Source: Geothrix fuzhouensis
Lineage (GTDB): Bacteria > Acidobacteriota > Holophagae > Holophagales > Holophagaceae
Assembly (NCBI RefSeq): GCF_024609325.1
Contig: NZ_JANHMQ010000005.1
Location: 124,001 to 188,000 of the forward strand
Direction: 5' to 3'
DNA length: 64,000 nt
The notes below the pieces were generated by a model. It was not told the DNA's origin, ran no database searches, and saw only the letters and a list, made by a program, of their open reading frames with translations. A program made the position numbers and the translations under genes. This document shows, piece after piece, positions 1-64,000 of this stretch. How positions within the stretch are numbered: the stretch's first letter is position 1; each line of letters starts with the position of its first letter.

Positions 1-633
1 CAGGAAGGCCTTCGGCGCTTCTTCCAGTCCCGCGCGGAGCATGGCCCGGCCAAGTTGTTCGGTGGTCGTGAGGCTGTCCGGGAACAGGGCCTTCAGGATC
101 GGGAAGAAGGGCCCCAGCACCCGGTAGAGGATGCGGTAGAGCTTCGTGCTCGAGGTGATGCCGTGGAGCGGCTGGATGGTGCCGGGACGGAAGAGATACA
201 CCGCCTTGAAGGGCAGCCGAAGCAGGGCATTCTCGGTCGCACCCTTGACCCGCGCCCACATGACGCGGCCGCGCTCCGTGCTGTCGGTCCCGGCGCCGGA
301 GACATAGCTGAACGTCATCCCGGGATTGAGGCGGGACAGGGTCCCGGCCGCGGCCAGCGTCATCTCGTAGGTCACGCGGCGATAGGCGTCCTCGGTCAGG
401 CCCGCCGAGGAAACGCCCAGGCAAAAGAAGCAGGCGTCCAGGCCGGACAGGTCGGCCTCGATCGGACCATAGTCGAAGAAATCCGTATGGACGAGCTCCT
501 TCAGCTTCGCGTGCTTCTGGCTCGTGGGTCGGCGAACGAGAGATACGATCTGGGTGACCCGCGGATCGAGCAGGCACTCGCGCAGGACACCCTGACCGAT
601 CATGCCCGTGGCACCGAAAAGCAGGACCTTCAT
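1..633 (-). CDS. NAD(P)-binding epimerase-like protein, partial (runs off the window)
   Basis: The reading frame starts at the ATG at 633 and continues past base 1, so only the N-terminal ~211 residues are visible. The protein opens with MKVLLFGATGMIGQGVLREC, a Rossmann dinucleotide-binding loop (GATGMIG), followed by a strand/helix pattern typical of short epimerase/dehydratase-like proteins. A later segment (TFSYVSGAGTDS) fits the atypical SDR families that keep the NAD(P) fold but often lack the classic Tyr-Lys pair. Its start overlaps the stop of the upstream hydrolase gene as ATGA, so the two are probably translationally coupled. Substrate unknown. Confidence 0.8.
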   Translation of the reverse strand, partial: MKVLLFGATGMIGQGVLRECLLDPRVTQIVSLVRRPTSQKHAKLKELVHTDFFDYGPIEADLSGLDACFFCLGVSSAGLTEDAYRRVTYEMTLAAAGTLSRLNPGMTFSYVSGAGTDSTERGRVMWARVKGATENALLRLPFKAVYLFRPGTIQPLHGITSSTKLYRILYRVLGPFFPILKALFPDSLTTTEQLGRAMLRAGLEEAPKAFL

Positions 634-1772
634 GGGAGACCTCCCTGGAGGAGAGCGGGCCGTCCGTCCAGCGTGGCACGGATGGGAACCTCCGCCCCGG
701 TCTTCCAAGGCAGGTCGGGCCACCAACGCTGGTGGGGCGGGGTCTCAGGCTCGAAGCCCTCGCCGGGCCGTGGTATCGCCACGGTGGCGCCGACCTGACC
801 AGCCGCCGCGAGCACCCGCTCCACGGGTTCGGTCCAGCCATGGGCGGCCAGATCGAAGAGGCCCCAGTGGATGGGCAGCAGCACCCGGCCGCGCACCATA
901 CTGAGGGCCGCCACGGCCTGCTCGGGCCCCAGGTGCCAGTCCGGCCAGGCCGGGTTGTAGGCGCCGGCCTCGATCATGGCCAGGTCGAAGGGCCCCAGGC
1001 GCTCGCCGATGTCCGCCAGGCCCTGGAACATGCCCGTGTCGCCGGAGAAGTAGACGCGATGGCGGGAACCGAGAAAGGCGAAGCCACCCCAGAGGGTCTT
1101 GTCCTTGTCCCGCAGGCCGCGACCCGAGGCATGGCGGGCCGGGACGAGCACCACCTCCAGCTCGCCCACCTGGATCGATTCCCACCAGTCCAGCTCGGTG
1201 ATGCGGGCGGTCGGCACGCCCCGGCGCACCAGCCGCGCGCCCACGCCCAGGGGTACCACGAACCGCGTGTCCCAGTCCTTCATGCGGCGCAGGGTGCTCT
1301 CGTCCAGGTGGTCGTAGTGGTCGTGGGAGATGGCCACCACCTGGGGCACGGGCACCTCCTCCAGGGGAATGAGGGGCGCGTAGAAGCGGCGTGGCCCGGC
1401 CCAGCGCACGGGCGAGGCCCGCCGGCCCCACATGGGATCCGTGAGGACGCGCGTGCCGTCCACCTCCAGGTACACCGTGGAATGGCCCAGCCAGGTGGCC
1501 CGCAGGCCCGAAGGGGCGGCCGCTTCCAGCTCGGCGCGGGTGGGGCACACGACGGGCAGGGTTTCCCGGGGCGTCGAATGCCGGTCCCGCCGAAAGAGGC
1601 TGCCGATGGCCCCCCCCGTGTCGGTCCAAAGGGGCTGGGGATTGCGGAAGCGCCCATCGCGCCACTGCGGGGATTGGGGGGATCGGTCCATGCGGGAACT
1701 CCTGAGGAAGTCGGGGGAGGAACCGGCGGCCCAGAAGCCCCCGGCCACCGCGGCGGAAAAGAGCAGGGCCAC
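630..1772 (-). CDS. MBL-fold metal-dependent hydrolase (NAPE-PLD/UlaG-like)
   Basis: A 380-residue metallo-beta-lactamase-fold protein. The metal motif HDHYDHLD lies near residue 147, with a downstream GDTG and a late IHWGLFD segment that supply further metal ligands. The order of motifs resembles the UlaG/NAPE-PLD-like group of outer-layer or phosphodiester hydrolases. The N-terminus (ALLFSAAVAGGFWAAG) is a short hydrophobic stretch, so the protein may be exported or membrane-anchored. The start is GTG at 1772; an ATG at 1691 would remove the hydrophobic part. It sits 16 bases after the SDR gene and overlaps the next gene by ATGA. The substrate cannot be read from sequence. Confidence 0.85.
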   Translation of the reverse strand: MALLFSAAVAGGFWAAGSSPDFLRSSRMDRSPQSPQWRDGRFRNPQPLWTDTGGAIGSLFRRDRHSTPRETLPVVCPTRAELEAAAPSGLRATWLGHSTVYLEVDGTRVLTDPMWGRRASPVRWAGPRRFYAPLIPLEEVPVPQVVAISHDHYDHLDESTLRRMKDWDTRFVVPLGVGARLVRRGVPTARITELDWWESIQVGELEVVLVPARHASGRGLRDKDKTLWGGFAFLGSRHRVYFSGDTGMFQGLADIGERLGPFDLAMIEAGAYNPAWPDWHLGPEQAVAALSMVRGRVLLPIHWGLFDLAAHGWTEPVERVLAAAGQVGATVAIPRPGEGFEPETPPHQRWWPDLPWKTGAEVPIRATLDGRPALLQGGLP

Positions 1773-1788
1773 GGTTTTGCGGAAACGG

Positions 1789-2706
1789 TCAGATCGGATA
1801 CACCACCCCCGTGCTCTGCTCGGAGTGCCGCCACATCCAGCGCTGGAGACCCCTGTCCTGGGAGAGGGCGTTGGACCGGACTCTCACCGGGGCTCCCTTC
1901 ATCTCCTGGAAGCCCGAGGGCCCGAAGTACTCGCCCCCTGTCACAGAGGCATCCGTGGCGGCCCGCAGCAACGGCTGGGCCCCGCCGAAGGCATCCTGGC
2001 TCAACAGGGCCTCCAGGCCCGCGGTCCTGAGCCAGCGGATCCAGCCCGCGTGGCGCTGGAGCTCCGTCCTCGCCCAGCCGGGGTGGGCGGCCACGGAACG
2101 CGTCCTCGATCCGGCCGCCTCCAGGCGGCGCTGCAGCTCATAGGCAAAGAGGAGGTTGGCCAGCTTCGACTGGCCGTAGGCGGCCCAGGCCCGGTAGCCG
2201 CCGTCGAAGTGCATGTCGTCGGCGTAGATGTGGCCCATCCGGTGGGCGCCGCTGCTCATGGTCACCACGCGGGAGCCCGGGGCGGCCAGCAGGCGCTCCA
2301 GCAGAAGGCCGGTCAGCGCGAAGGGACCGAAGTGGTTCGTGCCGATCTGCAGCTCGAAGCCGTCCTCGGTCTTTCCGTAGGGCGGAACCATCACACCAGC
2401 GTTGTTGAGCAGCAGGTCCAGGCGGTCGAAGCGGGCCAGGAGCTCCGCGGCCGCCGTCCGCACGGAGGCGAGGGAGGCCAGATCCAGGGCCTGGACCTCG
2501 ACCCGGGCTCCGGGATGCAGCGCCCGGATGTGCCGCGCCGCCTCCTCGGCCTTGGGCAGGTTCCGGCAGGCCAGGACCACGATGGCCCGGCGCGCCGCCA
2601 GGATGCGGGCCGCCTCGAAGCCGGTGCCGGAGGTGGCCCCCGTGACCACCGCCACCCGCCCGGTCTGATCGGGGATCTGGGCCCAGGTCCAATCTTCTTG
2701 AGTCAT
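1789..2706 (-). CDS. Short-chain dehydrogenase/reductase
   Basis: A classical-type SDR of about 305 residues. The cofactor loop TGATSGTGFE follows the N-terminus, NNAGV is in the middle, and the catalytic region has S-G-A-H followed by YGQSKLAN (Tyr-x3-Lys). The sequence resembles retinol-dehydrogenase-like or protochlorophyllide-reductase-like SDRs that use NADP(H); the real substrate is unknown. The ATG at 2706 (MTQEDW) is preferred because a longer frame back to 2775 would run through the palindromic promoter region. It is the first gene of a three-gene minus-strand operon and is divergent from a TetR gene, which probably represses it. Confidence 0.88.
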   Translation of the reverse strand: MTQEDWTWAQIPDQTGRVAVVTGATSGTGFEAARILAARRAIVVLACRNLPKAEEAARHIRALHPGARVEVQALDLASLASVRTAAAELLARFDRLDLLLNNAGVMVPPYGKTEDGFELQIGTNHFGPFALTGLLLERLLAAPGSRVVTMSSGAHRMGHIYADDMHFDGGYRAWAAYGQSKLANLLFAYELQRRLEAAGSRTRSVAAHPGWARTELQRHAGWIRWLRTAGLEALLSQDAFGGAQPLLRAATDASVTGGEYFGPSGFQEMKGAPVRVRSNALSQDRGLQRWMWRHSEQSTGVVYPI

Positions 2707-2725
2707 GTTGTTCTCCATGATGGAT

Positions 2726-2785
2726 TTGACACATTGACCAATAATGTCAGAAAGCCAATATTGACAATCGGACAAATTTTGTCAA
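2726..2785. promoter_or_regulatory. Divergent promoter/operator region between SDR and TetR genes
   Basis: The 89-base gap between the two divergent starts is AT-rich compared with its surroundings and holds two inverted repeats. One is TTGACAA-N11-TTGTCAA at 2761-2785. The other is TGACA...TGTCA at 2727-2749. The shared TGACA/TGTCA half-site is the kind of palindrome TetR-family dimers bind. TTGACA also resembles a -35 box. Operator function is inferred from position and symmetry. Confidence 0.6.
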
Positions 2786-2795
2786 CACTCTTTTC

Positions 2796-3380
2796 ATGGG
2801 AAACGAGAAGAAGGCCCGGGTCCTGGAGGCCGCCGAATCCGTGTTCCTCCGCTTCGGTTACAGGCGGACCACCATGGGTGACCTCGCCGCCGCCGCGGGC
2901 ATGTCCCGGCCGGCCCTCTACCTGGTCTTCTGCAACAAGGAGGAGGTCTTCGAGGCCGTCCTCCGGGCCTTCACCGCCCGCACGCTGGCGGAGGTCCGGC
3001 AGGGCCTGGACGCCCGCCCCACCCCCCTGGAGAAGCTGCGCTTCGCCTTTGACCTCTGGGCCGTGCGCCCCTTCGGGTTCTTCGAGGCCTCGCCGGAGCT
3101 GCGGGAGCCCCTCCACGGCGGCCTGGCCTTCGCCAAGGGGGCCATCGACCAGGCCGTGGCCGCGTTCGAGGCCGAGCTGGTGGGCATCCTCGCGCCCTTG
3201 AGCGCCACGGCGCCCGCGAAAGCGCTGGCCCCCGAGCAGATCGCCCGCGTCCTCACCCGCGCCGTCCACGGCTTCAAGGAGTCCGCCAAAGACGCCGACG
3301 AACTCCGCACCATGATCGACGGCCTGCTGGAGATGGTGCTGGCCTCCCTCCAGCCACCCCCCGGGGGGCCTGAGGCCTGA
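2796..3380 (+). CDS. TetR/AcrR-family transcriptional regulator
   Basis: A 194-residue protein with an N-terminal helix-turn-helix: ARVLEAAESVFLRFGYRRTT, then MGDLAAAAGMSRPALYLVF, then NKEEVFEAV. This is the standard TetR N-domain. The C-terminal ~130 residues form the ligand/dimerisation domain, which gives no clue to the inducer. It is transcribed away from the SDR/hydrolase operon and its likely operators lie at 2727-2785, which suggests autoregulation and control of that operon. murB follows only 23 bases downstream in the same direction, so some read-through is possible. Confidence 0.9.
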   Translation: MGNEKKARVLEAAESVFLRFGYRRTTMGDLAAAAGMSRPALYLVFCNKEEVFEAVLRAFTARTLAEVRQGLDARPTPLEKLRFAFDLWAVRPFGFFEASPELREPLHGGLAFAKGAIDQAVAAFEAELVGILAPLSATAPAKALAPEQIARVLTRAVHGFKESAKDADELRTMIDGLLEMVLASLQPPPGGPEA

Positions 3381-3403
3381 GGCCTTCGTCCATACTGGAC
3401 CCG

Positions 3404-4297
3404 ATGACGCGCCCCCTGCCCGATGATCTGCTGAAGGTCCCCCACCGCCGGGACGTGCCCTTCGCACGCCTGACCACGCTGGGCGTCGGAGGTGTCTGCC
3501 GCTGGCTCTTCGAGCCCACCACTGAAGCCGAGGCCCAGGCCTTCGTGCGGGCCTGCGCCCGGGAGGGCCTGCCCTGGCGGGTGCTGGGGGGCGGCTCGAA
3601 CCTGGTGGTGCTGGGCGACATCGATACACCCGTGCTACGCTTGGCCCTGCCGAAGACCATCCAGCGCGACGGCACGCGGATCACGGCGCCGGCCAGCCAC
3701 GGCCATATCGCCCTGGCGGAGGCCGCCGCCACCGTTGGCCTGTCGGGCCTGGAGTTCGCCAGCGGTATCCCCGGCTCCCTGGGCGGCGCGATCCGCATGA
3801 ACGCCGGCGCCTACGGCCGCGAGTGGGTGGAGGTGCTCACGCGCTACCGCTTCCTCACCCCCGAGGGCGAGCTGGTGGAGAAGGCGCCGGAGCCCGGCGA
3901 GTTCACGTACCGCTGGAGCTTCCTCACGGGAGGTCGCGTGGTGCTCTCGGCCATGGCCCAGCTCGCGGAGGGCGATCCCGTCGCCATCCGGGCCCAGGTG
4001 GCCGACTACCGGGCCAAGCGCGGCACCAGCCAGCCGCTCTCCAAGCGCAACGCCGGCTGCATCTTCAAGAATCCGCCGGGCCAGAGCGCCGGCCGCCTCA
4101 TCGACCAGGCGGGCCTCAAGGGCCTGCGCGTAGGCGATGCCGAGGTGAGCCCCGAGCACGCCAACTTCCTGGTGAACCACGGCCATGCCACCGCCGCCGA
4201 GTTCGCGGAGCTGATGGAACAGGTGCGAACGTCGGTGCGGGAAAGGCATGGCGTGGAGCTGGAACCCGAAGTGGAGATCTGGCGGGCTCACCCTTGA
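3404..4297 (+). CDS. murB: UDP-N-acetylmuramate dehydrogenase (MurB)
   Basis: A 297-residue FAD enzyme that reduces UDP-GlcNAc-enolpyruvate to UDP-MurNAc in cytoplasmic peptidoglycan precursor synthesis. FAD-binding motifs are visible: LGGGSNLVV near residue 65 and SGIPGSLGGAIRMNAGAYG near 120-140. The proton-donor position is Cys219 in NAGCIFKNP (Ser or Cys occurs in this family), and the C-terminal Glu lies in LEPEVEIW. The short form without the extra loop fits the type II class. In many bacteria murB lies directly before ftsQ-ftsA-ftsZ; here 2.7 kb of opposite-strand genes separate them. A second, divergent copy of the murB 3' end lies at 5050-5133. Confidence 0.95.
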   Translation: MTRPLPDDLLKVPHRRDVPFARLTTLGVGGVCRWLFEPTTEAEAQAFVRACAREGLPWRVLGGGSNLVVLGDIDTPVLRLALPKTIQRDGTRITAPASHGHIALAEAAATVGLSGLEFASGIPGSLGGAIRMNAGAYGREWVEVLTRYRFLTPEGELVEKAPEPGEFTYRWSFLTGGRVVLSAMAQLAEGDPVAIRAQVADYRAKRGTSQPLSKRNAGCIFKNPPGQSAGRLIDQAGLKGLRVGDAEVSPEHANFLVNHGHATAAEFAELMEQVRTSVRERHGVELEPEVEIWRAHP

Positions 4298-4354
4298 TCT
4301 CCAACGGCCAGCGCCTCGAGATCTGATGGCCAGTTAAGCGGGGTTAGGCCGCCC

Positions 4355-4987
4355 TCACTGACGGACATAGCGCAGGTGTGTGGCGGCTGGACCATCAAGA
4401 ACCTTGTCTATGCGAAACTGCGGCCCGGGCTCGCTTAGGTTCTCGAAGAGACGCCGCCCGCCGCCGAAAAACACGGGTGCCAAGGCGATTTCCAGCTCAT
4501 CAACGACACCTAGGTTCAGATACTGCTGGATCACATCGGGTCCACCCGCGACACGAATATCACGACTGCCTGCGGATTCCCGAGCCAGTTCTAGGGCGCG
4601 CTCTGGCCCTTCATTGACGAAGTAAAAGGTCGTGCCACCGGGGCGCATCCAGGGCTCGCGTTTCTCATTGGTAAGAACGTATACCGGTGTGTGAAACGGA
4701 GCCTCTTCTGGCCAGGCGCGCTCGCCTTGGTCGAACATCCGCTTGCCCATGATGTTGGCACCGATGCGCTCGGTGGTCCTGCGAACCAGGTCATTGACCG
4801 GTCCGGTTTCTCCTCCTGATTCGAGCTTGAGGAGGTTCTCGCGAAAGTACTGTTGATTGATGAGCCAAGCCATCAGCGCACCCCACTTGGCACCCCAGTT
4901 CTTATACGCGGGATTCTTCATGGTCATTCCTTCCGGCGCCATGTAGCCATCGAGGCTAAGCGCGATGTTCACAAATACCTTGCTCAT
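4355..4987 (-). CDS. Dihydrofolate-reductase-like protein (RibD C-terminal family)
   Basis: A 210-residue protein opening with KVFVNIALSLDGYMA, the conserved first strand of the RibD C-terminal/DHFR-like fold. Later come NIMGKRMFDQGE, RVAGGPDVIQQYL and LAPVFFGGGRRLFE, all family hallmarks for the NADPH site. Members are usually annotated as dihydrofolate reductase family proteins, but few have a proven substrate, so true DHFR activity is doubtful. The gene is noticeably less GC-rich than murB and ftsQ. It is bracketed by the end of murB and a second murB tail, which suggests it arrived by recombination. Its ATG has a good ribosome-binding site (GAGAGGA). Confidence 0.85.
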   Translation of the reverse strand: MSKVFVNIALSLDGYMAPEGMTMKNPAYKNWGAKWGALMAWLINQQYFRENLLKLESGGETGPVNDLVRRTTERIGANIMGKRMFDQGERAWPEEAPFHTPVYVLTNEKREPWMRPGGTTFYFVNEGPERALELARESAGSRDIRVAGGPDVIQQYLNLGVVDELEIALAPVFFGGGRRLFENLSEPGPQFRIDKVLDGPAATHLRYVRQ

Positions 4988-5049
4988 GATTTTCCTCTCG
5001 TATGTTTAGATGCCATGCAAGCTCGGGATTACGGCAGGGAAAACTCGTT

Positions 5050-5133
5050 GAACTCATGATCCGCGTGCAGAAGAAAGTGCACGCAAACCAAGGCAGGGAG
5101 TTGGAATCCGAAGTGGAGATTTGGCGGGCCTGA
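5050..5133 (+). pseudogene. murB 3'-end remnant
   Basis: The plus strand reads ELMIRVQKKVHANQGRELES and then EVEIWRA before a TGA at 5131. The intact MurB C-terminus reads ELMEQVRTSVRERHGVELEP and then EVEIWRAHP. Sixteen of 28 aligned residues match, and the last ~33 bases are almost identical apart from mostly third-position changes. No start codon or upstream MurB domain is present in frame, so this is a displaced gene end. It marks a recombination boundary on the far side of the DHFR-like gene. Confidence 0.75.
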
Positions 5134-5143
5134 TGCGCCCTGC

Positions 5144-5551
5144 TCAGGAAGCGGGTTTCCCCTTGGCCTTGGCACGCCGTGCCTCGCTTTCGCGAATCAT
5201 CTTGTCCAGGTCCGCTGCCGGCCGGATCTCCCAAGGCCCCATCTTCAGGCCCGGATGATTCGAGATCAGGTGGATGGCGTGGTTGAGATCCCTGGCCTCC
5301 AGGATCAGGAGGCCGCCCAGCAGCTCCTTGGTCTCGGCATAGGGGCCGTCCGTCACGGACACCTTGCCCTGCTCGAGGCGCACCATGACGGCGGTGTCCG
5401 GGCCCTGCAGCCCCTCCCCGCCGACCCAGTGGCCGTCCTTCTTGAGGCCCTCATCGTAGGTGAAGCACGCGTCGAACCTGGCGTTCTGCTCACTTTGGGA
5501 AAGGGTCGACCATTGCTGGACGTCGAGGTATCCGAAGCAGATGTATTTCAT
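5144..5551 (-). CDS. YCII-related (DGPF-type) domain protein
   Basis: A 135-residue single-domain protein starting MKYICFGYLD with the signature VTDGPYAETKELLGG in the middle, typical of the DGPF subgroup of the YCII family. These small proteins have a ferredoxin-like fold and are repeatedly found next to ECF42 sigma factors, of which they are regulatory targets. That is exactly the arrangement here: the sigma factor gene lies 83 bases upstream on the same strand, and a sequence matching the ECF42 promoter lies in the gap. The biochemical role of DGPF proteins is not established. The tail is Lys/Arg/Ala-rich. Confidence 0.9.
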   Translation of the reverse strand: MKYICFGYLDVQQWSTLSQSEQNARFDACFTYDEGLKKDGHWVGGEGLQGPDTAVMVRLEQGKVSVTDGPYAETKELLGGLLILEARDLNHAIHLISNHPGLKMGPWEIRPAADLDKMIRESEARRAKAKGKPAS

Positions 5552-5595
5552 GGGTGGCTCCTAAGGGGGGTCGTTCTGACCGCCTTCAACCTCTG

Positions 5596-5622
5596 GTCGT
5601 TCGGGGAGGCCCCATTTCGACA
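5596..5622 (-). promoter_or_regulatory. Candidate ECF42 promoter upstream of the DGPF gene
   Basis: On the minus strand TGTCGA (5622-5617) is followed after 17 bases by CGAC (5599-5596). This fits the published ECF42 signature of TGTCGA at -35 and CG(A/T)C at -10. It lies between the sigma gene's stop and the DGPF gene's start, 45 bases from that start codon. It is therefore probably the promoter through which the adjacent sigma factor activates its partner gene. Confidence 0.65.
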
Positions 5623-5634
5623 GGGGCCTGCGAA

Positions 5635-6882
5635 TTATTTTTGAAGCTCGGCCACCCGCCGCTCGAGGAACCGCCGCTCGGGCCCCTGCTGGACCATTTG
5701 AAGCGCCTGGCGGTAGGAAACGAGGGCCTCTTCGGTTCGCCCCAGGCGGCGGCAAAGGTCCGCGCGAACCGCGTGTGCCAGGTGGTACTCCGTCATGTCG
5801 CGGCACGCCAGGAGGGCGTCGGTGAGGTCCAACCCGGCCTGGGGGCCGTCCCGCATGGCCACCGCCACCGCCCGGTTGAGTTCCACCACCGGCGAAGGCG
5901 CAATCCGGGCCAAGAGGGAATACAACCCGATGATCCGGCTCCAGTCCGTGGCCGAGGTGTCGGCGGCCTCCGCGTGGACGGCGGCGATGGCGGCCTGGAG
6001 CGTGTAGGCGCCCACCCGACGGGAGGCCAAGGCCTGGTCCACCAGCGCTCTCCCTTCGGCCATCAAGGCTCGGTCCCACAGGGAACGGTCCTGGTCCTCC
6101 AGCAGCACCAGGTCTCCCTCCGACGAGGCCCGCGCGGCCCTGCGGGACTCCTGCAGCAGCATGAGGGCCAGGAGGCCCATCACCTCCGGGTCCGGCAGCA
6201 ACTCGAGGAGCAGCCGTCCCAGGCGGATCGCCTCGCCCGAGAGATCTGGTCGCGTCAGCGCCTCTCCTGAGGAGGCGGAATAGCCTTCGTTGAACACCAG
6301 GTAGACGACCTTCAGCACGGCGTCCAGCCGGGCCGGCAGCTCGGTCCGGCTGGGGATCTCATAGGGAATGCCCACGTCGCGGATCTTCGCCTTGGCCCGG
6401 ACGATCCGCTGGGCCAGCGTGGACGGGGCGGTGAGGAAGGCCCGCGCGATGGCCTCCGTCGTCAGGCCGCACACTTCCCGGAGGGTCAGCGCGGTGCAGG
6501 CTTCCGGGGACAGGGCCGGATGGCAGCAGGTGAAGATGAGCCGCAGGCGGTCATCGTCGACGCCCTCCTCCTCCACGGATCCGGGCGGGCCCTCGTCGGG
6601 CAGCTCCGCCAGGGTTTCCAGCGAGGTGGTGAAGCGTGCAGACCGCCGCAGGCGGTCGATCGCCTTGAAGCGGCCCGTGGACACCAGCCAGGCGCGGGGA
6701 TGGTCCGGTACTCCGTCCTTGGGCCACACTTCCAGCGCGGCCGTGAAGGCATCATGCATGCCGTCTTCGGCCAGGTCGAAATCCCCGAGCAGTCGGATCA
6801 ACGAGGCCAGGATGCGGCGCGACTCCGACCGGAAGAGCGAAGCGAGGAAATCCGGAATGCCTTCGGGGACGATCGAGGCCAT
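5635..6882 (-). CDS. ECF42-type RNA polymerase sigma factor with long C-terminal extension
   Basis: A 415-residue protein. Residues ~10-90 form the sigma region 2 core (LLGDFDLAEDGMHDAFTAAL, then PRAWLVSTGRFKAIDRLRR) and ~110-175 form region 4 (LTLREVCGLTTEAIARAFL). The remaining ~230 residues are a helical, TPR-like extension containing the conserved FNEGY and LNRAVAV motifs. ECF42 factors lack a cognate anti-sigma gene and use this extension for control. The genomic partner is the DGPF gene just downstream. No ECF42-like promoter was seen in front of the sigma gene itself. The function of the module is unknown. It lies between murB and ftsQ on the opposite strand. Confidence 0.92.
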   Translation of the reverse strand: MASIVPEGIPDFLASLFRSESRRILASLIRLLGDFDLAEDGMHDAFTAALEVWPKDGVPDHPRAWLVSTGRFKAIDRLRRSARFTTSLETLAELPDEGPPGSVEEEGVDDDRLRLIFTCCHPALSPEACTALTLREVCGLTTEAIARAFLTAPSTLAQRIVRAKAKIRDVGIPYEIPSRTELPARLDAVLKVVYLVFNEGYSASSGEALTRPDLSGEAIRLGRLLLELLPDPEVMGLLALMLLQESRRAARASSEGDLVLLEDQDRSLWDRALMAEGRALVDQALASRRVGAYTLQAAIAAVHAEAADTSATDWSRIIGLYSLLARIAPSPVVELNRAVAVAMRDGPQAGLDLTDALLACRDMTEYHLAHAVRADLCRRLGRTEEALVSYRQALQMVQQGPERRFLERRVAELQK

Positions 6883-6966
6883 GCGGGGCGCCCTCCCAGG
6901 TTCTAGAGAATATAGGAGGCTTCCAGGCCCTCCAGACCTTCGCCTCCAGGCGGTAGACTGACCCCC

Positions 6967-7755
6967 ATGTCCATGCTTCCCCGCACCCGCCCGAAGCGCC
7001 CCTGGTTCCCCTGGGTGCGGGCGGGGATCACCGTGGCGGTGCTGGGCGGCGGGGCCTGGGCACTGATGGAGCTGGGCACGCGGTACCTGGGGCTGCAGAA
7101 GCTCACCATCGAGCAGGTCAGCGTGAGCGGCTGCCGGGGCGAGCGCCAGGCCGAGATCCAGGCCCTGGCGGAAAAACTGGTACTGGGGAAACCCCTGTTC
7201 TGGGTGGACGCCGAGGAGCTGCGGGCCCGGATCGAGGCCAAGCGCTGGGTGCGCAACCTCCAGATCCGCAAGGATCCTCCGGATCGCCTCAGCCTGGTGG
7301 TGGAGGAGCGCCGCCCCGTCCTCTGGCTGGTGCGCAGCAACGGGGTGTTCCTGGTCTCGGATGACGGCATCCTGCTGGATCGGGTCAACCAGGCAAACCT
7401 AAGCCCCATTCCCGTGGTGGTGGATCCCGCCAGCCAGACGGACCAGGGCCTGGCCCGGCTTGTGAGCGCTGCACGGACTTTGAGGGAAAAGCAGGCCGGC
7501 TTTTACGACCGGGTGACTGAGTTCCGGTGGAGCGCGAAGGGGCCCGTGGCCTACATCGAAGGGCTCCCGGCTCCGATCTACCTGTCTCGTCAGGATGTGA
7601 CGAAAAACGTGCCCAATTTCCAGGGCCTGTTCGTGGATCGCCTCTCCCAGCGGCCGGATCTGGCCCGGCTTCGGTACATCGACCTGCGCTGGGACGAGGA
7701 GGTCGCCGTGGGGGAACCCGAGGATGCCCCGGCCCCCGCCAAGACACCACGCTGA
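6967..7755 (+). CDS. ftsQ: Cell division protein FtsQ
   Basis: A 262-residue bitopic membrane protein. A basic N-terminus (RTRPKRPW) precedes one transmembrane helix at about residues 16-37, then a periplasmic POTRA domain begins (LTIEQVSVSGCRGERQAEIQ) and the FtsQ domain continues with the hallmark PDRLSLVVEERRPVLWL. FtsQ links early and late divisome proteins through FtsB/FtsL. Identity rests on this architecture and on ftsA-ftsZ immediately following. The C-terminus ends in a short Pro/Ala-rich tail. The gap to ftsA is 93 bases and contains a stem-loop. Confidence 0.9.
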   Translation: MSMLPRTRPKRPWFPWVRAGITVAVLGGGAWALMELGTRYLGLQKLTIEQVSVSGCRGERQAEIQALAEKLVLGKPLFWVDAEELRARIEAKRWVRNLQIRKDPPDRLSLVVEERRPVLWLVRSNGVFLVSDDGILLDRVNQANLSPIPVVVDPASQTDQGLARLVSAARTLREKQAGFYDRVTEFRWSAKGPVAYIEGLPAPIYLSRQDVTKNVPNFQGLFVDRLSQRPDLARLRYIDLRWDEEVAVGEPEDAPAPAKTPR

Positions 7756-7757
7756 CC

Positions 7758-7791
7758 TGCGCGGGAAGAAAGCGGCGTTTTTTCCCTGCGC
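7758..7791 (+). other. Stem-loop in the ftsQ-ftsA gap
   Basis: The gap contains GCGCGGGAAGAAA facing TTTTTTCCCTGCGC, which can pair into a long stem with one bulge around a short loop. The T-run sits within the descending arm. It could act as a weak terminator or an RNA-processing signal that lowers ftsQ relative to ftsA-ftsZ. This is a structural reading only. Confidence 0.4.
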
Positions 7792-7848
7792 AAAGACTCG
7801 AACCTGGCGCGGAAGTGGTGTACACCTAGAGCAAGGAAAAGGATCTTC

Positions 7849-9063
7849 ATGCCTCAGCGTGCCGTTCTCCTAGGCCTCGACCTTGGTGCAAGCAAAGTAG
7901 TGGCGGTGGTGGCCGTCCAGGAAGAAGACGGGACGCTGAATGTGACAGGCACCGGCCAGGCCTCGCCCCAGGGCGGGTTCACCCAGGGCCAGATCACCGA
8001 CATGGACCTCTGCACCCGCGCCATCGTGCGGGCGGTGGAAGAGGCCATGAACACGGCCGGGCAGACCAAGGTGGATGGCATCCGCGTGGCCGTGGACGGC
8101 ATCCAATTCAAGGGCGAGAACCTCCGCGATTCCATCACCATCAGCAGCGGCGACAAGATCATCACCGCTTCGGACCGCGACCGCGTGCTGGAGCAGGCCA
8201 CCAACGGCTGCAAGCTGGCCAAGGAAGAGCTCGTCCTCCACCGCATCCCGCAGATGTTCCACATCAAGGGCCAGCGCGACATCCGCAACCCCGTGGGCAT
8301 GTTCGGCGAGTCGCTGGAGGCCGAGGTCCGCATCATCGTCGCGCCCAGCCCCGTCATCATGAACATCAACCTGGCCCTCAAGAACGCGGGCCTGCATGGT
8401 GCCGAGCTGATGTACTCGCCCCTGGCCAGCGCCGAGGCCGTGCTCAGCCGCGAAGACCGCGAGAATGGCGCCGTGGTGGTGGACATCGGCGAACACCTCA
8501 CCCACCTGGGCATCTTCCTGCACGGCACCCTGTTCCACTCGGCGGTCATCCCCATCGGTGGCATGCACTTCACCCGCGATCTGGAGATCACCAAGCACCT
8601 GGGCGGCATCACCGCCTCCGAGCGCATCAAGATCCGCTTCGGCACCGTGCTGCACAGCCATGTGCCCGTCGAGGAATCGGTCGAGCTTGAGGAGGAGGGC
8701 CGGCTGGTCTCCCGCCGGGAGATCGCCGAAGTCCTCCAGGCCCGGGCCGCGGAGCTGCTCAACCTCGTGCTCGCCGAAATGGGCCGCACGGGCCTCATGC
8801 ACGAGATCCACGGCGGCGTGCACCTGGTCGGCGGCGGCGCGCTGCTCACCCACCTTCCCATCCTGGCCCAGACCATCCTGGGCCGTCCCCGGGTGGTGCT
8901 GGGCCGTATCCTCGGCGTCTCCGGCCTGCCCCAGGCCACTGGCAACCCCTACTTCGTGAATGCCCTCGGCGCCGTGAAATCCCTTGCCCGGGACATGAGC
9001 GAAACCCGCGGCAAGCAGGACCGGGGCGATGGCTTCCTCGGCCGTTTCAAGAAGCTCTTCTAG
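7849..9063 (+). CDS. ftsA: Cell division protein FtsA
   Basis: A 404-residue actin-like ATPase that tethers FtsZ to the membrane. The N-terminal phosphate-1 loop reads [16 protein letters not shown], the SHS2 (1c) insert follows, and the second phosphate motif is [16 protein letters not shown]. The adenosine motif is HLVGGGALL near residue 325. The extreme C-terminus, [10 protein letters not shown], is the amphipathic membrane-targeting helix. Upstream AAGGA is a good ribosome-binding site for the ATG at 7849. ftsZ follows at once, giving the conserved ftsQ-ftsA-ftsZ order. Confidence 0.96.
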
Positions 9064-9098
9064 CCATGTCTTCAGCCATAACCCAATCGGGAGTTCCG

Positions 9099-10370
9099 AT
9101 GTCCGAGACCCCCTTCCTGCCCTGCCCCCACAGCCTGCCCGGCGCCAACATCAAGGTGCTCGGCGTGGGCGGCGCGGGCTGCAACGCCATCAACCGCATG
9201 ATTGAGAGCGGCGTGACCGGCGTGCAGTTCATCGCCATGAACACGGACCAGCAGAGCCTCTCCCAAAGCAAGGCCCACCTGAAGCTGCCCCTGGGACCCC
9301 AGAGCAGCCGGGGCCTCGGGGCGGGCGGCAGCGCCGAGCGCGGCGCCGTGGCGGCCGAGGAAAGCCGCGAGGAAGTGCTGGCGGCCCTCCAGGGCGCCGA
9401 CATGATCTTCATCACCGGCGGCATGGGCGGCGGCACGGGCACCGGCGCCGCGCCCGTGCTGGCCAGCTACGCCCGGGAGTTGGGCGCCCTCACCGTCGCC
9501 GTGGTGCTCACGCCGTTCGCCTGGGAGGGCCGCAAGAAGGGTGACCTCGCCCTCGCCGGTCTGGCCAACCTGCGGGACACCGCCGACACCGTCATCGTGG
9601 TCAGCAACGAGCGTCTGAAGACCGTCTGCGATGCCCGCGTCACCATGAAGGAGGCCTTCCGCGTGGCGGACGGCGTGCTCATCCAGGGCGTGCGCGGCAT
9701 CGCCGACCTCATCCTCAAGCCCGGCATCATCAACGGGGATTTCGCGGACGTGGAGGCGGTGCTCCGCAATGGCGGCGAAGCCCTCATCGGCACCGGCGCG
9801 GGCCGCGGCGAAGAGGCCGTCATGGACGCCCTCAAGAAGGCCCTGGCCTGCCCCCTGCTGGAGCGCGCCCAGAACGGTGCGGCGGCCAATGTGATGGTGT
9901 CCATCACCGCCGACTGGGAGGTCATGGAGGCCTCGGCCATTGAGACCGCCATGAACTATCTGCAGGATCACTACAACGGGCGGCCCGACATCAAGGCCTG
10001 CACCGTGGAAGGTGAGGGCATGGAAGATCGGGTGCTCGTCACCGTGCTGGCCAGCGGCTTCGACCAGGAGGAGAAGCTCGAACAGGACCGGCGCCATAGC
10101 CTGCACCTGGGCGGCGCCCTGGGGGGCGCGACCGCGCCGGCGCCGACCGTCGCGGTTCAGCCGATCGATGGCCAGGCCATCCTCGTTCCCGTGAACGGTG
10201 TCAGCGGCCGCGTCTACGGCGAAGTGCCCGCGGGCGAGCAGCAGGGCCCTACGCCCACCCGCCTGCTGCCCCAGGCCCCCACCCCCAGCGGCGAGCTGCC
10301 TGGCGGCAACGACGACCTCCATGTCCCCGCCATCATCCGGCTGGGCCAAGGGCGGCTGCCCATCGAATGA
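9099..10370 (+). CDS. ftsZ: Cell division GTPase FtsZ
   Basis: A 423-residue tubulin-like GTPase that forms the Z-ring. The nucleotide-binding start is [17 protein letters not shown], the tubulin signature GGGTGTG lies near residue 110, and the T7 synergy loop region ([11 protein letters not shown]) carries the catalytic acidic residues. A variable linker follows from about residue 320. The C-terminal peptide ends [15 protein letters not shown], matching the conserved partner-binding tail that contacts FtsA. The ATG at 9099 is chosen because CGGGAG lies just upstream; an in-frame ATG at 9066 immediately after ftsA lacks a clear ribosome-binding site. Confidence 0.97.
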
Positions 10371-10541
10371 CCGCGCGGCCGCCCATCCGGGGCCGCATCC
10401 ACTGAGAGTGTTTCTCAGGATCCTGTGTTCCCGCGCGTTGGCATGTGCTGATCTCGAATTCCGCTCGGATTCGATGCCTGCGCGGGGCTAAGGTTAGGGG
10501 AATCGGCCCGGTCGTCTTGCGCCGGCCCCGCGGACCTGCCC

Positions 10542-13136
10542 GTGATCCCGACTGCCGCACCTCGAACGCATCGACCTTCCAGCCTCGATCTGGGCGGCTT
10601 CGCGGGCCTCTCTGAAGAGGACGCGCAGCGTCGCCTGGAACGCGAAGGTCCCAATGAACTGCCCGCCCGCGACCGGCGAGGCCTCCTGGCCATCGCCTGG
10701 GAGGTGGTCCGGGAGCCCATGTTCCTCATGCTGGTGGCGGCCGGGACGCTCTACCTGCTGATGGGGGAGCCGCAGGATGCCCTGATGCTCCTGGGCTTCG
10801 TCGTCGTGGTCATGGCCATCACCATCGTCCAGGAGCGGCGGACGGAGCACGCCCTGGAGGCCCTGCGCGACCTCTCCAGTCCGCGGGCCCTGGTGATCCG
10901 CAGTGGCCAGCAGCGCCGCATCCCGGGCCGCGAGGTGGTGCCCGGGGACCTGCTGATCCTGGTCGAGGGCGACCGGGTGCCGGCGGACGCGCTTCTCCGG
11001 GCGGGCATCAACCTGTCCGTAGACGAGTCGCTCCTCACCGGGGAGTCCGTGCCCGTGCGCAAGGCTCCGTCCACCCAGGCCCAGTCCCTGGAAGCGCCGG
11101 GCGGGGATGACCTCCCCTCCGTCTTCTCCGGCACCCTGGTGACCGCGGGCCAGGGTGTGGCCGAGGTCCTGGGCACGGGCCTTCACACGGAACTCGGCAA
11201 GATCGGCAAGGCCCTGCAGCAGGTGGAACCGGAATCCACGTTCCTCCAGCGGGAGACGGGCCGGCTGGTGCGCACGTTCGCCGTAGTCAGCCTGGTCGCC
11301 TGCACCGTGGTCGTGGTCCTCTACCCCCTGACCCGAGGTGGTGGGGCCCAGGTGTGGAAGGAAGGCCTGCTGGCGGGCATCGCCCTCGCCATGGCCACGC
11401 TCCCCGAGGAATTCCCGGTGGTGCTCACGGTCTTCATGGCGCTGGGCGCCTGGCGCATCTCCCGCAGCCGCGTGCTCACCCGGCGCATGCCCGCCATCGA
11501 GACCCTGGGCGCGGCCACGGTCCTCTGCGTGGACAAGACCGGGACCTTGACCCTCAACCAGATGACCCTCAAACGGCTGGAGGTGGAGGGCCATTCCCAG
11601 GATCTGGCCCTGCTCGGATCCGAGCTGCCCGAGCCGGTCCACGAGCTCATGGAATACGCCATCCTGGCCAGCAAGCGGGATCCCTTCGATCCCATGGAGC
11701 GGGCCCTCCACAGCGCCGGGGAACGGTGGCTGATGGCCACGGAGCACCTGCATCCGGACTGGTCCCTGGCCAAGGAGTACCCCCTCGCGCCGGACCTCCT
11801 GGCGGTCACCCATGCGTGGAACTGCGGTGATGACCAGATCGTCGTCGCCACCAAGGGAGCCCCCGAAGCCGTCGTGGACCTCTGCCACCTGCCCCCGGAC
11901 CGCCAAACCCAGGTGGACGCGCGCGTGGCAGAGCTGGCTTCCCAGGGCCTGCGGGTCCTCGGCGTCGCCCGGGGTCACTACCGCACGAAGGACCTCCCCG
12001 AGGAGCATCACGACCTGGACCTGGAATTCCTGGGCCTGCTGGGACTGGAGGATCCCGTGCGCCCCACCGTCCCTGCCGCGGTGGCGGAATGCCATGCGGC
12101 GGGCATCCGCGTGGTGATGATCACCGGCGATTACCCTCTGACCGCTGAAAGCATCGCCCGGCAGGCGGGGATCGCCCACCCCGAGCAGGTGCTCACTGGG
12201 CCCGAGCTGAACCAATTGAGTGATGCGGACCTCGCAGAGCGGATCCGGGCGGTGAATGTCTTCGCCCGGGTGGTCCCCGAGCAGAAGCTGCGCCTCGTCA
12301 CCGCCCTCAAGGCCAACCGCGAGGTGGTGGCCATGACGGGCGACGGCGTGAACGACGCGCCAGCCCTCAAGGCCGCCCACATCGGCATCGCCATGGGCGG
12401 CCGCGGCACGGACGTGGCCCGGGAAGCCGCCGCCCTGGTGCTGCTGGATGACGATTTCTCCTCCATCGTGGCCGCCGTCAAGCTGGGGCGGCGCATCTTC
12501 GACAACATCCGCAAGGCCGTGGCCTTCATCCTGGCCGTGCACATCCCCATCGCCGGACTGTCCCTGCTGCCGGTGTTCTTCTCAGGCTGGCCCCTGCTGC
12601 TGCTGCCCGTCCACATCGTCTTCCTGGAACTGGTGATCGACCCGTCCTGCTCGCTGATCTTCGAGGCGGAGCAGGCCGAAGCGGATGTCATGCAACGGCC
12701 GCCCAGGGATCCGCAGGAGCCGCTCTTCAGCTTGAAGGCCACCGGCCTGGCCCTGCTCCAGGGGATCACGGCTCTGGCCGCCTGCCTGGCGGTCTACCTC
12801 TGGGCCCGGCCCAGTCACGGGCACGATGTGGCCCGGGCCCTGACCTTCGCGGCCCTGGTGACGTCCTTCCTCGCCATCATCCTGGCCAACCGCTCTTGGA
12901 CCCTGAGCATCCTCGGCAGCCTGAGGAACCCCAACCCCGCGCTCTGGTGGGTGCTGGGCGGTACGGTGACGTGCCTCGCGCTGGTGCTGACCTGGCCCGT
13001 GGCCCAGCGCCTCTTCCACTTCGCCTCGGTGCAGGGCCTGGATCTGCTGCTGGCCTGCGCCGCGGGCTTCGCCAGCATCCTCTGGTTCGAGGCCTTCAAG
13101 GTCCTGCGCCATCGGCGGATTCCAGCCGGAGGTTGA
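10542..13136 (+). CDS. Cation-translocating P-type ATPase
   Basis: An 864-residue P-type pump starting at GTG. Motifs in order: the cation-ATPase N-domain (GLSEEDAQRRL), LLTGESVP near 163, TLPEEFPVVLT in the fourth membrane helix, the phosphorylated Asp331 in DKTGTLTLNQ, TGDYPLT, and the hinge MTGDGVNDAP near 600. The membrane helices after the hinge include LELVIDPSCS. The overall form is P2-like (calcium- or related-cation type), but the PEEFP helix differs from the classic calcium PEGLP motif, so the transported ion is uncertain. The next gene starts 3 bases after its stop. Confidence 0.9.
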   Translation: MIPTAAPRTHRPSSLDLGGFAGLSEEDAQRRLEREGPNELPARDRRGLLAIAWEVVREPMFLMLVAAGTLYLLMGEPQDALMLLGFVVVVMAITIVQERRTEHALEALRDLSSPRALVIRSGQQRRIPGREVVPGDLLILVEGDRVPADALLRAGINLSVDESLLTGESVPVRKAPSTQAQSLEAPGGDDLPSVFSGTLVTAGQGVAEVLGTGLHTELGKIGKALQQVEPESTFLQRETGRLVRTFAVVSLVACTVVVVLYPLTRGGGAQVWKEGLLAGIALAMATLPEEFPVVLTVFMALGAWRISRSRVLTRRMPAIETLGAATVLCVDKTGTLTLNQMTLKRLEVEGHSQDLALLGSELPEPVHELMEYAILASKRDPFDPMERALHSAGERWLMATEHLHPDWSLAKEYPLAPDLLAVTHAWNCGDDQIVVATKGAPEAVVDLCHLPPDRQTQVDARVAELASQGLRVLGVARGHYRTKDLPEEHHDLDLEFLGLLGLEDPVRPTVPAAVAECHAAGIRVVMITGDYPLTAESIARQAGIAHPEQVLTGPELNQLSDADLAERIRAVNVFARVVPEQKLRLVTALKANREVVAMTGDGVNDAPALKAAHIGIAMGGRGTDVAREAAALVLLDDDFSSIVAAVKLGRRIFDNIRKAVAFILAVHIPIAGLSLLPVFFSGWPLLLLPVHIVFLELVIDPSCSLIFEAEQAEADVMQRPPRDPQEPLFSLKATGLALLQGITALAACLAVYLWARPSHGHDVARALTFAALVTSFLAIILANRSWTLSILGSLRNPNPALWWVLGGTVTCLALVLTWPVAQRLFHFASVQGLDLLLACAAGFASILWFEAFKVLRHRRIPAGG

Positions 13137-13139
13137 GCG

Positions 13140-14279
13140 TTGTTCATCGGCCTCCTCCTTCTGGTCTCGGCCCTGGTGCTGGCCTACGTGGCCTGGCGCA
13201 CCGCCTCGGTTCCCTGGTTCGCACACGGGTCGCGGCAGCGTCTCAAGGCCACCTTCGCGGGGGACTGGGTCCTGATGGTCGCCGGGGGGATCCTGGGACA
13301 TGAGGCCGCCTTCCCCGGCGCGGGCTGGGTGGCCCTCGCGGGCATGACCCTGCTGGGCCTCCTCTTTTTCGCCTGCGTCAGCCTCCTGGCCGTGGATCTG
13401 GCCACGGGGTTCGGCCTGTGGTTCCGCGCCGCGGCGCCCCGCCTGCGCGGCTGGGCCCTCCTGGCCAGCCTCGGCTTGGCCGGCCTCGCGACCGTCCAGG
13501 GCCTGCGCCCGCCTGAAGTCGTGGCCTACGAGGTAGGCCTGCGCGGCCTGCCACCGGAGCGGGACGGCCTCGTGGTGGCGGCCCTGTCGGACCTCCATGT
13601 GGGCGCCATCCTGGGGCCGGGCTGGCTGGTGGCCCGGGTGGCGCAGGTCCAGGCCCTGAAGCCCGACCTGGTGGTGCTCCTCGGCGACACCTTCGAAGGC
13701 CACGGCCGGCCCGACCCCCGCTCGATCCAGGCCCTGGGCGGTCTGCAGGCCCCCCTGGGCGTCTGGGGGGTGGATGGGAACCACGAGCACTACGGGGTCA
13801 CCGGGGCTCCCCTGGAAGCGGCGGGGGTGCGGGTCCTCCGGAACGACGTCGCCAGCCCCGTGCCCGGCCTGGTCCTGGCTGGCCGGGCGGATGCCGGCCG
13901 GAGCCTCCGCCAAGCCGCCTGGTCCATTCCCCGGGACCGCCCGGCCGGCGCCCTGGTGCTGCTGTCCCACCGGCCCACCCGGCTGGCACTGGCGGCGAAC
14001 TCGGGCGTGGGGCTCATGCTCTCGGGCCACACGCATGCCGGCCAGATCTGGCCCTTCGGAACCCTCGTGGCGAGGGTCTATCGCACCCTGGCCGGACGGG
14101 CCCAGGTGGGGGACATGACCCTGATCGTCAGCCGCGGCACCGGCACCTGGGGCCCGCGCATGCGACTGTGGCGGCGGGGCGAGATCAGCCTGATCCGGCT
14201 GCGGTCGGCGGGGCAAGCCGCCCCGAGGGAAGGAACCACCCTGGAGACACCGAGCGCGAAGGGAAGACACGGAGAATAG
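13140..14279 (+). CDS. Membrane-anchored metallophosphoesterase (calcineurin-like)
   Basis: A 379-residue protein starting at TTG. Four hydrophobic helices cover roughly residues 1-125, followed by a calcineurin-like phosphoesterase domain: SDLHVG, LLGDTFEG, GNHEHYG and LSGHTHAGQIWP supply the two-metal ligands. This matches the YkuE-like group, some members of which cleave lipid substrates. The gene starts 3 bases after the ATPase stop, so the two are co-transcribed. The last ~18 residues (TTLETPSAKGRHGE and neighbours) are encoded by repeat-like DNA (GGAGACACCGAG, GAAGACACGGAG) and probably are not ancestral protein. Confidence 0.85.
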   Translation: MFIGLLLLVSALVLAYVAWRTASVPWFAHGSRQRLKATFAGDWVLMVAGGILGHEAAFPGAGWVALAGMTLLGLLFFACVSLLAVDLATGFGLWFRAAAPRLRGWALLASLGLAGLATVQGLRPPEVVAYEVGLRGLPPERDGLVVAALSDLHVGAILGPGWLVARVAQVQALKPDLVVLLGDTFEGHGRPDPRSIQALGGLQAPLGVWGVDGNHEHYGVTGAPLEAAGVRVLRNDVASPVPGLVLAGRADAGRSLRQAAWSIPRDRPAGALVLLSHRPTRLALAANSGVGLMLSGHTHAGQIWPFGTLVARVYRTLAGRAQVGDMTLIVSRGTGTWGPRMRLWRRGEISLIRLRSAGQAAPREGTTLETPSAKGRHGE

Positions 14280-14284
14280 CCTGT

Positions 14285-14810
14285 CGCCACCGATTTCGCC
14301 GATGGCGGTGATGGCGCCCTGGAAGTCCCTCGCCTGGGCCGGCCGAGGGCCGCTTCCGGCTGCGCCGGAAGTCGCGGGGGGGGGGCCCGGGGGGGGCCAC
14401 CCCCGGGGGGGGCGGGCAAGGGCCCCCCCCCGGGGGCCCCACTGCGCTGGGACAGAGCCCGTTCTTCATCCTTTCGATCACTGGAATCACTAAACTTGCT
14501 TATCGGCGAGCCTCAGCCTGAAAGTCTGAAACCGCAGAGGTCGCAGATGGGCGCAGAAAAGGCGTCCATCTGCGGAGATTTGCGGAGGAGCCGAGGAAAG
14601 CGGAGGAAAGGACCATGCACCTGGCGCTCCAGCCAGGACATCCGGGCCTCCGGCCCCAGGTCGCGCTTCGCACCGCCCGCAGAGGGTGTCCGCAGTGAGC
14701 CCGGCTCCTTCTGCGCCCTCTGTATGCGCCCAACGGGCGCTTCTGTGCCTTCTGTGTTCCTGCTTTTCTGGCTGAGATACGCCGATAATCAGATCACTGA
14801 AATCGGTGGC
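14285..14810. repeat. Hairpin repeat, copy A, split by a nested element
   Basis: The left part (14285-14494) aligns with copies at 41373-41569 and 45172-45377: a GCCACCGATT end, the stem CTTCCGGC-TGC-GCCGGAAG, a very G/C-rich long hairpin, then GGAATCACT. The other end, ATCACTGAAATCGGTGGC, appears only at 14793-14810. Between them lies a separate element (14501-14787). The G and C runs of up to ten bases in the hairpin differ from the other copies. This accounts for most of the 576-base gap between the metallophosphoesterase and aat; no gene is visible there. Confidence 0.7.
14501..14787. mobile_element. Small non-coding inserted element with terminal inverted repeats
   Basis: Left end TATCGGCG-AGC-CTCAGCC-TGAAAG pairs with right end CTTTTCTGGCTGAGATACGC followed by CGATA, giving terminal inverted repeats of about 20 bases. 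ATCACT occurs on both sides (14486 and 14793), consistent with duplication of the target inside repeat copy A. The interior is rich in CGCAGAG-type words on the left and CTCTGTG-type words on the right. It encodes no transposase, so it looks like a MITE-like passenger. Confidence 0.55.
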
Positions 14811-14855
14811 CAAAAAAGGCTCTTTGCTTTTTTAAGGCAAGTGGCTCGTAGACGT

Positions 14856-15523
14856 TCACACCGGCTCGGCCGACCAGCTCCCACTCCGTTCTGGCCAGCG
14901 CAGGGCCTCAGCCAGTTCTTCCAGGAACAGGGCGCGGGGCACGACCTGGAAGCCGTAGCCGGTCAGGCCCTCGTGGGGCAACTGGCCGTCGATCATCGAG
15001 AAACCCCAGGTCTGAAGCCGGACGTCCAGGGCCGCCAAGGCAGCGCGGCTGGCTTCGGGCTCTAGGCTGAACATGCTCTCGCCGAAGAAGGCCCGGCCCA
15101 GCGACACGCCGTAGAGGCCGCCCTGCAGCTCGCCGTCCCGCCAGGCCTCCACGCTGTGGGCATGGCCCGCGCGGTGCAGCGCGACGTAGGCCTCCCGCAT
15201 CTCCGGCGTGATCCAGGTGCCGTCCTGACCCAGGCGCGGCACGGCGGAGCAGTGCCCGATGATCTCCACGAAGGCCGTGTCGAAGCGGATCTCGAAGGGG
15301 CGGTGGCGCAGGCTCCGGCGGGTGCGGGCCGACAGGTGCAGGTGGCCGGGGCGCAGCAGGGCCCGCTCCGGCGGCGACCACCAGAGGAGAGGATCACCCT
15401 CGCCGTACCAGGGGAAGATGCCGCTGCGGTAGGCCAGCAGAAGGCGCTCCACGCTGAGGTCGCCACCAATGGCCAGCAGGCCGTCCTCCGCCAGCTCCGG
15501 GTCCGGAAAGAGCAGGCGCTCCG

Positions 15524-15542
<19 letters not shown>
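14856..15542 (-). CDS. aat: Leucyl/phenylalanyl-tRNA-protein transferase
   Basis: A 228-residue enzyme that adds Leu or Phe to N-terminal Arg/Lys of proteins, creating an N-degron. Family motifs are clear: DGLLAIGGDLSVERLLLAYR, then SGIFPWYGEGDPLLWWSPP, later GLYGVSLGRAFFGESMFS and DGQLPHEGLTGYG. The GTG at 15542 is the likely start; it overlaps the end of clpA by 19 bases, and the open frame further upstream is just antisense-frame noise inside clpA. The transferase creates signals that ClpS recognises and ClpA unfolds, so clpS-clpA-aat is a functional unit. Confidence 0.93.
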
Positions 15543-17779
<2,237 letters not shown>

Positions 17780-17805
17780 GGAGATCCCCAGAAAAGGACA
17801 ACTGA

Positions 17806-17917
17806 TCACCACCAAGACACCAGAATTCGGTTTGTCTCGCGTCTCCGTTACGCGGATACCGAGAAGACACCAAGAACTGTCTTTTCTTTTCTTGGTGCCT
17901 TGGTGTCTGGGTGGTGA
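17806..17917. repeat. Inverted repeat between clpS and clpA
   Basis: TCACCACCAAGACACCA at 17806-17822 faces TGGTGTCTGGGTGGTGA at 17901-17917: 16 of 17 positions pair. Inside are further CACCAAG and CTTGGTG words, so the whole 112-base block can fold on itself. It fills most of the 155-base gap between clpS and clpA. The word CACCAAGACACCAAG is typical of short dispersed repeats of some bacterial genomes. It might separate or process the clpS-clpA transcript. Confidence 0.7.
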
Positions 17918-17934
17918 GTATTTCTTCTTTCTGC

Positions 17935-18252
17935 TCAGGCATCTTCCGCCTCCACGGTCAGCAGCAGGGGGAAGCCTTCGCGTTCGGCCAGCTGGCGGCC
18001 ACGCTCGGCGCGGGTCTCGGCCACGTCCTTGGTGTAGACGCCCGCCACGCCCACGCCCGCCTTGTGGACGGCCAGCATGATGACCGTGGCTTCGGGCTCG
18101 GCCTTGCGGAAGACCGTCTTCAGCAGCCACACCACGAACTCCTGCGTGGTGTAGTCATCGTTGTGGAGGAGCACCTTCCACAGGCCGGGCTCTTTCACCT
18201 TCGCCCGCTGGCGGGTGAGGACCTGGCCCGCCTCCTTCGACTGCCTGGCCAT
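17935..18252 (-). CDS. clpS: ATP-dependent Clp protease adaptor ClpS
   Basis: A 105-residue adaptor that binds N-degron residues and delivers proteins to ClpA. The core reads LWKVLLHNDDYTTQEFVVWL with the conserved NDD(Y)T substrate-pocket motif, followed by ATVIMLAVHKAGVGVAGVYT (His and Gly of the ClpA-contact face) and KDVAETRAE. The N-terminal ~25 residues are flexible and basic. It is the first gene of clpS-clpA-aat on this strand. Confidence 0.95.
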   Translation of the reverse strand: MARQSKEAGQVLTRQRAKVKEPGLWKVLLHNDDYTTQEFVVWLLKTVFRKAEPEATVIMLAVHKAGVGVAGVYTKDVAETRAERGRQLAEREGFPLLLTVEAEDA

Positions 18253-18303
18253 GGATGACCCCTCCGGGGCATCAGGATAGCGGGTCCATTGCGGGAAGGA
18301 CCG

Positions 18304-19752
18304 TCAGGAGGGTCCCGAGCCCAATTTCCGATGAGCCAGCCTTGCGCCCACTCCTAGGTGGGAACTGGGCACGCCATGGATCGCCCACACCCAATCTCCC
18401 TCTCGTATGGCATCTTTGCCATGGCCGATCTGGCCCCCTTCGTCCGTCCCATTCCAGCCAAGGCTGTAGAGGACATAGCCCCCATCTTGCGTTCGCCGAT
18501 AATGCAGAGGGTTCCCACCAATCACATCGGAAGGGATGTGGGTTCCGATCTCAGCAAGCTGTTCGGGAAAGGCGTGTCTGGCCCGGCGATATCGCTCCAG
18601 TTCGCAGGCGATCCAGGCATGAGCGAAATCCATTTGAAAGCGGGCTGCCCGTATATTTTGAGCGGCCAGAGCCGGGCCCAAATCTGACACGAGGAAGGTA
18701 TACGGGTTACTGCCACTTTTGGAATGGACCATCAGCGCGGCTTCCTGCCGCCGCGGATCAATGCGGTGGGCAGCGATTTCCAGTGGATCAGAGACGATCT
18801 CCTGAATGCCGCGGGACCCCCGCACTGCGTTCTGCAAGATCCAGCCCCGCGGAATGGCCAGGTGGCGGAGGAACGCCATCACATGGCCAGGGCGGCTGGA
18901 CCCATCAAGAGAAGAATTAGGATACGGGGTCCACGCCCAAGGCGCTTCCCCAGCCACCTGTAACCAGAGTGCGCTCATGCCAGCCTGCTCCAATCGCCAG
19001 CTCCTGTCCAGGGAGGCGAGGAAGTCCGTTTTCGCCAGCATCTCCTGTAGTTCGGCAAGCTGCGGGTCGGTCCAGGCGTGCGCATCCATCCCTTCCCAGA
19101 TGGGCTGAAGCGCGAGGTTGGCCAAAGCCATATGCAGAAGCTGACAAAGCAGAATGGGTTCCCTTTCGAAATGGTTGGCCATCCTCAGAAGGGTGGTTAC
19201 ATCCTGGAAAGCCGCCTCGTTCCGTCCGTCCCGCAGGGCTGCAAGGGCCCGAAACTGCAGCATCCGCCCTGCCGCCCGGAAGCCGGACAAGTTCGGTACC
19301 TGCAGGTCGTCGGGGAAATGCGCATAGTCGATCGCCAGTCGGCAGCCTGGCCTCGCGGCCGCCATTCCGACCTCATCAAGGACCTTCTGATAGGACCCCA
19401 AGCCTTTCGGCACATCCCCGCCCGGGAAAGCCGCAGCGTAGGCTTCCAGATCCATGTGCCTCGCTTCCCGCCAGTCGGCCTTCCAATCCGGCCAATTGGC
19501 CGGAAGCGTCAGAAGGGGATGAGTCCCCTGGATGGCGGCGGCAATGCGAGGGATTGCGGCGAAATTCTCGTCATCCGGAACCGCCGGAGGGACATAGCTG
19601 GTGCGGTCGAAACGATAGCCCTCAGCTTCCTGTTCCTTCTGCCAAGCCGCCCAAGCCCGGTTCCCTCGCCAGTTCTCTACGACATGGAAAAGCACGAGGA
19701 GGGCCAGAAGGCCGCCAAGAGCATACAGGGTCCGTCGCATTAGGGTTTTCAT
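18304..19752 (-). CDS. Membrane-anchored protein of unknown function
   Basis: A 482-residue protein. After a basic start (MKTLMRRTLY) one hydrophobic helix spans about residues 9-25, so most of the protein is probably outside the cytoplasm. The rest is helical with no catalytic motif I recognise. Near the C-terminus is NPLHYRRTQDGGYVLYSLGW followed by NGTDEGG. That motif is common in uncharacterised proteins of Planctomycetes, Verrucomicrobia and Acidobacteria. It lies just downstream of an ECF sigma/anti-sigma pair, and its upstream region shares a TGTAACC-N15-GGTA pattern with the sigma gene, so it is probably a target of that sigma factor. Confidence 0.75.
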   Translation of the reverse strand: MKTLMRRTLYALGGLLALLVLFHVVENWRGNRAWAAWQKEQEAEGYRFDRTSYVPPAVPDDENFAAIPRIAAAIQGTHPLLTLPANWPDWKADWREARHMDLEAYAAAFPGGDVPKGLGSYQKVLDEVGMAAARPGCRLAIDYAHFPDDLQVPNLSGFRAAGRMLQFRALAALRDGRNEAAFQDVTTLLRMANHFEREPILLCQLLHMALANLALQPIWEGMDAHAWTDPQLAELQEMLAKTDFLASLDRSWRLEQAGMSALWLQVAGEAPWAWTPYPNSSLDGSSRPGHVMAFLRHLAIPRGWILQNAVRGSRGIQEIVSDPLEIAAHRIDPRRQEAALMVHSKSGSNPYTFLVSDLGPALAAQNIRAARFQMDFAHAWIACELERYRRARHAFPEQLAEIGTHIPSDVIGGNPLHYRRTQDGGYVLYSLGWNGTDEGGQIGHGKDAIREGDWVWAIHGVPSSHLGVGARLAHRKLGSGPS

Positions 19753-19788
19753 GGGGGCTCCAAGAAATGAGTCGTTCTTTTCAGTGAA

Positions 19789-19814
19789 TACCCCACTGCC
19801 CGGAAAGGGTTACA
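19789..19814 (-). promoter_or_regulatory. Candidate ECF promoter for the 482-residue protein
   Basis: On the minus strand TGTAACC (19814-19808) is followed by exactly 15 bases and GGTA (19792-19789), 37 bases before the start codon. The same TGTAACC-N15-GGTA pattern lies upstream of the ECF sigma gene at 21141-21116. Identical words at identical spacing in front of the sigma gene and its neighbour are what a shared sigma factor would need. The -35 box overlaps the end of the anti-sigma gene. Confidence 0.6.
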
Positions 19815-20550
19815 AGGACCGCCCTTCAAGCTGTGTCTGTACCCGGCGGACTACTTGAGGATCGGTGCCGGGAGCGTGCAGAAGGGTTTTCAACGCATCC
19901 AGAGCCCGCTGCTCTCGCAGAGCTCCAAGCAGGTCCACCAGAGCCAGCTGGACCCGTGTTGATGTCTGCCGGGGCAGGGAAGCGATCAGGTGCTCCCGAA
20001 CCTTTGGTTGACGGCCGAACAGGTAGAGCGCATCCACAGCTGCGAGCCGCACGGATTCGCTGGGATCCTTATCCAACAGATCCAGCATCGCCTCGGCGGG
20101 AGCAGGGTCCTCGGAATCGCCCTGGGAAGCGAGCATGATGCCAGCCATGCGCAGGCTTGGTCCGCCCTGGTGCAGCAGCGTGAAATCCGACCCGCGAGCC
20201 AGGCTTGTGATGTCGCTCCCACCGTGGGCCAGATAGCCGCCAAGGAAGCCGCCTCCGAGCAATAGCGCCGCAGCCGCAGCTTGGGGAAGCAGCTTCCACG
20301 GATGTCCCGAACGAGGATGGGGCGCCTCCGCCGCTTGCTCCAGTGCCTGGTAGAAGCGATTCCGCAGGGTGGGGCTCGGCTTCTCCAGCGGAAGCCCGTC
20401 CAATCGGAGCAGCAGCGCCATCAAATCGGCGGCCTCCTCCTGGCATTCCGGACAGGTCTCCAGGTGGGCTTGGAGAGCCACGCGGTCGACGGGGTCTAGG
20501 CCATCAACCAAGAGGCCAGGAAAACACTTCTCCGCCTCAGCGCAGTTCAT
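19810..20550 (-). CDS. Zinc-finger anti-sigma factor with C-terminal HEAT-like repeats
   Basis: A 246-residue protein. Residues ~1-45 form a putative zinc-binding anti-sigma domain with HLETCPEC (His-x3-Cys-x2-Cys) and an earlier Cys. A transmembrane helix (AAAAALLLGGGFLGGYLA) is near residue 100. The outer part contains helical repeats (VRLAAVDALYLFG, RVQLALVDLLGAL) that resemble HEAT repeats. It probably holds the cognate sigma factor at the membrane, with the repeat domain sensing or binding an outside partner. The ATG at 20550 overlaps the sigma stop as ATGA; an upstream in-frame ATG at 20637 lies inside the sigma gene. Confidence 0.85.
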   Translation of the reverse strand: MNCAEAEKCFPGLLVDGLDPVDRVALQAHLETCPECQEEAADLMALLLRLDGLPLEKPSPTLRNRFYQALEQAAEAPHPRSGHPWKLLPQAAAAALLLGGGFLGGYLAHGGSDITSLARGSDFTLLHQGGPSLRMAGIMLASQGDSEDPAPAEAMLDLLDKDPSESVRLAAVDALYLFGRQPKVREHLIASLPRQTSTRVQLALVDLLGALREQRALDALKTLLHAPGTDPQVVRRVQTQLEGRSL

Positions 20551-21092
20551 GAGAGGCCTCCCTGCAAATCCATGAAGACCGCTCTCAGCTCCTTCAAGGC
20601 TCGATGGACCTGGACCTTCACATTTCCGACACTGCACGCCATCAAGCCCGCCAAGTCCTTGTAGGCCAGATCTGGATTCCTGGAGAGCAGGAGGAGCTCA
20701 CGCTTGGTTGGATCGAGACGTTCAAGCGCCCACTTCAACCGGGCGGCATCCTGGCCCCGCATCAGGTGAATTTCAGCCCCGTCCAGATCATCGGGAATCC
20801 TCTCCTGGAGTCCCTCCAGTGGCAGATGGGCTCGAAGTGTCTGCAGGTGGTCACGGTGGACATTCCGGGCGATCTGCCACATCCAGGGGGCGAAGGGTGC
20901 GCCGGGGCGATAGCTGGATCGGTACCGCAGGAGGCGCAGAAACACGTCCTGCACGAGATCCTCGCTTAACCCGCGCTGCCCGGTCAGGCGCAAGAAGAAG
21001 TTAAAAAGGTGCAGGTGATGACGCTCGAAGACCAGGGCCAGTCGCTCCACACGACCCTCCCGGACCTGGGCCATGACTTCAGCATCCTCCAC
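20547..21092 (-). CDS. ECF-family RNA polymerase sigma factor
   Basis: A 181-residue sigma-70 family factor with only regions 2 and 4. Region 2: LFNFFLRLTGQRGLSEDLVQ, then DVFLRLLRYRSSY and the PWMWQIARNVHRD helix. Region 4: LDPTKRELLLLSRNPDLAYK, then LAGLMACSVGNVKVQVHRAL for -35 recognition. Translation starts at GTG with GGGAG just upstream. The overlapping anti-sigma gene follows, so the pair is made together. A TGTAACC-N15-GGTA sequence 24 bases upstream suggests autoregulation. The signal is unknown. Confidence 0.92.
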   Translation of the reverse strand: MEDAEVMAQVREGRVERLALVFERHHLHLFNFFLRLTGQRGLSEDLVQDVFLRLLRYRSSYRPGAPFAPWMWQIARNVHRDHLQTLRAHLPLEGLQERIPDDLDGAEIHLMRGQDAARLKWALERLDPTKRELLLLSRNPDLAYKDLAGLMACSVGNVKVQVHRALKELRAVFMDLQGGLS

Positions 21093-21115
21093 TGGCGAGT
21101 CTCCCTGGATCTATC

Positions 21116-21141
21116 TACCGGGGTCGGCGGGAATGGTTACA
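21116..21141 (-). promoter_or_regulatory. Candidate autoregulatory promoter of the ECF sigma gene
   Basis: TGTAACC (21141-21135) then 15 bases then GGTA (21119-21116) on the minus strand, 24 bases before the GTG start. It matches the element at 19814-19789 in both words and spacing. Autoregulation is usual for ECF factors with a linked anti-sigma gene. The short leader leaves room for the ribosome-binding site GGGAG. Confidence 0.6.
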
Positions 21142-21206
21142 TGGGTTTGGCCATCGAGTCGGAGAAGCCACGACCTGGCCATCCATCCTGTTGGGCGGAT
21201 TGACGC

Positions 21207-21554
21207 CTATGCCCGCCCTTTCCCTTCGAGCCTCACGAACCCGCCCCTCGCTAGCTCCCGGACGAACAAGGCCGTCCGCAAGACCGTGTCCGGTTCCCCA
21301 GGGAAGGCGGCGGCGATGGCCTGGACCACCTCCGCCACGGTGCGAACCCCGTCGCAGGCCTGCCATACGGCCGTGCCGCGGGCATCGAGCTTCACGCGGA
21401 AGTTGGGTCGCTTCATCAGCCGAACCACCCAGCCCCAGCGTGGCGACAGGATCTTGGGCCGGATCAGCACCAGGTTTCCGCCCTCGCCGGGCTCTGAGGC
21501 CAGGGCCTGGACTGGCACGAGGGCGAGGAAGGATTCATCGGGGAAGGTCGTCAT
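21207..21554 (-). CDS. PqqD-family protein
   Basis: A 115-residue protein. The central part RVKLDARGTAVWQACDGVRT followed by VAEVVQAI matches the PqqD-like winged fold that binds precursor peptides in RiPP pathways. No radical SAM enzyme, precursor peptide or other RiPP gene is visible nearby, so it may be one of the stand-alone PqqD-like proteins with an unassigned role. It lies downstream of the OPT transporter gene on the same strand but is separated from it by a strong terminator. Confidence 0.75.
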   Translation of the reverse strand: MTTFPDESFLALVPVQALASEPGEGGNLVLIRPKILSPRWGWVVRLMKRPNFRVKLDARGTAVWQACDGVRTVAEVVQAIAAAFPGEPDTVLRTALFVRELARGGFVRLEGKGRA

Positions 21555-21581
21555 GGTTTGCGTTCCGATGGGGAGGTGAAA

Positions 21582-21610
21582 GCGAAGGCCCGGCTAAGCC
21601 GGGCCTTCGC
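21582..21610 (-). terminator. Hairpin terminator after the OPT transporter gene
   Basis: GCGAAGGCCCGGC-TAA-GCCGGGCCTTCGC is a perfect 13-base-pair stem with a 3-base loop. It lies 45 bases after the transporter stop, between it and the PqqD-like gene. A T-run is not obvious, so termination strength on this strand is uncertain, but the stem is exceptionally stable. Confidence 0.75.
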
Positions 21611-21655
21611 GCGGGGGTCCGGGGGTGTGCGCGCAGCGCGGAACCCCGGAGGACA

Positions 21656-23770
21656 TCAGAAATTCGCACTCGGTGGCGCAGGCTCGTCGGCTTCGCCGGC
21701 GTTGGCCAGGGGCACCCGGATCAGGTAGACGGCGATGCCGGCCAGGATCAGCAGGCTGATCCAGAACATGCCCGGGTCGGCGAAGACCTTGTACTTCACC
21801 TCGAAGAAGGCGAAGGACGCGAAGAGCAGGCCCACCAGGGCCTCGCCGGCGATGAGGCCTGCGGCCAGCAGGACGCCGTTGTTCTCCACCCGCACCTTCT
21901 GGGCCTCGTTGAGGCCCCGCTTGGCGCCGATCATCTCCACGGCGCCCTTGATGAGGCCGCCGAGGAAGATGGCGAAGGTGGTCTCCAACGGCAGGTACAT
22001 GCCCACCGACACCAGCATGGGGCTCTTCACCTGCATGAGGATGAAGGCGAGGCCCATCATCATGCCGACGATGATGAGCGGCCAGGCCATCTTGCCTTCC
22101 ACGATGCCCTTGCTGAGCAGGGCCATGAGGCCGGCCTGGGGCGCGGCGAGCTGCTTGGAGCCGAAGCCGGCATCCAGGGAGAGCACGGCCTTCTTCTGAT
22201 CCGCGGGCAGCTGCTTCACCTGCTCCAGGGTGTAGGTCTGACCGTCGGGCGCCGTGACGATCTGCACCTGCTGGGCGGTCAGCTCGGCGATGCGCTTGGT
22301 GCCCTGGGCGGAGATGTCGCCTTCGTGCAGCACCATGAGGGGGATGAACAGCACCACGGAGGCCAGGGCCACGCCGATGAGGTCGCCCATCTCCATGCGC
22401 CACGGGGTGCCGCCCAGGATGTGCCCGGCCTTGAGGTCCTGCAGCATCTCACCGGCCACGGCCGCGCTCACGCAGACCACCGCGGCCACGCCCAGAACGG
22501 CAGCGACGCCCTCCTTGCCCTTCACGCCGAGGAGCACCATGACGAGGGCGGTGATCACCAGGGCCGTCAGAGTCAGGCCGGAGATCGGGTTGTTGCTCGA
22601 GCCCATGATGCCGACCAGGTAGCCGCTGATGGCCGCGAAGAAGAAGCCCAGGATCACCACCACCAGGGCCGCCACGAAGGAGACCAGCGGGCTCACCTGG
22701 AAGATGCGCCAGGTGATGAAGAACGTCACCAGGGCGGCGAAACCGAGGCCGAGCAGGACGTAGCTGAAGGACAGGTCCTTGTTGACGCGGTCCACCACGT
22801 GTTCGCCGGCGGCGGCCTTCTTCATGTCCGAGACGGAGCGGGTGAGGCCCGTGGCGAGGCTCTTGCGCATCTTGAAGAGGGTGAAGCCGGCGCCCACGAG
22901 CATGCCGCCGATGGCGATGGGGCGGACGATGAACTTCCACACGGAATACGACAGGGAGATCCAGTCACCTTGGGAGGCACCGTCAGGCAGGACGCCAGGC
23001 GCCAGGAAGTAGGTGATGATGGGCACCAGCAGTCCCCAGGCGATGATGCCGCCGGAGAAGTTCAGGGCGCCGAGCTTGGGCCCGATGATGTAGCCCACGC
23101 CCATGTAGGCGGGGCTGATGCCGGGGGAGCTGAGCAGCATGCCGCCTGCCACCTTGGCCTTCCAGGTGCCGACGAGGTTGATGGTGGTGGTCTTGAAGGC
23201 CACGAACCGCTCCCAGGTGCTGGCGAAGATCGAGATCTGCACCAGGGCCTGGATGACAGCGCCGATGCCCATGGCGCCGAACAGGAACTTCGTGCCGCTG
23301 CCCCCGCGGGCGCCGGCCTTGTGGATCTCAGCGGCGGCCACGCTCTCGGGATAGGGCAGCTCGGCGTCCTCCACCATCACGCGGCGGAGCAGGGCCACGA
23401 ACATGATGCCCAGCACGCCGCCCGCGAACATGATGAGGGCACTGGTGACGTAGTTGCCGGCCGTGAAGAACTTGGGCCAGATGCCGCTGATGGCGAAGGC
23501 CGGAATGGTGAAGATGGCGCCGGCGGCCACGGACTCGCCGATGCTGCCGACGGTTCGGGCCATGTTCTCTTCCAGGATGGTGCCCTTCATCAGCTTGATG
23601 AGGGCCATGCCGATGACCGCCGCCGGATAGGTGGCGGCGATGGTCATGCCGGCCTTCAAGCCGAGGTAGGCGTTGGCGGAACCCAGCACCACGGCCATGA
23701 CAAGGCCGATGAGCACCGCCCGCAGGGAGAACTCCCGCAGGTTCTGGTCGGAGGGGACAAAGGGTTGCAT
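21656..23770 (-). CDS. OPT-family oligopeptide transporter
   Basis: A 704-residue membrane protein with about 14-16 hydrophobic helices. The N-terminal region reads FSLRAVLIGLVMAVVLGSAN then AYLGLKAGMTIAATYPAAVI, characteristic of the bacterial OPT family. Later segments such as SSPGISPAYMGVGYIIGPKL also match. Family members move oligopeptides or metal chelates, driven by protons; the substrate here is unknown. AGGAG lies 6 bases before the ATG. It is divergent from the trmH-lnt-maf operon. Confidence 0.92.
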   Translation of the reverse strand: MQPFVPSDQNLREFSLRAVLIGLVMAVVLGSANAYLGLKAGMTIAATYPAAVIGMALIKLMKGTILEENMARTVGSIGESVAAGAIFTIPAFAISGIWPKFFTAGNYVTSALIMFAGGVLGIMFVALLRRVMVEDAELPYPESVAAAEIHKAGARGGSGTKFLFGAMGIGAVIQALVQISIFASTWERFVAFKTTTINLVGTWKAKVAGGMLLSSPGISPAYMGVGYIIGPKLGALNFSGGIIAWGLLVPIITYFLAPGVLPDGASQGDWISLSYSVWKFIVRPIAIGGMLVGAGFTLFKMRKSLATGLTRSVSDMKKAAAGEHVVDRVNKDLSFSYVLLGLGFAALVTFFITWRIFQVSPLVSFVAALVVVILGFFFAAISGYLVGIMGSSNNPISGLTLTALVITALVMVLLGVKGKEGVAAVLGVAAVVCVSAAVAGEMLQDLKAGHILGGTPWRMEMGDLIGVALASVVLFIPLMVLHEGDISAQGTKRIAELTAQQVQIVTAPDGQTYTLEQVKQLPADQKKAVLSLDAGFGSKQLAAPQAGLMALLSKGIVEGKMAWPLIIVGMMMGLAFILMQVKSPMLVSVGMYLPLETTFAIFLGGLIKGAVEMIGAKRGLNEAQKVRVENNGVLLAAGLIAGEALVGLLFASFAFFEVKYKVFADPGMFWISLLILAGIAVYLIRVPLANAGEADEPAPPSANF

Positions 23771-23853
23771 TGGTGCTCCTGAAAAGGCACGTAGGAAGAA
23801 AAGAAAGGTCGGATGGAGCGGTTAGTCTAATACATTGCGGATTTCCCCATCCC

Positions 23854-24621
23854 ATGACTCCCGCCCTCACCAGCAAGGCCAACCCGCGCTTCAGAGACCT
23901 CCTGGCCCGCCTCCGGCCCAGCGGGGCCCGGCGTGAGGCCACGCTGCTGCTGGGCGCGAAGCTCATCGAGACCTGGGCCGAAGCCCGACAGACCACCGCC
24001 GGAAAACGCCTGCGCCCAGCCCTCTGGATGAGGTTGCAACAGACCACTCCCCATCGGCTCGAGGCCGCCCTGGGCGTGGAGTCGCTGGTCCTGGGCGAAA
24101 CCCTCATGCGGGAGCTGGCCGACGCGGGCAGCCCCCCGGAGCACGCCCTGCTGATGGACCTGGGGTCCGAGCCTGCTGGGCCCTTGGCCGAGCGCGTCAT
24201 CGGCGCCTGGGGCATCCAGGATCCCGGCAACCTCGGCGCCATCCTCCGCAGCGGTGCCGCCTTCGGCTTCCAGGAAGCCCTGCTGGGGCCCGGCTGCGCC
24301 GACCCGTTCAGCCCCAAGGCCCTGCGGGGCAGCATGGGCGCCGCCTTCCTCCTGCCCCTGCGCCGGATGGAGAAACTGGAACACGATCAGGGCCACTGGT
24401 ATGCCCTTGATGGGGGCCCCGGTGCGGTGCCCCTGGCCGAGGCCGACCTCTCTGAACCCGTGCGCCTGTGGGTGGGCAACGAGGGGCACGGCTGGCAGGG
24501 GGTCGCCCTGCCCGAGGGCGTCCAGCGCCTCGCCATTCCCATCCAGGACATGGAAAGCCTCAACGCCGCCGTGGCCGCGGGGATCGCGTGCTACGAAGTC
24601 GCCCGGAGATCCTTGCGTTGA
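23854..24621 (+). CDS. TrmH/SpoU-family RNA 2'-O-methyltransferase
   Basis: A 255-residue SPOUT enzyme that methylates ribose in rRNA or tRNA with S-adenosylmethionine. The signature motifs of the C-terminal knot are present: GAWGIQDPGNLGAILRSGAA, then LGPGCADPFSPKALRGSMGA, then LWVGNEGHGWQGV and PIQDMESLNAAVAAGIACYE. The N-terminal ~95 residues form an RNA-binding substrate domain (FRDLLARLRPSGARREATLL). The ATG at 23854 is preferred; an earlier in-frame start would overlap the transporter gene's start. The stop overlaps the next start (TTGA). Confidence 0.9.
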   Translation: MTPALTSKANPRFRDLLARLRPSGARREATLLLGAKLIETWAEARQTTAGKRLRPALWMRLQQTTPHRLEAALGVESLVLGETLMRELADAGSPPEHALLMDLGSEPAGPLAERVIGAWGIQDPGNLGAILRSGAAFGFQEALLGPGCADPFSPKALRGSMGAAFLLPLRRMEKLEHDQGHWYALDGGPGAVPLAEADLSEPVRLWVGNEGHGWQGVALPEGVQRLAIPIQDMESLNAAVAAGIACYEVARRSLR

Positions 24622-26126
24622 CCCGTTCCACCCTCCTCCGCCCCCTCGAAACCGCCGTCCTGGCGGGGATCTTCGTGCTGGCCTTCCGCTTCCCCGGCGC
24701 CCTGGGGGGCTGGCTGGAGCCAGTCATGGCGCTGCTCTTCCCCCTGCTGTTGCTGGAGGGCCTGTTCAAGGGGCGCCACGCGATCTGGACCTGGGCGGCC
24801 ATCCTGGCGGGCCTCCTCCTTCTTTATGCCTGGGTGCCCCAGACCCTCGCCTCCAAGGGCGGCCTGCCCTTCGGCCTGGCCCTGCTGGGAACGGTGCTGC
24901 TGAGCCTCTGGGAGGCCACGGGGCTCTGGCTGGTGGCCCTGGGTTCGCGCTGGGCCTTCCGGCGCATCGGAGCCCTGGGCGCGGCCTGCGTCGCGGCCCT
25001 CCTCCTGCTCGGCTGGGAAGCCTGGGGGTTCCACGTCTACCCCTGGACCTGGGGCGCGGCCTTCGGCTCCTTCCCATGGACAGCCCGGTCCGCGGCCTTC
25101 CTGGGCGCGTCGGGCCTCTCGGCCCTGGCCTGGGGCGCAGGAGCCTGGACGGCGGCCCAATTGGCCCACGGTGCCCCCCTGCGCCGCACGCTGGCGGGAC
25201 CGGCCTTCGCGGTGGGGCTCATGGTCCTCCTGGGCGGGGCCTGGTTCCTCCTGCCGCGGGCAGCGGAACGGTCCCTGGACGTGGCCATGATCCAGCCCAA
25301 CTTCCCTGCGGGTGAGCGTTGGCCCGGCATGGAGACCGAGATGTGGCGGCGCAGCGATGCCTTGCTCAAGGCCCAGGGCTGGCCCCGCGCCGGGCGCGCC
25401 ACCCTGCTGCTGTGGCCCGAAAGCTCGGTACTCGGCCGGGACGACCGCCGTGCCGATGCGCGGTTGGCCGCCGAGGCTGCTTCCCGCGGCGTGGCCTGGC
25501 TCTTCGGGACCGAGGGCGGTCTCTACAACCTGGTGCGGGGCGAAGCCGCTGGCCGGCCCTCCTTCATCTTCGCCAAGACGGAGCCCATGCCCTTCGGCGA
25601 GCGCACGCCGGGCCCCGCGGCCTTCCGCCGGTGGCTGGACGGGAAGATGGGCTTCGTGTCCCAGGAAGCTGGGGAGCTCAAGGAAGGCTGCGCCTTCGCC
25701 GTGCCGACCCCCACTGGTGATCTGCGCGTGCATCCGCTCATCTGCAGCGAAGCCCTCCTCCCCGGGCGCACCCGCCGGGGCTTCGAGCTGGGCCACGCGG
25801 ACCTGCTGAGCAATCACACCAACGACGGCTGGTTTGATCGCAGCATCGCCACGGACCTGCACGCTGCGCAGATCCGGCTCCGGGCCACGGAGCTGGGCGT
25901 GCCCCTGCTGCGCGCCACGCTCACCGGCAAGTCCGGCGTATTCCACGAGGACGGCCACTTCGAGCTCTGGGGCGAGCCTCTCAGCGAAGGTGCCTACGCG
26001 GTGGAGCTGCGCTGGCGTCCCGTCCGCACCCCGGCGCGCTCGGCGTGGTTGCTCACGGGATTGATGGCGGTACTGGCTGGTGCGACCCTCCTGCTAGGAT
26101 GGAAGGTCCTGCCCCGGAAGGCCTGA
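24618..26126 (+). CDS. lnt: Apolipoprotein N-acyltransferase
   Basis: A 502-residue inner-membrane enzyme that adds the third acyl chain to lipoproteins. About six to seven transmembrane helices fill residues 1-220, followed by the periplasmic nitrilase-type domain. The catalytic triad is visible: Glu268 (LWPESS), Lys320 (FAKTEPMPFGER) and Cys376 (LICSEA). A last helix (AWLLTGLMAVLAGATLLLGW) anchors the C-terminus. Translation likely starts at TTG 24618, overlapping the previous stop as TTGA. The next gene's ATG overlaps this stop as TGATG. Confidence 0.92.
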   Translation: MTRSTLLRPLETAVLAGIFVLAFRFPGALGGWLEPVMALLFPLLLLEGLFKGRHAIWTWAAILAGLLLLYAWVPQTLASKGGLPFGLALLGTVLLSLWEATGLWLVALGSRWAFRRIGALGAACVAALLLLGWEAWGFHVYPWTWGAAFGSFPWTARSAAFLGASGLSALAWGAGAWTAAQLAHGAPLRRTLAGPAFAVGLMVLLGGAWFLLPRAAERSLDVAMIQPNFPAGERWPGMETEMWRRSDALLKAQGWPRAGRATLLLWPESSVLGRDDRRADARLAAEAASRGVAWLFGTEGGLYNLVRGEAAGRPSFIFAKTEPMPFGERTPGPAAFRRWLDGKMGFVSQEAGELKEGCAFAVPTPTGDLRVHPLICSEALLPGRTRRGFELGHADLLSNHTNDGWFDRSIATDLHAAQIRLRATELGVPLLRATLTGKSGVFHEDGHFELWGEPLSEGAYAVELRWRPVRTPARSAWLLTGLMAVLAGATLLLGWKVLPRKA

Positions 26127-26626
26127 TGGACCGTGATTTCCTCGTACCTGAGCCGTTGACGACCCCCCACGGCACCGTGGCCTTCTTCGACGAGACCTGG
26201 AGCGTGGATCCCCGCGAGCTCCAGATCTTCTTCCAGGCGGAAGAGGTCTACTGGACCGCGGACCGCACCATCGGGCAGTGGCGGCGGCTGCTGGCCTGCT
26301 CCCGTCTCCTGACGGCCCGGCTCGTGCCTGAAGGCCATCGGGGGGGCCGTTTGGTGGGCGCCACGCGCCTCTGGTCCGACCATGCCTACGAAGCCAAGCT
26401 CTACGATGTGGTGACGGCCCGGGACCTGATGGGCCAGGGCATCGCCTCCGAGCTGGTGAAATGGGCCCTGCGGCACCCCTGGGCCGGCGAGGTGCAGCGG
26501 TACGTCCTGGAGACCCGGGACGCCGCCGATTTCTACCCCCGGTTCGGGTTCCGCCTGGGGCAGGACGCCGACAGCTTCCACATGCGGGTGGGGATCGCCG
26601 AACTCGAAGAGCGGGGTCTGCGGTGA
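26126..26626 (+). CDS. GNAT-family N-acetyltransferase
   Basis: A 166-residue acetyl-CoA-dependent transferase. The fold is visible as LVGATRLWSDHAYEAKLYDV (beta-strands), then the acetyl-CoA loop ARDLMGQGIASELVKWAL, then YVLETRDAADFYPRFGFRLG. Substrate unknown; the motif style resembles small-molecule or peptide acetyltransferases with an FYxRFGF end. Start ATG 26126 sits in TGATG shared with lnt, and its stop overlaps the GTG of maf, so it belongs to a tightly coupled operon. Confidence 0.88.
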   Translation: MDRDFLVPEPLTTPHGTVAFFDETWSVDPRELQIFFQAEEVYWTADRTIGQWRRLLACSRLLTARLVPEGHRGGRLVGATRLWSDHAYEAKLYDVVTARDLMGQGIASELVKWALRHPWAGEVQRYVLETRDAADFYPRFGFRLGQDADSFHMRVGIAELEERGLR

Positions 26627-27246
26627 ACGAGACCCGGCCCGGCCTGCCGGAAACAGCCCTGAAACCCCTGATCCTGGCCAGCAGCAGCCCGCGCCGCCGC
26701 CATTGGCTGGAGGCCATGCGCATCCCTTTCGAGATCCAGGTTCCCGAAGTGGACGAGACACCCCTGCTGGACGAGGAACCCGGCGACCTGGTGCTGCGCC
26801 TGGCGGAACTGAAAGCCGAAGTGGTGGCTCACCGTCACCCCGATCGCTGGGTCATGGCCGCGGACACCACCGTGGCGGTGGACCACCACACGCTGAACAA
26901 GCCCGTGGATGTGGAGGACGCCGTGCGGATGCTGACCCTGATCCAGGGCCGGGCCCACCAGGTGCATACGGGCCTCTGCCTGCAGCGGAACGACGCTGTC
27001 CATAGCTTCGTGGACACGGCCCAGGTGGTCTTCCGGCCCCTCACCGAGGCGCAGATCCGCTGGTATATCCACACCCGCGAGCCCATGGACAAGGCGGGCT
27101 CGTACGCCATCCAGGGCATTGGGGCCCTGTTTATCGAGGGCGTGGAAGGCAGCTTTTCCACCGTCATGGGCCTGCCCGTGGAGCGCCTGGGCGACCTGTT
27201 CTTCCAGCTGGGCCTTCTCCGGCCCTGGCTGGGCCTGCCGCAGTAG
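26623..27246 (+). CDS. maf: Maf-family nucleotide pyrophosphatase
   Basis: A 207-residue house-cleaning enzyme that hydrolyses non-canonical nucleoside triphosphates. The N-terminal loop LILASSSPRRRHWLEAM is the family signature; further motifs are FEIQVPEVDETP, VMAADTTVAVD, LIQGRAHQVHTGLCL and DKAGSYAIQGIGALFIEGVE followed by GSFSTVMGLP. Maf proteins are also called septum-formation inhibitors from overexpression effects. The GTG at 26623 overlaps the previous stop (GTGA). It is the last gene of the trmH-lnt-GNAT-maf operon. Confidence 0.92.
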   Translation: MNETRPGLPETALKPLILASSSPRRRHWLEAMRIPFEIQVPEVDETPLLDEEPGDLVLRLAELKAEVVAHRHPDRWVMAADTTVAVDHHTLNKPVDVEDAVRMLTLIQGRAHQVHTGLCLQRNDAVHSFVDTAQVVFRPLTEAQIRWYIHTREPMDKAGSYAIQGIGALFIEGVEGSFSTVMGLPVERLGDLFFQLGLLRPWLGLPQ

Positions 27247-27755
27247 CCGGCCTGAGCCAACGCCAAGGTCTGAAATGGCTGGCAAAGAAGAGGTTCTGGG
27301 CAGGAATCTCGGCCATGGCCTGCCCTCCTGAGCATCGGAGGGAGTGGGCACGGGCCGTCAGCACCCGCCCTGGAGGAAATCGCCCCTTTGAGGGAGCCTT
27401 AGATAGACCACCAGAAAATCCCCTAAATGTCTGGAACTTCCTCAGAAAAAATAGGTAAACAATCTAGGTCCACTGATCTATCATCGTGACTTGCGACACA
27501 ATCCATCAGAATTGTCGCCCCAGTGGGCCCTGCCCCCTGGTTTGGAATGTGGTTCGGTTTCTTGTTCCAGACAACATTCCACCGACACCCCCCGGCGGAG
27601 GCGCCGGATTGCGGGGAGACCCTTTCCCGAACCTCGGCGCGTGCCAGAATCTCCGCAACCCACACCCTCCAGACCCGGCCCGCATCCACCCGTCCCACTG
27701 TTCCCGATGGCCCTCCCGCTCCCTTCGTGAGACCGCGTTTTCCATGGGGTTGTGC
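27247..27755. other. Non-coding gap upstream of the ACIII operon
   Basis: About 500 bases with no convincing gene. A stem CCCTCC-TGAGCATC-GGAGGG (27323-27342) may end the maf operon. An AT-richer stretch at 27400-27500 and an inverted repeat TGGAATGT...ACATTCCA (27543-27581) are the only other structure. This is where the promoter of the 13-kb respiratory operon must lie. I could not fix -35/-10 boxes with confidence. Confidence 0.5.
27323..27342 (+). terminator. Possible terminator stem-loop after maf
   Basis: CCCTCC (27323-27328) and GGAGGG (27337-27342) form a 6-base-pair GC stem with an 8-base loop, 77 bases after the maf stop. There is no T-run, so intrinsic termination is uncertain. 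Confidence 0.35.
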
Positions 27756-28319
27756 ATGCACCTATTTGATCGAGCGTTCCGCTTCGTCCTGCCGGCCGGG
27801 GGGGTGGCGGTCCTGCTGACGGTACTGGCCGTGGGCTGGTTCACCCAGCCGGACCGCTTCGCCAAGGGCTATGCCCCCGAGCAGCCCATCCCCTTCTCCC
27901 ACGAGCTGCACGCCGGCACCCTCCGGATGCAGTGCCAGTACTGCCACTCCGGCGTGGACAAGTCCCGGGTGGCGGGCATCCCGAGCGTGGATCTCTGCAT
28001 GGGTTGTCACAAAGTGACCAGGACCGACCGGCCGGCCATCCAGAAGCTGACGCAGATGGCCAACTCCGGCCAGCCCCTCCTCTGGCAGCGGGTCCATACC
28101 CTGCCGGACCACGTCTATTTCGACCACCGACCCCACGTGAATGCGGGCATCACGTGTCAGAGCTGCCACGGCGAGGTGCAGACCATGAAGGTGCTCACCC
28201 GCGAGATGGGCATGCGCATGGGCAACTGCCTGGCCTGCCACCGGGATCCCCACGCCGCGCTGCCCGCCGGCTCCAAGATCACCAGGGGCGCCGAGAATTG
28301 CGCCGCCTGCCACCGCTAG
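27756..28319 (+). CDS. actA: Alternative complex III pentaheme cytochrome c subunit ActA
   Basis: A 187-residue protein with one N-terminal membrane helix (FVLPAGGVAVLLTVLAVGWF) and five CxxCH heme c sites: CQYCH, CMGCH, CQSCH, CLACH and CAACH. Five hemes match ActA, which accepts electrons within ACIII on the periplasmic side. The ATG at 27756 has GGGG just upstream; an in-frame ATG at 27744 would add four residues. It opens the operon that continues through actB-actF and the caa3 oxidase. Confidence 0.93.
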   Translation: MHLFDRAFRFVLPAGGVAVLLTVLAVGWFTQPDRFAKGYAPEQPIPFSHELHAGTLRMQCQYCHSGVDKSRVAGIPSVDLCMGCHKVTRTDRPAIQKLTQMANSGQPLLWQRVHTLPDHVYFDHRPHVNAGITCQSCHGEVQTMKVLTREMGMRMGNCLACHRDPHAALPAGSKITRGAENCAACHR

Positions 28320-28336
28320 ACCGGGAGCTCTGGACG

Positions 28337-28531
28337 ATGGCCGACGACACCCGCAAGCCCATGTTCAACCGCTTGGCCGCCCTGGTGGCGGGCCCCTTCC
28401 TGCTGGGGCGGGAGGCCGTGAGCCTCGCCTTCCGGCCGGACAAGGACGGGCCACCGGAGACGCCCCCAAAGTTGACGCCCAGCCGCATCACCGTCACCCC
28501 CCCCGAACACGCCATCAAGCGCCGCGGATGA
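28337..28531 (+). CDS. Small hypothetical protein in the ACIII operon
   Basis: A 64-residue protein between actA and actB. It starts MADDTRKPMFNRLAALVAGP, has a short hydrophobic or amphipathic patch (FNRLAALVAGPFLLG) and a Pro/Lys-rich end (PPETPPKLTPSRITVTPP). GGAGCTC lies upstream of its ATG, its stop is 4 bases before actB, and no other frame in this gap is plausible, so it is probably translated. I do not recognise a family. It could be a small accessory or assembly factor. Confidence 0.6.
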   Translation: MADDTRKPMFNRLAALVAGPFLLGREAVSLAFRPDKDGPPETPPKLTPSRITVTPPEHAIKRRG

Positions 28532-28535
28532 CCCG

Positions 28536-31500
28536 ATGAAGACACGACTTCCCGAACACGGCCCCCTTGAGACCCCCCGCTTCTGGCGGACCCTCGAAGA
28601 GCGCATCGAGACGCCCGAGGCCCAGCAGGCCGCCCACGACGAGTTCCTGCCCGGCGCCATCCCGCCATCCTTCAACATGGGCCCGGACTACAACGATGTC
28701 CACGGCCTGCCGCCCCAGAGCGGCGTCTCCCGGCGCGACTTCCTGGGCCTGGTGAGCGCGGCCGCCGCGCTGGCCGCCACCGTGGCCTGCGACCGCAAGG
28801 GCCAGGGCACCGTGGTGCCCTACACCAAGCGCCCCGTCGAGGTGATCCCCGGCGTGGCCAACTACTACGCCAGCGCCCACCAGGAAGGCCGCCGCGTCTA
28901 TCCCGTGCTGGTGAAGACGCGCGAGGGCCGCCCGATTCACCTCACGGGCAACGACGAACACCCCGGCGTGAAGGGCAAGACCAGCCCCCGCACCATGGCC
29001 GACGTGCTGCGCCTCTACGATCCCGATCGCCTGCGCGCCCCGAAGGCCAGTGGCCGCGTGGTGAGCTGGGCCGAGGCAGAAGGTCATCTCCACGCCGCGC
29101 TCACTGGAGCCAAGGCCGCCGGCAAGCCTGTGCTCCTCATCTCCGGCGCGGTGGCTTCGCCCAGCCGCAAGGCCCTGCTGGCGGACCTCAAGACTGCCCT
29201 ACCCACCCTGGAGCACCTGGCCTACGAACCCGCCGCCGGTGACGCGGTCGAGGTGGCCGCCCTGGCCAGCTTCGGGCAGGCCGTGGACCTCCAGCCACGG
29301 CTGGCCAAGGCCAAGGTCATCCTGTCCCTTGGCGCGGACTTCCTCAATGGCGAGGATCCGGAAGCGCTTGGCGCCTGGGGCGCCAAGCGGAGGTTGAAAA
29401 GCGCGCAGGAGTCCATCAACCGCCTCTGGGTGCTGGAAGGCCCCCTGACGCTGACGGGCACCAATGCAGATGAGCGGGTTCCTGTTTCACCCTCGCGCCT
29501 TGGCGCCATGGCTTTCGCCCTGGCGAAAGAACTGGCAGGCAAGGGCGTCGCACTGCCCGCAGGCACAGATCTATCCGGGGTTTCCACGGGCGCGCCCGCG
29601 GAAATTCCGCAGGCTACCTGGGCCAGCCTCGTGAAGGATCTCAAGGCCGCAGGTCGTCAGGCCGTGGTTCTCTGCGGGGCCCAGATGCCCGCCGAGGTGC
29701 ACCAGGCCGCGCATCTGCTGAATGCCATGCTGGGTTCCGAGGCCGTCGCGGCCATCCCGGCCGAGCCCCTGGCCACCGTGAAGGAGCTCGAAACCGCCGT
29801 CCAGGGCATGGCGGCGGGCCGCTTCGCCGCCGTCCTCTTCTGGGATGTGAACCCTGCCTACACCTTCCCGCAGGCCGCCGCCTGGAAAGATGCTGTGGCC
29901 AAGGTGCCCGTCCGGGCCTGGATCGGCCAGGTGGAAGATGAGACCGCCGCCCAGTGCCAGTTGCTGCTGCCCGAAAACCACTGGCTGGAGAGCTGGGGCG
30001 ACTTCAGCACGCCCAGCGCTGCCGTCCTGCAGCAGCCCACCATCGGCACGCTCTACGACACCCGCCAGGGCGAGGACGTCCTGCTGGATGTCCTCAAGGC
30101 CCTCGGCGCCGCCGTTCCCGACGGCTACCACGCCTACCTGCAGGCCCGGTGGAAGAAGGAGCTGCCCTTCGGCACGTCCTTCGAGCAGGCCCTCCATGAC
30201 GGCCTGGTGAAGGGCGAGGCCAAGGCCTCCGCGCCTTCGTTCAAGGGCGCCTCCGTGGCCGCCGCCGCCAAGCGGGCCGCCGCAAGCAGGGCCGAGGGCC
30301 TGGAGCTGGTGCTCTTCCCCGGCTTCGCCACCCACGATGGCCGCCACGCCAACAACAGCTGGCTCCAGGAAACGCCGGACCCCATCTCGAAGATGACCTG
30401 GGACAACCCGGTGGCCGTGTCCGTGCAGGATGCCAAGGCCCTGGGCATCGAAGAGGGAGATCTGGTCAACCTGTCCCTGGACGGCATCACCCTGAAGCTG
30501 CCCGCGGTCATCCAGCCCGGCCAGGCCCAGGGCGTGCTGGCCCTGGCCCTCGGCTACGGCCGCACCACCGGCGGCGTGGCCAAGGGCATGGGCGTCAATG
30601 CCTTCCCCCTGGTGGGCCTGGAGCCCGCCAGCACCCACGTGCGCAGCGGCGCAAGGCTGGCCAAGGCGGGCGGCAAGAAGACCCTCTCCCGCACCCAGAG
30701 CCACCATCGCATGGAGGGCCGCGACCTCGTCCGCTCGCTCACCATGGACGAGTTCGCCCACGATCCCCAGGGTCACCACCACCGGCCCGAACTGGTGACG
30801 CTCTACGAAGAGCAGCGGTTCCCGGACCACAAGTGGGGCATGGTCATCGATCTGGCGGCCTGCGTAGGCTGCTCTGCCTGCATGGTGGCCTGCCAGTCCG
30901 AGAACAACGTGGCCACCGTGGGACCCGAGCAGGTGGCCCGGGGCCGCGAGATGCACTGGATCCGCATCGACCGCTACTACGAGGGCGAGCTGGAGAACCC
31001 GAAGGTGGTGCACCAGCCGATGCTGTGCCAGCACTGCGACAACGCGCCCTGCGAGAACGTGTGCCCAGTGAACGCCACGAATCACAGCGCTGAAGGTCTC
31101 AACCAGATGGCCTACAACCGCTGCGTGGGCACCCGCTACTGCGCCAACAACTGCCCCTACAAGGTGCGGCGCTTCAATTTCCTCGAGTACACCGCCTTCA
31201 AGACCGAGCCCGAGACCCTGGTCTACAACCCCGAGGTCACGGTCCGGCCCCGCGGCATCATGGAAAAGTGCTCCTTCTGCGTCCAGCGCATCAACGACGG
31301 GAAGATCCGCGCCAAGGGTGAGGGCCGCGCCATCCTCGACGGCGAGATCACCACCGCCTGCATGGCCGGCTGCCCCTCGGACGCCATCGTGTTCGGCGAC
31401 CTGAAGGATCCCAAGAGCAAGGTCTCCCAGCTGGTGGCCGCCACCCGCGCCTACCGCGTGCTGGAGGAGCTGGGCGTCAAGCCCGCCATCACCTACCTGG

Positions 31501-31547
31501 CCGATCTGAAGAATCCCGCTCTTGAGGGAGGTCACCATGAAGCCTGA
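28536..31547 (+). CDS. actB: ACIII molybdopterin-like/iron-sulfur subunit ActB (fused B1-B2)
   Basis: A 1003-residue protein. A twin-arginine export motif is internal, at about residues 66-86 (VSRRDFLGLVSAAAALAATV followed by AC, a possible lipidation Cys). The middle ~650 residues resemble molybdopterin oxidoreductases but in ACIII carry no molybdenum cofactor. The C-terminal ~230 residues hold four iron-sulfur cluster sites: CVGCSACMVAC, CQHCDNAPCENVCP, CVGTRYCANNCP and CSFCVQRI with CMAGCP. The TAT motif indicates export folded across the membrane. Its end overlaps actC by 11 bases. Confidence 0.93.
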   Translation: MKTRLPEHGPLETPRFWRTLEERIETPEAQQAAHDEFLPGAIPPSFNMGPDYNDVHGLPPQSGVSRRDFLGLVSAAAALAATVACDRKGQGTVVPYTKRPVEVIPGVANYYASAHQEGRRVYPVLVKTREGRPIHLTGNDEHPGVKGKTSPRTMADVLRLYDPDRLRAPKASGRVVSWAEAEGHLHAALTGAKAAGKPVLLISGAVASPSRKALLADLKTALPTLEHLAYEPAAGDAVEVAALASFGQAVDLQPRLAKAKVILSLGADFLNGEDPEALGAWGAKRRLKSAQESINRLWVLEGPLTLTGTNADERVPVSPSRLGAMAFALAKELAGKGVALPAGTDLSGVSTGAPAEIPQATWASLVKDLKAAGRQAVVLCGAQMPAEVHQAAHLLNAMLGSEAVAAIPAEPLATVKELETAVQGMAAGRFAAVLFWDVNPAYTFPQAAAWKDAVAKVPVRAWIGQVEDETAAQCQLLLPENHWLESWGDFSTPSAAVLQQPTIGTLYDTRQGEDVLLDVLKALGAAVPDGYHAYLQARWKKELPFGTSFEQALHDGLVKGEAKASAPSFKGASVAAAAKRAAASRAEGLELVLFPGFATHDGRHANNSWLQETPDPISKMTWDNPVAVSVQDAKALGIEEGDLVNLSLDGITLKLPAVIQPGQAQGVLALALGYGRTTGGVAKGMGVNAFPLVGLEPASTHVRSGARLAKAGGKKTLSRTQSHHRMEGRDLVRSLTMDEFAHDPQGHHHRPELVTLYEEQRFPDHKWGMVIDLAACVGCSACMVACQSENNVATVGPEQVARGREMHWIRIDRYYEGELENPKVVHQPMLCQHCDNAPCENVCPVNATNHSAEGLNQMAYNRCVGTRYCANNCPYKVRRFNFLEYTAFKTEPETLVYNPEVTVRPRGIMEKCSFCVQRINDGKIRAKGEGRAILDGEITTACMAGCPSDAIVFGDLKDPKSKVSQLVAATRAYRVLEELGVKPAITYLADLKNPALEGGHHEA

Positions 31548-32943
31548 TGCCGCCATCCTGTCCGGCGACATCCCGGAGGCCCTGATCGAGCCGGCCCTCA
31601 CCGTGGGTGTGGTCACGCCCGGCAGCCTGGACGATCAGGTGCTGGCCTTCCCCGAGACCCGGCCCCCGAAGCAGTGGTACATCGGCCTGGCCGTCACCCT
31701 CACGGCCCTCATCATCGGCGTCGGCTGCATCGGCTACGTCTTCGTCACCGGCATCGGCGCCTGGGGCAACACCAGCCCCGTGTTCTGGGCCTTCGACATC
31801 ATCAACTTCGTGTTCTGGGTAGGCATTGGCCACGCCGGCACGCTGATCTCGGCCATCCTCTTCCTGTTCCGCAAGCGCTGGCGCAACGCCATTGCGCGCT
31901 TCGCCGAGGCCATGACCATCTTCGCGGTCATCTGCGCCGTGATCTTCCCCCTGATCCACATCGGCCGGCCCTGGCTGGCCTACTGGCTGTTCCCCTACCC
32001 GAACCAGCGGGCCCTCTGGACCAACTTCCGCTCGCCCCTGCTCTGGGACGTCTTCGCGGTGAACACCTACTTCTCCGTGTCCGCGATGTTCTGGTACCTG
32101 GGCCTGATCCCCGACATCGCCTCCATGCGCGACCGGGCGACCGGCAAGGTCCGGAAGGTCATCTACACCGTGCTGGCCATGGGCTGGCGCGGTGCCGCCT
32201 CCCACTGGCAGCACTACGAAAAAGCCTACCTGCTGTTGGCGGGCCTGGCCACGGGCCTGGTGCTCTCCGTGCACTCGGTGGTGAGCTTCGACTTCGCCAC
32301 CTCCGTGGTGCCCGGCTGGCACATGACCATCTTCCCGCCCTACTTCGTGGCGGGCGCCATCTTCGCCGGTTTCGCCATGGTGGTGATGGTGCTGGTGGTC
32401 GTCCGCGAGACCATGCAGCTCAAGAACCTCATCACCATGCGCCACCTGGACGTGATGAACAAGGTCATCCTCGCCATGAGCTGCCTCATGGGCTACAGCT
32501 ACATGATGGAGGGCTTCACGGCCTGGTACTCGATGAACGAGTACCTCCACCACAGCTTCATGAACATCATCAGCGGCACCTACGGCTGGGCCGGGTGGGT
32601 CACCATCAGCTGCAACATCTTCATCCCGCAGATCCTCTGGTTCAAGAAGGCCCGCGCCAGCTACTTCTGGATGATCCTGGTGGCCGTGGGCGTGACCATC
32701 GGCATGTGGTTCGAGCGCTTCGTCATCATCGTGGTCTCGCTGCACCAGGACTACCTGCCCTCCGCGTGGCGCATCTACAAACCGACCATGATCGACTTCG
32801 GCGTCCTCCTGGGCACCTTCGGGATCTTCTTCACGCTCGTCCTGCTCTTCGCCCGGGTGCTCCCAGTCATCGCCACCACCGAGGTGAAGGCGATCCTCCC
32901 CGGCGCCCAGCCCTCTCACCATGGAGACGACCACCATGTCTGA
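31537..32943 (+). CDS. actC: ACIII membrane subunit ActC (NrfD-like)
   Basis: A 468-residue integral membrane protein with about ten hydrophobic helices, NrfD/PsrC-like. ActC binds quinol near the periplasmic side and is one of two homologous membrane subunits. The ATG at 31537 is chosen because GAGGGAGGT lies directly upstream; it overlaps actB. Charged residues inside helices (HIGRPWLAYW, GHAGTLISAI) fit quinol-binding regions. Confidence 0.93.
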   Translation: MKPDAAILSGDIPEALIEPALTVGVVTPGSLDDQVLAFPETRPPKQWYIGLAVTLTALIIGVGCIGYVFVTGIGAWGNTSPVFWAFDIINFVFWVGIGHAGTLISAILFLFRKRWRNAIARFAEAMTIFAVICAVIFPLIHIGRPWLAYWLFPYPNQRALWTNFRSPLLWDVFAVNTYFSVSAMFWYLGLIPDIASMRDRATGKVRKVIYTVLAMGWRGAASHWQHYEKAYLLLAGLATGLVLSVHSVVSFDFATSVVPGWHMTIFPPYFVAGAIFAGFAMVVMVLVVVRETMQLKNLITMRHLDVMNKVILAMSCLMGYSYMMEGFTAWYSMNEYLHHSFMNIISGTYGWAGWVTISCNIFIPQILWFKKARASYFWMILVAVGVTIGMWFERFVIIVVSLHQDYLPSAWRIYKPTMIDFGVLLGTFGIFFTLVLLFARVLPVIATTEVKAILPGAQPSHHGDDHHV

Positions 32944-34078
32944 GACCTCGTATTCGGTTCTCGGCGTCTTCGACACGCCCGATGCCTTGATGCAGGCCAT
33001 CCCCAAGGTGCGCGCCAGCAAGCTGGGCACCGTGGAGGCCTACACGCCCTACGCCATCCACGGCATCGAGGAGGCCCTGGGCCTGCGCCGCTCGCCCCTG
33101 GGCGGCATGGTGCTGGTGATGGGCATCCTGGGCGCCATCACAGCCTTCGGCTTCCAGTACTGGATCAGCGCCATCGACTACCCGATCATCACCGGCGGCA
33201 AGTCGGCCGGATCCTGGGAAGCCTTCATCCCCATCATGTTCGAAGTGACGGTGCTCTTCGCCACCTTCACGGCGGGTCTGGGAATGCTGTTCCTCCTGAA
33301 CAAGCTGCCCTTCTTCGGCCACCCGGTGCTCTCGTCCAAGTCCATCAAGGGCATCACGAGGGACCGCTACGTCGTGGCCCTGGAGGCCGAGAGCGAGGCC
33401 TTCGACAGCGCCGCCGCCGCCCAGGTCCTCCGTGCGGCCGGCGCCATCGAGGTCGAAGTCCTGCCCGCGCCGGACCGCAGCCCCTTCCTCACCAGCGACT
33501 ACATCCTGCGGACCCTGGGTGGCATCTTCACCGCCTGCGTGGTGGCCGGGCTGGCGATGTACTTCGCCACCAAGTGGTTCCCCGTGCTGGCCCCCATGAA
33601 GTACATCCAGGACCAGCCTCGGCTGGATGCCCAGAAGGCCTCCAGCTTCTTCAAGGACGGTCACGGCATGCAGCAGCCCGTCGCGGGCACCGTGGCCCGG
33701 GGCTACCTGCCCACGGCCACGGGCACCCAGGAGGAGGCGGCCTCGCTGGTGAACCCGCTGCCGCGCACGCCGGAGGTCTTCGCCCTCGGGAAGAAGGTCT
33801 TCACCAACCGCTGCGAGGTGTGCCACGGCGCCCTGGCCAACGGCGTCGGCAGCCTGACGGCGGCCTACGGGGCCAAGCCTGCCAACCTGCAGGCCCAGCA
33901 GTTCCTGGATTATCCCGACGGCAAGATCTACTGGGCCATCGTGAACGGCAAGAACGCCATGCCCTCCCACGCCCCCTACCTCTCCGAGCGGGAGCGCTGG
34001 GCCGTGGTCGATTACGTGCGCGCCCTCCAGCGCGCCCAGAACGCCAAGGATGAGGATCTGAAGGTGGCCACCCGATGA
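32936..34078 (+). CDS. ACIII subunits ActD and ActE fused in one protein
   Basis: A 380-residue protein. Residues ~1-205 match ActD (DUF3341): YSVLGVFDTPDALMQAI, then two membrane helices around residues 55-120 and the GGIFTACVVAGLAMYF helix. The C-terminal ~110 residues form a monoheme cytochrome c domain with CEVCHG (around 33820) and a Met ligand candidate in NAMPSHAPYLS. In most ACIII operons actD and actE are separate, so this is a D-E fusion. The ATG at 32936 has GGAGA 8 bases upstream. Its stop overlaps actF as ATGA. Confidence 0.88.
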   Translation: MSETSYSVLGVFDTPDALMQAIPKVRASKLGTVEAYTPYAIHGIEEALGLRRSPLGGMVLVMGILGAITAFGFQYWISAIDYPIITGGKSAGSWEAFIPIMFEVTVLFATFTAGLGMLFLLNKLPFFGHPVLSSKSIKGITRDRYVVALEAESEAFDSAAAAQVLRAAGAIEVEVLPAPDRSPFLTSDYILRTLGGIFTACVVAGLAMYFATKWFPVLAPMKYIQDQPRLDAQKASSFFKDGHGMQQPVAGTVARGYLPTATGTQEEAASLVNPLPRTPEVFALGKKVFTNRCEVCHGALANGVGSLTAAYGAKPANLQAQQFLDYPDGKIYWAIVNGKNAMPSHAPYLSERERWAVVDYVRALQRAQNAKDEDLKVATR

Positions 34079-35220
34079 GCCAGACCAAGAACACTGCCAA
34101 CCTGCTCTGGGGCGCCGTGGCCCTGGGCGCCCTGGGCGTCCTCGGCACCTATGCCGCCGCCGGCCCCGAGCGCTTCTGGGCCAATTGGATCCTCTGGTTC
34201 GTGCTGCTCATCACCCTGGGCCTGGGGTCGCTGTTCATCGTGGCCCTGGAGCACCTCGTCAGTGCCAAGTGGAGCGTCCCCATCCGGCGCATTCCCGAGC
34301 GTCTGGCCACCGTCCTCATTCCCGCGGTCCCCATCGGCCTCATCGCCCTGGCGGCCCTCCCCGTGCTCTACCCCGGTTCCCGGCCCGAGGCGGCCCGGCA
34401 CCCGCTGCTGGCCGGCAAGGCCTTCTGGCTGAGCCTGCCCTTTTTCTCCGTGCGCACGGTGATCTCCTTCGTCCTCTGCATCCTCGGCCTCTGGTTGCTG
34501 GTGGGCGGCTCCCTCAAGCAGGACACCACGAAGGACCCCGCCTTCAACTTCCGGGCCCGCAAGTTCGCGCCAGCCTTCATGGCCATCTTCGCCCTGGTGA
34601 TCACCCTGATCGCCTTCGACTGGCTCTCCGGCCTCACGCCCGAGTGGTACAGCGACATCTTCGGCGTCTACGTCTTCGCCGGCGCCTTCCTCAGCGGCCT
34701 GGCGGCCACGGCCCTCGCGATCCTGCACCTTCAGGATCAGGGCCGGCTGGAGGGCGTGCGGGGCGACCACCTCTACAACCTGGGGGGCTTCCTTTTCGCC
34801 TTCACGGTGTTCTGGTCCTACATCGGCTTCGCCCAGTACATGCTCATGTGGTACGCGAACCTGCCGGATGAGGTCATCTGGTACAAGGTGCGCCTCCAGG
34901 GCTCCTGGCACCTCATCACGCTGGTCCTGGCTGGCCTGCACTTCGTGCTGCCCTTCTTCGCCCTGGTGACCCGGGATTCCAAGAAGGACCCCCGGCGCCT
35001 GAGGCGCGTGGCCTACCTGATGCTCGGGGCGCATGTGCTTGACATCTACTGGCTCATCTTCCCCATCCTCGGCACGCCACGCCTCTCCTGGCCCGAGCTC
35101 AGCTTCGCCCTCTTCTTCCTGGGCGGGATCCTCCTCTGGGTCCGCGGCGCCATGCAGAAGGGTGAGGACATGCCCATCGGCGATCCCTTCCTCCGCGAGG
35201 GCCTGGAGTTCCGCCTATGA
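34075..35220 (+). CDS. actF: ACIII membrane subunit ActF
   Basis: A 381-residue integral membrane protein of about ten helices, the second NrfD-like membrane subunit of ACIII. Segments such as IAFDWLSGLTPEWYSDIFGV and WYANLPDEVIWYKVRLQG are characteristic of ActF. It overlaps the previous gene by ATGA and the following cytochrome by ATGA, so production of the complex is tightly coupled. Confidence 0.93.
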   Translation: MSQTKNTANLLWGAVALGALGVLGTYAAAGPERFWANWILWFVLLITLGLGSLFIVALEHLVSAKWSVPIRRIPERLATVLIPAVPIGLIALAALPVLYPGSRPEAARHPLLAGKAFWLSLPFFSVRTVISFVLCILGLWLLVGGSLKQDTTKDPAFNFRARKFAPAFMAIFALVITLIAFDWLSGLTPEWYSDIFGVYVFAGAFLSGLAATALAILHLQDQGRLEGVRGDHLYNLGGFLFAFTVFWSYIGFAQYMLMWYANLPDEVIWYKVRLQGSWHLITLVLAGLHFVLPFFALVTRDSKKDPRRLRRVAYLMLGAHVLDIYWLIFPILGTPRLSWPELSFALFFLGGILLWVRGAMQKGEDMPIGDPFLREGLEFRL

Positions 35221-35921
35221 AGATCCACGATTACCTCTCCCCCGAAGAGCTGAAGCGCCTGCTGTCCGCCCTGCTGCTGGTGGTCTGCTTCATCACGATC
35301 GTCGCCTTCTTCGGCTTCACCGTGCTGCCAGGTCTGCGCTACCAGGCCTACACGCAGCCTGACGCCGTGCCCATCCAGGCCGTGCAGGGCGAAACCGGCT
35401 GGCTGGATCCCACGGACTACCCCGCCCAGGCCCGCCAGATCATCCCGCCCATCGATCCCAAGACCGTGATGACCCCCAATCCGGCCCTCATGGCCCGCGG
35501 CAAGGCGATCTTCGCGCAGACCTGCGCCACCTGCCATGGCCCCGAGGGCAAAGGCGATGGACCGGCAGGAAAGGGCCTCAACCCCATGCCCCGCAACTTC
35601 ACGCAAAACGCGGGCTGGAAGAACGGCACCCGCATTGAGGACATCTACAAGACCCTGAACGAGGGCATCAAGGGCAGCTCCATGGTGGCCTACACGGATC
35701 TCTCGAAACGGGACCGCATGGCCCTCGTCCACGTCGTGCAGTCGCTGGGCGCCTTCGACCACGGCGCCAGCGATCCGAAGGCCACCGCCGCGCTGGAGAA
35801 GCTCTTCGCCAGCGCCGGTGAAGTCATCCCCAACCGCATCCCCGTCGCCCGCGCCGTGGACATTCTCTGCCGCGAGTACGCCGAGGCCCACCCCCAACCT
35901 CGGACGGAGGCCCGGCCATGA
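35217..35921 (+). CDS. Membrane-anchored monoheme cytochrome c
   Basis: A 234-residue protein with one N-terminal helix (LSALLLVVCFITIVAFFGF) and a class I cytochrome domain with a single CATCHG heme site near residue 105. A Met ligand candidate is in SSMVAYTDLS. Since the ActE domain is already fused to ActD, this may be an extra electron carrier between ACIII and the oxidase, or a second ActE-like subunit. Both its start and its stop overlap neighbours by ATGA. Confidence 0.88.
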   Translation: MKIHDYLSPEELKRLLSALLLVVCFITIVAFFGFTVLPGLRYQAYTQPDAVPIQAVQGETGWLDPTDYPAQARQIIPPIDPKTVMTPNPALMARGKAIFAQTCATCHGPEGKGDGPAGKGLNPMPRNFTQNAGWKNGTRIEDIYKTLNEGIKGSSMVAYTDLSKRDRMALVHVVQSLGAFDHGASDPKATAALEKLFASAGEVIPNRIPVARAVDILCREYAEAHPQPRTEARP

Positions 35922-36772
35922 AGCTCCGCCAGATCCACTCAATCCTTTCACCTCTGGCCTTTGCCGCAGCGCTCCTGTGCGCCCCCGCCCAGGCCCAGGC
36001 CCCCAAGCCGCCTCCGGTTCCCGCTCCCAGACCCGTCGAGGGTCCGGCTACCCCTTCCTTCACCCCCCAGGAAGTGGGCATCGACGAGAAGCTCGGCGCC
36101 ACGGTGCCTCTTGACCTGGTCCTGAATGGCGAAGACGGCCAGCCCGTCACCCTCCGCCAGCTCATCGACAAGCCCACCATCCTGACCCTGAATTACTTCC
36201 GTTGCGCCGGCATCTGCACCCCCCAACTCAACGGCGTGGTTGAAGTGCTCAACCGCACCCAGGCCGAGCCCGGGAAGGATTTCCAGGTCATCACGGTCAG
36301 CTTCGACGGGCGGGACACGCCCGAGATGGCCGCCCAGAAGCGCACCAACTACCTGGGCGAGCTCACGCGGCCCTTCCCCCCGGCCGCCTGGCGGTTCCTC
36401 ACGGGCCCCGCGGCCACCACTCACGCCCTGGCCGATGCTGTCGGTTTCAAATACAAGCAGGTGGGCGAGGACTTCGTCCACGCCGCCGCCATCATCTTCC
36501 TCAGCCCCCAAGGCAAGGTGACGCGCTACATGTACGGCGTGACCTACCTGCCGGCGGACCTCCAGCTGGCCGCCCAGGAAGCCGCCCGCGGCGAGGCCCA
36601 GCCCACCATCAACAAGTTCCTGAAGTTCTGCTTCAGCTATGACCCCGCGGGGCGCAAGTACGTCCTGAACACCACCAGCATCGGCGCCACCGTCATCATC
36701 CTGGCCGCCCTGATCTTCGTGGTCGCCCTCATCCGCCGGGGCCGCAAGACCAAGCCAGAGGAGACCGAATGA
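35918..36772 (+). CDS. SCO1/SenC-family copper chaperone
   Basis: A 284-residue protein with a signal peptide (LAFAAALLCAPAQAQA), a thioredoxin-like domain with the copper-binding pair CAGIC (Cys-x3-Cys) near residue 95 and the distal His in DFVHAAAIIFL. A C-terminal transmembrane helix (ATVIILAALIFVVALIRRGR) anchors it. SCO proteins load the CuA centre of oxidase subunit II, encoded downstream in the same operon. Coupled by ATGA overlaps on both sides. Confidence 0.92.
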   Translation: MKLRQIHSILSPLAFAAALLCAPAQAQAPKPPPVPAPRPVEGPATPSFTPQEVGIDEKLGATVPLDLVLNGEDGQPVTLRQLIDKPTILTLNYFRCAGICTPQLNGVVEVLNRTQAEPGKDFQVITVSFDGRDTPEMAAQKRTNYLGELTRPFPPAAWRFLTGPAATTHALADAVGFKYKQVGEDFVHAAAIIFLSPQGKVTRYMYGVTYLPADLQLAAQEAARGEAQPTINKFLKFCFSYDPAGRKYVLNTTSIGATVIILAALIFVVALIRRGRKTKPEETE

Positions 36773-38388
36773 CCACCCACGCCGCCACTCCCCAGCCGAG
36801 TTATCTGGTGGACACCGGCTCGCGCAAAGGCCTCCTGGCCTGGCTGACCTCCACCGACCACAAGCGCGTCGGGGTGCTCTACCTCGTGTCGATGCTCAGT
36901 TTCTTCTTCGTCGGCGTAGGCATCGGCTTCGTCATGCGCCTGGTGCAGCTGACCCCCTTCCAGCACCTGATCACCGCCCGGACCTACAACGCCCTGTTCA
37001 CGGTCCACGGCGTGATCATGATCTTCCTGTTCGTCATCCCCGGCCTGCCCGCCGTCTTCGGGAACTTCTTCCTGCCGATCCTGATCGGCGCCAAGGACGT
37101 GGCCTTCCCACGCCTCAACCTGGCGTCCTGGTACTTCTTCATGATCGGGGCCACCCTGGCCGTGCTGTCGCTGTTCACCGGCGGCGGCGCGCCCGACACG
37201 GGCTGGACCTTCTATGCACCCTTCAGCCTGAAGACAGGCACCAACGTGAGCCTGGCGGTGTTCGGCGCCTTTGTGCTGGGCTTCTCGTCCATGCTCACGG
37301 GCATCAACTTCATCACCACCATCCACCGGCTGCGGGCGCCGGGCATGAAGTGGTTCCGCATGCCGCTCATGTGCTGGGCCCTGTACTCCACCTCCTGGAT
37401 CCAGCTCCTGGCTACGCCCATCCTGGCCATCACGCTGGTGCTCGTCATCCTCGAACGGTTCTTCGGCATCGGCATCTTCGATCCCGCCAAGGGCGGCGAC
37501 CCCCTGCTCTACCAGCACCTGTTCTGGATCTACTCGCACCCAGCGGTCTACATCATGATCCTGCCGGCCATGGGCGCCATCACCGAGATCATCCCCACCT
37601 TCGCCAAGCGCACCATCTTCGGCTACAAGGCCATCGCGTTCTCCAGCATGGCCATCGCCGGTGTGGGCAGCCTGGTCTGGGCTCACCACATGTTCACCTC
37701 CGGCATGAGCAACCTGGCCACCATGATCTTCTCGCTGCTGACGATGATCGTGGCCGTGCCTAGCGCCATCAAGGTCTTCAACTGGGTCGCCACCCTCTAC
37801 AAGGGCAGCATCGACTTCCAGCCGCCCCTGCTCTTCGCCCTCACCTTCATCTTCCTCTTCGCCATCGGCGGCCTCACGGGCGTCATGCAGGGGGCATTGG
37901 CCATCAACGTGCACATCCACGACACCTACTTCATCGTGGGCCACTTCCACTACGTGATGTTCGGCGGCACCGGCTTCGCGTTCTTCGCGGCCCTGCTCTA
38001 CTGGTTCCCCAAGATGTTCGGGAAGATGTACTCCAAGAAGGCCATCTACGCCGCCTGGTTTCCCATGTTCATCGGCTTCAACATGCTCTACTTCGGCATG
38101 CTGATCCTCGGCATGATGGGCATGCCCCGCCGCTACTTCGTCCACCTGCCGCAGTTCCACACCATGCATGTGGTGGCCACCGTCGGCAGCTGGTTCCTGG
38201 TGCTGGGCCTCCTCGCCTTCTTCGGAACGCTGCTCTACGCGCTCTTCAAGGGCGAGAAGGCCGAGGACAACCCCTGGGGCGGCGTGACGCTGGAATGGAC
38301 CATCCCCAGCCCGCCCCCCAAGGAGAACTTCGACACCATCCCCACCATCACCCACGGCCCCTACCACTTTGAGCAGGAGTCCCAATGA
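36769..38388 (+). CDS. ctaD: Cytochrome c oxidase subunit I
   Basis: A 539-residue heme-copper oxidase catalytic subunit with about twelve helices. The proton-channel region reads YSHPAVYIMILP instead of GHPEVY: the Tyr-Ser pair replaces the channel Glu, the mark of A2-type oxidases such as that of Rhodothermus. The CuB and heme a3 histidines are in WAHHMF and GHFHYVMFGG. Together with the heme-bearing subunit II this is a caa3-type enzyme fed by ACIII. ATGA overlaps with SCO upstream and with subunit III downstream. Confidence 0.95.
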   Translation: MTTHAATPQPSYLVDTGSRKGLLAWLTSTDHKRVGVLYLVSMLSFFFVGVGIGFVMRLVQLTPFQHLITARTYNALFTVHGVIMIFLFVIPGLPAVFGNFFLPILIGAKDVAFPRLNLASWYFFMIGATLAVLSLFTGGGAPDTGWTFYAPFSLKTGTNVSLAVFGAFVLGFSSMLTGINFITTIHRLRAPGMKWFRMPLMCWALYSTSWIQLLATPILAITLVLVILERFFGIGIFDPAKGGDPLLYQHLFWIYSHPAVYIMILPAMGAITEIIPTFAKRTIFGYKAIAFSSMAIAGVGSLVWAHHMFTSGMSNLATMIFSLLTMIVAVPSAIKVFNWVATLYKGSIDFQPPLLFALTFIFLFAIGGLTGVMQGALAINVHIHDTYFIVGHFHYVMFGGTGFAFFAALLYWFPKMFGKMYSKKAIYAAWFPMFIGFNMLYFGMLILGMMGMPRRYFVHLPQFHTMHVVATVGSWFLVLGLLAFFGTLLYALFKGEKAEDNPWGGVTLEWTIPSPPPKENFDTIPTITHGPYHFEQESQ

Positions 38389-38987
38389 GCGAGCACGTCC
38401 ATCGCGACGACTTTGGCGCCCGGCTCGGCATGTGGCTGTTCCTGGTGACGGAGATCGTCCTGTTCGGCGGCCTCTTCATCGGCTACTCCTACATGCGGTA
38501 CAAGTACCCGGTCGACTTCCACCACGGCGGCGCCGAGCTGAACGCCACCCTGGGCGTCATCAACACCGTGGTGCTGCTGACCAGCAGCCTCACGGTGGTG
38601 CTCGCCATCGTGGCCATCCAGCGGGCCGAGAAGAAGCGGGCGATGGCTTTCCTCAGCACCACCCTGGTCCTGGGCGTCACGTTCCTGATCATCAAGTCCT
38701 TCGAGTGGGCCGCCAAGTTCCACCACGGCCTCTATCCGAGCGCTCCCCACCTGGCCACGCTGCCCCCAGGCGAGCAGGTCTTCTTCGGCCTCTACTTCAC
38801 GATGACCGGCCTCCACGGACTCCACGTCATCGCCGGACTCTCGGTCCTGAGCGTCATGCTCTGGTGGGTGGCCACGGACCGCATCCGCCCGGACCGCTAC
38901 ATCCACCTGGAGAACAGCGGCCTCTACTGGCATCTGGTGGACGTCATCTGGATCTTCCTCCTCCCGCTGTTCTACCTGGCCGCGTAA
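38385..38987 (+). CDS. ctaE: Cytochrome c oxidase subunit III
   Basis: A 200-residue membrane protein with five helices, as in bacterial subunit III of the short form. Recognisable segments: RLGMWLFLVTEIVLFGGLFI and LYFTMTGLHGLHVIAGL, plus the end YWHLVDVIWIFLLPLFYL. It stabilises subunit I during proton pumping. The start overlaps ctaD by ATGA and subunit IV follows after a short gap. Confidence 0.95.
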   Translation: MSEHVHRDDFGARLGMWLFLVTEIVLFGGLFIGYSYMRYKYPVDFHHGGAELNATLGVINTVVLLTSSLTVVLAIVAIQRAEKKRAMAFLSTTLVLGVTFLIIKSFEWAAKFHHGLYPSAPHLATLPPGEQVFFGLYFTMTGLHGLHVIAGLSVLSVMLWWVATDRIRPDRYIHLENSGLYWHLVDVIWIFLLPLFYLAA

Positions 38988-38997
38988 GGGCATGACC

Positions 38998-39312
38998 ATG
39001 AGCGAACACGCCGATCTCAATACCGTCCAGCAGCCCGAGCACCCGGCCGAGCACCCGGGCTACGGCACCTTCATCAAGGTCTGGGTGGCCCTGTTGATCC
39101 TCACCGCCGGTCTGGTGGGCATGAGCCACGTCAGCCAGACCTACGCCGTCTGGGGCCTGCTGACCATGACCCCCCTCAAGGCGGGCCTGGTGTTCTACTT
39201 TTTCATGCACCTGAAATACGAAGGCCCGCTGCTCAAGATCGTGATCCTGGTGACCCTGGGCACGCTGCTGATCTTCTTCGCCCTGCTCTTCTCCGACGTC
39301 GCTTTCCACTGA
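38998..39312 (+). CDS. ctaF: Cytochrome c oxidase subunit IV
   Basis: A 104-residue protein with three hydrophobic helices (VWVALLILTAGLVGMSHVS; LKAGLVFYFFMHL; IVILVTLGTLLIFFALLF), the pattern of prokaryotic oxidase subunit IV (COX4_pro). AAGG eight bases before the ATG at 38998 favours this start over an ATG at 38992. Its role is probably assembly or stabilisation. Confidence 0.85.
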   Translation: MSEHADLNTVQQPEHPAEHPGYGTFIKVWVALLILTAGLVGMSHVSQTYAVWGLLTMTPLKAGLVFYFFMHLKYEGPLLKIVILVTLGTLLIFFALLFSDVAFH

Positions 39313-39319
39313 GGCACCC

Positions 39320-40276
39320 ATGGACTGGATGAATCAAGCCGCCCTTTCGGCCCAGAAGTCCGATGCGGTCTTCTTCTACGTGTTCGGCCTCTCCGTCGCG
39401 TTCCTCATCTTCATCACGGCGTTGATGATCTATTTCGTGGTGCGCTACAGCAAGAAGCGCCACCCGGTCGCCGAGCAGATCGAAGGCCACCTGGGCCTCG
39501 AGATCCTGTGGACCACGGTGCCCCTCGTGCTGTTCCTGTCGATCTTCTACTACGGCTGGACCAACTACGAATACATGCGCCAGGCCCCCCGGGACGCCAT
39601 GGTCGTGAACGTCACCGCCCGCCAGTGGGCCTGGTCCTTCGAATACCCCAACGGCAAGAAGAGCAAGGTCCTCTTCGCCCCCATCAACAAGCCCATGAAG
39701 ATGGAAGTCCGTAGCGCCGACGTGGTGCACGGCTTCTTCATCCCGTCCTTCCGCCTGAAGATCGATGCCGTGCCGGCCCGCACCAACACCACCTGGTTCC
39801 AAGCCACCAAGCTGGGCTCGTACGACATCGAGTGCACGGTCATCTGCGGTGTGGACCACAGCCTCATGCTGAGCAAGGTCATCGTGGTACCCGAGGATGA
39901 GTTCAAGGCCTGGTACTTCGGCGGCGAGGATGCCCCCGAGCCCGGCAAGAGCTTCCGCGCCGCCGAGGCCCATCCGGACCTCAAGGATCTGCCCCCCGGC
40001 CTCGCCGTGCTGACGTCCAAGGGCTGCCTCGCCTGCCATTCCGTGGACGGCAAGCCGAAAGTCGGTCCCACCCTCAAGGCCCTGTACGGCAAGCAGCAGG
40101 AAGTCCTCATGGCAGGGGCCGCCAAGACCGTCACCGTGGACGACGTCTACCTCCGCCGGGCCATCACCAGCCCCATGGAGCAGGTGGTGCGCGGCTACCC
40201 GCCCGCCATGCCCCAGACGCCGCTGACGGAGCAGGAACTCGCCGAGGTCGTGCGCTACATCAAGACCTTGAACTAA
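39320..40276 (+). CDS. ctaC: Cytochrome c oxidase subunit II with fused heme c domain (caa3 type)
   Basis: A 318-residue protein with two N-terminal helices, then a CuA cupredoxin domain and a C-terminal cytochrome c domain. CuA ligands: Cys172 and Cys176 with His180 and Met183 in CTVICGVDHSLML, plus His in ADVVHGFFIPSF. The heme c site is CLACH at residues 236-240. Electrons from ACIII thus reach CuA inside this subunit. GAGG lies upstream of the ATG. Here subunit II comes after I-III-IV. Confidence 0.95.
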   Translation: MDWMNQAALSAQKSDAVFFYVFGLSVAFLIFITALMIYFVVRYSKKRHPVAEQIEGHLGLEILWTTVPLVLFLSIFYYGWTNYEYMRQAPRDAMVVNVTARQWAWSFEYPNGKKSKVLFAPINKPMKMEVRSADVVHGFFIPSFRLKIDAVPARTNTTWFQATKLGSYDIECTVICGVDHSLMLSKVIVVPEDEFKAWYFGGEDAPEPGKSFRAAEAHPDLKDLPPGLAVLTSKGCLACHSVDGKPKVGPTLKALYGKQQEVLMAGAAKTVTVDDVYLRRAITSPMEQVVRGYPPAMPQTPLTEQELAEVVRYIKTLN

Positions 40277-40284
40277 AGAAATGC

Positions 40285-40404
40285 GGAACACAGAGGACGC
40301 AGAGATCACACAGAGAACGCAGAGAAATGACTTTCATTGAAACGCCTGCTTTCCCTCTGTGCCCCTCTGTGAGAATTCTGTGTCCTCTGTGTTCCTCTTT
40401 TTTT
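40285..40404. repeat. Inverted repeat between ctaC and ctaB, ending in a T-run
   Basis: GGAACACAGAGGACGCAGA (40285-40303) faces TCTGTGTCCTCTGTGTTCC (40377-40395): 18 of 19 positions pair. Further CAGAG/CTCTG words lie inside. Eight T follow (40398-40405), so it could terminate the oxidase operon. Words resemble those inside the element at 14501-14787. Translation read back from ctaB would run into this repeat. Confidence 0.65.
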
Positions 40405-40457
40405 TAAAACCTGCCAGCCGCAACCACGCCACGAGAGCCCCATTGAGCCCAGCCGCC

Positions 40458-41336
40458 ATGGCCCTTCCCAAACCCAGTCCGGTCTCCACTTTCCTGGAAC
40501 TGACCAAGCTGCGCATCTCCGGGGCCTCCACCTTCACGGCGGCGGCGGGCTACGTGGCCTTCCTCCGCGGCGTGGACGCGGGCCTGGTCACCACGCTCAT
40601 CGGCATCCTGCTCCTGGCCATGGGCTCCAGCGCCCTCAACGAGGTGCAGGAGCGCCGCTACGACGCGCTGATGCCCCGCACCGCCAGCCGGCCCATCCCC
40701 CACGGCGACATCTCCGCGGGCCACGCCACCCTGGTGGCGGTGATCCTGGCCATGTCAGGCTTCGTGGTCCTGCTGGCGGCCCACAACCTCACCTCGGCCC
40801 TGCTGGGGGCATTGGCCCTGGGCTGGTACAACGGCTTCTACACGCCCCTGAAACGCCTGAGCGCCTTCGCGGTGGTGCCGGGTTCGCTCATCGGGGCCCT
40901 GCCCCCCGCCATCGGCTGGACAGCCGCGGGCGGCAGCGTGGCGGATCCTTCCGTTCTCGCGTTGGCCTTCGTCTTCTTCATCTGGCAGGTGCCGCACTTC
41001 TGGCTGCTGGTGGGCCTCCACGCCGAGGGGTACGAGAAGGCCGGCTTCCCCACGCTGGTCTCGGTCTTCGGTCGACCGCGCCTGTCGCGCCTCACCTTCA
41101 CCTGGACCTGCGGCACCGCCGCCGCCTGCGGCCTGCTGCCCCTGTTCCGGGTGCTGGTGTCCTGGCCGGCGGAGATCATGCTGGGCCTGGGCGCCGCCTG
41201 GCTCATTGCCGGCTCCCTGCCGCTGCTGAAGGAGGGCCAGGACGCCCCCCTCTACCGCCGCGTCTTCATGAACATCAACCTCTTCGCCCTCGTCCTCACC
41301 GCCGCCGTCATCCTGGATCCCTTCTTCAGCCGCTGA
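40458..41336 (+). CDS. ctaB: Protoheme IX farnesyltransferase (heme O synthase)
   Basis: A 292-residue UbiA-family membrane prenyltransferase that makes heme O for the oxidase. Nine helices are likely. The first Asp-rich site is NEVQERRYDALMPRTASRP and the second loop region is YNGFYTPLKRLSAFAVVPGS followed by LIGALPP. The ATG at 40458 (MALPKP) is chosen since the 33 residues before it would come from the upstream inverted repeat. It belongs functionally with the caa3 genes. Confidence 0.93.
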   Translation: MALPKPSPVSTFLELTKLRISGASTFTAAAGYVAFLRGVDAGLVTTLIGILLLAMGSSALNEVQERRYDALMPRTASRPIPHGDISAGHATLVAVILAMSGFVVLLAAHNLTSALLGALALGWYNGFYTPLKRLSAFAVVPGSLIGALPPAIGWTAAGGSVADPSVLALAFVFFIWQVPHFWLLVGLHAEGYEKAGFPTLVSVFGRPRLSRLTFTWTCGTAAACGLLPLFRVLVSWPAEIMLGLGAAWLIAGSLPLLKEGQDAPLYRRVFMNINLFALVLTAAVILDPFFSR

Positions 41337-41372
41337 CGCGACTCGGCTGATTCTCGGCGAAAGGCTTTTTTA

Positions 41373-41569
41373 GCCACTGATTACAGTGATGACGGTGATT
41401 GGGCCTCGGATGCTTCCCGCGCGGGCCCGCCACAGGCGGCTTCCGGCTGCGCCGGAAGTCATGGGGGGTGCCAGGGCCGCGCACCCCCAAAAGGGCGCGG
41501 CCCTGACACCCCCCATGGAGCCCGTGCTGCCTGGGAGCAGGAATCACTGAAATCGCTGAAATCGGTGGC
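41373..41569 (+). repeat. Hairpin repeat, copy B
   Basis: A ~200-base element. Its ends are inverted: TAGCCACTGATTACAGTGAT on the left and ATCACTGAAATCGCTG then AAATCGGTGGCTA on the right. Inside are the stem CTTCCGGC-TGC-GCCGGAAG (41440-41458) and a 56-base long hairpin (41461-41516) with a loop near CCCAAAAGG. Copy C at 45172-45377 is homologous in opposite orientation and copy A at 14285 in the same orientation. It fills the gap between ctaB and the 1147-residue gene; no gene is visible here. Confidence 0.8.
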
Positions 41570-41638
41570 TAAAAATGCTTTTGCTTTTGAATCCACCAGC
41601 CAATTCGTTCTCCGGATCCCTGGGGTACACTCTCCGCC

Positions 41639-41689
41639 ATGTCCCTCCGCCTTGCTGAACCCGCGCGAAAGCCTCGTCCGTGGAGGTGA
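41639..41689 (+). CDS. Possible 16-codon leader ORF
   Basis: An ATG at 41639 opens a short frame (MSLRLAEPARKPRPWR) whose TGA at 41687 overlaps the GTG at 41686, a possible start of the large downstream gene (GTGA). It could be a coupled leader peptide, or a sign that the large protein's true start lies here with a sequence frameshift. No independent evidence of translation. Confidence 0.3.
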   Translation: MSLRLAEPARKPRPWR

Positions 41690-44600
41690 CGCGCTTCCTC
41701 GGGACGGACCGCTACACCTGGCTCATGGACCTGGGCCAGGGTGCCGGCTGCACCTTCCAGCTCCTGCGGCGCGAACGGGACGGCGCCCGCTTCCTCGCCC
41801 AGCTCTGGTCGCCCCTGCCCCCGGACCGCGACCTGGACCAGTTGCGGGACACCTTTCTGGCTCGCTTCCTGGACGCCGATCCCCTCGATCCCGTCCTCGG
41901 CCACTTCGGTTTCGACGGCGAACAGGCCTGGCACCTCCAGGCCCTCCAGGGCACGCCCCTCGCCCGCCTCTGGCCCGGCTGGGGCCCAGCCCAGCGCAAG
42001 GCCTTGGCGAAGCATCTGAAACAGCGCCTGGAGAGCGACCTCCACCCCCGGTTCCTCCATCCCGAAGCCATCTCCTTCCGGCCCGGCCTGACCCAGATTC
42101 CGCGCGTCCTTGGCGACGCCCCCTGGGGCCTGCCCGGCTTGACCGCCCTCCTGCCCGCCACCGTGCCCACCCCGGCCCTCTCCGAGGATCTGCCCTGGAC
42201 CCACCCCCGGGACCTGTCGGAGCTCATCGCCCGGCCCCTGCGCGGACGGAGTCAGGAGCTGCCCTACCTGAAGTCCCTCATGCTGGGCTTCAACGCGCCC
42301 ATCCCCATGGAGCGCATCGTCCTCCTCCAGGGCGAGGAAGGCATCGGCAAGGCCCACCTGGCCGCCTGGGCCATCGCCGTCGCGGAAGGCGAGGGCATCT
42401 GGGCCCACCACCTGGAGGCCTCCACGGACGAAGCTGCGGGCCGCTTCCTCGGCCGGCTGCTGGAGGCCCTGCTCGCGGGCAGCGAGGCGGATTTCTACGC
42501 CCAGCGGCCCGAGGCCGCCCGGGCCCTGTCCCTGCGGCTGCAGGCCTTCGCCTTCCTGACGGGGGGGCGCCACCTCAACCGGCAGGAGGCGGGTCCCGAA
42601 CCCGAGGAGGTGAAGGCCGCCCTCGACGCCTTGGACTTCGCCCGCCTCCTCCACCCCCGCCTCATCCACCTGTCGGATCTGGAGCGAGCCACCCCTGAGG
42701 TGCTGGCCCTGGTGCGCGAGCTGGTCCACCGCTCGGAGCTGCCCTGGCTGCTCTCGCTCACCACCGGGGCCCAGGGGGCCGGTCTCAAGCCCCTCATTGC
42801 CGACTTGCGGCAGGAGGCCACGGCCGCCCTGGTGGGTGTCAACCGCCTGGAGGACGAGGCGCTCCGCGGCATCCTGGACGATCTGCTGGGCCGCCACGCT
42901 CTGCCCGCCAACTACGTGGCCGATCTGCTCACCCAGAGCCTCGGCAACCCTGGCCTGCTGCGGAACCTCCTCGAGCTGGCCCAGCAGGAGGGCGCCCTGA
43001 CCTGGGACCAGGCGCAGTGGACCCTGGCCCCCGGGCGGCCCGCGGGCCTGAAGGCCGAAGCCGACCTCGTCCAGCAGGTCTTCCTGGGGCGTCTCCAGCG
43101 GCTGACACCGGCGGCGGCCACGCTGGTGCGCCTGCTGGCCCTGGCCGAGCGGCCCCTGCCCGCCGCCTCCCTCGGCCGCCTGCTGGGTCTGGCCGGAGAC
43201 GCTTTGGAGGATGCCCAGCAGGGGGCCCTGGGCTCCCGGCTGGTCCAGCTTCAGGCCGGCCAGGCCCTGCTGCCCGACCCCCGCTGGCGGGAGCTGGTGC
43301 TGGCCCACACGCCCCAGGCCGAGCTGAAGCGGCTGGCCCGGGCCCTTCTGGCCGTCATCCAGGAGCAGGGCGATCCCGTGGCCCATTCCGTCACGCTCCA
43401 GGCCCTGGCCTCGGACGACGCCACAGCCCTGGCAGCGGTGCTGGAAGCCCTCGACCAGCATCCCCCTGGCCTCCTCCACGAAGCCCAGCGGATGGTGGAG
43501 CAGGCCCTCCGGCTCCAGCCCCGGCCCTGGGACGAGGCCCGCCTGCACGAGCACCTGGCGGAGGCCTGGGCCACGGGTTCCCAGGCACCGGCGGCCTCCC
43601 AGGGGGCGCCCGGCGAGGCGCCCGTGCGCCCCCTGGCGGAGCGCGCCCTCGAGGCCCTCGACCGGGCGCTGGACGCCCTGGGGCGGGCCGCCTTTCACGA
43701 AGGCATCCGCCTCGCCGAGGCGCGGATCCTCCGGAAGCGGGCGATGCTCCTGCTCCAGCTCCGTCGGCCCGCCGAGGCCCAGGAAGCCATCATGGCCGCC
43801 GCCGAGCGCCTGAAGGATCATCCCCTCCATCCCGAGCAGGCCCGGCTGCGGCTGGCCCTGGGCCAGCTTCATTTGCTGGAGGGCCACCTGACCAAGGGGA
43901 TCCGGGCCCTGGAGGAGGGCCTCCATCCCCAGGGCCCGAACGCCCAGGGCGGGCGGTCCCAGCCTCAGGACCAGGCGGCCCTGCTCACGGCCCTGGGCCG
44001 GGCCCTGGCCACCCAGGGGCAGTTCCAGCGCGCGGCGGAGCTCCTCGAATCCGCCCAGCGGCTCCTGGAGCATGGCCAGGATTTCCGCGGCCTGGTGCCG
44101 GCCCAGATCGCCCTGGCCCAGGTCCGCCTCGTCCAGGGCCAGGCCGAGCCCTGCATCGCCCTGCTGCAGGAGGCCCTCCAGACCGCCCGGCTGCAGGGCG
44201 ACCTCGGCCTGCAGTGCCAGAGCCACCTGGCCCTCGGCACGGTGCGCAGCCTCCAGCAGTTCCTGGTGCCCGCCCGGACGCACCTGGACCGGGCCCTGAG
44301 CCAGGCCCAGCGCCTGGGGGATGCCGCCCAGGTCGCCATGATCCAGATCTGGCGCGCCCGCACCCTCGCGGCCATGGGCGATCCCGTGGCCGCCGATCAC
44401 ATCCAGTTCCAGGCCGCAGGGACCGGCAAGCCGCTCCTGGCCCCGGAAGAGCAAGGCGACCACACCCTGCTCCAGGGCGATGTGGCCCGGTTCCGCGGTG
44501 CCTGGCGGGATGCGGCGCGGCTCTTCAAGGCGGCCGCGGACCAGTTCGAGGCCTCGGGCATGCTCTGGCGCCACCGGCTGGCCCAGCTCCGGCTCGCCCA

Positions 44601-45123
44601 GGTGCTGGCCCGGGAATCCCAGCGCACCCGGCAGGAGGCCCCCGAGCAGGGCTGGGCCATCCTCGAAAACCTCAAGGGCCCCGTGGAGGGCTCCGGCTCC
44701 CGCTGGCTGGAGCTGGAGTGGCACCGGGCCCACGCCCTGCTGCTCTCCACCGTGCCCCCGACCGAGGCCGTGGCGGAGGAGGGGCTGGAGGCCTGGAGCG
44801 AGGTGCTGGCCGCGGCCCGGGACCTGCAGTTCCCCGCGCAGGTGGTGGAGGCCTGCGCCGAGGGCGCCCAGCTCCTGCTGCAGCGCGGCGAGAAGCTGGG
44901 CGCCAAGGCCCGCCTCCAGGACGCCTTCCCCAGCTTCCAGGAGCTCTGGTCCCACCTGCCCGAAAGCCAGGGCACCGCCTTCCTGGGCCGCGAGGACCTG
45001 CACCGCTTCCACCAGGCCGTCGAAGCCGCCGGCCTCCGCTGGATCCTCCCCGAACGCGCCGACCCCCTCCAGGACTGGACCCCCACCCAGATGAACCTGC
45101 CCGCCGTGCCCGAAGGCCAGTGA
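41680..45123 (+). CDS. Large ATPase-TPR protein with degenerate kinase-like N-terminus
   Basis: A 1147-residue protein. Residues ~1-180 resemble a worn protein-kinase N-lobe: LGQGAGCTFQLLRRERDGAR mimics a glycine-rich loop, but no HRD or DFG motif is present. An ATPase domain follows, with Walker A LQGEEGIGKAHLAAWAI near residues 216-230 and a weak Walker B (RLIHLSDLE). From ~650 on there are many TPR-like helix pairs. This layout resembles kinase-AAA-TPR signalling proteins in which the kinase has decayed. Starts GTG 41680 or 41686 are possible. The gene stands alone, bracketed by inverted copies of one repeat. Function unknown. Confidence 0.78.
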   Translation: MEVTRFLGTDRYTWLMDLGQGAGCTFQLLRRERDGARFLAQLWSPLPPDRDLDQLRDTFLARFLDADPLDPVLGHFGFDGEQAWHLQALQGTPLARLWPGWGPAQRKALAKHLKQRLESDLHPRFLHPEAISFRPGLTQIPRVLGDAPWGLPGLTALLPATVPTPALSEDLPWTHPRDLSELIARPLRGRSQELPYLKSLMLGFNAPIPMERIVLLQGEEGIGKAHLAAWAIAVAEGEGIWAHHLEASTDEAAGRFLGRLLEALLAGSEADFYAQRPEAARALSLRLQAFAFLTGGRHLNRQEAGPEPEEVKAALDALDFARLLHPRLIHLSDLERATPEVLALVRELVHRSELPWLLSLTTGAQGAGLKPLIADLRQEATAALVGVNRLEDEALRGILDDLLGRHALPANYVADLLTQSLGNPGLLRNLLELAQQEGALTWDQAQWTLAPGRPAGLKAEADLVQQVFLGRLQRLTPAAATLVRLLALAERPLPAASLGRLLGLAGDALEDAQQGALGSRLVQLQAGQALLPDPRWRELVLAHTPQAELKRLARALLAVIQEQGDPVAHSVTLQALASDDATALAAVLEALDQHPPGLLHEAQRMVEQALRLQPRPWDEARLHEHLAEAWATGSQAPAASQGAPGEAPVRPLAERALEALDRALDALGRAAFHEGIRLAEARILRKRAMLLLQLRRPAEAQEAIMAAAERLKDHPLHPEQARLRLALGQLHLLEGHLTKGIRALEEGLHPQGPNAQGGRSQPQDQAALLTALGRALATQGQFQRAAELLESAQRLLEHGQDFRGLVPAQIALAQVRLVQGQAEPCIALLQEALQTARLQGDLGLQCQSHLALGTVRSLQQFLVPARTHLDRALSQAQRLGDAAQVAMIQIWRARTLAAMGDPVAADHIQFQAAGTGKPLLAPEEQGDHTLLQGDVARFRGAWRDAARLFKAAADQFEASGMLWRHRLAQLRLAQVLARESQRTRQEAPEQGWAILENLKGPVEGSGSRWLELEWHRAHALLLSTVPPTEAVAEEGLEAWSEVLAAARDLQFPAQVVEACAEGAQLLLQRGEKLGAKARLQDAFPSFQELWSHLPESQGTAFLGREDLHRFHQAVEAAGLRWILPERADPLQDWTPTQMNLPAVPEGQ

Positions 45124-45171
45124 AGGCGTCTCTGCCAGAGATTCTACGCAGTTAAAATCAAAAGCCTTTTC

Positions 45172-45377
45172 GCCACTGATTTCAGTGATTTCAGTGATGA
45201 AAAGCAGTTCCCCGTCCCAGTGCAGCAGGGGCTCCAGGGTGGGTGGCAGGTCCGCGCCTCTTGGGGGGCGCGGCCCTGCCACCCACCCTGACTTCCGGCA
45301 GCGCCGGAAGCCGCCTCCGGCGGGCCCATGCGGGAAGCATCCGAGGCCCAATCACCGTCATCACCGTAATCGGTGGC
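45172..45377 (-). repeat. Hairpin repeat, copy C (inverted relative to copy B)
   Basis: Read on the minus strand it follows copy B nearly throughout: GCCACCGATTACGGTGATGA, then GGGCCTCGGATGCTTCCCGC, the stem CTTCCGGC-GCT-GCCGGAAG and a 56-base hairpin (45235-45290). The outer base pairs of the long hairpin differ from copy B on both arms at once (A-T to C-G, G-C to T-A), so pairing is kept while sequence changes. It ends in ATCACTGAAATCAGTGGC. Confidence 0.8.
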
Positions 45378-45822
45378 AAAAAGGCAGTTTATCAAGAGCC
45401 TGCCGAATCCCGACCTCACGAGTGGTCTCCCGGTCAATCGGTCCTTTGACTTTTTAATGTATGACATTCAAATAGAAAATACCAGCATTGATTGTTTTAT
45501 TAAACACATGAAAATCACTAGGCAAATACTTCTGAATTTCGCGGAGTCCTCCCAGAACTAAGGCAGCCAGAACCAGCTCCCGATGAGGCGGTTTTTGGCC
45601 CACTGGAACGGTTTGGACACAAAGGGCCCGCAACCGGCCTCGTCCTTTTTGTGGCACATCACAAATGGGCACATCTGGCCGAATGGAAAAACGATAGTCA
45701 CAAGTCTCTTTTTTCTGGCGTTTGCACTGGTATTTCAACCTTATTAGAAGATTGAATGTTCTACCCTCAAGTCATCTGAGATTCCCCAGCGGGTCCATCC
45801 GTCGTTAAACCCGAGTCGCCCC
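45378..45822. other. AT-richer non-coding gap upstream of the polysaccharide locus
   Basis: About 440 bases. The stretch 45440-45540 is much richer in A+T than the flanks (TTGATTGTTTTATTAAACAC) and contains no plausible gene. The remainder has mixed composition. The promoter of the plus-strand sugar genes probably lies here; I could not assign boxes. Confidence 0.5.
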
Positions 45823-47766
45823 ATGCCCACTCATCGCTCCCTTCTGCGCCACCCCCGCCTTCGGCAGGCCGTTAAGCTGACCCTCGACCTCCTTCTGGCA
45901 GGCGCAGCCTGGACCACCAGTGAGCGGTTCCTGTCCGTGGGGCAGCCCATCGCCTGGCACTTGGGGGCCTGGGTCGCTTTGAGCGGGTTGGCCAACCTTG
46001 GCTTCAACCTCACCCGCCAGCAGTACCGCTACATCGGCTTCCGCGACACCCTGCGCCTGATCGGCGCCTCCCTCACCCTCTGCCTGTCGGCCCTCATCCT
46101 CGGCCACCTCACCAGTGAGCTCGAAGGCGCCCTCAGCTTCGACACGCTCTTCACCGCCAGCCTCGCCACCGCCGTGGCCTGGGCACTCGGGCGCGCCGCC
46201 GTCCGGGCCCGGTACGAGCGCATCCTCAAGGAAACCGCCGCCAAGGGCCCTGCAGCCCTCCAGCGCACCCTCATCGTGGGGGCCGGTCGGGCCGGGCTCC
46301 TCGTCGCCCAGGAGATCCAGCGGCATCCCGAGCTGGGCAGCCAGGTCATCGGCTATGTGGACGATGCTTTCGACAAGCAGGGCATCCTCCTGCAGGGCCT
46401 CCCCGTGATGGGCCCATCCCGGCTGCTCCGCACCCTCATCGCCGACCACCGCATCACCCAGGTGGTGCTGGCCATTCCCAGCGCGAACGGGGCCACCCTC
46501 CGCCGCCTGCGGGAGGCGGCCCAGACCACCGGCGTCCGCATCAAGACCGTGCCGGGCATCTCCGAGCTGCTGGGCCCCATGACCTGGAAACCCGAGCTGC
46601 GTGACATCTCCATCGAGGACCTGCTGCGCCGCGAGCCCATCCAGCTCGACCAGAGCGCCCTGGGCAGCATCCTCGAGGACGCCACCGTGCTCATCACCGG
46701 CGCCGGCGGCTCCATCGGCAGCGAACTGGCCCGCCAGGTGGCCGCCTTCCGCCCCGCCCGGCTCATCCTGCTCGGCCGTGGCGAGAACAGCCTGTGGGAG
46801 ATCGAGCGCAACCTCCGCGCCCTCTTCCCCAACCAGGGGCTTGCCGTCGAGCTCTGCGACATCCGCCACACCAACCGCCTGCGGCACGTCTTCGAGCGCT
46901 GGCGACCGCAGGTGGTGCTCCACGCCGCCGCCCACAAGCACGTGCCCTACCTCGAGGCCCACCCCGAAGAGGCCGTCAACAACAACATCTTCGGCACCGA
47001 GCGGGTGCTGGACGCGGCCCTGGCCGTGGGCGTCCACACCTTCGTGAACATCTCCACGGACAAGTCCGTCAACCCCACCAATGTGCTGGGGGCCTCCAAG
47101 CACATCGCCGAGGGCCTGGTGCTCCGCGCCGCCCGGCGCGCGCCCGCGGGCGCCCACTACGTGAGCGTGCGCTTCGGCAACGTGCTGGGCAGCCGGGGCA
47201 GCGTCATCCCCATCTTCCGCCAGCAGATCCAGGCTGGCGGCCCCCTCACGGTGACCCACCCGGACATGATCCGCTACTTCATGACCATCCCCGAGGCCAG
47301 CCAGCTGGCCCTGCAGGCCGGCATCCTGGGCGACACCGGTAAGGTCTACGTCCTGGACATGGGCGAGCCCGTCCGCATCGTGGATCTGGCCACGGACATG
47401 GCCCGCCTCTCGGGCCTGGTGCCCGGCCGGGACATCGAGGTGAAGTTCACCGGCATCCGGCCCGGCGAGAAGCTCTTCGAAGAGCTGTTCTCCGCCCAGG
47501 AGGAATCCCGCACGGACGTCCACCCCAAAGTCCTGGACGCCCACCTCCAGGAGCCGGAAGAGGCCCTGTTCGAACAAGGCCTGGATGGCCTGCGCCTGGC
47601 CATGGAAGAAGACGAAGGCCGGCGACAGACCCAGATGCTGCGCTGGTTGCGCCGCCTGGTGCCCACCTACACCCCCTCCGCCCTGGGGCTCGGCCGGTAC
47701 GCCGAAGAGAACCGCGATCCTCGCCGCTCCGGTGCCAACCCCGTCTACATCGGCGGCGACTCTTAG
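45823..47766 (+). CDS. Membrane nucleotide-sugar 4,6-dehydratase (WbpM/PglF-like)
   Basis: A 647-residue protein with several N-terminal helices (~residues 15-110), a CoA-binding-like Rossmann fold (LIVGAGRAGLLVAQEI near 150) and a C-terminal extended-SDR dehydratase domain starting VLITGAGGSIGSELARQ near 288. The catalytic segment is STDKSVNPTNVLGASKHIAE, where the usual Tyr is replaced as in the whole PglF/WbpM group. The product would be a UDP-4-keto-6-deoxy-GlcNAc. With the aminotransferase, phosphoglycosyl transferase and acetyltransferase next door it fits bacillosamine-type synthesis. Confidence 0.9.
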   Translation: MPTHRSLLRHPRLRQAVKLTLDLLLAGAAWTTSERFLSVGQPIAWHLGAWVALSGLANLGFNLTRQQYRYIGFRDTLRLIGASLTLCLSALILGHLTSELEGALSFDTLFTASLATAVAWALGRAAVRARYERILKETAAKGPAALQRTLIVGAGRAGLLVAQEIQRHPELGSQVIGYVDDAFDKQGILLQGLPVMGPSRLLRTLIADHRITQVVLAIPSANGATLRRLREAAQTTGVRIKTVPGISELLGPMTWKPELRDISIEDLLRREPIQLDQSALGSILEDATVLITGAGGSIGSELARQVAAFRPARLILLGRGENSLWEIERNLRALFPNQGLAVELCDIRHTNRLRHVFERWRPQVVLHAAAHKHVPYLEAHPEEAVNNNIFGTERVLDAALAVGVHTFVNISTDKSVNPTNVLGASKHIAEGLVLRAARRAPAGAHYVSVRFGNVLGSRGSVIPIFRQQIQAGGPLTVTHPDMIRYFMTIPEASQLALQAGILGDTGKVYVLDMGEPVRIVDLATDMARLSGLVPGRDIEVKFTGIRPGEKLFEELFSAQEESRTDVHPKVLDAHLQEPEEALFEQGLDGLRLAMEEDEGRRQTQMLRWLRRLVPTYTPSALGLGRYAEENRDPRRSGANPVYIGGDS

Positions 47767-47847
47767 CCCCAGGCCCCGAAATCGCCCACCCGTTTGGCCG
47801 TCACAACATCCCCCGCCGCGCCTACGGCCGTTTGCCGGAGTCCTCCC

Positions 47848-49044
47848 ATGCCGCACACCTTCCCCCCCTGGCCCGCCTACGCCGAGGATGAAGTCGAAGC
47901 CGTGACCCGGATCCTCCGCAGCGGCAAGGTGAACTACTGGACCGGTCAGGAAGGCCGGGCCTTCGAGCGGGAGTATGCCGAGGCCGCCGGCTGCCATTAC
48001 GGCGTGGCCCTCATGAACGGCACCGCCGCCCTGGAGCTGGCCATCCGCGCCCTGGACCTGCCCGCCGGGTCGGAAGTCATCACCACCCCCCGCACCTTCA
48101 TCGCCAGCGCCAGCGCGGCCGTGGCTCAGGGCTGCGTCCCCGTGCTGGCCGATGTGGATCCCGACAGTGGGAACCTGACGGCCGAATCCATCGCCCAGGT
48201 GATCACTCCGAAAACCCGCGCCATCATCGCCGTGCACCTGGCGGGCTGGCCCTGCGACATGGATCCCATCATGGAGCTGGCCGAGCGGCACGGGCTGAAG
48301 GTCATCGAAGACTGCGCCCAGGCCAACGGTGCCACCTACAAGGGCCGCCCAGTCGGCGGGCTCGGCCACGTGGGGTGCTTCTCCTTCTGCCAGGACAAGA
48401 TCATCACCACCGGCGGCGAAGGGGGCATGCTCACCACCAACGATGAGCAGGTCTGGCGCCGGGCCTGGGAGTACAAGGACCACGGCAAGAGCTTCGACGC
48501 CGTCTACCACCGCGAACACGCGCCCGGGTTCCGCTGGCTGCACGAATCCTTCGGCACCAACTGGCGCATGACGGAAATCCAGGCCGTCATCGGGCGCCTG
48601 CAGCTCCTCAAGCTGGATGAGTGGACCAGCCTCCGCCGCCAGAACATGGACTACCTCCTGGACGCCCTGGAGGGCCACCCGGCGCTGCGGGTCCCCCGAC
48701 CTGGGCCCGGCTTCGGCCACGCGGCCTACAAGGCCTACGTCTACGTCCGCCCCGAGCAATTGCAGGAAGGCTGGAACCGCGACCGCATCATGATCGAGGT
48801 CGCCAACCAGGGCCTCCCCTGCTTCAGCGGCAGCTGCGGCGAGATCTACCGGGAGGAGGCCTTCACCGGCGCCGGCCTGGGCCCTGAAGCGCCCCTGCCT
48901 GTGGCTCAGCAGCTGGGCGAGACCAGCCTGATGTTCCAGGTCCACCCTGGCCTGAAGGAGAGCCACCACGACATGCTGCTCCGGGCCCTCCGGGGCGCCC
49001 TGCAGGCCGCCATGGATGACAGCTTCGCCGAGGCCGCTGGCTGA
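47848..49044 (+). CDS. DegT/DnrJ/EryC1-family sugar aminotransferase (PglE-like)
   Basis: A 398-residue PLP enzyme that aminates the 4-keto sugar. The PLP-binding lysine is Lys184 in FCQDKIITTGGEGGM; the phosphate site is MNGTAALELAIRAL and the Asp ring contact is in VIEDCAQANGA. GGAG lies upstream of the ATG at 47848. Next to the dehydratase and the PglC/PglD-like genes it is most likely the UDP-4-keto-sugar aminotransferase of the pathway. Confidence 0.9.
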   Translation: MPHTFPPWPAYAEDEVEAVTRILRSGKVNYWTGQEGRAFEREYAEAAGCHYGVALMNGTAALELAIRALDLPAGSEVITTPRTFIASASAAVAQGCVPVLADVDPDSGNLTAESIAQVITPKTRAIIAVHLAGWPCDMDPIMELAERHGLKVIEDCAQANGATYKGRPVGGLGHVGCFSFCQDKIITTGGEGGMLTTNDEQVWRRAWEYKDHGKSFDAVYHREHAPGFRWLHESFGTNWRMTEIQAVIGRLQLLKLDEWTSLRRQNMDYLLDALEGHPALRVPRPGPGFGHAAYKAYVYVRPEQLQEGWNRDRIMIEVANQGLPCFSGSCGEIYREEAFTGAGLGPEAPLPVAQQLGETSLMFQVHPGLKESHHDMLLRALRGALQAAMDDSFAEAAG

Positions 49045-49046
49045 TC

Positions 49047-49694
49047 ATGTATCCCTTCCTGAAACGCACCCTGGACCTCGGCGTCGCCCTGGTCCTCCTG
49101 CTCCTCCTGGCACCGGTCCTGGCCTTCACGGCTCTGCTGGTGCGCTGGAAGCTGGGGTCGCCGGTCTTATTCCGGCAGGAGCGCGCGGGCCGATTGGGCC
49201 ACCCCTTCACCATCTTCAAGTTCCGCACCATGACCGAGGCGCGGGATCCCGAAGGCCACCTCCTGCCCGACGGGGACCGGCTCACCCCCTTCGGCCAGTT
49301 CCTCCGCAGCAGCAGCCTGGACGAGCTGCCCCAGCTGCTGAACGTCCTCAAGGGCGATATAAGCCTCGTAGGCCCTAGACCCCTTCCCACACGCTATGTT
49401 CCGCGTTACACCCCCGAACAGCACCGCCGCCTCGACTGCCCGCCCGGCATCACCGGCTGGGCCCAGGTCAACGGGCGAAACATGGTGAATTGGGATACCC
49501 GCTTTGGCCTGGACACCTGGTACGTGGATAACCGATCCACGGCGCTAGACCTTCGCATCCTCGCCCTGACCTTCTGGCGGGTTATTTGTCGTACCGGCAT
49601 CAGCCAGAAGGGCCAAGCCACCATGACCGAATTCCGTGGAAAAAGCCCCGCCACTCCCCAAACCAATATCACTCCTCGTCGGGAGTCCGCATGA
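49047..49694 (+). CDS. Phosphoglycosyl transferase (PglC-like sugar transferase)
   Basis: A 215-residue monotopic membrane enzyme that moves a sugar-phosphate from UDP-sugar to undecaprenyl phosphate, starting glycan assembly. After the re-entrant helix (FLKRTLDLGVALVLLLLLAP) the family motifs follow: FKFRTMTEARD, SSLDELPQLLNVLKGDISLV, GPRP and GITGWAQVNGRN. The small size without extra N-terminal helices is PglC-like. Its stop overlaps the next ATG (ATGA). Confidence 0.92.
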   Translation: MYPFLKRTLDLGVALVLLLLLAPVLAFTALLVRWKLGSPVLFRQERAGRLGHPFTIFKFRTMTEARDPEGHLLPDGDRLTPFGQFLRSSSLDELPQLLNVLKGDISLVGPRPLPTRYVPRYTPEQHRRLDCPPGITGWAQVNGRNMVNWDTRFGLDTWYVDNRSTALDLRILALTFWRVICRTGISQKGQATMTEFRGKSPATPQTNITPRRESA

Positions 49695-50344
49695 AACGCG
49701 TGGCCATCATTGGCGCCGGTGGTTTCGCCCGTGAAGTCGCGTGGCTTATCAGCGATATCAATGCCGTTACGCCGGCTATTGATCTAGTATGCCACCTCGT
49801 CAGTGACCTGGACCATGCCACTGGCCCGCATACGGGTGGCATGGTCATTCACGATTTTTCGTGGCTAGAGGAAAACCAATCCAAAGTCGACGGTCTGGTA
49901 ATGGGGATCGGCACCCCTTCCACCAAGTTCCGATTGGTCACGGAGCTTAGGAGCAGGTTTCCCGAGAAGACGTGGCCAAACCTCATCCACCCTAGCGTCC
50001 TGTTCGATGCCGGTTCGACACGATTTGGAATGGGCGTGGTCCTCTGTGCCGGAAGCATTGCCACCGTAAACACGTTCTTCGATGACTTCGCGATGGTCAA
50101 TCTGAAGTGCACCATTGGGCACGAATCCACCATCGGACCTTATTCGGTACTCAACCCCACGGTAAACATCTCTGGGAACGTAACATTGGGTGAACAAGTT
50201 CTGGTGGGAACCGGGGCCCAGGCTCTTCAGAATCTCAGGATCGGCAGTAGAGCCACCATCGGTGCCGGTTCAGTCGTCACCAAGGATGTTCCAGATGGGC
50301 TAACCGTGGCAGGCGTACCGGCCAAACCACTGCATAAAACCTGA
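49691..50344 (+). CDS. Sugar O/N-acetyltransferase (PglD-like, left-handed beta-helix)
   Basis: A 217-residue enzyme. A short Rossmann-like N-domain (RVAIIGAGGFAREVAWLI) precedes hexapeptide repeats such as SGNVTLGEQVLVGTGAQAL and GSRATIGAGSVVTKDVP. The catalytic His is in IGHEST. In bacillosamine synthesis PglD acetylates the 4-amino group made by PglE. The base composition drops here relative to the three genes before it. It is the last plus-strand gene; the locus turns to the minus strand after 50390. Confidence 0.88.
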   Translation: MKRVAIIGAGGFAREVAWLISDINAVTPAIDLVCHLVSDLDHATGPHTGGMVIHDFSWLEENQSKVDGLVMGIGTPSTKFRLVTELRSRFPEKTWPNLIHPSVLFDAGSTRFGMGVVLCAGSIATVNTFFDDFAMVNLKCTIGHESTIGPYSVLNPTVNISGNVTLGEQVLVGTGAQALQNLRIGSRATIGAGSVVTKDVPDGLTVAGVPAKPLHKT

Positions 50345-50389
50345 AGGCCCACACTCAGTTGAGCATCGTGGTGACCAGTGGTGCCGGAT

Positions 50390-51487
50390 TCATCGGCCCC
50401 CAGCCTCGCGCACGCAGGCCAGTGTGAGCAACAGATCCTGGATCTCTTGAGATTCAAGACGCTTAGCATTGTGGGAGTGGTACTCCTCAGCCTTGCTGTG
50501 CGCAGGATCTCCCTCCGTGAAGAACTTCCCGTAATTCAGATCTCTGGTATCGGCAGGCACGCGGTAGAAGTCCCCCATGTCCTCCGCCCGGGCCATCTCT
50601 TCTCGGGAAACCAGGGATTCGTACAGCTTTTCCCCATGCCGGGTGCCGATCACCTGGATGGGATTGTCCACCTTGAGCAGGCCCTTGATGGCCAGGGCCA
50701 GATCGCCGATGGTGGCAGCCGGGGACTTCCGGATGAAAGTATCCCCGCTGCGGCCATGCTCGAAGGCGAATTCCACCAGCTCCACCGCCACATCCAGGTG
50801 CATCAGGAAACGGGTCATGGCGGGATCCGTCACGCTGAGGGGCTTCCCCGCCTTGATCTGGTCCAGGAACAGGGGAATGACCGAGCCGCGGGAGGCCATG
50901 ACGTTGCCATACCGGGTCACCACGATGGTGGTCTGGCCTTCCTCGAGGTTGCGTGATTCCGCCACAGCCACCTTCTCCATGAGGGCCTTGGAAATGCCCA
51001 TGGCGTTGATGGGGTACACAGCCTTGTCCGTGCTGAGGCAAATGACCTTCTGCACCCCTTCCTGGATGCAGGCATTCAGCAGGTTGTGGGTGCCCATCAC
51101 ATTGGTGCGCACGGCCTCCGCGGGATAGAACTCACAGGAGGGCACCTGCTTGAGGGCCGCCGCGTGGAACACGTAGTCCACCCCCCGCAAAGCGGAGGCG
51201 ATGCCATGGGGTTCGCGTACATCACCGATGTAGTACTTGATGCGGCCATCGCGGTACTCGTGGCGCATGTCGTCCTGCTTCTTCTCATCCCGGCTGAAGA
51301 TGCGGATCTCATCAATATCGGACTGGAGATACTTGCGCAGAACCGCATTGCCGAAGGAACCGGTCCCACCCGTGATGAGCAGTTTCTTGCGCGAAAGACC
51401 GGCGATCGGGGGCACAGGCAACTCCACATCAAACGAAGGTAGTAACGACCTCCCAGCATGGCCGGTCGAGGAAGAAACAGGGATCAC
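50390..51487 (-). CDS. fnlA: UDP-GlcNAc 4,6-dehydratase/5-epimerase (FnlA/CapE-like)
   Basis: A 365-residue extended SDR, first enzyme of UDP-L-FucNAc synthesis. NAD loop LLITGGTGSFGNAVLRKYL, then FHAAALKQVPSCEFYPAEAV, the active-site stretch STDKAVYPINAMGISKALME and the family mark VTRYGNVMASRGSVIPLF. The start (GTG 51487) gives ~20 residues more than usual; a GTG at 51427 is an alternative. It is the last gene of the FucNAc set fnlB, fnlC, wbuB-like, fnlA on this strand. Confidence 0.88.
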   Translation of the reverse strand: MIPVSSSTGHAGRSLLPSFDVELPVPPIAGLSRKKLLITGGTGSFGNAVLRKYLQSDIDEIRIFSRDEKKQDDMRHEYRDGRIKYYIGDVREPHGIASALRGVDYVFHAAALKQVPSCEFYPAEAVRTNVMGTHNLLNACIQEGVQKVICLSTDKAVYPINAMGISKALMEKVAVAESRNLEEGQTTIVVTRYGNVMASRGSVIPLFLDQIKAGKPLSVTDPAMTRFLMHLDVAVELVEFAFEHGRSGDTFIRKSPAATIGDLALAIKGLLKVDNPIQVIGTRHGEKLYESLVSREEMARAEDMGDFYRVPADTRDLNYGKFFTEGDPAHSKAEEYHSHNAKRLESQEIQDLLLTLACVREAGGR

Positions 51488-51514
51488 ACTCTCCCTGAAT
51501 CTGCCCAGGTCGCA

Positions 51515-52732
51515 TTATCTGGTGGTAGCGAAAAGGGCCAGGAATGCTTCGGTTCCCACCTCGATCGAGAGGCGTTCCGCGTAAAAATGACGACCACGAT
51601 CTCCCAGCTTCGCCCGCGCCTCCGGTGGCAGTCGATGGAGCGCCAGGACGGCCTCCACGAGGGACTCTGGATGCTCTGGTTCGAAGTAAAAACCTGCTCC
51701 CGATTCGCGGACCAAGTCCGCACCATCGCCTCGGACCCCGCAAAGGATGGGGCACCCGATCGCAAGGTAGGTCTGAGTGCGGGATGGGATGGTGATTGCG
51801 AACAGTGGGTCGTTCTTTAGGTGAACCAGCAGGGCTTCCGCCCTGTGAAGGAGGGCGCCGATCTCCTGCACAGGGCGCCTCGGCAAGAATAGGACGTTCG
51901 TCAGGCCAAGCGAGGCGGCCCGGGCCTGCAAGTAGGGTTGTTCCACTCCGCCCCCCACTAGCACGAACTGGATGGCTGGCTCGATGATGCTGAGCATCTG
52001 AGCCGCATCCAGCACCACATCCAGGCCCTGCATCTTCCCCATGTTGCCTGCCATCACTACATTGAAGCGACCCTCCATGAGGGCCGCTTCATCGGGCCGG
52101 ATGACACCAGGCTGCGTCTGAATCTCGTCACACCAATTTGGAATGACTTCCACCTTCCCCTCCGGGACCCCGCGGGAGACCAGCACCTTCTTGAACCCGG
52201 GCGAGAGCACAGCAATCTTCGTAGCACGCCGGTACATAAAGCGGCACCAGGCGGCCACCATGGGAACCAAGCCTTTAAACCGCACCGGAAGCATCCCCGA
52301 GGCCATGATGGAATCCGGCCACAGATCCTGGATGTCCAGAACGAAGGGTGCGCGCCGGACCAGCCCGATGATCCAGGCCGGAAACCCGATTGGGGCATGG
52401 CCATGATACGCATAGATGACATCTGGTCTGCGTACTATCCAAGGACCGAGAATGGCGGCTGCACTGGCAAAACTTAGATAGTTGGCCATGCGACGAAAGC
52501 CCCCCGCATCATGGCTGGGGTACAGAGGAACCCGCAGGACCGTGATTCCATCAATCACTTCCCGCTGGAACAAACGCAGTCGATAGCCCGGATAGAACTC
52601 CCCACCGGGATAATTCGGGAACCCTGTCAAGACCTCCACCTCATGGCCTTGACGCACCAGTTCTTTGGCGAAAGGCAGCCCCTTGAGCATGGGCTCTGGA
52701 TCGAAGTACTGGGTCAACAGCAGGATGCGCAT
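51515..52732 (-). CDS. GT4-family glycosyltransferase, WbuB-like
   Basis: A 405-residue GT-B transferase: MRILLLTQYFDPEPMLKG, PFVLDIQDLWPDSIMASG, and the donor-side motif near AIGCPILCGVRGDGADLV. It resembles WbuB/WcaI-type enzymes that add L-FucNAc to lipid-linked sugar. The placement between fnlC and fnlA supports L-FucNAc as donor sugar. Fine specificity cannot be read from sequence. Confidence 0.85.
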   Translation of the reverse strand: MRILLLTQYFDPEPMLKGLPFAKELVRQGHEVEVLTGFPNYPGGEFYPGYRLRLFQREVIDGITVLRVPLYPSHDAGGFRRMANYLSFASAAAILGPWIVRRPDVIYAYHGHAPIGFPAWIIGLVRRAPFVLDIQDLWPDSIMASGMLPVRFKGLVPMVAAWCRFMYRRATKIAVLSPGFKKVLVSRGVPEGKVEVIPNWCDEIQTQPGVIRPDEAALMEGRFNVVMAGNMGKMQGLDVVLDAAQMLSIIEPAIQFVLVGGGVEQPYLQARAASLGLTNVLFLPRRPVQEIGALLHRAEALLVHLKNDPLFAITIPSRTQTYLAIGCPILCGVRGDGADLVRESGAGFYFEPEHPESLVEAVLALHRLPPEARAKLGDRGRHFYAERLSIEVGTEAFLALFATTR

Positions 52733-52747
52733 ACTCCCACGCTGCCT

Positions 52748-53875
52748 TCAGTACCGGCGCCACACCACACGGTTCACGTAGTCCGTATAGCTGAGGATCA
52801 CCCGGGCCACGGTCTGGCTCACGTGGGGCGCGTCATAGTCCGCCACGAGACGGGTTTGCCGGCCCTCTCGGCGGCCTGATTCCAGCAGGGCCAGGCCCTG
52901 ATCCACCCGGTCCCAGGCCAGGCCCGTCATCATCACGGCGCCTTCCTCCATGCCTTCGGGCCGCTCGTGAGCTTCCCGGAGGTTGAGGGCCGGCAGGTCC
53001 AGGATGGAGGCTTCCTCCGTGATGGTGCCGCTGTCGGACAGGACAGCCGCCGCTGACATCTGGAGCCTGATGTAGTCCAGGAAACCTAGCGGTTTCAGAA
53101 GCTCCACCAAGGGATCCAACCCGAGGCCCAACGCATCCAGTCGTGCCCGGGTGCGGGGGTGGGTGGACACGATGATCCGCCGCTTCCGGGTGGCGGCCAG
53201 CTGGTTGAGTGTTTCGACAAAGCGCCGGAGGTTTGCCTCCGCGTCCACATTCTCCTCCCGGTGGCAGCTCACCACGTAGTACCCACCGGAAGTCAGGGCA
53301 AGGCGGGCCAGGATGTCCGAGGCCTCGATGCGGGGCATGGCGTGGTGCAGTACCTCGTACATGGGGCTGCCGGTCTTGATGATGCGGTCCGGCGGCAGGC
53401 CCTCGCGCAGCAGGTTCTCCCGGGCCAGGGTGCTGTAGGGCAGGTTGATGTCCGCGGTGTGGTCCACGATTTTGCGGTTGGTCTCTTCGGGTACCCGGGC
53501 ATCGAAGCAGCGGTTCCCAGCCTCCATGTGGAAGATGGGGATCTTGCGGCGCTTGGCGGGGATCACGGATAGACAGCTGTTGGTGTCCCCCAGCACCAGC
53601 AGGGCATCCGGCTGGAAGGCCTCCAGCACGGGGTCGATGCGGGCGATGATGTTGCCGATGGTTTCGGCCAGCGAGCCGCCCACCGCTTCGAGGAAGTAAT
53701 CGGGCTTCCGCAGAGCCAAATCGTCGAAGAAGACCTGGTTCAGCTCGAAATCATAGTTCTGCCCCGTGTGGGCCAGGCGATGATCGAAATCCTGCTCCAG
53801 CCGGGCGATCACCCGGGATAGCCGGATGATCTCCGGGCGGGTTCCAACCACGGTGAGGACGCGCAATCGACTCAT
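52748..53875 (-). CDS. fnlC: Non-hydrolysing UDP-sugar 2-epimerase (FnlC/CapG, WecB family)
   Basis: A 375-residue enzyme of the WecB family: LRVLTVVGTRPEIIRLSRVI, LVLGDTNSCLSV, HMEAGNRCFDARVPEETNRK and LSDSGTITEEASIL. Within this cluster it most likely makes UDP-L-FucNAc by 2-epimerisation, the last step after FnlA and FnlB. Its start overlaps the stop of the previous gene by ATGA. Confidence 0.9.
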   Translation of the reverse strand: MSRLRVLTVVGTRPEIIRLSRVIARLEQDFDHRLAHTGQNYDFELNQVFFDDLALRKPDYFLEAVGGSLAETIGNIIARIDPVLEAFQPDALLVLGDTNSCLSVIPAKRRKIPIFHMEAGNRCFDARVPEETNRKIVDHTADINLPYSTLARENLLREGLPPDRIIKTGSPMYEVLHHAMPRIEASDILARLALTSGGYYVVSCHREENVDAEANLRRFVETLNQLAATRKRRIIVSTHPRTRARLDALGLGLDPLVELLKPLGFLDYIRLQMSAAAVLSDSGTITEEASILDLPALNLREAHERPEGMEEGAVMMTGLAWDRVDQGLALLESGRREGRQTRLVADYDAPHVSQTVARVILSYTDYVNRVVWRRY

Positions 53876-55035
53876 GGGTTCAGAATAACCGGCTCGGGAT
53901 AGGTGTCGGGATGAGCGGGGTCGAAGATCTCGTGGCTCCAGAAGAGGGTCAGCAAGTCGCGGTCGCCCACGTTGGTGATCTCGTGCGTGTGGAAGGTCGG
54001 CATGTCCACATAGCTGGGCTCAGCGCCATTGACCCGGAACACCTTCACCTCGTCGTCAAACAGGCGCCGGATGCGGATCTCCGCTTCGCCGTCCACCACC
54101 AGGAACCGCTCCACCTTGTGGTGGTGGTAGTGCCGCCCGCGCGTGATGCCCGGGTGCGTGGTGGACAGGAAGGCCTGCCCCCCGTGCTGGGACTTCACGG
54201 CTTCGAAGAGGCCACCCCGGGCATCCGTGTGGAGCTTCATGCGCACCGGATAGTGTTCTGGATACAGGTACGACCGGTAGGTATTGAAGAAGTCCAGGTC
54301 CAGGAGATCGGAAAGGTCGGGGATGATGCCCGCTTGATAGGTTTCATGCAAAGACCTAAGTCGGCCGAGGGCCTCTGACACCCGCATGGGCGCCCCCTCC
54401 ACACGAACCTGCCCAGAGGTGGTGCCATCCAACGCCAACTCCAGAAACCTCGCCGCCACCCGCTGGGCGTGGATCAGCTCCAGCTGGCCGTCCTGGATGA
54501 TCTGCGGTGCCTCGCCCTTGGCCAGCTGATGACAGAAGGTGGCGAAGCCGCTGTTGTAGAAGGGCCTTCCGCCTTCCCCGAACAGGTGTGGCAGGATCAC
54601 ATCCACGTAGCGGGCGCCCCGGGACTTGGCCCAGTTCTCCAAGATCTTCGACGCTTCGCGCTTGGAACGGCCGAAGGCGGTATCGCCGAGGGCGTGGATG
54701 GAATTGGCGAAAAGGATCGTGGGGGCGATACCCTGAAGATCCAGCGCAGCCGTGAGCTTTCGGGCCAACTCAATGTTGGTCTCATAGACCTCGGACTCGG
54801 GGCCACGGTTCATGCCCGCCAAATGAAGGACCACCGAAGGGGAGCCGGTCGCCTGCTCCAGGGATTCAGAAGACACAAAGTCCGTTTGGAATACCGGCGT
54901 TGAAGCAAGACCTGTGGCGTGTTTGAAATGGCAACGCAAATGCCAGCCGAGAAAGCCCTCAGCACCGGTGATGGCTATGGGAATTAAATCATTCGGCACA
55001 ACCCCCCGTTTCAGAATGTCCCTAGATTGTTCCAT
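53872..55035 (-). CDS. fnlB: UDP-sugar reductase with cupin domain (FnlB/CapF-like)
   Basis: A 387-residue protein with two domains, the CapF arrangement. The N-terminal SDR (IAITGAEGFLGWHLRCHFK) reduces a 4-keto sugar with NADPH; the C-terminal cupin reads GITRGRHYHHHKVERFLVV with conserved His metal ligands and ends MPTFHTHEITNVG. The ATG at 55035 (MEQSRD) is chosen; an earlier start at 55062 is possible. It overlaps the FkbM gene by 14 bases and fnlC by ATGA. Confidence 0.88.
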   Translation of the reverse strand: MEQSRDILKRGVVPNDLIPIAITGAEGFLGWHLRCHFKHATGLASTPVFQTDFVSSESLEQATGSPSVVLHLAGMNRGPESEVYETNIELARKLTAALDLQGIAPTILFANSIHALGDTAFGRSKREASKILENWAKSRGARYVDVILPHLFGEGGRPFYNSGFATFCHQLAKGEAPQIIQDGQLELIHAQRVAARFLELALDGTTSGQVRVEGAPMRVSEALGRLRSLHETYQAGIIPDLSDLLDLDFFNTYRSYLYPEHYPVRMKLHTDARGGLFEAVKSQHGGQAFLSTTHPGITRGRHYHHHKVERFLVVDGEAEIRIRRLFDDEVKVFRVNGAEPSYVDMPTFHTHEITNVGDRDLLTLFWSHEIFDPAHPDTYPEPVILNP

Positions 55036-55906
55036 TGACCAACCGATACCGCTTCGATGCACGAACCCGCGCCGCGACTACCGCAGGGTCCCGGACGAAT
55101 ACGGTGTTGCCATCGGTTAGCGAAGTATCCACAAGCTGGCGGTGGAACGGGTCATAGCCATAGGCTGAAAAGCCATGGTCTAGCATCAAGGAAACAAGTT
55201 CTGAATCTTCGATGCCATACCGGGTACCACTCCCATTTGTCTCCATCACGACTGCAAGCAGCCGCGGGTCGTCCAATGTGCTGCTTGCACCCAAAAGCAC
55301 CGATCGTTCATGCCCTTCGACATCAATCTTGATGAGTACCGGGACATCCTGGCTAACAAGCTTGTCTAAGGTTTGAACGGGAACCTCAATTGCTGGATGA
55401 TCTTCTCCTAATGTAAGAATATGGTTCACAGTGTCTAAATCTTTCGTGAAACGCAATGTTCCAGGAGCATCTGACAAGCCGACTTGACATGCGCGAACTC
55501 GGCCAGAAATACCATTCAGTGCGATGTTCCGCTCAAGGTGAGCATATGTTTCAGGAATGGGCTCTACCGCCGTCACGCGGGCCCCGACCGCACCTCCGGC
55601 TAGGACCGTGTAGCTTCCAACATTCGCGCCAACATCCAGGAAATGATCCTCGGGCCGCAGTAGGTGCAGCACGAATGCCATGTCTCGTACCTCGTGCAGC
55701 CCGCAGTACCAGTTGCCCGTAGCCCCCGTCATGCCATGCGTTGCGAACAGAGAAGTCTCATCCGCAAAAGGAAGGGCGATGGGGCCCACCATCACCCGCG
55801 AAGCCAACTGCCAGCGGACCACGCGGCCTAAGGCCTTCAGCCTCCCACCAGTGTTCAGGGGGTGGTTCCACACAAATGTGGTCAAATGCAATAGGCCCAT
55901 AAGCAT
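55022..55906 (-). CDS. FkbM-family methyltransferase
   Basis: A 294-residue SAM-dependent methyltransferase: FLDVGANVGSYTVLAGG (motif I), AVEPIPETYAHLERNIALN and VLIKIDVEGHERSVLLGA, the FkbM signature. In a polysaccharide cluster it probably methylates a sugar hydroxyl. Target unknown. It is the first gene of the FucNAc group on this strand and marks the start of the A+T-richer half. Confidence 0.85.
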   Translation of the reverse strand: MLMGLLHLTTFVWNHPLNTGGRLKALGRVVRWQLASRVMVGPIALPFADETSLFATHGMTGATGNWYCGLHEVRDMAFVLHLLRPEDHFLDVGANVGSYTVLAGGAVGARVTAVEPIPETYAHLERNIALNGISGRVRACQVGLSDAPGTLRFTKDLDTVNHILTLGEDHPAIEVPVQTLDKLVSQDVPVLIKIDVEGHERSVLLGASSTLDDPRLLAVVMETNGSGTRYGIEDSELVSLMLDHGFSAYGYDPFHRQLVDTSLTDGNTVFVRDPAVVAARVRASKRYRLVNGTI

Positions 55907-55994
55907 TACCTCAATACGCTAGCGGACAAGAATCGATCGGCGCTCGAACCAATCACCAATTATTTTCTGATGATGGGGCAAATCAGCGTAACAT

Positions 55995-57038
55995 TTAATC
56001 AGGACCTTTCTTCTGCATCCGCTGTTCCATCTCATGAACCATTTCCGCTACCACCTCGTCCCATGATTTCAGGTTCTTGCCTGAAAGATTTGTACGCTTG
56101 ACATGCAAGAATGGAGTCTTGACCGCATCAATCCTAACAATGTCGAAAGACTCCTCATTCAATAGCTCGCGATGAGGACCGATATATGAAATGTATGATT
56201 CTTCCGCTAGGAAAATACCTTCGGCGGCTGCATTATAGGAATTTTCAATTCTTGTGGCAGAAATATAGTACTTGGTTTTTCGCAGGCATGAGATTACCTC
56301 TGAACGTGGGAGCAGCCCCAATTCCATTGTACAGGGGTCTCGGCTTATTACCGTAGGGACTCCGGCCTTATCGCCAATAACTAGGAGACCTAGGTCAGGA
56401 TCCCGCTCGCGCAACATCTGGAAAATTCGATAGCAATCCTCGAGTGCCTTGTAACTGTATGTCCCAAGGACTACTGCCGTACTTTCCGTCGGGCCGCATG
56501 TTCCTCCGGATAAATGGGCAAGTTCATCATCACTCCCGTTGACGGAGAGGATCAATTTCTCCTCATACTCGCTGGGTATGAGCCCTAGAGAGCTAAGTGA
56601 CTCTGCTGAGATGATATCTGCGTGGCGCAGATTGCGCCGTATCAAGCCGCCAAGGAAGTAGAATTTCAGGCGATCGGCCGCTGAAAGCGGGATGCCCCGC
56701 CAGGAAAAGGGCAGCACGTTGCTGACATGAAACCAATTGAGGAGGCCTACTCGCCCATAGATAGGGATCCCGTATGAGTAATAGAGTTCTGGTATGCCGA
56801 TTTCTCTGAGGATACCTCTCAGGTAGGCGCAGTCATGAAAAAACCTGCCGAATTTGGATTGTTGGACAAAGAAGTATCGATTATTTGGGTATTCGTCGCG
56901 CAGCGAGATTGCATTTGGATGAACGATGAACCACGCTCCGCCTCGGCGGTCAAACCATCTAGCGTACTCCTCAAGGCGTTTACGCCCCCCCCCCATATAG
57001 GAGGCTGCGAAGTTGAATAAGTACTTGTGGCAGATCAT
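55995..57038 (-). CDS. Putative glycosyltransferase with poly-G tract near its start
   Basis: A 347-residue protein with GT-B-like features but no strong family signature; [20 protein letters not shown] and [14 protein letters not shown] resemble the second nucleotide-binding domain, and [20 protein letters not shown] the donor site. Codons 15-18 (Met-Gly-Gly-Gly) contain a run of ten G. Slippage there would switch the frame. The frame is intact in this sequence. The start overlaps the UXS stop by ATGA. Substrate unknown. Confidence 0.7.
56985..56994 (-). repeat. G10 homopolymer in a glycosyltransferase gene (slippage site)
   Basis: Ten consecutive G on the coding strand (C on the plus strand) lie 45 bases into the gene at 57038. 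Long poly-G tracts just after the start codon of sugar-modifying genes are classic phase-variation sites in other bacteria. In this A+T-richer region such a run is unexpected by chance. Confidence 0.7.
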
Positions 57039-58012
57039 GCTCCACCCTTAGTCATGGCCACTTGAGTTCTCCTGAAATATTCCACAGTCGCCGCGAGCCC
57101 TTCATCTAGATTTACTTTTGGGACCCAGTTCAGGGCCTTCCGTGCTTGTGTGATATCGGGTTTTCTTCGCTTCGGATCATCCACAGGCATTGGTACACTC
57201 AAGAGTTTCGATTCCCCCCCAGTGATTTTGATGATCTTCTCGGCCAGTTCACCGATCGTCGTTTCCACTGGATTCCCCAAATTCACCGGACCACAGAAGG
57301 CGTCGGGGGTTCCCATGAGTCGGATCAATCCATCGATCAGGTCGTCTACGAAGCAAAAGGAACGGGTCTGACCGCCATCACCACTGATCGTAATTGGATC
57401 ACCGCGGAGTGCCTGGACTATGAAATTTGAGACTACACGCCCGTCATTAGGATGCATACGCGGCCCGTATGTATTGAAAATTCTAGCCACCTTGATACAA
57501 AGATTGTGCTGCCTCCGGTAGTCGAAAAATAAGGTCTCGGCACACCGCTTCCCCTCGTCATAGCAAGCCCGAGGTCCGATAGGGTTCACATTGCCCCAGT
57601 ATTCTTCCTGTTGAGGATGGACGGCAGGGTCCCCATAAACTTCGCTGGTTGACGCTTGCAGAATTTTTGCCTTTACTCGTTTAGCTAAACCCAACATATT
57701 TATGGCCCCGTGCACACTTGTCTTTGTCGTCTGGACGGGATCGAATTGGTAATGAATTGGTGAAGCTGGACATGCTAAGTTATAGATTTCATCTACTTCT
57801 ACATAAAGAGGGAAGGTCACATCGTGGCGGAGAAGCTCGAAGTTTGGATTTTTAACCAAGTGGGCAACATTGCGTTTTGATCCGGTGAAGAAGTTGTCCA
57901 CACAAAGCACTTCGTGCCCTTCAGTCAACAACCTTTCGCAGAGATGCGAGCCTAAAAACCCTGCGCCACCTGTAACCATGACACGTTTGACACTGTCCCG
58001 TAGATAATTCAC
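57035..58012 (-). CDS. uxs: UDP-glucuronate decarboxylase (UDP-xylose synthase)
   Basis: A 325-residue extended [22 protein letters not shown], then [15 protein letters not shown], catalytic YDEGKRCAE (Tyr-x3-Lys) after GPRACYDEG, and [18 protein letters not shown]. These are the UXS signatures. It converts UDP-glucuronate to UDP-xylose in the cytoplasm, so the glycan may contain xylose or a derivative. Overlaps the neighbouring glycosyltransferase by ATGA. Confidence 0.92.
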
Positions 58013-58023
58013 CTTGCCTCCAT

Positions 58024-59130
58024 TTAGACTTGGGGGGTTAATCTTGCATCATCCACAAGCTTGTGCACCAAGCCTGCCACATTGGCAGCCCAGTGTACCG
58101 GCGCGTAAGGGCACGCCATGGTCGCGCTACGTGCGCCCATTACCGGCCATTCACTATACCGTTCGTGCATCGCCCGAAGCGCCATCGAGATGGCTTCGCT
58201 CGAAGATTCACCGAGGAGCACACCGTTAAAATTGTCTCGCAGCACCTCCGCGGATGCACCGCAACCGATGCCAGCAATCAGGGGTAACCCAGCCGCACAA
58301 GCCTCCACGAGGGCTACAGCCCAAGGGTCGTAACGGCTGGGCAGGACAAAGCACCCGGCATCGACCATGGTCTCACCCATGTTTTCGGGCTGGATAAACC
58401 CAAGGTCGCTCATGCCTTGCGTTCCCCTGATCTCTTCGGCCAAAATTCCCTGCCCACAAAACCGAAAGTCCATGGGCTCACTAACCTTCGCCCGGTAGGA
58501 GCGGTATCCTGCGATGAGTTCTTGGACCCCCTTCACGGGAATGTATCTCCCAACGAACTGGAAGGATCGTGGCCAGCCTGGGAGATTTACCCTCTTGACG
58601 TGGGCTGCATGCCATCTCGGAACGTCGGCAGGGTAGAGTCCGCTGTGTATTTTCATGTGTGGGATGTGCCACCATCGATGCAGAAATTCTCGCCCCCGTT
58701 CGCCGGGCACGAAGAACGCATCGATTTGGCGAAGGTAGTTCCATAGGCGGACGCGCCCCAACATCTGGCGGACCGGGTTGTGCAGTGTCGTATCTAGGCA
58801 AAGAACGATCTGGCACCCATAAATTCGTTTTTGGTGGACAAGCTGGGTGTAAGCGGGATTTCCCCAACCACTCACAAAAATCACCGCTGGAGCGAAGTCG
58901 CTGGCGACCTGCCGAACGAGGGATGCATTCACGGCCGTCTCTTTCCCTAAGAGGGTGAGCCAAGGCCGAGGATCCCCGGGTTCAAACGCGTTATTTTTAT
59001 CCGCGAGGCCTGCCCCACCTGTTAGCACACGCAGTTCAATATCATCCCTGGTGGCCAGACTATCCCAGCCCGAGAGGGCATAGCCCGTGATTTCTGTGCT
59101 CAGAATGAGTACCTTTATCGGCGTTGCCAT
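58024..59130 (-). CDS. GT4-family glycosyltransferase
   Basis: A 368-residue GT-B enzyme. The second domain begins [20 protein letters not shown] and the donor-binding motif is [20 protein letters not shown], a version of the usual E-x7-E region. The N-domain ([19 protein letters not shown]) is the acceptor side. The linkage formed is unknown. It lies 11 bases after the UXS gene end on the same strand. Confidence 0.85.
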
Positions 59131-59166
59131 CTCTCTCCCTGACGTGACCTCATAACCTACCTTTAC

Positions 59167-60342
59167 TTACTTTCGGTGACAATTAAGCACACCACAGAGA
59201 TGTTGCTCTAGATCTATTCCGAGGGACTCGAAACTATATCGAGCAATGTCCTTTCTCGGATAACGCCTTGTCCACATGTTACGATTCGCTATAAAGAACT
59301 CCGCTAGCTCGGCACCGGCACACCGTGGCAAGCAGAAGGTGCCTTCAAATTTCTCAAGGAGTTCAGTAGTAGCGCCCTGCTCTCCGCAATATACGATAGG
59401 CAAGCCTGTTCGCAGGTAGGAATAGGTTTTCAGCGGAACAGTAGGACTAGGCACCCTCTCGCCAGGAGGCATGAGTAGGAGCAATACATCGCACTCATTC
59501 ATCTTGGCGGCACTTTCGATTGGTGTAAGAAACGGGAATTGACCCAGCAATTCGGAAGGAATGCCGCTGAAAGGGGTGCCAGAACCCATGTAGGCAGAAA
59601 TCTGCCACTGTGCCTGTTGATTCTGAGATATCCATTGCCTAGCCATCCCACTTAGCACACGTGAAACGAATCCTCCGTAACCCGAGCCAACATAACCCAC
59701 TCGGGCCCGTACGGAGCGGCACCCGTCAGACGCTAGGCCATTGAATTCGCTCTCGTTGAAGCCATTTGTCAGAACCACAACCTTCTCTCCTGCTGCTGGA
59801 TGCCGAGCGATGAACTGTTCTCGCATCTGTCGCGTGTTTGCGAGTATAAGTGTGGCCTCTTGCACCATCCGCAATTCAAGTTCACGAGCGCGATGCTTAT
59901 GCAGCGGTGTAAGGAACCGAGTACGGTGGTTTCCGACCCAGTCGTCCCTTAGATCCGCGATATAAGGAGTCCCCCATTTTGAGTGGAGGACCATGCCTGC
60001 CTCTTGAATTCCGTGCGGGGGGCTCGATATGAAAATTAGATCCGTGTCCGCCTTTAGCCCAAGAATCCGCGGGTCCTCTATAATTTCGCGCGCCCATGGG
60101 CCTGCGGGATCGGGCAAACTGACGATTCGGTGATAAATTCGTGCCGGGCCCTCCCGAAAGCGGGATGGAATGGAAAACAATCGGACACAATACTTATTGA
60201 TTTCGTCCGTTTCCGCCACTTTAACAGCGGTAACGAGAGTAATCTCGTGCCCTCGCCTCGCGAGGGAACATATGAGAGCTCGCACTCGAATACTGAACGC
60301 GCCTAGAGAAACGGCATCGTAAGAAATAAAAAGAATCTTCAT
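59167..60342 (-). CDS. GT4-like glycosyltransferase
   Basis: A 391-residue GT-B enzyme starting MKILFISYDAVSLGAFSIRV and RALICSLARRGHEITLVTAV. Other segments: YIADLRDDWVGNHRTRF and ILANTRQMREQFIARHP, typical of the GT4-like donor/acceptor core; the C-terminal domain includes YSYLRTGLPIVYCGEQGATT. It abuts the polymerase-like gene directly. Substrate unknown. Confidence 0.82.
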   Translation of the reverse strand: MKILFISYDAVSLGAFSIRVRALICSLARRGHEITLVTAVKVAETDEINKYCVRLFSIPSRFREGPARIYHRIVSLPDPAGPWAREIIEDPRILGLKADTDLIFISSPPHGIQEAGMVLHSKWGTPYIADLRDDWVGNHRTRFLTPLHKHRARELELRMVQEATLILANTRQMREQFIARHPAAGEKVVVLTNGFNESEFNGLASDGCRSVRARVGYVGSGYGGFVSRVLSGMARQWISQNQQAQWQISAYMGSGTPFSGIPSELLGQFPFLTPIESAAKMNECDVLLLLMPPGERVPSPTVPLKTYSYLRTGLPIVYCGEQGATTELLEKFEGTFCLPRCAGAELAEFFIANRNMWTRRYPRKDIARYSFESLGIDLEQHLCGVLNCHRK

Positions 60343-61659
60343 TCAACCACCGATCGTTTTAGTGTGCTTGTCCGGGCACAGTTGGGACCCTGGCACCCCT
60401 GGCCAACGGGCCGATTTTCTGACCGGGCTTCGGTCGGGAAAGAAAATCGCAATCATGGAAATTAAAATTATGATGGAAATATGATAGAGGTTGCCTGGTA
60501 GATTGCCGAGGCGATAATAGAAAACACCCTGAATCATGAATTGAGAATACATCGCTACTGCAAGCGTGTATGCCAACGCACTTCTGTGCTTACACCAAAG
60601 TAGCCCCCCAGTCGTCATGATTGTGAAGGCAAAGGAAAGCAATATGACGGAGGGCCAACCGGCCACCGAGTAAAAGTCTGTGAGGAATGTTCCAAAGGAC
60701 CATTGGAAAACCTCTACTCTCCTTACTTCCTGTCCTCCGTAAAATTGAGCTACTAATGGAAACCTATTGGCAGGTCCGTAAAATAAAGTCAATTTGTCTA
60801 CGGTTTCCGAGAAAACATAGGGCTGGCTACCAAAATAGCCAACTGTTCCTGAGGCATACCCCCCAGTCGAATCTGCAAACCGGTCCTTTGTGGCGAGGGA
60901 CATGTAGACAATTCCAAGTGAGATCAATAAAATGATCGCGACAGCTACGCGGTGGCGCGTTCGGGGCCTGAGTCCAGGGGACACCACCCATAATCCGAGC
61001 AAAAGTGCCGGGACAGCCCACACAACCCCATCCCTTGCCCCGAAAACGGCGGCATGGACAAAAACTAGGCCGACGCCAACCGCTGCAATTATAATGCGAA
61101 TCATTCCCATTTTTCGGACCAGCGCCACAAATAATAACAAAGCGAATATGATGTAATAAGATGAGGTGGCAACCGCCATGGTGGTGAAAAATGTTTCAGG
61201 CAACACTGATTTATGGAGCGAATTTAAATTATAACGTGTGGCAGCAAAACCCTGAATATAAATGACGCTGATAGCAAAAGGCATAAGATAGATAAAGGAA
61301 AATAAGATTAATGGACTACTCCATAGAAAAAGGCTCGGCACGAGCTTATGACCCACAACCCGCCTTCCATCTGGCCGGTCAATAATAAAGATCGGTATCA
61401 ATGTAATACAAAGGAGTGCTGTATATCCGAACATTCTGGCCCAGGTCACGTTCATGGAAAAGGATGGAGCAAGATCCGCACTAAAGAATAGACTCGCTAA
61501 TGACATAAAAAAATACAATCCAACAATCAATTTCCCTGGGTGCAATAAATCGCCAGGCCTCTGACGCGCTAAGGCCCATAACATAGCCCCCATCACAAAC
61601 AAAGGTAAGAAGATAGGCGCTGGAGTATTGAAAAGCACTGGATTCATTAGGAAATTCAT
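60343..61659 (-). CDS. Polysaccharide polymerase-like membrane protein (Wzy candidate)
   Basis: A ~438-residue protein with about eleven to twelve hydrophobic helices and little conserved sequence, the usual state of O-antigen polymerases. A large loop after residue ~260 contains the charged segment KDRFADSTGGYASGTVGYFG. Cluster context (flippase nearby) supports Wzy, which links repeat units outside the membrane. ATG 61659 is chosen; a TTG at 61680 or ATG at 61647 are alternatives. Markedly A+T-rich. Confidence 0.65.
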   Translation of the reverse strand: MNFLMNPVLFNTPAPIFLPLFVMGAMLWALARQRPGDLLHPGKLIVGLYFFMSLASLFFSADLAPSFSMNVTWARMFGYTALLCITLIPIFIIDRPDGRRVVGHKLVPSLFLWSSPLILFSFIYLMPFAISVIYIQGFAATRYNLNSLHKSVLPETFFTTMAVATSSYYIIFALLLFVALVRKMGMIRIIIAAVGVGLVFVHAAVFGARDGVVWAVPALLLGLWVVSPGLRPRTRHRVAVAIILLISLGIVYMSLATKDRFADSTGGYASGTVGYFGSQPYVFSETVDKLTLFYGPANRFPLVAQFYGGQEVRRVEVFQWSFGTFLTDFYSVAGWPSVILLSFAFTIMTTGGLLWCKHRSALAYTLAVAMYSQFMIQGVFYYRLGNLPGNLYHISIIILISMIAIFFPDRSPVRKSARWPGVPGSQLCPDKHTKTIGG

Positions 61660-61734
61660 ACCCCCCAAGATAAATAACAATTATATTGCACGTTCAAACA
61701 AAATATTGAGTAATTTCATCTTACATTGCCGTAA

Positions 61735-62346
61735 CTAAGCATCAGGCCATTCTGCAGCAAAAAACATCTGATTTTCAATCATTTGTCGAACCATACTGTT
61801 ATCACGTTCTCCCACAATTCGCTGAGGTGATCCCACGACAATGGCCCCTTCTGGGATATCTCTAGAAACAACCGTTCCCATCCCGATAACGGCACCATCA
61901 CCTATTGTCACACCAGGTGTTATCCTTACATCCATGCCGATCCAAACTCCCTGACCAATGGATACACTCTTGCGGATGTATGAATTATCGTAAGGAATAT
62001 GGTTCACCCTTGTGTTGTGATTAGCTGTATATATGGTGATGTTCCTTGAGAGAACGCTTCCATCTCCGATTTTCAAGCCTCCTAGACAAAAGAGAAAACA
62101 CCCTCGACCGATTCGCACATGGGGACCGATTGTCAACCCTTCCGGATAATTGACCCATACTCTCCCTAAAAATCGACTAGTAGGATCCATGCGTTTGACT
62201 TGAGATTGGCAATAGAGTCCCCACGCTTTTTGCCACTGCGGTATAATTAGGCGATCTAAGATGGTTATTGGAATTTTGAGCAATTTGGGATGCAGAATAG
62301 TTGCCCAAATTGCTTTACGAACCAACCTCGTTAAAACTTTAAACAT
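61735..62346 (-). CDS. Hexapeptide-repeat O-acetyltransferase
   Basis: A 203-residue left-handed beta-helix enzyme: IGPHVRIGRGCFLFCLGGLK, IGDGSVLSRNITIYTANHNT, VSIGQGVWIGMDVRITPGVT and GDGAVIGMGTVVSRDIPEGA. The His in TANHNTRVN is the likely catalytic base, as in CatB/LacA-type acetyltransferases. It probably acetylates the glycan or a lipid-linked sugar. Confidence 0.85.
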   Translation of the reverse strand: MFKVLTRLVRKAIWATILHPKLLKIPITILDRLIIPQWQKAWGLYCQSQVKRMDPTSRFLGRVWVNYPEGLTIGPHVRIGRGCFLFCLGGLKIGDGSVLSRNITIYTANHNTRVNHIPYDNSYIRKSVSIGQGVWIGMDVRITPGVTIGDGAVIGMGTVVSRDIPEGAIVVGSPQRIVGERDNSMVRQMIENQMFFAAEWPDA

Positions 62347-62388
62347 AAAACAACTACCTCCTCCCTAATCAACTCTATGCTTATTAAA

Positions 62389-63855
62389 TCACTGTCTAAC
62401 CGTTAACCGCAAAAAAGGGGAATAATTTTTTCTATGGAAGATAAGCCATCCTCCAGTTACTGCGAAAAACGTAATACTTCTAATTACAAAAGCAATGATT
62501 CCTGATAATTCAGCCACCAAGATTCCTGCAGTAAACCAAACGCCGAGCGATACGATGCCGAGTCCCAAGGGCAGGAGGTGAGCCATAAGAAAGTCCTCTC
62601 CGCGAATCGGCGAACCAGATGCGCAATAAAATGCAGATGGGGCGAAAATCGCTACATTTGCGAAAACAAATATTTTTACCATCGTAAGTGGAGTTGTAAA
62701 AAATATGGTGCAATAAGACAACACCATGAACGCACCGTGCCATAAACCCCATACGAAATAACGTCGGCTTTTTCCAGAAGCGATCAGCAAGGTTCCCAAA
62801 ATCCCTACTGTGGACTGAAAAATCCCTGCAACTGCAAACAGGCGGAAATACGGAATGGCTTCAGCCCATTGATTCCCCAGCAGCGACGGCACCAGAAAGT
62901 CAGCACCGAGGGCTAACCACAACATGCTCGGTACACATAACAACGCGTTGATTTGAGTGATGGTGACAAAATATCGTCTGAACCGTGGTAGATCTTCCTG
63001 GAGGGCACTTAGGGCCGGGATGCAAACAGCAGTCAGCGGCCCACGGATCATAGTAATAGGGAGGGTGATAAGCTCAAGAGCTTTGCTGTAGAAACCGAGT
63101 ATTACAGCACCGTATAATCTTCCAATCAGGATATTGTCTACATTCTTCGAGAAGTAGTTTACGAAGTCAAAGGCCATGATGTTTCCGCCAAAGGCGACCA
63201 TCGCGCGAATCCCTGCGGTACCGTGGGGTCGAGTTGGTAACCAGGGGAGATAACCCCAGATGAGGAGATTGTAAGCCCCCCCTTTTACAACCTGCATTGC
63301 AACAAGGGCCCATACGCCCGCCCCGCGGAAGACCAAGAATAGCCCGGCAAGTGCCCCAAGGATTGCGCTGGCTGTCTCGGCCACTGCCACCTTGTTGAAC
63401 AGCATCTTCCGCTTGAGAATCGCGGCGTGCTGAACTGAGATGCCACTCAGGAAAAAGACAGTAGACATAGTCAGCGTCAAGGGGATGACTTGGGGGGTTT
63501 TATAGAGTGCAGCTACAGGCCAAGCGGAGACTGCGGCGACCAGGGTCAGGGCAAGGCCAACGAAGGCGTTGATCCAGAAAAGGACGTTGAGTTGTTCGTA
63601 GCTGACTTCCTGCATCTGGATGGTGGCGTAGGAGAGGCCAAGTTCCTTAAAAATGATGATGAAGCCAGTCAGGGTGGACACCATCCCAAATAAGCCGAAT
63701 TCCTTGGGCGAGAGGTAACGAGCAAGCATAATACCCACAGCGATCTGCACCACCAAGGCCATTGCCCGGGCCACGGCCATAAAGATACCGCCTGATATCA
63801 GCCCTCTTCGTATGCTGGCTCCCTCTATTCGAGCCGTGAGGTTTTCACGATCCAA
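62389..63855 (-). CDS. Polysaccharide flippase (Wzx-like, MOP superfamily)
   Basis: A 488-residue membrane protein with about twelve to fourteen helices. The start GGIFMAVARAMALVVQIAVG and the motif LARYLSPKEFGLFGMVSTLT are typical of the MurJ/Wzx-type MOP exporters, WzxC-like subgroup. It moves lipid-linked oligosaccharide across the inner membrane. It is the first gene of the minus-strand block on this side. Confidence 0.88.
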   Translation of the reverse strand: MDRENLTARIEGASIRRGLISGGIFMAVARAMALVVQIAVGIMLARYLSPKEFGLFGMVSTLTGFIIIFKELGLSYATIQMQEVSYEQLNVLFWINAFVGLALTLVAAVSAWPVAALYKTPQVIPLTLTMSTVFFLSGISVQHAAILKRKMLFNKVAVAETASAILGALAGLFLVFRGAGVWALVAMQVVKGGAYNLLIWGYLPWLPTRPHGTAGIRAMVAFGGNIMAFDFVNYFSKNVDNILIGRLYGAVILGFYSKALELITLPITMIRGPLTAVCIPALSALQEDLPRFRRYFVTITQINALLCVPSMLWLALGADFLVPSLLGNQWAEAIPYFRLFAVAGIFQSTVGILGTLLIASGKSRRYFVWGLWHGAFMVLSYCTIFFTTPLTMVKIFVFANVAIFAPSAFYCASGSPIRGEDFLMAHLLPLGLGIVSLGVWFTAGILVAELSGIIAFVIRSITFFAVTGGWLIFHRKNYSPFLRLTVRQ

Positions 63856-64000
63856 AAAACATCCTTTTCATAAATATATTATTGATCTTAATTCATTGAC
63901 TGAGAATTTTATATTATTGCCACGAATTAAATCTTTTTAGCAATGGAGGGTCGCCAATTAGAATTTATAAAATATGCGATCTAACTCTTATTTTATAAGC
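63856..64000. other. A+T-rich region upstream of the flippase gene
   Basis: 145 bases, strongly A+T-rich, with no frame of interest inside the window. It probably holds the promoter of the minus-strand polysaccharide genes. It touches the window edge, so a neighbour may begin just outside. Confidence 0.5.

Follow-up and report, generated by a model that had tools for sequence, protein, structure and literature searches.

Described ECF systems and the Geothrix locus

Classical ECF systems are characterized by AAC in the -35 and CGT in the -10 word of the promoter, by an anti-sigma factor co-transcribed with the sigma factor, and by positive autoregulation (PMC8103513). About 55% of ECFs are autoregulated, FecI-like systems are not, and later classifications no longer use the AAC/CGT promoter as a defining feature (PMC8103513). 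The locus studied here is located in a 64,000-nucleotide stretch of DNA from Geothrix fuzhouensis (the window). It shares the general features of classical ECF operons with class I anti-sigma factors (PMC8103513, PMC7406223): the sigma factor contains only the sigma2 and sigma4 domains, the anti-sigma gene is positioned directly downstream, its product has an HxxxCxxC motif and one membrane helix, and AAC is present in the predicted -35 word in front of the sigma factor's own gene. The locus differs from the classical operons in the HEAT-repeat outer part of the anti-sigma factor and in a second, identical predicted promoter placed over the anti-sigma stop codon. The proposed Geothrix circuit would fit the classical ECF features except for the -10 word; nearly all of the -35 words of the Holophagae elements contain AAC, whereas the -10 word is GGTA and not CGT.

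Promoters of the Bacillus subtilis sigma-W and sigma-X type are formed by the words TGAAAC or TGTAAC and CGTA or CGAC. They have a TGWAAC -35 word and a small -10 word in common with the Geothrix elements, but differ in the spacer and in the -10 word itself, and the sigma-W and sigma-X regulons are far larger than the one predicted here. FecI of Escherichia coli and SigV or SigY of B. subtilis are narrow-regulon ECF systems, with very few targets beside the sigma gene. The locus described here resembles them in its few predicted sigma-adjacent targets, but the target is an unrelated membrane-anchored protein of 482 residues. The kind of system is already familiar; what appears to be new here is the family of the partner protein, the promoter predicted over a stop codon, and the very small size of the predicted regulon. 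In the literature searched, we found no paper describing the trio of sigma factor, anti-sigma factor, and 482-residue protein, none describing anti-sigma factors with HEAT domains, and little on ECF sigma factors of Acidobacteriota (Holophagae).

The identities of the sigma and anti-sigma factors proposed in the initial annotation are borne out by domain matches in Pfam and NCBIfam (Table 1). The sigma factor matches Sigma70_r2 (7e-13, residues 22–86) and Sigma70_r4_2 (2.4e-10, residues 122–169), and sigma2 and sigma4 are its only domains, which identifies it as an ECF. It scores 83 bits against TIGR02937 (sigma70-ECF), above the curated cut-off of 42.9, and the best NCBIfam equivalogs all stay far under their cut-offs. 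The anti-sigma factor matches zf-HC2 (4.8e-6) and HEAT_2 (2.7e-9). It has the N-terminal Hx3Cx2C of class I (ASDI) zinc-binding anti-sigma factors, and residues H29, C33, and C36 are invariant in nine orthologues. The model of the anti-sigma factor has a mean pLDDT of 76.5 and is weak near the membrane helix. The anti-sigma start overlaps the sigma stop codon (ATGA), so that the two genes can share one transcript and are likely co-transcribed. A lone PqqD-like gene (115 residues, window positions 21207–21554) is located directly before the sigma promoter and adjoins an OPT-like transporter gene.

Table 1. Genes and predicted promoters of the locus, in window positions.
Feature	Position	Strand	Description
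Predicted sigma-dependent promoter 1	21116..21141	(-)	exact TGTAACC-N15-GGTA; -35 TGTAACC, -10 GGTA; upstream of the sigma gene
ECF sigma factor gene	20547..21092	(-)	181 residues, GTG start; Pfam and TIGR02937 matches
Anti-sigma factor gene	19810..20550	(-)	246 residues; zf-HC2, membrane helix ~84-108, HEAT-repeat domain ~115-245
Predicted sigma-dependent promoter 2	19789..19814	(-)	exact TGTAACC-N15-GGTA; anti-sigma stop TAA (19812-19810) within the -35 word
Membrane-anchored protein gene	18304..19752	(-)	482 residues; N-terminal helix 2-43, helical domain, C-terminal GspG-like domain 364-457

The predicted promoter element and its conservation

The initial annotation had reported the same two words at the same spacing before the sigma gene and the gene for the 482-residue protein; both copies are exact, and the spacer has 15 bases in each. 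The element is separated by 23 bases from the GTG of the sigma gene and by 36 bases from the ATG of the 482-residue protein gene, and the distances of 24 and 37 bases given previously denote the same positions counted differently. Sites in the genome (3,318,792 bases in 6 contigs, 97% complete) were sought by strict, relaxed, and one-mismatch pattern matching. The search for TGTAACC-N14 to 16-GGTA found two sites in the 3.3-Mb genome, both at this locus, and the pattern read backwards, used as a control, occurs four times. Allowing one mismatch at a spacing of N15 gives 7 sites in the whole genome, versus 38 for the backward control. Four of the five one-mismatch sites that accompany the two exact ones are intragenic, and the fifth lies upstream of a ppiD-like gene. 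None of the three pattern searches provided a further convincing site in the genome, which supports the earlier description of the circuit as self-contained. No sigma-70-like promoter was found in window positions 18200–21700.

The site before the ppiD-like gene (G000:C2:20982) was rejected as a target, since six genomes that do not have a sigma factor of this group retain its words and it sits in the divergent region between the ppiD-like gene and def. This region (L177:1470-1548; G000:C2 ~20950-21030) contains a strongly conserved TGTAAT...GGTAATCTG pair, which occurs in genomes of the genus both with and without a sigma factor of this group and is probably a conserved housekeeping promoter.

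Among 93 genomes of the class, ten others encode a sigma factor of this group. The genes for the sigma factor, the anti-sigma factor, and the 482-residue protein follow each other in this order at eight loci (in G. fuzhouensis, G044, G048, G023, G004, G076, G083, and G087); the sigma identity of the relatives with this three-gene locus is 45–70%. The Holophagae sigma factors form one clade, as do the Holophagae 482-residue proteins. We scored the best match to TGWAACC-N15-GGTA (11 positions) within 150 upstream bases; the W at position 3 was admitted after the relatives had been seen, which slightly favours the sigma gene of G076 and the 482-residue protein gene of G048. Upstream of the sigma gene, the score is 11 in G. 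fuzhouensis, G044, G019, G048, G076, G083, and G087, 10 in G023, and 9 in G004, G073, and G036, so that the element is exact or has at most two changes in the ten other genomes. G073 and G036, with the weaker element, have no neighbouring gene of the 482-residue family. Upstream of the 482-residue protein gene, loci with an adjacent sigma gene score 11 (G. fuzhouensis, G044, G023, G004, and G087), 10 (G076 and G083), and 8 (G048, which has only TGAAACC...CGAT, no better than chance). Scores of 10 and 11 are reached by at most 1 in 500 shuffles of the same region. The nine relatives that lack an adjacent sigma gene score 7, 7, 6, 8, 6, 6, 7, 7, and 7, and none of them has the element, which was thus seen upstream of the 482-residue protein gene only where a sigma gene is adjacent; the orthologues are related, and these conservation counts are not fully independent.

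According to the initial annotation, loss of the motifs in relatives would refute its reading; the motifs are retained, with exact spacing before the sigma gene and at seven of the eight loci before the 482-residue protein gene. The spacer and flanks vary freely between genomes, while the two words and the distance between them are conserved. The repeat of two similar words could in principle be an accident in a GC-rich genome, and loose matches in the window, with up to two mismatches, are no commoner than chance (6 observed, about 4 expected). However, the genome of 3.3 Mb has no exact sites other than those before the sigma and 482-residue protein genes, and their conservation refutes this explanation, which is almost certainly wrong. 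The words sit 19–42 bases from the start codons, the spacer is fixed at 15 bases, and the -35 words have an AAC core, all of which argues against ordinary transcription factor binding sites in place of the -35 and -10 words of a sigma factor. Although GGTA is not a textbook ECF -10 word and the promoter starts are predictions from sequence, the words follow the sigma gene across genomes, and in Verrucomicrobiota different words precede the sigma genes of other clades. We therefore consider binding sites of this kind very unlikely.

The -35 word of promoter 2 is formed by the last anti-sigma codon and the stop codon (NTG-TAA-C) at seven of the eight orthologous loci. At the eighth, in G048, the anti-sigma gene ends with CTG-TGA-AACC, which yields TGAAACC. 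The last codon is NTG, for leucine or methionine, at all eight loci, whereas the end of the protein is otherwise variable, so that the constraint appears to act on the DNA, and the stop-codon overlap reads as a reflection of it. The opposite view is that the second copy owes its retention solely to the Leu-stop codons of the anti-sigma gene, with which it coincides, and not to a promoter function. This could account for TGTAA, which is the NTG-TAA of the anti-sigma end at seven of eight loci, but not for the rest of the element: the C or CC that follows the stop codon, the spacing of 15 bases, and GGTA are noncoding and yet kept while everything between them varies. Furthermore, in G036 the sigma and anti-sigma genes are followed by another gene (DUF4097) and not by one for the 482-residue protein, and the anti-sigma gene ends with CAA-TAA and the element is absent. 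A purely coding constraint is extremely improbable.

Extra sites in two relatives suggest added targets. In G076 (L117:7405-9702), a third exact TGTAACC-N15-GGTA precedes an operon encoding a DUF418 membrane protein and a CAAX/Rce1-type protease, directly downstream of the 482-residue protein gene. In G048, a DUF418 gene likewise follows the 482-residue protein gene, without a clear element, and a TGTAACT-N15-GGTA faces away from the sigma gene, towards a gene whose product has a carboxypeptidase-regulatory domain. The locus of G019 (L044:5292-6205) is decayed: the first 75–79 sigma codons run straight into the final 200 codons of the gene for the 482-residue protein, and the anti-sigma gene is gone, but the promoter is intact.

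The 482-residue protein and its family

The 482-residue protein, searched alone, has no match in Pfam or NCBIfam. Members of its family match T2SSG weakly (20 of 41), and the family profile identified GspG (PDB: 2kep) with an E-value of 2e-4. In the AlphaFold2 model (pLDDT 89.8, pTM 0.88), a long N-terminal helix leads into a helical body, and the C-terminal domain is alpha/beta. The C-terminal domain superposes on two structures of the major pseudopilin, 3gn9 (Z 9.0, rmsd 2.2, 85 residues) and 4lw9 (Z 8.6). A Foldseek search with the whole chain gave nothing significant, including for the helical part, whose structural matches are no better than those usual for helical arrangements. The protein shares the GspG fold (PDB: 3gn9, 4lw9, 2kep) but is not a pseudopilin: the GspG-like domain is placed near the C-terminus of a large, helical, membrane-anchored chain, and at the N-terminus a long anchor helix precedes the helical body, where a pseudopilin has a prepilin leader and pilin helix joined directly to the GspG domain.

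The clpS and clpA genes (window positions 15527–18252) lie 52 bases downstream of the 482-residue protein gene on the same strand. No terminator-like site was found between that gene and the clp genes, and read-through into clpS/clpA from the sigma promoter is conceivable. The link is not conserved; other genes follow the 482-residue protein gene in the relatives inspected.

A scan of 84,980 species genomes identified 49 loci of the 482-residue family, mostly in Verrucomicrobiota. Outside Holophagae, 40 family genes, mostly of Verrucomicrobiota, had enough upstream sequence to be examined; for 26 of them an ECF sigma gene lies on the same strand no more than 1 kb upstream, and for 14 it does not. 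Candidates for zinc-finger, membrane-anchored anti-sigma factors are encoded between the two genes at several of these loci. The sigma factors outside Holophagae belong to several clades, and the words in front of their genes include TGAACCTTT...CATTC, AGACAAA...CGTCA, and TGTAATAAAA... Sigma clade and promoter word go together, with TGTAACC/GGTA in Holophagae and other words in the Verrucomicrobiota clades. In Verrucomicrobiota, the words were found only before the sigma gene, and no second copy was found before the gene of the 482-residue family. In these sequence comparisons, the pairing extends widely, and a second promoter is seen only in Holophagae. Two Verrucomicrobiota loci are tandem arrays, one with three sigma and three family genes in 9 kb (L120:4727-13424) and the other with two sigma and three family genes (L125:1724-9836); different promoter words precede each sigma gene in the arrays. 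The position of the family behind ECF sigma genes seems to be undescribed in the papers searched.

The 482-residue protein might be a regulatory partner, which acts with the outer domain of the anti-sigma factor as a co-sensor or feedback inhibitor and whose own promoter provides negative feedback. Such a role fits the location of the family directly behind an ECF sigma gene in the 26 genes outside Holophagae and at eight Holophagae loci, the differing make-up of the neighbouring anti-sigma factors, and the fact that the protein is the sole predicted target in its own genome. However, a target gene would be expected to lie there just as much. Many relatives, including some of the same genus, have no sigma gene next to them (nine Holophagae loci, and 14 of 40 genes elsewhere), and the protein can therefore serve without a sigma partner. 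On balance, we regard a regulatory role as rather unlikely. Tentatively, although this is less likely than not, ECF signalling in Verrucomicrobiota and Holophagae may have a general third component in this family of membrane-anchored helical/GspG-like proteins, which would partner several clades of ECF and anti-sigma factors as a common output or co-sensor, and would have gained its own stop-codon promoter in Holophagae.

Proposed circuit and its significance

The locus very probably encodes an autoregulated ECF circuit, a switch of the stress type, in which the sigma factor would drive itself, the anti-sigma factor, and the 482-residue protein from two identical predicted promoters. This is the circuit put forward in the initial annotation, and the comparison of genomes strongly supports it, as conservation of the predicted element is tied to the adjacent sigma gene. 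The same comparison shows which words make up the predicted promoters, how far apart they are, that they accompany the sigma gene, and which domains the proteins contain.

At rest, the sigma factor would be held by the membrane-bound zinc-finger anti-sigma factor. Its release would be triggered by a signal from the envelope, which the anti-sigma factor probably senses through its HEAT-repeat domain across the membrane, and the sigma factor with RNA polymerase would read TGTAACC-N15-GGTA at two places. Promoter 1 would raise the sigma and anti-sigma factors together, which provides positive feedback with a built-in brake, and promoter 2 would increase the amount of the 482-residue membrane-anchored protein. 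This protein would be the main output, as the only other predicted product in the genome. We infer the release upon a signal, the side of the membrane, and the function of the 482-residue protein as an effector and not a co-sensor.

For one group of ECF sigma factors in Acidobacteriota (Holophagae), the analysis yields a promoter word that is clean and can be tested, and it brings to notice a widespread protein family behind ECF sigma genes. With two promoters in a genome of 3.3 Mb, the sigma circuit would be very small, which would help in studying its signal and its single output; it might also find use as an orthogonal switch in synthetic work.
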